22,934 nucleotides of DNA. Origin: a virus. The stretch covers positions 1-22,934 of IMG/VR virus record IMGVR_UViG_3300025929_000708; one strand, written 5' to 3'. Under the pieces are notes generated by a model. That model did not search any database. It had not been told where the DNA came from and worked only from the letters and a program-made list of their open reading frames with translations. This document shows positions 1 through 22,934 of this stretch, piece by piece (the stretch's first letter is position 1; each line of letters starts with the position of its first letter). A program made the translations under genes and the position numbers.

Positions 1-234
1 TCACCGGCCCAGGGCCTGTACGGCCACCGCCGCCACCGCCGTGGCCGCCCCGATAGCCGCCACCACTCGCTGCCAGTTCCATCGCTGCCGCTCCCGGGCC
101 TGCGTTATCTGCTCGTCGTCGTCCTGGTCGTGATCGTCCTCGTGCTCTTTGCGCCACACCTCGAGTTCCCGCACGCGGCGCTCGAAACCCTCGCGCCACA
201 GGTCGAACTCGTAGCGCCGCAGACTCCCACTCAC
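1..234 (-). CDS. Small protein with charged N-terminus and one C-terminal membrane segment
   Basis: The gene reads 77 residues from a GTG at 234, with GAGGGGCGG just upstream, to a stop that is exactly at base 1. The N-terminal 55 residues are very charged (LYEFDLWREGFERRVREL-like helix, then an acidic HEDDHDQDDDEQ run), and the last 23 residues are a single membrane segment (VVAAIGAATAVAAVAVQAL). This is the shape of the second small membrane protein found after lysin and holin in many actinophages; it may be an antiholin or another lysis factor. Its exact function is unknown. Confidence 0.62.
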   Translation of the reverse strand: MSGSLRRYEFDLWREGFERRVRELEVWRKEHEDDHDQDDDEQITQARERQRWNWQRVVAAIGAATAVAAVAVQALGR

Positions 235-300
235 CCGCCCCTCGCGTTTCCTCAGCTCGCAGGATCAGGCTGTTGCCGTGGGATCAATCATCCCGCGTCG

Positions 301-507
301 CTACTTGAACAGCTTGAAGACCATGTGCAGCAGCAGCCACAGCAGTCCGGCGGCGATGAAGAACCGCTGGAACGTGGGACCCACGCCCTCCAGGTTCCAC
401 ACCTGATACGAGAGGGTGTTGCGGGGGTTGGTGGCCAGCGCGATGCCCTCCGGGACGCCGAACCCCACCAGCAGCCACACCAGCCAGTACCACGACCAGC
501 CGGTCAC
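301..507 (-). CDS. Small two-helix membrane protein, candidate holin
   Basis: The GTG at 507 is favoured over upstream starts, which would overlap the preceding gene. It gives 68 residues with two membrane segments: WSWYWLVWLLVGFGVPEGIA (about 4-23) and FFIAAGLLWLLLHMVFKL (about 49-66), joined by a polar loop (TNPRNTLSYQVWNLEGVGPT) and ending in a short basic tail. Size, number of segments and place next to the lysin fit a class II-like holin, which makes pores at lysis. Holins cannot be proved by sequence alone. The gap to the last gene (235-300) holds no gene. Confidence 0.65.
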   Translation of the reverse strand: MTGWSWYWLVWLLVGFGVPEGIALATNPRNTLSYQVWNLEGVGPTFQRFFIAAGLLWLLLHMVFKLFK

Positions 508-508
508 C

Positions 509-706
509 TCAGGCCCCCGATCCGCTCGCCGCGTCCGACGCGGCGGCACCGGGCTCGGCGCCCTGCGGGGCCGGCTCGAGGCGGCGCTGCAGCACGACGA
601 CCGAGGCGCGCAGCATCACGTTCTCGTGCGTCAGCGCGCTGACCCTCTCGCGGTACTCGGCGAGCAGGTCTTCGTACGGGACCGCCAGGTCGCCGCGCAG
701 CCCCAC
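509..706 (-). CDS. Unknown 65-residue coiled-coil protein in the lysis region
   Basis: A GTG at 706 lies 3 bases after the lysin stop. Residues about 10-48 form a likely coiled coil (VPYEDLLAEYRERVSALTHE, then MLRASVVVLQRRLEP), and the end is an Ala/Ser/Gly tail. There is no membrane segment, Cys or lipoprotein signal. A small coiled-coil protein between lysin and holin genes is frequent in actinophages, of unknown role. It might be a partner of the lysin or of the membrane proteins. Its stop overlaps the region of the next start closely. Confidence 0.62.
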   Translation of the reverse strand: MGLRGDLAVPYEDLLAEYRERVSALTHENVMLRASVVVLQRRLEPAPQGAEPGAAASDAASGSGA

Positions 707-709
707 GGC

Positions 710-952
710 TCAGGCCGCCGCGAGGGTCAGGTTGCCGCTGCCGGACAGCGTCACCGGGATCGTCCCGGACGCCGCCGCGTGCGCGGCGCCCGACGCGGCG
801 GCGATCGCGGCGTGCTCCGCGGCGGTGATAGTGGCCACCGGCACTCCCGCCGCCTTGTACGCGGCCACGCTGGTGCCGTCCTGCACGTCCCATAGCAGGG
901 CGCCGGACAAGGCGGCCACGGCGGGGCCGTTGAAACCGGTGAGCAAGATCAT
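710..952 (-). CDS. Possible separate 80-residue product from an internal start in the lysin gene
   Basis: An ATG at 952, in frame with the lysin, has AAAGAGG five bases upstream, a good ribosome site. It would give an 80-residue protein (MILLTGFNGPAVAALSGALL at the start) equal to the C-terminal module of the lysin. Some phage endolysins make such a C-terminal fragment that joins the full-length enzyme. Whether the internal start is used is not known, and AGAGG can arise by chance. Confidence 0.35.
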   Translation of the reverse strand: MILLTGFNGPAVAALSGALLWDVQDGTSVAAYKAAGVPVATITAAEHAAIAAASGAAHAAASGTIPVTLSGSGNLTLAAA

Positions 953-1600
953 GTCAGCCTCTTTCGGTAGGGGCGCCGGGTCCGGCGCGGGGTGACGCGG
1001 GGCGAGACGGCCGGGCATCCACTGCCCGACGAACGGCACCAGGGCCTCGTCGAAGTCCACCTCGACGCCGCCGATCGTGCCGGAGCCGGTCTGCACCAGG
1101 TCGCAGAACGCGCTCGAGCCGCCGCCGGGCCACGCGGTGGACATCGAGCGCCACCCGACCTCGATCGCCGCGTGCTGTTTGAGGTAGGCGATCAGGGCCT
1201 GCTCGCCGTAGCAGCCGGTCAGGTACCGGCCCCCGGCGGCGGCCTGCCGGGCACCCTGGTAGTAGGCGAGGGCCCGGGGGAACGCCGAGGCCGGGATCGG
1301 CTCGTCGGCGGACAGGATCACCGCGGCGCCCTCGGGCATCCCGCGCGGACCGTACTCGTTGATCGCGTGCTCCATGTCCACCTGGCCGCCCGCGGCCCCG
1401 CCGGACAGGACCCGGTCGATCGTGGTCTCGAAGTTGCACACCGACCAGATCCCCGCCTCGCCGTACCGCGCGGGACCGTCCACGGGACCGTCCTTCGACC
1501 CGTCATACGAGGAGTACCAGGTGCGGAAACCCATCCCGGCCGCCCTCGCCGCGGCCGGCGTCGGGCCCATACCCCAGGCGTCGAAGCCCTCGAGCGTCAT
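710..1600 (-). CDS. DUF1906 glycoside-hydrolase-like protein, candidate endolysin
   Basis: The ATG at 1600, with AGGAGG 5 bases upstream, gives 296 residues; the GTG at 1606 is too close to that site. Residues 1-196 follow the DUF1906 (Rv2525c-like) TIM-barrel pattern: GFDAWGMGPT at the start, GMGFRTWYSSYDGSKDGP, the pair VDMEHAINEYGPRGMPEGAA, then ILSADEPIP in place of the family's IYFAVDYD, GCYGEQALIAY, and VDFDEALVPFVGQW at the end. A Pro-rich linker (200-215) leads to an Ala-rich module of 80 residues with its own internal ATG at 952. It lies after the fibre gene and before two membrane proteins, so it is the best candidate for the cell-wall lytic enzyme. There is no signal peptide. DUF1906 members have mostly unproven activity. 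Confidence 0.78.
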   Translation of the reverse strand: MTLEGFDAWGMGPTPAAARAAGMGFRTWYSSYDGSKDGPVDGPARYGEAGIWSVCNFETTIDRVLSGGAAGGQVDMEHAINEYGPRGMPEGAAVILSADEPIPASAFPRALAYYQGARQAAAGGRYLTGCYGEQALIAYLKQHAAIEVGWRSMSTAWPGGGSSAFCDLVQTGSGTIGGVEVDFDEALVPFVGQWMPGRLAPRHPAPDPAPLPKEADMILLTGFNGPAVAALSGALLWDVQDGTSVAAYKAAGVPVATITAAEHAAIAAASGAAHAAASGTIPVTLSGSGNLTLAAA

Positions 1601-1640
1601 GCGCACCTCCTGTCGAACACCAGTTCTATCCTGCCAGCCA

Positions 1641-2675
1641 TCAGGCGCCCGCGTACATGTAGAGGGTCTGCGACGCCGCGGTGGGCGCCGCGTACGTGGT
1701 CGTGCCATCGGTGCCGGGCGTGGTCAGGCCCGTGGAACTCAGCCCGTTGACCACCGGGGTGGGCACGTTGGTGCCGGTGACGAACTGCCCGTCGGGGGTC
1801 TCGTTGCGACACAGGATCGTGGGCTGCGTGGTGCCGGTGGCCACCATCAGGCCCAGGTAGAAGGTCCCGGAGTACGTCGCCGTGTAACTGGCGATCGTCG
1901 CGAGTTTCTGCCAGGTCGAGGCGGGCAGCGCGGTGGTTGTCTGGTCGGCGCTGTGCGCCATCAGCTTGTAGGTCTGGTCCAGCAGGCACACCCACCAGTG
2001 CGTCGGGCCGACCGCGGCTGTGGCCCCCGTGCCGAACCCGATGTGCCCGACCACCTCGCCGAGCTCCAGGGTGATCGAGGAGATGACCAGGGTGCCGGAG
2101 GTGGGCGAGACGGCGCTGGTGCACAGGTTGCGCTGGATCGTGTCGGCGAAGGCGCCGGGCATCACCGCTCCGGAGCGGGCCGTCTGCGCGCCGTTCTGCA
2201 GCGCCCACGCCGAGCCGGTGTACACGATGCTGCTGCCGGTGTCGCTCTCGTAGGCGCTGTCCCCCGTGATCGGGTTCGCCGGGCGCGCGGCGGAGGTGCA
2301 CACGGTTTCCCCGGCCTGCCAGGCGGCGCCCTTGTAGACGCGGGTCATGCCCGTGTCCGTCTCGTAGATCATCATGCCGGTGAACAGGTTCAGCGTCGGG
2401 CGCGCGCCGCTGGTACAGGTCAGGATGCCGGAGGTGACGTACAGCCACGACGGCGCGGCCTTGGTGCCGACGTTGACGGCCACGCGCCCGGTGTCCGTCT
2501 CGTAGATGCCCTGCCCGCCGAACGTGGTGCTCGGGCGCGTCGCGGATGTGCACTTGGGCAGCCCGAACAGCGAATCGAGCGTCGTGAGCGGCGCGGCGAC
2601 CTGCGTCGGATAGTTGTACGGGTCGTTCGTGTCCGCGATCAGTAGGCCCAAGTTCGTGGTGAAGGTGTCGGCCAT
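1641..2675 (-). CDS. Tail fibre-like protein with Cys-Thr-Ser repeats
   Basis: An ATG with AGGGGA 6 bases upstream gives 344 residues. The N-terminus (FTTNLGLLIADTNDPYNYPT) is of the type that anchors small fibre proteins to the tip. From residue 42 come three repeats of about 39-45 residues, each opening CTSxxRP and holding YE(T/S)DTG and a final W: starts at Cys42, Cys87 and Cys126, with a degenerate fourth at Cys185. Related 'RP...G..IYETDT....W.GSAW' repeats are common in phage fibres. The C-terminal domain (about 195-344) is beta-rich with a compact end, and could bind the receptor. Host recognition is inferred from place and repeats. Confidence 0.78.
   Translation of the reverse strand: MADTFTTNLGLLIADTNDPYNYPTQVAAPLTTLDSLFGLPKCTSATRPSTTFGGQGIYETDTGRVAVNVGTKAAPSWLYVTSGILTCTSGARPTLNLFTGMMIYETDTGMTRVYKGAAWQAGETVCTSAARPANPITGDSAYESDTGSSIVYTGSAWALQNGAQTARSGAVMPGAFADTIQRNLCTSAVSPTSGTLVISSITLELGEVVGHIGFGTGATAAVGPTHWWVCLLDQTYKLMAHSADQTTTALPASTWQKLATIASYTATYSGTFYLGLMVATGTTQPTILCRNETPDGQFVTGTNVPTPVVNGLSSTGLTTPGTDGTTTYAAPTAASQTLYMYAGA
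2196..2552. repeat. Three imperfect repeats within the fibre gene (protein level)
   Basis: The region codes for residues 42-160 of the fibre-like protein. The three units share CTS, RP, G, YE(T/S)DTG and aromatic end positions but differ in length (45, then 39 residues) and in DNA sequence, so they are old duplications rather than recent ones. Each begins with Cys. Confidence 0.65.
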
Positions 2676-2688
2676 GGCGGTCCCCTGA

Positions 2689-5502
2689 TCAGTTGCCGAA
2701 GAAGACGGCGTTGACGGTGTGGCTGCCCGAGAGCGTCGTGCCCGACGCGTTCCACCCGGACAGGGTGATCGTGGTCGAGGTGATCGTGTCCACGCGGTAC
2801 TGCTGCCCGGTGTCCCCGCTCGCGGCGAAGACGAGGACGAACAGCGGCGTGAACGACCAGCCGTGGCTGAAGCTCCCGCTCCCCGCGGTGAACGTCACCG
2901 AGTACTGCGCCACCGCGAGGAACGGCATCACCTGGCCGGCCGCGCCCATGCCCGCGAGCACCGAGCCGGTCAGCCAGTTCGTCGTGGCGCTCAGGTTCGA
3001 GACCAGCGCGCCGGAGTTGTCCCAATGCACGATCGTGCGTTCCGTCGTGCCGTTCGAGATCAGCAGGTCGCCCTCGGCGAGCTGGCCGCCGCCCGCGATG
3101 CCGCTCTCCAGCGCGATGCGCGCGAAGCTGCCGTCGGCCTCGGCCGCGGACTTGATGATCAGCGCCTCGCGGGTGAGCCCGGCGCCCTGCGCGTAGTTCG
3201 CATAGATCTGCGACGGGCTGACCGGCGGGGAGCTGCTGTTGGCGGTGAGCTGGATCACGGGGCTCTGCGTGGAGTCCGGCGCGTGGTTGATGATCAGCGA
3301 CGCGTTGCCGGGGTCCGTGTACAGCTTGAGCCCGTCGATGCCGAAGCTGCCGATGAGCAGGCCGTTGTTGTCGTAGGCGTAGAAGGTGTCGGTGGCGCCG
3401 TCCATCAGGACGCGCCCGCCGCTGGCCGCGGTCTCGATCGTGCCGGACAGGATCACCCCCGCGGTGATCGTGCCGGCGGTGATTTTCGAGGCGGACAGGT
3501 CCGTGATGTAGGCGTCGGACAGCAGCGCGGCGCTCGCGCCGGCGGCCGCGGACGGGTTGGATTTGTTGCCGGTGATGTCCACCGCGACGATCTTGATGTA
3601 CATCTGCTGCGCGGGCGGCTGACCCGGCGGGATCGTGAACGACCCCACCGCCGGGATCAGGCCCGTGATGTTGCCGGCCGTCGCGGGCACAAGCCCCAGC
3701 TTCGTCGAGGACGACGGGGAGAACAGCGGCTCATAGCTGCCGTGCACCTCGATGTGGTGCAGGTCCGCGTCCTGGTTGAACGTGCCGCCGTCCGCGCGCC
3801 CGCAGTCCCACGACACCTGCACCGACAGCGTGTTCGCCGCCACCGTCGGCGCGTCCGGGGTCGGCGGACCGGTGGTGTCCACCGCCGCCTGCACCGTGCT
3901 GGTCGCCGACCATGCCGAGGCGTTCGGCGGCGACGCGGTGTCCACGGCCCGGATCTGGAAGTCGTAGTTGATCCCCGGGGTCAGCTCCTGGATCAGCACC
4001 GTGTTCGTGCCCCACGCGACGAAGGTGACCTTCCACTGCGTCGCCGCGATCGGGATCAGCTGCTTGAGCGTGCCCCCTGCGGCGGCCAGCGAGGCGAGGG
4101 TGTAGCCCGCGGACGCCAGCTGCGCGTGCGACGGATTGGTCTGGAACGCGCTCAGGTGCGGCCGGTACTGCACCTCGTAGTGGTCCCCGTCGGTCACCGT
4201 GGAGCCGTCGGCGTTCAGCGGCGTGCCCCAGGCCGCCTGGATCTGCGCCTTGTTCTTGCCGTCGGACGGCCCCACATAGGAAGAGGTGCTGAACGCGCCG
4301 AACACCGGCGTGGCCGGCACCGTCGGGTCCGGGATCGGCCGGGAACCGACCGGCTCACCGGAGGCGGTCAGCGGCCGGCCCACCGCGCCGACCACCACGC
4401 TGGTCGGACCGGACTCTGGCAGCAGGTAGTCCGCCAGGTCGGTCCACGCGCCGTTGCCGTCCCGGTACGCCGCCCCGTACCCGGCCGTCACCGGCCAGTC
4501 CAGTTCGACGCACCGCATCAGCACGGGGTTGAGGACCTCGCCGCGCAGACGCACCTCCTGCGTGTAGTCCACCAGGCCCGCGTCCGGGTCCTGCACGTAC
4601 ACGTAGTCCCCGGCCGTGACGATGCCGCGCACGTCGAACTCGTCGCTGGACAGGATCAGGGCGTTGCGCGGGCTGTTGTACAAGGCGAGCACCGCCGAGG
4701 CGGCGGCCGAGGCGTTGACCGGGCCGGTGGCGGACTGCGACGCCATGCGAACGAGCTTCACCGTGTTGCCGTGGATGTCCTTGTACGGCACGGAGCCCAG
4801 GTTCGCGGAGCCCACCGCGGTCGACCCGGCGTCCCCGGCCGCCAGCACCACCGCCCGGGTGGTGTAGTCGTTCACGTCCCCGGCGTTCTGCAGGCTGCCG
4901 TGCAGCCCGCGCAGGCCCTGGTCGGGGCCCGTGACGCGCCGCACCAGGGCCGCCACCGGGGTGGTGACGTACAGGCTGGACACGGTGCCCGCGTCCAGGG
5001 TCCCGTCGCCGTTCACGCGCCATTCGGCGGCCGCGGTCCCGGTGCCTCCCATCAGCCGGCACACGCTGGTGATGGCGGTGCGCGGAGAGGTCCACACGTA
5101 GGACTGGGTCAGCGTCCCGGGCACCGAGCCGATCACCCCGGCGGTCACGGCGCCGGAGGAAGGCAGCAGCGCCGTGACCGCGCCGGCGAAACTCGCCGCC
5201 ACCAGGTTGATCGGGGTCTCGTACACCGAGCCCTTGTCGTCGGCGTCCCCGAGCCAGAACGCCATCCCGGGTCCGGACAGCGCCACGGGTGCGGTGGTGT
5301 CGGTGCGTGTGACCCCCGTCAGCACGCCCACGTACCGGGCCGATTTGAGCAGCCCGTCGCCCAGCAGCGGCGCCTGCACCCGCCCGGTGGTGATCGCCAC
5401 GTGCCCGAAGTAGCCGAGCGCGTCCAGCACGGCGCGCGGGGTGTCGGGGCGCAGCTGCAGCGACCACTGGCCCAGCGCCATGGAAACCTCGGAAACTCCC
5501 AT
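2689..5502 (-). CDS. Large tail-tip protein with two FN3-like domains
   Basis: This is the largest product here, 937 residues from an ATG at 5502; an ATG at 5481 (MALGQW) is also possible. Residues about 1-380 look like a tail hub, with GYVYVQ-type strands (YVYVQDPDAGLVDYTQEVRL, 301-320) and WPVTAGYGAAYRDG. Two FN3-like modules follow (about 396-541 and 545-655; YDFQIRAVDTASPPNASAWS marks the first, QMYIKIVAVDITGNKSNPSA the second). Then SASKITAGTITAGVILSGTI (670-689), a beta-helix or stalk start found in many phage fibres, and a beta-rich C-terminus. It likely forms the tip and reaches to the host surface. FN3 domains are common in phage tails. The stop is 13 bases before the fibre gene. Confidence 0.85.
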   Translation of the reverse strand: MGVSEVSMALGQWSLQLRPDTPRAVLDALGYFGHVAITTGRVQAPLLGDGLLKSARYVGVLTGVTRTDTTAPVALSGPGMAFWLGDADDKGSVYETPINLVAASFAGAVTALLPSSGAVTAGVIGSVPGTLTQSYVWTSPRTAITSVCRLMGGTGTAAAEWRVNGDGTLDAGTVSSLYVTTPVAALVRRVTGPDQGLRGLHGSLQNAGDVNDYTTRAVVLAAGDAGSTAVGSANLGSVPYKDIHGNTVKLVRMASQSATGPVNASAAASAVLALYNSPRNALILSSDEFDVRGIVTAGDYVYVQDPDAGLVDYTQEVRLRGEVLNPVLMRCVELDWPVTAGYGAAYRDGNGAWTDLADYLLPESGPTSVVVGAVGRPLTASGEPVGSRPIPDPTVPATPVFGAFSTSSYVGPSDGKNKAQIQAAWGTPLNADGSTVTDGDHYEVQYRPHLSAFQTNPSHAQLASAGYTLASLAAAGGTLKQLIPIAATQWKVTFVAWGTNTVLIQELTPGINYDFQIRAVDTASPPNASAWSATSTVQAAVDTTGPPTPDAPTVAANTLSVQVSWDCGRADGGTFNQDADLHHIEVHGSYEPLFSPSSSTKLGLVPATAGNITGLIPAVGSFTIPPGQPPAQQMYIKIVAVDITGNKSNPSAAAGASAALLSDAYITDLSASKITAGTITAGVILSGTIETAASGGRVLMDGATDTFYAYDNNGLLIGSFGIDGLKLYTDPGNASLIINHAPDSTQSPVIQLTANSSSPPVSPSQIYANYAQGAGLTREALIIKSAAEADGSFARIALESGIAGGGQLAEGDLLISNGTTERTIVHWDNSGALVSNLSATTNWLTGSVLAGMGAAGQVMPFLAVAQYSVTFTAGSGSFSHGWSFTPLFVLVFAASGDTGQQYRVDTITSTTITLSGWNASGTTLSGSHTVNAVFFGN

Positions 5503-5506
5503 GGGT

Positions 5507-6736
5507 CTACCGCCGCACGGCCTGGACGTATTCGCCGCGGCGCCCCACGTACTGCGCCACCAGGTCGCCCGGCGTGTCGCCGCCGACTGCGCCGCTGCCG
5601 CCGACCGCGGCCCCGATCCACACGTCCAGCGTCGTGCTGGAGGCCACCGACAGGCCGCCGTTGACGGTGTCCGCGGTGAAGGTGTGCGCGGAGCCGACGC
5701 AGTACTGGTTGCCGGCGGCGTCGTTCGCCGACGCGGACACCACGCCGGTCGCGGCGCTGCCCGTCTCCGCGCTGTGCCGCACGGCCTTGAGTGCGGCGGC
5801 CGTCTCGGCGTTGATGTAGACCTCGACGAAGCGGGCGCCGCGCCGCAGCGTCAAGTCGATCAGCGTGCGGCCGGGGGCGTTGTCCTTGAGCAGCCGCAGC
5901 ACGACCGCCTCGTAGTCGTTGCGCAGCAGGCCCGCGCTGGACCACCCCGCCAGCGACGCGCCGCCCGACAGCAGATCCCACGCCTTGACCTGCCACGCCC
6001 CGGAGGACCAGCAGGCCACATCCAGGGTGTTGCCCGAGGTACCCGGTTGCACGCGCACCAGGCCGTTGGACAGCGTCCAGGAGGCCGGGTTGCCCAGGGA
6101 GAAACCCGTACCGGAGCGCTCGATCGCGTTGTCGTCGGCGAACCGGGCGCGCCCGTTGGCGTAGGAGGCCACCGGGCAGCCCCACCGGTAGGTGTTCTGC
6201 AGCGGCAGCGACAGGTACGTCCTCTGCGCCGGGCCGTCCGCGCAGGAACGGCTGATCGAGGCCGGCGCGGTGGCGCCAGACCAGAAGGCGTAGTGGCCGC
6301 CCGGCGGGCTGTTCCACAGGATGCCGGTCAGGCCGAAGGAGTTGTTGACGCTCTGCGGCCCGGTGACACGCGACTCCAGGTCGATCTCGAGCTGGGAGCC
6401 GACGCGCCGCAGGTCCGCCTGCCAGTCGTCGGTGACCGCCTCCCCGGTCCAGTTGCGCAGCGCGGACTGCGCGCCGGACAGGATGTAGTAGCCGTTACGG
6501 TCGGTTTTGTCGCCGAACAGCACCGGCAGCAGGGTTTGCGCGGCCACTAGGCCCTGCAGGTCGTCGTGCAGGGCACTCATCCGGGCCAGCGGGAAGATCG
6601 GGTACGCCTCCTGGCCGGTCACATGCAGGATCTGCCCCGAGCTGGCCAGGGACTGGCCCGAGGACTGCTCGGTCGCCGTGTTCTGCGGCAGCTCCGTGAG
6701 CGACAGGCGTCCGATCTGCACCGTGGAGAACGCCAT
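5507..6736 (-). CDS. Minor tail protein, probable distal-tail/tail-tip component
   Basis: The 409-residue gene starts at the ATG of a TGATG junction with the tape measure. The N-terminal third (MAFSTVQIGRLSLTELPQNT, SGQILHVTGQEAYPIFPLAR, VLFGDKTDRNGYYILSGAQS) resembles a tail ring domain with a beta-barrel. The centre holds VSSGWTL-type and WQVKAWDLLSGGASL segments, then RRGARFVEVYINAETAAALK, and the end is Gly/Ala-rich with a C-terminal YVGRRGEYVQAVRR. The place, between tape measure and the large tip protein, is that of the distal tail (Dit) protein, though the family is only partly recognisable. It could also be a minor tail protein of another class. Coding is certain, the exact role is not. 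Confidence 0.75.
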   Translation of the reverse strand: MAFSTVQIGRLSLTELPQNTATEQSSGQSLASSGQILHVTGQEAYPIFPLARMSALHDDLQGLVAAQTLLPVLFGDKTDRNGYYILSGAQSALRNWTGEAVTDDWQADLRRVGSQLEIDLESRVTGPQSVNNSFGLTGILWNSPPGGHYAFWSGATAPASISRSCADGPAQRTYLSLPLQNTYRWGCPVASYANGRARFADDNAIERSGTGFSLGNPASWTLSNGLVRVQPGTSGNTLDVACWSSGAWQVKAWDLLSGGASLAGWSSAGLLRNDYEAVVLRLLKDNAPGRTLIDLTLRRGARFVEVYINAETAAALKAVRHSAETGSAATGVVSASANDAAGNQYCVGSAHTFTADTVNGGLSVASSTTLDVWIGAAVGGSGAVGGDTPGDLVAQYVGRRGEYVQAVRR

Positions 6737-9390
6737 CAGACACCCACCCTCGAGCGCTCGACCTGCCGTATCGCGTTGCCGATCCGGGCCGCCATCTGGC
6801 GCTCAAGCGGGCTGAGGCTGTTGGGGTCGGTGAAGTCCAGCACCCCGTGCACGGTGACCGGGACCGTCAGGGTCTGGATCGTGATGCCGCCGCCGGACGC
6901 GCCCGTGCGCGGGGGCGCGCCGCCGCCCGGGAGCGCCGGGATCTGGTCGTTCGGGATGACGCGGCCCGGCGCGCCGAACACCACCACCTCCGGCCCCTCC
7001 TCGCCGACCTCGGAGACCTCGCCCGCGTAGACCGGGCCGCCGCGCGCGTTCGACGCCCGGCCCCCGGCCGGGTTGTTCGGGGTGGCGTAGATCTGCACGG
7101 TCCCGGTCGAGGAGTTGATCAGCTCGATCAGGCCGTTCAGGGCCTGCGCCGCGGGCCTGGTGTTCGCGTTGATCGTCGTGGTGATCGTGCCGAGTTTCTT
7201 GATGTCGACGTACTGGTCGAACAATTTCGCTGCGGCGTCGCGCGAACCCAGGATCTTCGCCTCTTGCTGGATGAACGCGTTGCGCTGCTGGTTGATGTAG
7301 GCCGTCAGGTCCTGCGTGACCTGGGATGTGCGCCCCGCCTGGGTGTCCTGCTGCACGAGGGCCTGGGCGCCCTGCAGGATCGACTGGGTGTAGGAGTGCA
7401 TCATCTGGATGTTCTGGTCGCCGGCCTGCGTGCCGGTGGTGAACGCGTGCCCGGACTGCTGCTGGTGCTGGATGAGGGTCAGCAGGTTGGAGTCCACCTG
7501 CGCCTCGGCGGCCTGCAGGTCGCCGTACGAGCCGGACAGCGCCGCCAGCGCCGTCCCGTACGCCGAGGCGGCGTTCTTGGCCAGTTGGTAGTCGGTCAGC
7601 GCGTCGGACAACTGCTGGTTCAGGCCGCCCTGCGTCGTCCCGAACGACATGGCGGCGATCGTGGCTGATGCGCTGGCTGTGGCTGTGGAGACCAGCTGCT
7701 GCTGCTGCCCGATCAGCGCCTGGGTGAACTGCTGCGCCGGGCTCAGGGCCGTAGCCAGGGCGTCGGCGTGCTCCTTGTTAGCCAGCGCGGCGTCTTTGAC
7801 CGCCTGGGTGTAGCCGGGCAGGTATTTCGCCACGTCCTGCGCGCTGGTGCCCTGAGCCTGCATGGCGTCCGAGACGGCCTGGAACTCGGTCGCGGCCTGC
7901 TGCGGATTGGACTGGTACAGCTTGGTCAGGGCGTCGTCCAGGGACTTCATCCCGTCGGTCGCCTTGCCACCGGCGATGTTCGACGCGAATGCCATGGCCC
8001 CGGCGAACTGGGTGATCTGCGTGCCCGCGGACTGGGAGCCGTTCGCGGCGTCCATCAGCGACGAGGTCAGAGTGTCGACGTCGGCCGCGGTGTGGTCGCC
8101 GACCCCGGCCAGCTTGCCCAGCTGCTCGCCGCCGAGCGCCGCCGCCGAGATGACCAGCCCCAGCGTCCCGAGCGTCTTGCCCCACGAGGCGCCCATCGCC
8201 TCGGCGCCGCCCGCGGCCTCGACCTCGGCGGCCGACAGCAGTTTCACCTTCGTCGCGGCGCCCACCAGCGCCGGGCCGAGCCCGGAGAGAAGCCCGTACA
8301 CCTTCGAGGAGGTGTACCAGGCGGCGGTCGCGTCCGCCATGGCGCGCACCACGTCCACCGGCAGCGTGGACAGGATCGAGTTGACCAGCCCCAGCCCGGT
8401 GACGATCGTCGATGTGGTGGCCCCGGACAGGTCCCCGGCCACGGCCGACAGCACAGGCTCGAGCTGCTGCGCCACCGGGCCGGCCGCGTTCGCCAGCCGC
8501 CCCAGGTCCGTGCCGATGATGCCCAGCACGTGGTCGACCAGCGTCATCAGCGCGACGAAGCCCTGCGCGCCGCCGCTGGTGCCCGCGGACAGCCCCTGGA
8601 TCAGGTGCGCGACCCCGTCGCCCGCGAGATCAAGGCCCTGCGCGAACGCTGCGCTGGCCTGCTGGGAATGGGCCATCCCGGCGTCGAACCCGGGCAGCAC
8701 GTTGGTCACGAACCCGGTCAGGCCGCCGGTCAGGATGTCCACGGCCGGGCGCGCCTGCGTGAAGTAGCCCTGCAGCCGGGGCATCTCGTCGCGGAACAGG
8801 GCGTCGAACTGGCTGATCGCGTCCTGCGCGGCCGGCACGAGCGGCGCCGCCGCGGTCGACAGCTCGCCGCCGATATCGGCAGAGAGGATCTTGGCCGATG
8901 CCTGCACCTGCGGGCTGCGCGCCGCCAGGATCGTGCCGATCGCCCCGATCATCAGCGGCACCCCGACGGTGGCCGCCTCGACCAGGGTCGCCGGGCCGAA
9001 GAGCGCGCCCATCCCGAGGGCGAGCTTCGCGCCGATGCTCATGCCGGCCTGCTGCGCGTCGGCCGTCGTCTTCGGGTCGACCTTCACACGGATCTTGTTG
9101 TTGTCCTCGACCAGCTGCACCCCGGCCCGCACGTCGGCGTCCAGGGCCTCGACCGCGTCGTTGCGCAGGCCCATGCCGACGTTCGCGTCCAGGCCGTCGG
9201 TGGCCAGCGCCAGCGCGGCGTCCAGGTCCCCGCGCAGCTCCCCTGGGGCTTCGTGCGTGAGGCCGAGGCCGACTTCGGCGTGCACGCGCAGCGCGGCGGG
9301 CTCGACGATCGCGCGCAGCCCGGCTTCGAAGTCCTGGTCGCGCGGCACCGCCGCCACATACGCCTCGGCGATCTTGAATCCTGCGGGCAC
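6736..9390 (-). CDS. Tape measure protein
   Basis: The longest helical product of the tail module sets tail length. A GTG at 9390 with GGAGGTGA 5 bases upstream gives 884 residues. Residues 1-125 carry two short duplicated Ala/Asp/Gly segments. A hydrophobic region (about 115-160; GVPLMIGAIGTILAA) and others near 395 could insert in the membrane during DNA entry. Long Ala/Gln-rich helices (HQQQSGHAFTTGTQAG; TQAGRTSQVTQDLTAYINQQ) fill the rest. The C-terminal part holds GGPVYAGEVSEVGEEGPEVV, the turn found near the end of many tape measures, then IPNDQIPALPGG. No peptidase or muramidase motif is seen. At about 0.15 nm per residue this predicts a tail near 130 nm. The stop overlaps the next start by one base. 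Confidence 0.93.
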   Translation of the reverse strand: MPAGFKIAEAYVAAVPRDQDFEAGLRAIVEPAALRVHAEVGLGLTHEAPGELRGDLDAALALATDGLDANVGMGLRNDAVEALDADVRAGVQLVEDNNKIRVKVDPKTTADAQQAGMSIGAKLALGMGALFGPATLVEAATVGVPLMIGAIGTILAARSPQVQASAKILSADIGGELSTAAAPLVPAAQDAISQFDALFRDEMPRLQGYFTQARPAVDILTGGLTGFVTNVLPGFDAGMAHSQQASAAFAQGLDLAGDGVAHLIQGLSAGTSGGAQGFVALMTLVDHVLGIIGTDLGRLANAAGPVAQQLEPVLSAVAGDLSGATTSTIVTGLGLVNSILSTLPVDVVRAMADATAAWYTSSKVYGLLSGLGPALVGAATKVKLLSAAEVEAAGGAEAMGASWGKTLGTLGLVISAAALGGEQLGKLAGVGDHTAADVDTLTSSLMDAANGSQSAGTQITQFAGAMAFASNIAGGKATDGMKSLDDALTKLYQSNPQQAATEFQAVSDAMQAQGTSAQDVAKYLPGYTQAVKDAALANKEHADALATALSPAQQFTQALIGQQQQLVSTATASASATIAAMSFGTTQGGLNQQLSDALTDYQLAKNAASAYGTALAALSGSYGDLQAAEAQVDSNLLTLIQHQQQSGHAFTTGTQAGDQNIQMMHSYTQSILQGAQALVQQDTQAGRTSQVTQDLTAYINQQRNAFIQQEAKILGSRDAAAKLFDQYVDIKKLGTITTTINANTRPAAQALNGLIELINSSTGTVQIYATPNNPAGGRASNARGGPVYAGEVSEVGEEGPEVVVFGAPGRVIPNDQIPALPGGGAPPRTGASGGGITIQTLTVPVTVHGVLDFTDPNSLSPLERQMAARIGNAIRQVERSRVGV

Positions 9391-9394
9391 GCTG

Positions 9395-9694
9395 TCACCT
9401 CCTGCCTGGCGGTCGTCGGTCGATCTGCTCCAGCACGCCCGGACGCTGCTTGAGCCAGTCCGCTGCGCTCATCTCGATCGGGCCGACAGGTTGCGGCCCG
9501 TGTTTCTTCGCATGCTGCGTCCGGGCAATCGCCCGCAGCAGGCCCGGGTACGCGCCGAGCCGGTAGGTGAGGGAGTAGAACCGCGGCGCCGGCAGCGCCT
9601 CGAGGTCGTCGATCCGGTGGATCGCGGAGAGGTCCGAGCGGACGTCCTCGAGGTAGGCGCTGATCCAGCCGATTTGCCGGAGCCGCCGGGTCAG
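9395..9694 (-). CDS. Tail assembly chaperone, frameshift extension (gpT-like part of gpGT)
   Basis: This frame has no good start of its own and is open upstream inside the G frame, as expected for a frameshift-only extension. It adds 99 residues (starting LTRRLRQIGWISAYLEDVRS) to the 120-residue short form, giving a 219-residue fusion. The extension contains PAPRFYSLTYRLGAYPGLLR and a basic, Pro-rich end. Its stop codon lies in the GGAGGTGA ribosome site of the tape measure gene, which begins 4 bases later. In lambda-like phages the T part recruits tube subunits. Coding is supported by composition (YSLTYRL) and by place; the product has not been shown. Confidence 0.85.
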   Translation of the reverse strand: MTRRLRQIGWISAYLEDVRSDLSAIHRIDDLEALPAPRFYSLTYRLGAYPGLLRAIARTQHAKKHGPQPVGPIEMSAADWLKQRPGVLEQIDRRPPGRR

Positions 9695-10053
9695 TTTCCC
9701 TCCTCGTCCTCCTTGCGCCGCTCGGCCGGCCCGAAGGCGCGTTCGGTCAGGATCCGCACGATCGTCTTCCATTCGGCGCGCGTCATGGTGCTGTCGCCCA
9801 TCAGCGCTGCCAGGGCGTCGCCGCCGCACAGGTTGAGCACCAGGGCGACGCCCTTGGCGTCCTCGTCGGGCTGCAGGCGCAACCGGGCGGCGAGCATGAT
9901 GGCGTCCCCGGTCGGCACCGTGGCCGGCATCGTGTAGACCTGGTCGCCGACGGAGAACAGCGGTTCGCGGGCTGCGTCGGCCGTGCGCCTGCCCAACTGG
10001 ACCGGCGCGGACACGCTCTTCTTGGCGGGCGGCCTGCTGCGCGTGGCGCTCAT
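9691..10053 (-). CDS. Tail assembly chaperone, short form (gpG-like)
   Basis: The 120-residue product starts at the ATG of an ATGA overlap with the major tail gene. Its basic N-terminus is followed by a helix-rich body (PTGDAIMLAARLRLQPDEDA, then LVLNLCGGDALAALMGDSTM, then WKTIVRILTERAFG) and a charged end (ERRKEDEEGN). Such proteins coat the tape measure while the tube is built. The gene ends in the heptamer GGGAAAC directly before its TGA, the canonical signal for a -1 shift, so most ribosomes make this short form and some go on into the longer one. Function is assigned by place, size and frameshift signal, since these chaperones are not conserved in sequence. Confidence 0.85.
   Translation of the reverse strand: MSATRSRPPAKKSVSAPVQLGRRTADAAREPLFSVGDQVYTMPATVPTGDAIMLAARLRLQPDEDAKGVALVLNLCGGDALAALMGDSTMTRAEWKTIVRILTERAFGPAERRKEDEEGN
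9694..9700 (-). promoter_or_regulatory. Programmed -1 ribosomal frameshift site, heptamer GGGAAAC
   Basis: In the zero frame the codons read G GGA AAC TGA; both tRNAs can slip to GGG AAA, the X XXY YYZ rule. The heptamer directly precedes the stop codon. An AAGGAGGA stretch (9714-9707) lies 6 bases upstream, a Shine-Dalgarno-like sequence of the kind known to stimulate -1 shifting in bacterial dnaX. A short GC-rich inverted repeat after the stop is weak. Confidence 0.9.
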
Positions 10054-10637
10054 GCGGTCTGGTCCATCGAGATCCACGGGTCGATGGACGCGGAGACGTA
10101 GTACATCTTCACGTTCAGCGCCCACACCACCTGCTTGGTCGGGTCGCCGTTGGTGGTCATCTTCGGCTGGTTGAGCATCTTGCGGAAGATCACGCGGCGG
10201 CGGGCCGCCGCGCCGCTGCTCAGCTTCGGCGCCCATCCGTCCAGCAGGAGCGCGTTGAAACTCAGCGGCGTGGCGGCGTTCGGCTGGCCCGGGGTGTAGG
10301 TCGTGATGCCGGTGCCGACGGTGGTGGTGCCCAGGTTGTTCAGGCTCATGGCCAGCAGCGCGAGGGTCGGTTCGGCGCCGTTGAACGCCACCATGCCGGC
10401 ACGGCCGGTCACGCGGCCGTCCACCGGGTCGATCACCTGGTCGAACGTGATGTCGGTGATCGTGTGGTCGATCTCCCAGGTGATGCCGCCCTGGGTGCCT
10501 CCGGCGAAGCTCCAGCCGCCGCCGGGGTCGGCGACCAGGGCGGCGTTGGTCTGCGCGGGCTCGGTGACGCCGAACGCGCCGTACCACATGCCGATCGGCC
10601 CCATGATCGCGTTCTGGGGGTTGACTACACCGGTCAT
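10050..10637 (-). CDS. Major tail protein (tail tube)
   Basis: The 195-residue product is of the usual size for tube proteins of siphoviruses and is encoded just before the tail assembly chaperones and tape measure, the canonical place. Features: an N-terminal arm (NPQNAIMGPIGMWYGAFGV), then a strand after a Gly-rich loop (GGWSFAGGTQGGITWEIDHT), the pairing ITDITFDQVIDPVDGRVTGR, and a final strand NVKMYYVSASIDPWISMDQT. This fits a beta-barrel with a long loop. The 'D-Q-V-x-D-P-V-D-G-R' segment recalls the conserved strand in tail tubes in which 'QxxxPV' follows an FD. Its stop overlaps the next start by 4 bases (ATGA). Position and fold pattern make it quite sure. Confidence 0.82.
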   Translation of the reverse strand: MTGVVNPQNAIMGPIGMWYGAFGVTEPAQTNAALVADPGGGWSFAGGTQGGITWEIDHTITDITFDQVIDPVDGRVTGRAGMVAFNGAEPTLALLAMSLNNLGTTTVGTGITTYTPGQPNAATPLSFNALLLDGWAPKLSSGAAARRRVIFRKMLNQPKMTTNGDPTKQVVWALNVKMYYVSASIDPWISMDQTA

Positions 10638-10638
10638 C

Positions 10639-11013
10639 TCAGGACACTCCCGGGGTCTGGGTCACGGCCACGGTCACGGTGGCCACGCTCGAGAAGTCGA
10701 TCGTGACCAGGTTCGTGCCGGGCTGGTTGTAGTAGGAGGGGAACGGCCCCAGGCGCTGCGGGGCGGTGTTGGACACCGGGCAGGCGGTCGGCCCGTCGCC
10801 GGCCACCGTGTGGCCGCCGACCTTGCTGCCGACGTTCACGGTGTAGTTGGACGCGGTCGCCCCGTTGACGATCTCGACGATCTCGCGGCCGGTGTTCGGG
10901 AACTGGATGCCGGTGAACCCGGTCAGGACCGTGAAGGTCGGGTTGAACAGGGTGCCCGGTGTGCCGGGCCCGTTGGCCGGCTGCACCAGGCCGGTGAAGT
11001 CCTTGTACGTCAT
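10639..11013 (-). CDS. Putative beta-rich structural protein next to the major tail gene
   Basis: The ATG at 11013 lies 3 bases after the previous stop. The 124 residues are beta-rich: FTVLTGFTGIQFPNTGREIV, then VEIVNGATASNYTVNVGSKV, GPFPSYYNQPGTNLVTIDFS, and a final VATVTVAVTQTPGVS. The 'FPNTGREIVEIVNGA...YTVNV' and 'GPFP...Y' features recur in small Ig-like or jelly-roll structural proteins of actinophages. The role could be a decoration of the tail or neck. It has one Cys and no signal. The stop is followed one base later by the major tail gene. I cannot choose between decoration and connector roles. Confidence 0.6.
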   Translation of the reverse strand: MTYKDFTGLVQPANGPGTPGTLFNPTFTVLTGFTGIQFPNTGREIVEIVNGATASNYTVNVGSKVGGHTVAGDGPTACPVSNTAPQRLGPFPSYYNQPGTNLVTIDFSSVATVTVAVTQTPGVS

Positions 11014-11016
11014 CGC

Positions 11017-11247
11017 CTAGCTCGCCTTCTTCTTCGGTAGCACGTTCCTCAGGTTCGGGTTCGCCTTGCGGGCGGCGGGCGACGCCTTGCGCGTGGCGGA
11101 GGCGAGAATCGCACGCGCCTTCTGTGGGTTCACGCCCTCCTTCGCGGCGATCTTCCCGGCGGCGGCGTTGAAACCCATGCCCTTCTTGACCGCCTTCTTC
11201 GCGCCGCCGCCCTTGGCGGTGCCGCTTCTCCTCGCGGCCACGCTCAC
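11017..11247 (-). CDS. Small lysine-rich basic protein (76 residues)
   Basis: The protein starts at the GTG of a GTGA overlap. It is very basic: an N-terminal AARRSGTAKGGGAKKAVKKG, a central helical part (NAAAGKIAAKEGVNPQKARA, then ILASATRKASPAARKANPNL), ending in NVLPKKKAS. The helical centre with 'AAxxIAxxEGVxxxxAxAILAxATRKASPAAxKANP' is a pattern I recall from several actinophage genes of unknown role in the tail or neck region. The charge suggests DNA or nucleoprotein binding, for instance at the connector, but this is a guess. Codon use matches the neighbours. Confidence 0.7.
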   Translation of the reverse strand: MSVAARRSGTAKGGGAKKAVKKGMGFNAAAGKIAAKEGVNPQKARAILASATRKASPAARKANPNLRNVLPKKKAS

Positions 11248-11498
11248 GCCTCCTTTGCGGCGTCGGGCGCGGCCTTGTCCGCAGCCGCGGGCGCGCTCCT
11301 GGCCGCAGGCGCCTTGTCCGGCGCGGCGCTGGGCGCGGGGCGCGGGTCCAGCGGCCCGGCCGGGTCGGCGGCCAGCAGCTGCGCCAGGTCCTGCTCGCTG
11401 CCCTCGTACAGCAGGCCCTGCGACTCGAGGACCTGTGCTTCCTGCTCGGAGACCTCGAGCTGCTCGCGCGGCTGAAGCTTGGTTCGTACCGTGACCAT
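11244..11498 (-). CDS. Unknown 84-residue protein with disordered Ala/Pro tail
   Basis: The ATG at 11498 follows the previous stop after one base. The first 45 residues (VRTKLQPREQLEVSEQEAQV, then LESQGLLYEGSEQDLAQLL) form a small domain in which a strand-like VTVRTKL is followed by EVSEQEAQVLESQGLL. This resembles short phage proteins that pair with tail or neck genes. From residue 46 the chain is Ala/Pro/Asp-rich, probably disordered. No motif of known function. It overlaps the next start by 4 bases (GTGA). Confidence 0.68.
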   Translation of the reverse strand: MVTVRTKLQPREQLEVSEQEAQVLESQGLLYEGSEQDLAQLLAADPAGPLDPRPAPSAAPDKAPAARSAPAAADKAAPDAAKEA

Positions 11499-11499
11499 G

Positions 11500-11898
11500 T
11501 CAGTACCTCGTGCGGTAGAGAGCAGGCCGCATGTACGGCTGCTCGGGGGTGTTGGCCTGCCTCACGTGCTCGCGCACCGTGAACTCGGTCCCGGTGCGGC
11601 TGTGGCTCACGTGCTCGCGCACCAGTTCCGGCCCGTGGAACCCGAGTTCGACCGGCGCGGCGTACTCGACGTCGCCCTCGTCGTCGGGGAACGATCCGAT
11701 CTGCAGCTCGGGGACGCCGTCGTCGCCTGGGACGACCTGCAAAGCGAGCGATCCGCGCAGACGGCCGATCAGGATCGGCACCGCGCGGTCCATGTCCGCG
11801 AGGATGTCCGGGCCCAGGCGCTGCTCCAGGAACATCCACTCGGCTTCGCGCAGGTGCCCGAGCCAGCCGTCTTCCATCCGCATCAGCTCGTCACCCAC
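11500..11898 (-). CDS. HK97 gp10-like tail/neck protein
   Basis: The 132-residue reading from a GTG at 11898 overlaps the previous stop by 8 bases; ATGs at 11883 (MRMEDG) and 11877 are alternative starts. A helix (WMFLEQRLGPDILADMDRAV) leads to strands and to VEYAAPVELGFHG, and the end reads QPYMRPALYRTRY. The pairing of a 'Y-A-x-x-V-E-x-G' strand with a C-terminal 'QPYMRPAL' is the mark of HK97 gp10-type proteins, which act at the head-tail joint or in completing the tail. Together with the neighbouring putative terminator it fits the usual gp9-gp10 arrangement. Start uncertain, family fairly clear. Confidence 0.75.
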   Translation of the reverse strand: MGDELMRMEDGWLGHLREAEWMFLEQRLGPDILADMDRAVPILIGRLRGSLALQVVPGDDGVPELQIGSFPDDEGDVEYAAPVELGFHGPELVREHVSHSRTGTEFTVREHVRQANTPEQPYMRPALYRTRY

Positions 11899-12397
11899 CG
11901 GGCACCGCCGTCCACGCCAGCTGCAGGTCGAACTGGTGGCAGGCGTACCTGGTCGGGTCCTGCAGGGGCCGGATCTCCGAGAGCAGGTACGCCGAGTTCA
12001 CGCTGGCCTTCTGGTAGCCGGCCACCGGCAGGCTCACCAGGCGCGAGGCCGGGTCGCGCTGCATCGGATAGGAGGCCTGCCGTACGGCTTCGGCCAGCGC
12101 CTCGCTGCGCGCCCACGGCACTCTGGCCTGGACGGCGACCTTGCCGCTGTCCGGGTCCTGCGTGGCGTTCACCGCCCAGCACTTGACGCTGACCACGGGT
12201 TGCGCCAGCGCCATCTCGGCGTCCGGGCTGCCGCCGACGACCTGCACCGTCAGGAACCCGGTGGCGGCCCAGGCCGGTAGCGAGTCGGTGGGGATGCGCG
12301 GCAGGGTGGTGCCGGTCATGGCGGCGGTGATGCCGGGCACCAGGGCGAGCCACGCGCGGGCGACCAGGGGGGACGTCGGCAGCTTGAGTGTGCTCAC
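11891..12397 (-). CDS. Putative tail terminator / tail completion protein
   Basis: This gene of 168 residues starts at a GTG with no close ribosome site of its own. Residues 1-35 (SPLVARAWLALVPGITAAMT) form a helix followed by strands (ATGFLTVQVVGG, then QPVVSVKCWAVNA), a further helix (PWARSEALAEAVRQAS) and a C-terminal strand (CHQFDLQLAWTAVP). This helix-strand order, with 'P..A...GF..V..VGG....... PVV.V.CWA' in the first half and a final strand containing 'FDLQLAW', is that of the minor tail U / SPP1 gp17-like terminator family in actinophages. Such a protein caps the tail tube at the head end. The gene opens the tail module, and its stop overlaps the next start by 8 bases. Moderate certainty; profile comparison is needed. 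Confidence 0.65.
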   Translation of the reverse strand: MSTLKLPTSPLVARAWLALVPGITAAMTGTTLPRIPTDSLPAWAATGFLTVQVVGGSPDAEMALAQPVVSVKCWAVNATQDPDSGKVAVQARVPWARSEALAEAVRQASYPMQRDPASRLVSLPVAGYQKASVNSAYLLSEIRPLQDPTRYACHQFDLQLAWTAVPGG

Positions 12398-12417
12398 GGG
12401 CGTGTCACGTCGGCCAC
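12394..12417 (-). CDS. Possible 7-residue leader peptide, coupled to the tail terminator gene
   Basis: A GTG at 12417, with AGGGGG about 6 bases upstream, opens a reading frame of seven codons (MADVTRP) whose stop overlaps the next gene's GTG start in a GTGA junction. The downstream gene lacks a ribosome site of its own, so ribosomes ending the mini-ORF could re-start there. There is no regulatory codon run. The evidence is only the spacing and overlap, which could be chance in GC-rich DNA. Confidence 0.35.
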   Translation of the reverse strand: MADVTRP

Positions 12418-12496
12418 TGCCGCCCCCTTCCCGGGTGACGATCGATTGGGGGTGGTCTCCCGTTACCGGGGAGTGGCCGACACCGTCCCACCGCTG

Positions 12497-12502
12497 ATCA
12501 TA
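12497..12502 (-). promoter_or_regulatory. -10-like TATGAT upstream of the tail genes
   Basis: TATGAT on the minus strand matches the TATAAT consensus in five of six bases, unusual in such GC-rich sequence. It would place the transcription start about 95 bases before the next gene. The -35 position falls inside the dyad and has no TTGACA likeness, which suggests an activator- or repressor-controlled promoter if it is real. Confidence 0.4.
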
Positions 12503-12510
12503 GGGCTTGT

Positions 12511-12526
12511 TCGAACTGGTGTGCTA
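12511..12526. repeat. Intergenic dyad element, copy 5 (before tail module)
   Basis: The sequence is TCGAAC-TGGT-GTGCTA. It differs from the copy at 17878 by one base in the right arm, and the 16 bases at 12509-12524 are identical to 17876-17891. It lies at the -35 region of a TATGAT promoter-like site, so a protein bound here would affect RNA polymerase. Confidence 0.6.
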
Positions 12527-12540
12527 CAGGTTGGGCGGCC

Positions 12541-12557
12541 GCCCCCGGATCGGGGAC
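12541..12557 (-). terminator. Possible terminator hairpin after the head genes
   Basis: GTCCCCG-ATC-CGGGGGC on the minus strand forms a 7-bp stem with one G-T pair and a 3-base loop, 22 bases after the stop of the 99-residue gene. A loop of only three bases and no T-run make it weaker than the hairpin at 22368. It could act as a partial terminator or protect the 3' end. Confidence 0.35.
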
Positions 12558-12579
12558 GGGGACGGCCGGTCTGTGGGCG

Positions 12580-12879
12580 CTATACGCGCGGCGGCCAGAA
12601 CGCGACCGCCTCGTAGCCCGTGGGATGGTGCGGACGCGCCTGCGCCAGCGCCTCCTTGCCGGGCCGCTCGTCGAACAACTGGATCGAGGTAAGCCACAGC
12701 GTGTTCTGGCTGTCGCACAGCACGCGGGCGTTGATGGTCTGGCGCTCGCCGAGGCCGTCCTGGTGCTCGTACGGGTCGCCCCACGTGCGCACGACCACCG
12801 CCGGCGCGACGTCGGAGCCGTTGTTCTTGGTCGGGTCGACCAGGACATGAACGACGTGGCCGACGCTTGCGGTCTGCAT
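12580..12879 (-). CDS. Unknown 99-residue phage protein
   Basis: The ATG at 12879 lies 3 bases after the preceding stop. The product opens with strands (VGHVVHVLVDPTKNNGSDVA, then PAVVVRTWG), continues with LGERQTINARVLCDSQNTLW and ends in VAFWPPRV. It looks like a small beta-rich fold of the kind often seen as an unannotated protein in actinophages: a short domain with P-A-V-V-V-R-x-W, then a conserved NARVL core. No enzyme motif, Cys pair or membrane segment. It is the last gene before the 182-base gap that separates the head genes from the tail module. Function unknown. Confidence 0.72.
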   Translation of the reverse strand: MQTASVGHVVHVLVDPTKNNGSDVAPAVVVRTWGDPYEHQDGLGERQTINARVLCDSQNTLWLTSIQLFDERPGKEALAQARPHHPTGYEAVAFWPPRV

Positions 12880-12882
12880 GGC

Positions 12883-13308
12883 TCAGGCCGCCGGGGCGTC
12901 AGTCGGGGCGGCGTCGGAAGTGGAGGGCGTGCTCGAGGGCGTCGAGGAAGCCTCCGTGGTGCTCGACGCCGTAGTGGGGTCCACGGTCACCGGGCCGGTG
13001 GCGAGACCGCCGGTGGCCAGCTGCGGCTCGGAAGCCGGCGCGGCGGGGGTCGCGCCGCCGAGGTGCGCGTCGATGCGGTCCATGACCGAGTGGTACCGGG
13101 CCAGCATCGCCTCGGCCAGGTTGTGCAGGTGCGTCACGCCCTGCTCGACGACCGCCGGGAACTCGGTGCGCAGCTTGTCCGCCTCGCCGGAGACGAACTC
13201 GCGCAGGTCGCCGAGGACCTTCTGCGCCTCCGGGGCCAGCGCCTGCTCGGCCTCCTTCAGCAGCGGAGCGCCGACGGCCGCGAGCGCGGCCAGGGTGGGC
13301 TCAGACAT
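12883..13308 (-). CDS. Unknown 141-residue protein, helical head and Thr/Ser/Pro tail
   Basis: An ATG at 13308, overlapping the MuF stop by 8 bases, is preceded by AAGGAGAAG. Residues about 1-85 are an amphipathic helical stretch (PLLKEAEQALAPEAQKVLGD, FVSGEADKLRTEFPAVVEQG, HLHNLAEAMLARYHSVMDRI), which could form a bundle or coiled coil. From about residue 86 the protein is a low-complexity Ala/Pro/Thr/Ser tail, likely disordered. No catalytic motif. Structure and place suggest a small head or neck accessory protein. I do not recognise the family. Confidence 0.72.
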   Translation of the reverse strand: MSEPTLAALAAVGAPLLKEAEQALAPEAQKVLGDLREFVSGEADKLRTEFPAVVEQGVTHLHNLAEAMLARYHSVMDRIDAHLGGATPAAPASEPQLATGGLATGPVTVDPTTASSTTEASSTPSSTPSTSDAAPTDAPAA

Positions 13309-14377
13309 GGTGCTTCTCCTTGGGTTTGTGGTGCGGGACTTCACGGGACTTGAACCGGCCGGACGCGACGGCGCGCGCGGCCTCTTCCTGCACCGAACGC
13401 GGCAGGCCGCGCCCACCGCCGGCCAGGAGTTTCTGCGCGGCGCGCAGGCGCATCGTGCGGGACTCGGAGGGCAGCGACCAGCCCTTGAGGATCGAGCGCG
13501 CCGCCTCGTGCCGCAGCCGCTGGGGCAGGTCCGGCTGCCCGGGCGCGGAACCGAGCCACACGCACACCTGGCAGCGGCAGTGCGGATGCCTGGGCGGGCG
13601 CATCAGCGGCATTCCGTACGGCCACACGCTCGGCGGCTCGTACGGGCCGTAGGTCGCGAACTCGTCGAAACCGATGCCCTCGTTGGGGTCGGCCAGCTCC
13701 CCCGCGAGCTTGAGGCACACTACGCAGGCGTCGCGTTCGGCGATCCACAGCAGCTTCTCCCCGAACCTCACGGCGACCTGCCGCGCGGCGTCGTTCGCGA
13801 CGTGGTTCGTCAGGTACGTGCTGCCGGTGTCCACCGCCGCGGTCGCCCGGTGCGCCTCGGCGATCGCGGCCTGGAGGTCCAGGCCGCTTCGCGCCCGCTG
13901 CAGTTGCCCGGCGGCGCGCAGCAGGTGGCTGACGGCGGCCTGCGGCGTGGCCTCGATCAGGCCGCGCGCCGTGTCGTCCAGCGCCAGTTCGGCGGCGTCG
14001 ATCGCCAGCCCGATCTGCTGCCCCGCGTGCTGCGCGCCCAGCTCCAGGGCCTTTTCGGCTTCGCCGCGCAGGATCGGCCCCAGATCCCGGCCCGTGCTGG
14101 CCGCGACCTGCCGCAACTGCATCACCAGCGCCTGCGTCAGGTGCTCGCGGTCGCTCTCCCGCAGCGCCTGCGCGGAGACCGGGCTGGCTCCGGCAACGAT
14201 CCAGCGGCGGTTCGCGTCGCGGGCGAACGCGGCCAGCGCGCGACGCAGCGACGCGCTCGCCGCATACGCCGACCCGGCTTCGAGGGTGAGCAGCGTCGCG
14301 GCCTGCACGACCAGCAGCGCGTCCAGGTCCGGGGGCGCGGTCGGCTGCTGGCCTTGAGGCGCCGTCTGGCCGGTCAT
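13301..14377 (-). CDS. MuF-like minor head protein (phage head morphogenesis family)
   Basis: The product is 358 residues, starting at the ATG of an ATGA overlap. Residues about 15-205 are almost entirely helical. The C-terminal half of the domain carries WIAERDACVVCLKLAGELAD (Cys218, Cys221), then WPYGMPLMRPPRHPHCRCQV (Cys267, Cys269) and Cys272. This is the signature of the Mu gpF / SPP1 gp7 head morphogenesis domain, which ends in a P-x-HPxCRC segment and is thought to bind metal. The protein probably sits inside the head at the portal and may be ejected with DNA. The tail after residue 280 is basic. MuF genes usually follow the portal gene directly; here the gene comes after the connectors, which is uncommon. 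Confidence 0.85.
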   Translation of the reverse strand: MTGQTAPQGQQPTAPPDLDALLVVQAATLLTLEAGSAYAASASLRRALAAFARDANRRWIVAGASPVSAQALRESDREHLTQALVMQLRQVAASTGRDLGPILRGEAEKALELGAQHAGQQIGLAIDAAELALDDTARGLIEATPQAAVSHLLRAAGQLQRARSGLDLQAAIAEAHRATAAVDTGSTYLTNHVANDAARQVAVRFGEKLLWIAERDACVVCLKLAGELADPNEGIGFDEFATYGPYEPPSVWPYGMPLMRPPRHPHCRCQVCVWLGSAPGQPDLPQRLRHEAARSILKGWSLPSESRTMRLRAAQKLLAGGGRGLPRSVQEEAARAVASGRFKSREVPHHKPKEKHHV

Positions 14378-14709
14378 CCGCCGGCCTTCGTCAGGCTGAT
14401 GGACACGTCGTTCGGGAACCCGTAGGAGGGCAGCGGGTTGGTTCCGGAGACGTTGAACCAGTCGCCGGTGCTGCGCGCGCGCAGCCGGTCGTCGTTGCGC
14501 ACGTCGCTGCCCTGCGGGAACAGGCAGAAGTAGAAGGCGACCTGCTGCGGGGTGCGGGTCACCGGGTCCATGACGGTGCGCGTCTTGTAGCTCAGGACGC
14601 CGCGGATGCCGGCGTACAGCGGGCCGCTGTCGTCGTCCTCGGTGTCGCCGTACCCGTCGTCCTGCACGGCGCGGTACAGGTCGAAGACCTCGTTCGGAGG
14701 CAGGATCAT
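14374..14709 (-). CDS. Head-tail connector (stopper / head-closure protein)
   Basis: The start is the ATG of a TGATG junction, giving 111 residues. The protein is beta-rich with an N-terminal MILPPNEVFDLYRAVQDDGY, a middle strand pair (LYAGIRGVLSYKTRTV and QQVAFYFCLFPQG) and a C-terminal WFNVSGTNPLPSYGFPND. This matches the size and strand pattern of the head-closure (SPP1 gp16 / HK97 gp7-like) proteins that seal the connector channel after packaging: a small barrel with a loop around 'RxxxDWFxV'. It lies directly after the adaptor gene, and its stop overlaps the MuF-like gene by 4 bases (ATGA). The call is based on size, strand pattern and order. Confidence 0.72.
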   Translation of the reverse strand: MILPPNEVFDLYRAVQDDGYGDTEDDDSGPLYAGIRGVLSYKTRTVMDPVTRTPQQVAFYFCLFPQGSDVRNDDRLRARSTGDWFNVSGTNPLPSYGFPNDVSISLTKAGG

Positions 14710-15125
14710 CAGTACCGCCCCTGCCGGGCGACACCGGGGATGGCGCCCGCGTTGAACAGCGTCAGCATCGCCTGCTGGCATAACTCCGGCAGCGCGTTGC
14801 CCGCGGTCCCGGCCGCGCGGTGCATGGACACCCCGGAGATCGAGACCTGGTCGAACCGCGACTTCGCCCCCGTCGCGTCGTCGACGTCGGCCTGGTATTC
14901 GACCTGCTGGCAGGTCGCCAGGCACAGCAGGGACGCGACGGTCGGATCGGTCGGAAGGCCGGTGGTGTCGTCGGTGTCGTAGATCGCGCCTGTCATCGCA
15001 TAGTCGATCACCGCTGAGGCGAGCTGCAGCTGGTAGTCCATCCGCGCCGGGAGCACGACACCGGCGCCAACGAACTGCTGGTAGTCGGCTGAGGTGGCGT
15101 ACACGCGCGGCGTCGGAAGCGGCAT
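14709..15125 (-). CDS. Head-tail connector (adaptor, gp6/gp15-like)
   Basis: This 138-residue protein likely forms the ring bound under the portal. It starts at an ATG with AAAGG 6 bases upstream. The N-terminus (PRVYATSADYQQFVGAG) followed by a helix with a conserved spacing (MDYQLQLASAVIDYAMTGA), an Asp-rich loop (YDTDDTTGLPTDPTV) and a second helix (SLLCLATCQQVEYQAD) is the usual arrangement of the HK97 gp6/SPP1 gp15 adaptor family: 'ATxxDYxxF', a bundle of helices and an internal VASLLCLATCQQ-type segment. The C-terminus, LPELCQQAMLTLFNAG, is helical. The next gene overlaps its stop by one base (TGATG). The call is from pattern memory plus gene order. Confidence 0.78.
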   Translation of the reverse strand: MPLPTPRVYATSADYQQFVGAGVVLPARMDYQLQLASAVIDYAMTGAIYDTDDTTGLPTDPTVASLLCLATCQQVEYQADVDDATGAKSRFDQVSISGVSMHRAAGTAGNALPELCQQAMLTLFNAGAIPGVARQGRY

Positions 15126-15134
15126 ATCAGACCT

Positions 15135-15557
15135 TTACTTGCATTCGCGGTGGCGCTGCGGCCACGGGCCGGTCCTGCCGTTGCGCTCGACCGGTTCGCC
15201 GCACTCCAGGCACAGGTGCAATTCCTCCTCGCCGTCCGCGTCCGCGTCCGCGTCCGGGTCCGGCGGCAGCTGCTCGCCGGACCCGTCGTCCGCGGTGGGC
15301 TCGTCGCCGGAGCCGGCCGTGTCGGCCAGACCGGCCGGCCCCAGCGACGAGGGATCGATCCCGGAGAGCTCCGCCAGCTGCGCGACCTGCGCGCGCAGGC
15401 GCGCGATCTCCTCGTCCGGGTCCGCGCCCGAAGGGTCCGCGACCCTCGCCAGCTCGCCGGCAGCGAGCTGCTTGGCGATTTCCTTGGGCAGCGGGTGCGT
15501 GAAACCGTGCACCGTGCCGCTCTCGGTGTGCTGGTAGTAGTGGATGACGGGGGCCAC
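15135..15557 (-). CDS. Unknown 140-residue head-region protein with CxxC...HxxC zinc-like tail
   Basis: A GTG at 15557 with GGAGGA 3-4 bases upstream gives 140 residues. Residues 1-40 are compact (VIHYYQHTESGTVHGFTHPL, then PKEIAKQLAAGELARVADP), resembling short phage head-tail leader domains. A helix (EEIARLRAQVAQLAEL, about 50-65) follows, then an acidic Gly/Asp linker with a DADADAD repeat, and finally CLECGEPVERNGRTG...RHREC. Cys116, Cys119, His136 and Cys139 give a CxxC-x16-HxxC pattern, enough for one zinc site. A similar layout of short domain, helix and charged linker is common in small proteins after actinophage capsid genes, but the role is unknown. Metal binding is inferred. Confidence 0.7.
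   Translation of the reverse strand: MAPVIHYYQHTESGTVHGFTHPLPKEIAKQLAAGELARVADPSGADPDEEIARLRAQVAQLAELSGIDPSSLGPAGLADTAGSGDEPTADDGSGEQLPPDPDADADADGEEELHLCLECGEPVERNGRTGPWPQRHRECK
15232..15260. repeat. Short tandem repeat of GTCCGC units inside a gene
   Basis: The hexamer GTCCGC (on the plus strand) is repeated about four times, the last unit changed to GTCCGG, and encodes the Asp-Ala stretch of the acidic linker. Such hexamer runs can gain or lose units without breaking the frame, so linker length may vary between relatives. Confidence 0.6.
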
Positions 15558-15582
15558 GGGTCCTCCGGGATTCGGGTGGGGG

Positions 15583-16062
15583 TCAGCCGCGCGGGCCTGC
15601 GGGCGCGTACGGGTCCATCAGCAGCGCCAGCGTCGTGACGCCGAGGGTGCCGCTGAAGTTGAGCAGGATGCTGCCGTCGGGCTGCAGGAAGCGGCCCGAG
15701 GTGAACACCCCGAAGTAGCGCGTCGCGTTCGAGCTGACGTCCACGGTCAGGTCGCCGGTGTTCGCCTGCGGGGTGAACGGGAACTGGTTGGCGATGTCGG
15801 TGCGCGGCTGCGTCGCCTTGACGATCACCTTGAAGTTCGTGCCGGGGGTGGTGGTCTTCACGATGAGCCGCAGGTGCTCGGGCAGGAAGCCCGACTGGCC
15901 GTACGGCAGGCCGCTGATCGCGCCGGCGAACAGGGACGCCGGGATCGATAGGCCGTTGGAGACGTCCCCGGCGACCAGGCTGTAGTCGGTCGGCGCGGCC
16001 ACGGCGCCGTTCGGGGTCATCAGCGCGACGTTGGCGGCGGCGAGCGGAGTGGTGGGAGCCAT
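15583..16062 (-). CDS. Putative head decoration or accessory capsid protein
   Basis: The gene starts 9 bases after the capsid stop, and the ribosome site GAGGT overlaps that stop. The 159 residues are rich in predicted beta strand and Ala, Thr and Pro: an N-terminal region with PTDYSLVAGDV, then LRLIVKTTTPGTNFKVIVKA, and a C-terminal half with GDLTVDVSSNATRYFGVFTS and GSILLNFSGTLGVTTLAL. There is no signal peptide or Cys. In phages with this layout, a beta-rich protein of such size right after the major capsid gene is usually a decoration (cement) protein on the shell. The call rests on position and composition. A minor structural role in the neck is the alternative. Confidence 0.55.
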   Translation of the reverse strand: MAPTTPLAAANVALMTPNGAVAAPTDYSLVAGDVSNGLSIPASLFAGAISGLPYGQSGFLPEHLRLIVKTTTPGTNFKVIVKATQPRTDIANQFPFTPQANTGDLTVDVSSNATRYFGVFTSGRFLQPDGSILLNFSGTLGVTTLALLMDPYAPAGPRG

Positions 16063-16071
16063 GATCAGACC

Positions 16072-16980
16072 TCAGATTCCGACGGGGCGCTGGACGTACG
16101 CGACGGCTAGCGCTTCGGGGTGGACGACCTTGGCGCCGTACACGTGCAGGCCGCGCACCAGGTCGCGGAACCCGCGCTCGGAGCGCAGGGCCTCGGTCTT
16201 GATGATCTGCTCGGCGTAGGTGATGGCCATGTTGTGGCCGGCCTGGATCGCCCACACCCCGACGCCCGCGCCGCCGGCGACGGTCTGCACGGTGTTGCGG
16301 GAGACCAGGACGTTGAAGTTCGCGATCGATCCGATGAACCCGCGCTGCATGGTCGCGCCGGTCGAGCCGTCGGCGGCTGTGCCCATCACGAAGCCGGCGG
16401 TCTGGGAGATCAGGCCGCGCGCCCACGGCGGGACCGCGATGTACCGGCCGCCGTCGTCGGGGACGTCGGCGCCGTCGAGCGCCACCTGCAGCGGGATGAT
16501 GACCTGGACGTAGAAGTCCGCGGGGTGGCTGGTGATCGAGCTGAAGATCGCCGGGGTCAGCGGCGACGCGGAGGAGCCCAGGACGTTGGCGGCGGCGACT
16601 GAGGTGTACTTGGCGGCGAGGAACTGGTCGGCGGCTACGGCGATCGAGTAGCTGGCGCGGCCTTCCATCCACGGCTGGATGTTGCCGGCGGCCTGCTGCT
16701 TGTCGACGTCGTCGATGCGCACCGCCCAGTACTTGGCCTGGTCGATGGTGAAGGAGATGCCGGCGTCCTGCACGTCCTGGTAGGTCAGGTCGGTGCCGAT
16801 GACGTAGTCGCTGACGGTGGGGTCGGCGAGCGAGGTGATGTGGACGGTGTCGCCGCCTTCGGCGATCTCGCCCTCGTAGTTGCGGTTGACGACCATGGGG
16901 CCGCCGAAAACCAACTTCTGGGGCAGCGAGCCCAAGAGGATCTTGGACCAGACTTCGCCCTTGAAATGAGCGACGCTCAC
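16072..16980 (-). CDS. Major capsid protein (HK97 fold, P22 coat-like family)
   Basis: This is the main shell protein, 302 residues from a GTG at 16980 that has GGAAGG 7 bases upstream. The frame is open upstream, but that part crosses the repeat-bearing gap and the scaffold. The N-terminal third carries the pattern typical of P22-coat-like capsids in Gram-positive phages: VNRNYEGEIAEGGDTVHI, then DLTYQDVQDAGISFTIDQ, then KYWAVRIDDVDKQQA. The peripheral domain follows, with PDDGGRYIAVPPWARGLI, and the C-terminus ends VRGLHVYGAKVVHPEALAVA. There is no prohead protease gene nearby, which agrees with a separate scaffold that exits rather than being digested. The family name is from recall and should be confirmed by profile search. 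Confidence 0.9.
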   Translation of the reverse strand: MSVAHFKGEVWSKILLGSLPQKLVFGGPMVVNRNYEGEIAEGGDTVHITSLADPTVSDYVIGTDLTYQDVQDAGISFTIDQAKYWAVRIDDVDKQQAAGNIQPWMEGRASYSIAVAADQFLAAKYTSVAAANVLGSSASPLTPAIFSSITSHPADFYVQVIIPLQVALDGADVPDDGGRYIAVPPWARGLISQTAGFVMGTAADGSTGATMQRGFIGSIANFNVLVSRNTVQTVAGGAGVGVWAIQAGHNMAITYAEQIIKTEALRSERGFRDLVRGLHVYGAKVVHPEALAVAYVQRPVGI

Positions 16981-17015
16981 AGGCGTGCCTTCCGGGATGG
17001 CAGGGTCAGTGGTTG

Positions 17016-17047
17016 CCGTTTCGGCTACCGCTGCCAGTCCGTTTCGG
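17016..17047. repeat. Paired 9-mer CCGTTTCGG, 23-bp period (before capsid)
   Basis: CCGTTTCGG occurs at 17016-17024 and 17039-17047, again with a 23-base start-to-start spacing. The near copy ends 35 bases before the capsid GTG. The scaffold-capsid gap of 107 bases (16981-17087) holds this pair and the capsid ribosome site, but no dyad element. Confidence 0.75.
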
Positions 17048-17087
17048 CGCTGTGAGCGGGTGGTGCGCGGTGGTGCTCGGGGTGATG

Positions 17088-17807
17088 CTAGGAGGCGAGG
17101 AACGCGTCCAGAAGGCCGTCGGCCATGGCCTTGGAGACCTGCGCGGGGGTGGCTCGGTCGATGTCCGCTTTTGTCCACTGGCGCTGTCCGCCGGGCTGCG
17201 CGTTGAACTCGCCGGCCGTGGACGCGCGGCGCTGCGCAGCAGGCTGCCCGGCGCTGGCCGCGGAGGCCGCTGCCGTGGATGCGCCGGCGGTGTTCTTGCC
17301 GTACCGGGCCGGGGATTCGGCCACGGCCGCGACAATCACGGCTTTGACCGCGTCGCTGTCGGCGGGGTCGACGCCGTCGAGTCTGGCCATGAACGTGCGG
17401 CTGTCGAGCAGCGCGTCGCCGTCGGCCTCCACGCGCCCGGCGGTGCGCAGCACCGCGAGCTCCAGCGCCCTGGATCTGGCTTCGCGCTGGGATGCTTCGA
17501 GCTTGGCGGTGATGGCGGCCGGGTCGGGTGTTTCCTCGGCGAGGCCGACCTTGGCAGCGATCTTCGCGAGTAGTTCCTTCTGTGCTCTCGTCTCGGCGAC
17601 CAGCGCGCCGTCGGCGTTGGCTTTGGCGCGCGCCTCGTTCTGGCGGGCGATGGCCTTCCACTTCTCGGCTTCGGCCTGCCAGTCCGTGGCTGCGGCCGGG
17701 GCCGCGCCGGTTTCTGCCGGGTTTGCCGCCGTGGTGCCGGTGGCCGGGGCGGCGGCGGCCGTGGTCGCCGTTGCGGCTCCCGCGGCGTCGGTTGCCGTCT
17801 CGGTCAT
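17088..17807 (-). CDS. Scaffolding protein
   Basis: Scaffolding proteins fill the prohead, guide coat assembly and then leave. The 239-residue product starts at an ATG with GAGGAA 5 bases upstream. Residues 1-42 are a low-complexity Ala/Thr segment, about 43-125 form a charged helical or coiled-coil region (DWQAEAEKWKAIARQNEARA, then TAKLEASQREARSRALELAV), followed by an Ala/Ser linker, and the last 30 residues hold a basic-acidic helix pair (WTKADIDRATPAQVSKAMAD) like the coat-binding end of many scaffolds. No protease motif is seen. Its position directly before the capsid gene is diagnostic. The assignment is by composition and synteny, since scaffold sequences are poorly conserved. Confidence 0.85.
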   Translation of the reverse strand: MTETATDAAGAATATTAAAAPATGTTAANPAETGAAPAAATDWQAEAEKWKAIARQNEARAKANADGALVAETRAQKELLAKIAAKVGLAEETPDPAAITAKLEASQREARSRALELAVLRTAGRVEADGDALLDSRTFMARLDGVDPADSDAVKAVIVAAVAESPARYGKNTAGASTAAASAASAGQPAAQRRASTAGEFNAQPGGQRQWTKADIDRATPAQVSKAMADGLLDAFLAS

Positions 17808-17816
17808 CGGTTCCTC

Positions 17817-17848
17817 CCGTTTCGGGTTCGGGTTCCGTACCGTTTCGG
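17817..17848. repeat. Paired 9-mer CCGTTTCGG, 23-bp period (before scaffold)
   Basis: CCGTTTCGG occurs at 17817-17825 and 17840-17848. Start-to-start distance is 23 bases, the same as in front of the portal and capsid genes. The near copy runs directly into the scaffold ribosome site (GAGGAA) on the minus strand. A one-mismatch relative, CCGTCTCGG, lies at 17795-17803 inside the first codons of the scaffold gene. Confidence 0.75.
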
Positions 17849-17877
17849 CCCGGTTCCGGGTTCAGTATGCCACCGGT

Positions 17878-17893
17878 TCGAACTGGTGTGCGA
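17878..17893. repeat. Intergenic dyad element, copy 4 (portal-scaffold gap)
   Basis: The sequence is TCGAAC-TGGT-GTGCGA. It sits 3 bases after the portal stop. The 16 bases GTTCGAACTGGTGTGC (17876-17891) occur identically, in the same orientation, at 12509-12524. On the minus strand CATACT (17869-17864) lies at the same distance from the dyad as TATGAT does from the copy at 12511, so it may be the matching -10. Confidence 0.65.
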
Positions 17894-17896
17894 GTT

Positions 17897-19609
17897 TCAC
17901 GTCTGCAGTGTCGCCCCGCTGTCCGCGCCGACGCCCTGGGCGGTGGGGTCCACCGCGATCGTGTCCGCGATCTCCTGCACCTCCTGGCCGACCGTGGCCT
18001 TCGAGCCCTGCGGCGGGGTGAGCGTGACGCGCGCGCGGGCCAGCACGTCGAACCCTTCCTCGTCGCGGATCGCCAGGACCTCCTCGTCGATCTGCTCCTG
18101 CGTCCAGTCCGGGTGCACCATCCCGACCAGGGTCTGCTTGCTGGCGGCTTGCGCGGTCGAGAGGGCGACGGCGGTCTGGGCCAGCTCCTGCGGGCTGGGC
18201 AGCACCGCGTCGGGGAACACGATGTCGGGCCGCTCGGGTTTGAGGCCCGGCTTGCGGAAGACCGCGCTTTCGACGGCCATGAGGCTGAACGCCGCGTCGG
18301 CCAGCCGAGGCTTCCAGTAGTGGATCTTCTTGGAGCGGGTCAGGAGGCTGCGGCGGTTGCGGTCCTCGATCTCCGTGGCGGTGACGTTGCCCGCTGAGGT
18401 GGCCTGCTCGCCGAAGGTCTGCGGCGAGTACCCGGCCCCGTGCACGATCACACTCACCAGGGCGTCGGCGGTCGCCTTGTGCTCGGCGAACCGGATGGCG
18501 AACTGGTTCGCGGTGATCAGCGACTTGTCGGCGGCGCCCGCGAGCATGTTCATCGGGATGAACACCTCCCGGTCCACGTCCGCGATCGCGGGTTTGCCGG
18601 GGCCGCGCGACTCCAGATAGGACGGGGGCACCATCAGCCGGCTCTTGGCCAGGCGCACGTCGCGCATCCAGGAGGAGTAGGTCTCGTCCAGGGCGTCCAT
18701 CATGCCCTCCACGCCCTGGTAGTCGCTGCGCCCGACGGGCGCGGCTCCGGGAACCCACCGCCACAGCCGGTTGGGGCGCATGTTCGGGATGTAGGTGACG
18801 GTGGCGGCGCCCTGGGGCAGGTCGGGCAGGTTGATGGTGTCGCCGCCCGCGGTGCCGATCGCGGCGACGATCGGTTCGAGCTGTTCGAAATTCGCCAGCG
18901 AGTCGGGCGTGCCGATGCGGATCTGGTCGCCGATGTACACCGCGTGCTGGATGTAGCCGTCGATCAGGTTGTGCTGTTCGAGGTGGCGCACGACCTGGTC
19001 CCCGGAGTCCTCCAGCACACGCCAGAAGATCACGCTCGCGAGGTGTCCGTAGCGGAAGGTGGGGACCGCGGCGTCGGGGTGGACGATGTCGAGCCACGGG
19101 CGGTCTGAGACCTGCTCGTCCCACACGGTGCGCAGGTACACCCCGCCCAGGCCCGCGTCGACCTCGGCCGCCTCCAGCAGGGTGGCGTGCAGTTCGTCGT
19201 CTACGCGTTCCTCCAGCCACGCCTGCCCGACCTTGTCGGTGACTTCGAGGCGGGGTTTCTTGGCGAACAGCAGGTCTGCGCTCATGGAGGCGATGTCGCC
19301 GGCGATGGGCACGTGGAGTTTCGCGCGCTTCTCCGCGGCGGGGGTGAGCTGGCCCCAGAAGTACCGGTCGTTGGTGGCGGTGGCGCTGGTCATGGGGGCG
19401 CGGAACTGGGAGCTGACGGAGTATTCGCCGGAGGTGGAGAAGAACGCGGTGGCATTGCGGGAGTTGCCGCCCAGGCCCTGGTAGGCGAAGGAGAGTTCGT
19501 CTGCGGAGCCGGAGAACCACGCGGACCAGAGGGATTGGGCGCGTGCGACGGGCGCCCAGATGACCGGTGGCCAGGGTGTGTTCTTGTCGGTGGGGAGCTG
19601 CGGCGCCAC
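17897..19609 (-). CDS. Portal protein (SPP1 gp6 / A118-like)
   Basis: The portal is the dodecameric ring at one head vertex through which DNA enters and leaves. I chose the GTG at 19609 (570 residues) because AAAGGG lies about 7 bases upstream; the frame is open further up but crosses an intergenic repeat region. The sequence has the layout of the Phage_prot_Gp6 group: an N-terminal region with QLTPAAEKRAKLHVPIAGDI, a central alpha/beta wing (DIVHPDAAVPTFRYGHLASV), a middle segment with RDVRLAKSRLMVPPSYLES, then a long helical part (NQFAIRFAEHKATADALVS and ATEIEDRNRRSLLTRSKKI) for the stem and crown. The C-terminus is helical and acidic. The large terminase lies upstream and the scaffold and capsid genes follow, which fits. 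Confidence 0.88.
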   Translation of the reverse strand: MAPQLPTDKNTPWPPVIWAPVARAQSLWSAWFSGSADELSFAYQGLGGNSRNATAFFSTSGEYSVSSQFRAPMTSATATNDRYFWGQLTPAAEKRAKLHVPIAGDIASMSADLLFAKKPRLEVTDKVGQAWLEERVDDELHATLLEAAEVDAGLGGVYLRTVWDEQVSDRPWLDIVHPDAAVPTFRYGHLASVIFWRVLEDSGDQVVRHLEQHNLIDGYIQHAVYIGDQIRIGTPDSLANFEQLEPIVAAIGTAGGDTINLPDLPQGAATVTYIPNMRPNRLWRWVPGAAPVGRSDYQGVEGMMDALDETYSSWMRDVRLAKSRLMVPPSYLESRGPGKPAIADVDREVFIPMNMLAGAADKSLITANQFAIRFAEHKATADALVSVIVHGAGYSPQTFGEQATSAGNVTATEIEDRNRRSLLTRSKKIHYWKPRLADAAFSLMAVESAVFRKPGLKPERPDIVFPDAVLPSPQELAQTAVALSTAQAASKQTLVGMVHPDWTQEQIDEEVLAIRDEEGFDVLARARVTLTPPQGSKATVGQEVQEIADTIAVDPTAQGVGADSGATLQT

Positions 19610-19644
19610 GGTTCGCCCTTTCGGCTGCCGGAACGGGGGGGTTG

Positions 19645-19676
19645 CCGTTTCGGCTGCCGCGCGGGTTCCGTTTCGG
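19645..19676. repeat. Paired 9-mer CCGTTTCGG, 23-bp period (before portal)
   Basis: CCGTTTCGG occurs at 19645-19653 and 19668-19676, separated by 14 bases. On the transcribed strand each reads CCGAAACGG. The near copy ends 35 bases before the portal start, the same distance as for the capsid pair. A one-mismatch relative, CCCTTTCGG, lies at 19616-19624. The surrounding GGTTGCCGTTTCGGCT is shared exactly with the capsid-upstream copy at 17011-17026. Confidence 0.75.
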
Positions 19677-19709
19677 GCCGGGCGCGGATGGTGCTGATCA
19701 GCAGGATAG

Positions 19710-19725
19710 GCGAACGCGTGTTCGA
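19710..19725. repeat. Intergenic dyad element, copy 3 (before portal)
   Basis: The sequence GCGAAC-GCGT-GTTCGA contains a perfect 5-base inverted repeat (CGAAC and GTTCG) around the 4-base spacer, the most symmetric of the five copies. It lies 3 bases after the stop of the 62-residue gene. On the minus strand, TATCCT (19708-19703), a possible -10, sits 1 base beyond its edge. Confidence 0.6.
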
Positions 19726-19728
19726 CCG

Positions 19729-19917
19729 TCAGCGTCCGGCGTGTATCCAGAACCCCCAGACGCGGCGCTTGGACGCGAGCGACGCGCCGCGCACGTAGAG
19801 CCATCTGCGCCAGCCGGAGCGCGGTGCGCCGGGGGCGTAGGTGCGGCCGATCCAATGACCCTGGCGCGGCGTCGGGCGCGGCCCGGACCAGGTGGCGAAC
19901 CAGTTGCGGGCGGCCAT
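19729..19917 (-). CDS. Unknown 62-residue Trp-rich basic protein
   Basis: The start at 19917 gives MAARNWFATWSGPRPTPRQG. An ATG three codons earlier (19926) is also possible but overlaps the previous stop. The protein is basic, with seven tryptophans in 62 residues (for example GWRRWLYV and RVWGFWIHAGR at the end). That aromatic content is much higher than random shadow frames here, which supports it as coding. It could be a small nucleic-acid- or protein-binding factor, but nothing specific is recognisable. The gap after it carries both intergenic repeat families. Confidence 0.55.
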   Translation of the reverse strand: MAARNWFATWSGPRPTPRQGHWIGRTYAPGAPRSGWRRWLYVRGASLASKRRVWGFWIHAGR

Positions 19918-19918
19918 G

Positions 19919-20248
19919 TCAAGCATCGTTCTCGTCGCGCGAGATGACGCGGTCGCGGGGAACGACTGGGCGTGGCGTGACCGCTTCCAACACCGCTGCG
20001 TAACCGGCCGCTAGCGCATCGCGGTGGTTGCGGACGATGCCATCGAGTTGCGCCTGGGTGGGATGCGCTTCCTCGGCGAGTTCGCCTTCGATCGTGCGGC
20101 GCGTCCGGAAGATGTAATTGAAACTGCGCTCACTTTTCAGCTGGAGCAGCTCCACCTCGTGCGCATTGAGTAGGTCGCGCTCGCTGATGACGACATCGCC
20201 GCCGAGGCGTTCGACTAGGAGGGCGATGACGCGATCACGATCATCCAT
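19919..20248 (-). CDS. Unknown 109-residue helical protein
   Basis: The ATG at 20248 lies one base after the preceding stop, and the gene ends one base before the 62-residue gene start. The product is mostly helical and charged: an N-terminal MDDRDRVIALLVERLGG helix, a central segment (HEVELLQLKSERSF) with possible coiled-coil character, and a C-terminal helix (QLDGIVRNHRDALAAGY). The end is basic then acidic (VISRDENDA). No enzyme motif is visible. Its compact gene spacing and codon use match the neighbours, so it is a real gene of the late operon. Function unknown. Confidence 0.7.
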   Translation of the reverse strand: MDDRDRVIALLVERLGGDVVISERDLLNAHEVELLQLKSERSFNYIFRTRRTIEGELAEEAHPTQAQLDGIVRNHRDALAAGYAAVLEAVTPRPVVPRDRVISRDENDA

Positions 20249-20249
20249 C

Positions 20250-20495
20250 TCAGTCCCCCGGTTCGCGGTCGCTGAGTTCGTCGACGAGCTGCGCGCCGAT
20301 GGGGTCGGCGGAGCGCTGGATCTCGTCGACTCGCTCGGCTCGCAGCACGAGGACGCTGGCGCGCGTGTCGTCGAAGATGATCCACGGATGTTCTTCGCGG
20401 AAGCTGATGGCGTCGACGGTGCGGATGTCCTTGGCGGCCTCAAGGCTCGGGGCCAGGGTGATGGTGTACCGGTAGACGGGGATCTGCGCGCCCAT
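20250..20495 (-). CDS. Unknown 81-residue phage protein
   Basis: The gene starts at an ATG with AGGAAGG 6 bases upstream. The short product alternates strand-like and helix-like segments (PVYRYTITLAP, then WIIFDDTRASVLVL, then an acidic tail ERVDEIQRSADPI) and looks like a compact alpha/beta fold. There is no membrane segment, Cys pair or catalytic motif. It is the first of three small genes between the large terminase and the portal, a place where phages often carry accessory genes. The next start follows its stop after a single base, so the two are probably co-translated. I do not recognise the family. Confidence 0.7.
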   Translation of the reverse strand: MGAQIPVYRYTITLAPSLEAAKDIRTVDAISFREEHPWIIFDDTRASVLVLRAERVDEIQRSADPIGAQLVDELSDREPGD

Positions 20496-20511
20496 AGCCG
20501 ACCTTCCTGGT

Positions 20512-20527
20512 TCGCACGCCAGTTCGA
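20512..20527. repeat. Intergenic dyad element, copy 2 (after large terminase)
   Basis: Read on the minus strand this is TCGAAC-TGGC-GTGCGA, one base different from the copy at 17878-17893, which lies on the plus strand. It falls in the 40-base gap between the large terminase stop and the next gene, 8 bases after that stop and directly before the AGGAAGG ribosome site. No -10 sequence is evident at the spacing seen for other copies. Confidence 0.6.
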
Positions 20528-20535
20528 GGGTGAGT

Positions 20536-21786
20536 CTACGCGGCTAGTTCGAGGATGGACTGCCAGACCGAGTGGGTCGTCTTGCACCCGTACCGCAGCG
20601 CGTCGACGCCGTGGTCCGCGAGCTTGATCGGCTTGTCCTCGCCCTTGCGCTGCGCGGCCTCGTCCCAGCTGTAGCCCGGGATCTCCTCGATCAGCGCCGG
20701 GCACGCCGTGGAGATACGCAGCAGGCCGGCGGACAACAGCGTCGAGACCAGCCGTATCCCGTCCAGGACGGCGTTGTCGGCGGCCCAGCTGGCGATGCCG
20801 TCGGCGTGCAGCTGCACCCGGAACGAGGTGGCGGAGGGGTCGACCACCGTGTACCGCGGCGTGACTCCGCGGCCGGCCGAGCCGGGGATCGGGATCTGCT
20901 TGAGCCAGCCGCGCAGCCGGCCGGAGTACTCGCTGTCTGCGAGCTGGCGGCGCTGGGCGCGCGAGTCGTAGCGCCACTCGTCGACCGCGTACAGCCGGTT
21001 GTCCACGCCGAGGCCGAGCAGCACGGCGTGGAAGGGGTTCGCGGTGCCGTAGTCGATCGAGCAGGCCAGCCAGTCGGCGATGCGCGGGGTGTTGGCGACC
21101 ACGTGCCGTTTGGGGTCCCACATGTCGTAGACGGCGCCTTCGGCCATGACCCAGCGGCCGAGGATGAATCTCCTGTGCCATAGGCCGGTGTACTGGCGTT
21201 TGAGGTACGCGACGAACGCGGGGTCGAGGAAGGGGTTGTCGTCGATGGTGAAGTGGAAGACGCGGGTGTCGCTGTCGCGCCGGTCGATCCAGTCTTTCTT
21301 CAGCCAGTGGTGCGGGCTGTCGGGGTTGGTGGTGGCGATCAGCTTCGCGCCGGCGACGGACATGCGGGCGACGAGCTGCTGGAAGGTCGCTTGCGGCCAT
21401 GTGGAGACCTCGTCTCCGTAGGCGCTGGCGACGGTCATGCCGCGGACTTTCTCCTCGGATTTGATGTCGTTGGCGCCCAGCACCCAGAAGGTGCGCCCCA
21501 GGATGGTGCCGGTGTCCGCGCCCGGGGTGTAGTGGACGGTGCGCGCCAGCGGCCCGAAGATGCTGCGTTCGCGCAGGACGTTGATGACGTTGCGCTCGAC
21601 GGTCTGCTTGGTCTTGCCCATCATGACCAGGTCGCCGCTGGGCGGCGCGTTGCGCACCATGTCGAACCACTTGAGGTCCGCTGCGATGCTCTTGCCGCTG
21701 CGCACCGCGCCGTGGAGCACGTTCACGCGGCCGTCGGCCTGGTTGATGGTCCGGACCTGCTTGTCCGACAGGCTCGGTGCGTTCAC
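20536..21786 (-). CDS. terL: Terminase large subunit (packaging ATPase and nuclease)
   Basis: The protein drives DNA into the prohead and cuts genome units. I place the start at the GTG of the GTGA overlap (416 residues). The frame stays open upstream, but that part is a shadow of the small terminase. Walker A is GAVRSGKS (26-33), Walker B ends in YGDE (123-126), and ATTNP (151-155) is the coupling motif. The RNase H-like nuclease domain shows three acidic sites: SIDYGTANP (Asp245), VVDPSA (Asp316) and DHGVDALRYG (Asp391/Asp395). Motif set and length fit the PBSX/Terminase_6 type. The gene is intact. A 40-base gap with a dyad element follows it. Headful versus cohesive-end packaging cannot be decided from this gene alone. 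Confidence 0.95.
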   Translation of the reverse strand: MNAPSLSDKQVRTINQADGRVNVLHGAVRSGKSIAADLKWFDMVRNAPPSGDLVMMGKTKQTVERNVINVLRERSIFGPLARTVHYTPGADTGTILGRTFWVLGANDIKSEEKVRGMTVASAYGDEVSTWPQATFQQLVARMSVAGAKLIATTNPDSPHHWLKKDWIDRRDSDTRVFHFTIDDNPFLDPAFVAYLKRQYTGLWHRRFILGRWVMAEGAVYDMWDPKRHVVANTPRIADWLACSIDYGTANPFHAVLLGLGVDNRLYAVDEWRYDSRAQRRQLADSEYSGRLRGWLKQIPIPGSAGRGVTPRYTVVDPSATSFRVQLHADGIASWAADNAVLDGIRLVSTLLSAGLLRISTACPALIEEIPGYSWDEAAQRKGEDKPIKLADHGVDALRYGCKTTHSVWQSILELAA

Positions 21787-22274
21787 GCGTCGCCGAGCTC
21801 CGCGGCGCGCCGGGCGACCGCGTCCATGAACCCGTCCAGCACCGACTTGGCCTCGTCGATCGTGCCGTCGCCGTCGCGCTCGATGAGCCGCACGTGCGCG
21901 TTCACGGCGGTGGACACGGCCTGCATCAGCGTGCGCTTGGCGTCGAACGGCGGCTCTTGCACCTGCTTCTCGTTGTAGGTGTTGTCCTTGCCGCCGAAGG
22001 ACCAGATCGTGGTCGGCTCCCATAGCTGCTCGCGCAGTTTCTCGGCGTCGGCGAGCAGGTTGTCCGCGAGGGCGGCGCGCCGCTGCGCCATGTCCGCCTG
22101 CCTGGCCTTCACGGCGGCGGCGGTCGCCGTCCGGTCGAACGAGCCCTCGGGTGCGTAGCGGCTCACTGTGCGCGGCGAAACGCCGAGCTGGCGGGCGATT
22201 TCGTTGCAGCCGAGGCCGTGCGCGGCAAGGTCCCTGATGCGCTCGATCACGTCGTCCGGCGTCGGGTCGTGCAC
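21783..22274 (-). CDS. terS: Terminase small subunit (DNA-recognition subunit)
   Basis: The 163-residue product starts at a GTG with AGGAGG 6 bases upstream. Residues about 8-40 form a helix-turn-helix (VIERIRDLAAHGLGCNEI, then ARQLGVSPRTVSRY), like the resolvase or HTH_23-type domains that small terminases use to bind the packaging site. The middle is helical and charged (about residues 54-85), suited to ring oligomerisation, and the C-terminus is acidic and helical, suited to contact with the large subunit. The length is usual for the family. The stop codon overlaps the large-subunit start by 4 bases (GTGA), the classic coupled pair. The assignment rests on the HTH plus this position. The cognate packaging site was not identified. 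Confidence 0.85.
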   Translation of the reverse strand: MHDPTPDDVIERIRDLAAHGLGCNEIARQLGVSPRTVSRYAPEGSFDRTATAAAVKARQADMAQRRAALADNLLADAEKLREQLWEPTTIWSFGGKDNTYNEKQVQEPPFDAKRTLMQAVSTAVNAHVRLIERDGDGTIDEAKSVLDGFMDAVARRAAELGDA

Positions 22275-22367
22275 TGCGGGCCTCCTGCGCGCGACGTCGG
22301 ATGGGAATGGGGCAGTGCGGGTTCGAACCTTTGATCGAAGTGTAGGGCGCGGTGGGCGCAGGCGACG
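22275..22367 (-). promoter_or_regulatory. Probable start region of the late operon, upstream of the small terminase
   Basis: This 93-base stretch lies between the terminator-like hairpin and the small terminase start and holds no gene. It contains a dyad at 22323-22338 and, just upstream on the minus strand, a weak -10-like TACACT (22344-22339). With that -10, the dyad would overlap the transcription start, as an operator would. No convincing -35 is seen. An AGGAGG ribosome site sits 6 bases before the terminase GTG. A packaging site (cos or pac) could also be here, but I see no recognisable one. Confidence 0.4.
22323..22338. repeat. Intergenic dyad element, copy 1 (before small terminase)
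   Basis: The sequence is TCGAAC-CTTT-GATCGA, two 6-base arms that match as an inverted repeat at five of six positions around a 4-base spacer. It belongs to a family of five 16-bp elements with the shape TCGAAC-N4-GTKCGA, all in gaps between genes. This copy and the one at 12511 are the most divergent. Confidence 0.5.
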
Positions 22368-22397
22368 GCCCCGAGTTCCGGTTGTGGAACTCGGGGC
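22368..22397 (-). terminator. Strong hairpin, probable intrinsic terminator
   Basis: A perfect 12-bp inverted repeat (GCCCCGAGTTCC and its complement) encloses a 6-base loop, 4 bases after the stop codon of the 61-residue gene. No T-tract follows on the minus strand. High-GC actinobacteria often use hairpin terminators without a U-run, so termination is likely but not shown. It separates the two upstream genes from the terminase-led late operon. Confidence 0.7.
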
Positions 22398-22401
22398 GTG
22401 G

Positions 22402-22587
22402 TCATCGTCTGGCGCCGTACCCGAGTCGGTGTCCGATGTGCCAGCCGTGGCACCATCGGCAGTGGTAGGCGTGCATGTAGTAGGGGCTGGCGAACCGCGT
22501 GCGCAGGAGGGCTGTGAGGGCTGCTTGTGCTTGTTCGCGTGTGTCGTGTCTGCGTTTGCGCCGGCAGGAGCGGCGGCCGGTGGTCAT
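22402..22587 (-). CDS. Unknown 61-residue basic protein with HC-x2-CH zinc-like motif
   Basis: The protein starts at the ATG of an ATGA junction with the upstream gene (22584-22587) and is 61 residues long. The N-terminus is very basic (SCRRKRRHDTREQAQAAL). The second half carries a cluster of Cys, His and Trp: YHCRWCHGWHIGHR. This resembles the small phage proteins that pair a helix with a treble-clef-like metal knuckle, but only one CxxC pair is present, so zinc binding is a guess; Cys8 and the histidines could supply the other ligands. A small nucleic-acid-binding protein is plausible from charge alone. The gene ends 4 bases before a strong hairpin, so it is probably the last gene of its transcript. 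Confidence 0.65.
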   Translation of the reverse strand: MTTGRRSCRRKRRHDTREQAQAALTALLRTRFASPYYMHAYHCRWCHGWHIGHRLGYGARR

Positions 22588-22916
22588 CGCGTTGCCTCGC
22601 CGAGGTAGGCGCGGGCCGCGGCGAGCGCGGCGGTCCACTCGGGGCGCGGGCCGACGAGGGTTTGCAGGACGCGGCCGTAGTCGTCTTCGTGGGCGTTCCA
22701 GTAGGCCATCTCCGCTCCGATGGCGTCGTACTGGTCGGCGACCGCGAGCGCGACGGCTGGGTGCAGTCCGGCGATGTGCTCGGCGTCGAGCCATCCAACG
22801 TTGTCGGCGACGGGTTGCACTGCGGGGAAGGTGTGGAGGTTGCAGGGTTTGGTGGGGTCGATGGCGTTGCCGATGTGCCATGGGCCCGGGCTGGCCGCTG
22901 CTGCTCGTTCGCGCAT
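22584..22916 (-). CDS. Unknown small phage protein, possibly 5'-truncated by the window edge
   Basis: The frame encodes 110 residues from an ATG at 22916, but it stays open to the right edge of the window and no Shine-Dalgarno sequence precedes that ATG, so the true start may lie outside. Near the N-terminus is the run RERAAAASPGPWHIG, and further on WLDAEHIAGLHPAVALAVAD. This layout, an Ala-rich helix, a PGPW turn, then a DAEHIA...HPAVALA helix, recurs in many small actinophage proteins of unknown role (recalled, not searched). It has no catalytic motif, membrane segment or signal peptide. It ends in a 4-base ATGA overlap with the next gene, so the two are probably translated together. Both belong to the transcription unit upstream of the late operon. 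Function unknown. Confidence 0.7.
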   Translation of the reverse strand: MRERAAAASPGPWHIGNAIDPTKPCNLHTFPAVQPVADNVGWLDAEHIAGLHPAVALAVADQYDAIGAEMAYWNAHEDDYGRVLQTLVGPRPEWTAALAAARAYLGEATR

Positions 22917-22934
22917 GAGTGTGGCGGCGCGGCG

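Follow-up and report, generated by a model that had tools for sequence, protein, structure and literature searches.

Paired nine-letter words before packaging and head genes of actinobacteriophages as a candidate tandem-hairpin RNA element

The paired word and its neighbours in the window

The stretch of viral DNA analyzed here, called the window, covers 22,934 nucleotides (IMG/VR record IMGVR_UViG_3300025929_000708) and carries genes for a portal, a head scaffolding protein and a major head protein on its minus strand. These neighbours had been named in a first-pass annotation made from the sequence alone, and the PHROGs matches agree with it. The leader of each gene contains two copies of a nine-letter word, designated H1 (first copy in the direction of the gene) and H2 (second copy). 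The features are as follows.

19668..19676, minus strand: first copy of CCGAAACGG in the portal leader (H1), kept in the related contigs L009 and L115 with spacings of 21 and 24
19645..19653, minus strand: second copy of CCGAAACGG in the portal leader (H2), 35 nt before the GTG at 19609
19628..19636, minus strand: CCGTTCCGG, nearly complementary to portal H2 (minimum-free-energy fold), kept in L009 and L115
19616..19624, minus strand: CCGAAAGGG, third hairpin-like copy in the portal leader, a CC-GAAA-GG tetraloop variant that overlaps the ribosome-binding site
17897..19609, minus strand: portal gene with a GTG start (PHROG 533, E = 1.7e-93)
17840..17848, minus strand: H1 of the scaffold leader, predicted by folding to be paired, with a CCG/CGG lower stem
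17817..17825, minus strand: H2 of the scaffold leader, CCCGAAACGGG, followed directly by Shine-Dalgarno bases, 9 nt before the ATG at 17807
17088..17807, minus strand: head scaffolding protein gene (PHROG 2592, E = 4e-10)
17039..17047, minus strand: H1 of the capsid leader, read from the sequence
17016..17024, minus strand: H2 of the capsid leader, GCCGAAACGGC, a hairpin in the predicted fold, 35 nt before the GTG at 16980
16988..16995, minus strand: CCGGAAGG at the capsid ribosome-binding site, CC-GGAA-GG, read from the sequence; L009 has CCGAAAGG
16072..16980, minus strand: major head protein gene with a GTG start (PHROG 267, E = 1e-56)

The scan of both strands of the window shows exact copies of CCGTTTCGG at 17016, 17039, 17817, 17840, 19645, and 19668, and no exact copy in the rest of the window on either strand. 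The copies form three pairs, each with 23 bp from start to start, which confirms the first-pass reading of six copies in three pairs confined to the gaps before the portal, scaffold, and capsid genes. A first-order Markov simulation of the window (150 runs) gives an expectation of 0.27 exact copies for both strands together, and pairs lying 13 to 45 nt apart were seen in none of the 150 simulated windows. As the three genes lie on the minus strand, the word reads CCGAAACGG in the coding sense, and each pair is located directly 5' of one of the genes. The distance from the end of the near copy to the GTG codons of the portal gene (19609) and the capsid gene (16980) is 35 nt, as had been noted for both, and that to the ATG of the scaffold gene is 9 nt. 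The earlier list was complete for exact copies and had missed the one-mismatch or shorter forms at the ribosome-binding sites, namely CCGAAAGGG (19624-19616) and CCGGAAGG (16995-16988).

Three related contigs (L016, L009, and L115) carry the motif before the portal, scaffold, and capsid genes. L016 matches the window letter for letter at these sites; in L009 and L115 all three pairs are retained, with a single mismatch in the first scaffold copy. The pairing had been said to be chance if close relatives kept the gene order and had lost the motif, which is not what these three contigs show. Among the relatives, whose portals are 67% identical, the portal pair is spaced by 21, 23, or 24, and about 40 nt around H1 and H2 of the capsid leader are nearly invariant in L009 and L115. 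The scaffold leader of the relatives keeps its pairing with both sides changed, for example, CCGAACC-GAAAA-GGTTCGG in L009, and H1 shows compensatory changes in both L009 and L115.

Structure prediction gives both hairpins for the scaffold leader of the window and only H2 for the capsid leader, and prefers another fold for the portal leader. The folding z-scores of the three leaders (-0.74, 0.23, and -1.46) are unremarkable; no window leader folds clearly better than shuffled sequence, and the case for the window therefore rests on the relatives. In the folding model, portal H2 and the downstream CCGTTCCGG could form an alternative long hairpin, a pairing that might act as a switch. Scanning the window for terminators and promoters gave no hit, and the window region holds no terminator-like site.

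Distribution of the element in other phages

Searching IMG/VR for the exact pair with its 14-base gap resulted in 31 contigs, among them unrelated ones with the pair before a terminase small subunit (terS) gene or a scaffold gene, and leaving the gap free yielded many more. The wider set comprises 248 elements, deduplicated by protein N-terminus only, which are found mainly before terS and scaffold genes. Their start-to-start spacing ranges from 14 to 38 nt and is mostly 20 to 26 nt, so that the 23-bp spacing described at first holds within the window and fails as a general rule, in the relatives as well as in the wider set. The distance from the end of H2 to the start codon is mostly 8 to 12 nt, and the 3' arm of H2 continues with GAG or GGA in 207 of the 248 elements, by which H2 abuts the Shine-Dalgarno sequence. 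The scaffold leader of the window is a typical element, and its portal and capsid leaders are a derived form, in which the 9-mer pair lies farther upstream and a CC-GNRA-GG hairpin is placed at the Shine-Dalgarno sequence.

The carrier contigs span 49 to 72% G+C, and the named carriers are phages of Streptomyces, Gordonia, Mycobacterium, Microbacterium, and Actinomyces. Microbacterium phage vB_MoxS-R1 has the element before both terS and the scaffold gene; Actinomyces phage xhp1, the Mycobacterium prophage McProf, and Gordonia phage PhorbesPhlower have it before the scaffold gene. The scaffold leaders of the Streptomyces phages VWB and phiSASD1 carry it with ACA and CAA loops, respectively. 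The exact word is absent at the scaffold site of Rhodococcus ReT1v-2, Brevibacterium AGM1, and the Gordonia phages Kuwabara and Emalyn.

A genome-wide search in Plantibacter gave two matches, before terS and before the scaffold gene, both of them within a prophage, and the element is therefore one of the phage and not part of a host regulon. No further convincing element was found in 395 actinobacterial, 274 gammaproteobacterial, and 289 alphaproteobacterial genomes, in which two matches look chance-like. The exact-spacing matches in bacterial genomes are, besides chance, mostly unrelated period-23 arrays that resemble IS21-family ends, an assignment made by eye only. Terminal repeats of the IS21 type, that is, a tandem array ending a transposase operon, do not fit the window pairs, which sit between structural genes.

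Stem pairing and loop identity

H1 often caps a more extended inverted repeat with phage-specific arms, for example, gcctcaCCGAAACGGtggggc, tgaCCGAAACGGtca, and ggccCCGAAACGGggc. In a position-by-position comparison of 72 elements, the flanks of H1 pair at the first position in 64, versus 30 ± 4 with the partners shuffled, and the excess extends to the sixth position; H2 gains one further pair in 69 of the 72, versus 59.8 ± 1.5. In an alignment of 58 sequences, the nine-pair H1 helix scores 0.427 for covariation, against 0.159 ± 0.019 in shuffles that ignore shared ancestry (0 of 500), and 80.5% of the stem cells are paired, against 62.6 ± 1.6% when shuffled. Sliding the helix along the alignment, a control that preserves the relatedness among the sequences, gives scores of at most 0.218. 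The core CCG/CGG pairs are invariant in this alignment because it was collected by that very word; compensation within the core stem is seen in the second hairpin of McProf, which reads GCG-AAA-CGC.

The exact 9-mers are found on one strand only in all 20 of the 20 carrier records, although CCG...CGG is nearly palindromic, and a control scan for a TTT loop returned eight matches with a single plausible element (L292). Taken with the pairing of the stems and the place of H2 at the Shine-Dalgarno sequence, these results point to the nine-letter word being the apex of two RNA hairpins, as judged from sequence comparison. Folding energies of several other elements are no better than those of shuffled sequence, and upstream hairpins of at least 5 pairs are weakly above expectation (53 versus 38 shuffled), the excess being weak because G+C-rich sequence folds readily. 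A T-run follows the best hairpin in 8 of 53 scaffold leaders, and the minority of H1 stems with a U-tract could be terminators.

Two loop classes, NAA and NCA, are seen. Scans that took the start codon as anchor and did not prescribe the loop gave 89 scaffold leaders, with loops AAA in 37, CAA in 23, ACA in 16, and GAA in 6, and no H1-H2 pair in these scans mixes NAA with NCA. Over the 248 elements, the middle loop base of H1 and H2 is A/A in 172, C/C in 75, and A/C in 1. As most of these elements were collected with patterns that fix or narrow the loop, the clean tests of the match are separate scans: H2 is ACA in 59 of 59 matches of a scan that set ACA in the first hairpin, although AAA was allowed, and a dedicated scan for mixed AAA-ACA pairs returned 18 stretches with two plausible ones (L696 and L699), to be compared with lists of matched pairs whose counts are "at least" values. 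The first loop base shows no match between H1 and H2 (C/A in 35, G/A in 13), which disfavors a simple duplication. In one contig (L583), a GACA tetraloop replaces the pentaloop.

The match also extends between genes, the terS and scaffold elements of one genome sharing their loop class with the sole exception of L618 (AAA and ATA). Between the contigs L195 and L453, identity is 87% over the 3.8 kb that precede the leader and 95% past it; the two differ by a replacement of the leader and the scaffold N-terminus, in which both loops change class at once. Their terminase large subunits are 97% and their portals 95% identical across this switch of the code, so neither protein is likely to set the loop code alone, and the same holds for a capsid family (85% identical). 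The search for a code determinant by protein relatedness did not find the loop reader. The matched loops suggest one reader per phage; they could instead stem from lineage or recombination, with no binder involved.

Proposed role, alternative readings, and known systems

We propose, with a probability of about 0.62, that the pairs are tandem-hairpin mRNA elements that regulate how packaging and head genes are translated and are read by a loop-specific, probably phage-encoded factor. Each pair would be a cis-acting element in the mRNA leader, composed of two hairpins with the shared apex CC-G-NNN-C-GG, H1 with a variable lower stem and H2 minimal, its 3' arm running straight into the Shine-Dalgarno sequence. 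Translation initiation is the likely control point: a stabilized H2 would hide the Shine-Dalgarno sequence, and an opened H2 would free it. The distance between H2 and the start codon is short and narrow and that between H1 and H2 is loose, a pattern that speaks for regulation at translation initiation more than for regulation of transcription. A putative trans-acting RNA-binding factor may read the loop, as suggested by the matched loops within and between elements, and would coregulate terS, the scaffold gene and, in the window phage, the portal and capsid genes. Streptomyces phages include carriers of both loop classes (VWB and phiSASD1), and the putative reader is therefore probably encoded by the phage and not by the host. 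Small hairpins acting on translation had been one of three readings offered in the first-pass annotation, and it is the one favored here by the covariation, the strand bias, the position at the ribosome-binding site, and the matched loops.

The alternative that survives best, though we consider it unlikely, is a site of mRNA processing or stability, where cleavage between the hairpins would leave H1 guarding the upstream 3' end and H2 the downstream 5' end, with the head genes expressed more strongly than those that precede them. Two hairpins around a short linker before the scaffold gene, where expression must rise, would suit such a site, as would the U-run of some H1 copies, but it leaves the match of the middle loop base unexplained, both between H1 and H2 and between genes, and the element is also found before terS, which is often the first gene of the operon.

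More doubtful still is the idea that H1 is an intrinsic terminator and H2 just a stable hairpin close to the ribosome-binding site, with GNRA-type loops serving stability only and no specific reader. GAAA and GCAA loops are stable, and several H1 copies are perfect stems followed by T-runs (gcctcaCCGAAACGGtggggcTTTTT). Such runs are, however, confined to the 8 of 53 best hairpins given above, the window region shows nothing terminator-like, and stability alone does not explain why NAA and NCA exclude each other.

Paired DNA sites for a dimeric regulator, operator or activator, are suggested by the direct repeat of a nearly palindromic 9-mer, and the matched identity of the copies would also be compatible with a DNA-binding protein of varying specificity. 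We regard this reading as improbable, marginally more so than the terminators, since the orientation is strict despite the near-palindrome, the spacing is free, the arms vary and yet stay complementary, and the element lies inside the operon, between the stop codon and the ribosome-binding site. The earlier suggestion of two activator sites on one DNA face finds no support, there being no helical phase in the spacing and a single orientation of the word. A late promoter with alike -35 and -10 boxes for a phage or ECF-type sigma factor, the other earlier suggestion, is very improbable: the 23 bp from start to start in the window correspond to boxes with a 17-bp spacer, but the spacing is not fixed, the arms beyond the 9-mer covary, and the second copy usually adjoins the Shine-Dalgarno sequence so close to the ATG that no room is left for a -10 box and a downstream transcription start.

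Turning from these alternatives to relatives of the proposed translational element, hairpins at ribosome-binding sites serve as translational operators, for example, for the MS2 coat protein and T4 gp43. Our element resembles these operators in a hairpin that overlaps the Shine-Dalgarno sequence and in its proposed protein reader, and differs in having tandem hairpins, matched loops, and several target genes per phage.

Cluster K mycobacteriophages carry Start Associated Sequences (SAS) and Extended SAS with a proposed role in translation initiation (PMC3203893), and motifs similar to SAS are described in Microbacterium Cluster EF phages (PMC7302621). The likeness lies in a motif that is repeated at the ribosome-binding sites of several actinobacteriophage genes in one orientation and has another conserved part immediately 5' of it. 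H2 lies at a comparable place, on one strand and mostly 8 to 12 nt before the start, where the exact word of the window is found only at the scaffold gene. However, the motif here is CCG-NNN-CGG and is neither GGGATAGGAGCCC nor GGGAAAGGACCCC, the Cluster K and EF consensus (PMC3203893, PMC7302621). The Cluster K sites are located among nonstructural genes, and the changes in the inverted repeat of their extended part do not support RNA pairing (PMC3203893), whereas the element described here belongs to packaging and head genes, has a covarying stem, and is spread over many unrelated phages.

The 17-bp dyad repeats of Cluster O mycobacteriophages (TGTTCGG-NNN-CCGAACA) have invariant arms, free orientation, and sites that are also intragenic (PMC4351075). 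They share with our element the short G+C-rich arms around a three-base AAA/TTT center; in our case the outer arms vary but stay paired, the orientation is fixed, and the sites are associated with starts. The lambda-type boxB RNA hairpin has a GNRNA pentaloop that is read by the N protein (PMC12027372). The similarity, which is in sequence only, lies in the small size of the hairpin, a five-base loop of GNRA-like type (GAAAC, GCAAC, and GACAC in our element), and a loop identity specific to the lineage. boxB works together with boxA and N in transcription antitermination, whereas here two hairpins stand at late gene starts by the Shine-Dalgarno sequence.

Rfam gave no relevant match at the gathering score or at E values up to 1. 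The literature searches returned no description of the word or of such an element; the subscription literature was mostly outside their coverage, and an earlier description is possible. Start-associated RNA operators read by a protein are a known kind, and what is new is probably the tandem arrangement of hairpins, the shared loop code, and the association with packaging and head genes. More tentatively, and with less confidence than in the element itself, the carriers might share an actinobacteriophage translational regulon, in which a per-phage RNA-binding regulator would read the NAA/NCA code and set the dose of packaging and head proteins, the code being switched as a unit from one close relative to another.

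For annotation, the element marks the true starts of scaffold and terS genes. A short hairpin RNA offers a bait for the putative reader, and matched loop changes offer a reporter target. The balance of packaging enzyme, scaffold, and capsid in double-stranded DNA phages is usually explained by gene order and the strength of ribosome binding, and a conserved RNA element before packaging and head genes points to an active layer of control.

Leader exchange and loop classes

A comparison of two phage sequences matched in the scans, L195 (positions 3791-4064) and L453 (4251-4543), showed that the leader and the scaffold N-terminus had been swapped, and both hairpin loops had changed with them. Outside this exchanged stretch, the two phages are closely related. 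Two further matches carry the loop pairs ATA/ATA (L618, before a second gene) and TTT/TTT (L292, upstream of a gene resembling that of the terminase small subunit), which are possible additional loop classes.

Possible alternative pairing in the portal leader

In the portal leader of the window (19628-19653), CCGTTCCGG is nearly complementary to the second copy of the repeated word, with which it could form a long alternative hairpin, and this pairing is kept in two relatives of the window phage. The alternative hairpin may represent a switch.

Similar words in other settings

Bacterial loci (e.g., L040, L057, L079, L091, and L111) contain tandem CCGAAACGG arrays with a period of 23, located near 'ggtcacgat...ccgaaatacgca', which resemble the ends of IS21-family elements, an assignment made by eye only. 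The arrays share the word and the period of 23 with the phage element, to which their use is unrelated. In contigs of about 50% G+C (L004, L005, L011, L025, L028, L029, and L031), CCGAAACGGTAGC...CCGAAACGGTAGC pairs occur without any association with gene starts. Matches L137, L139, L146, L163, and L218 show ATAACCGAAACGGTA-like words 25 bp apart, followed by a small protein starting with M(N/K)L(T/I); these repeats look like operator sites of a different phage group.

Annotation of neighboring genes

Names differ for the terminase small subunit family with the MAGRGPAPKDPSKR-type N-terminus (PHROG 226), which includes gene 1 of Tweety (L243): PHROGs and a number of phage entries in RefSeq label it "minor tail protein", and many phage entries in GenBank label it terminase small subunit. 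In the Gordonia phage PhorbesPhlower (L682, 3817-3852), the scaffold gene is annotated as starting at 3817, which falls within the first hairpin; judging by the element, the real start would be the ATG at 3850.
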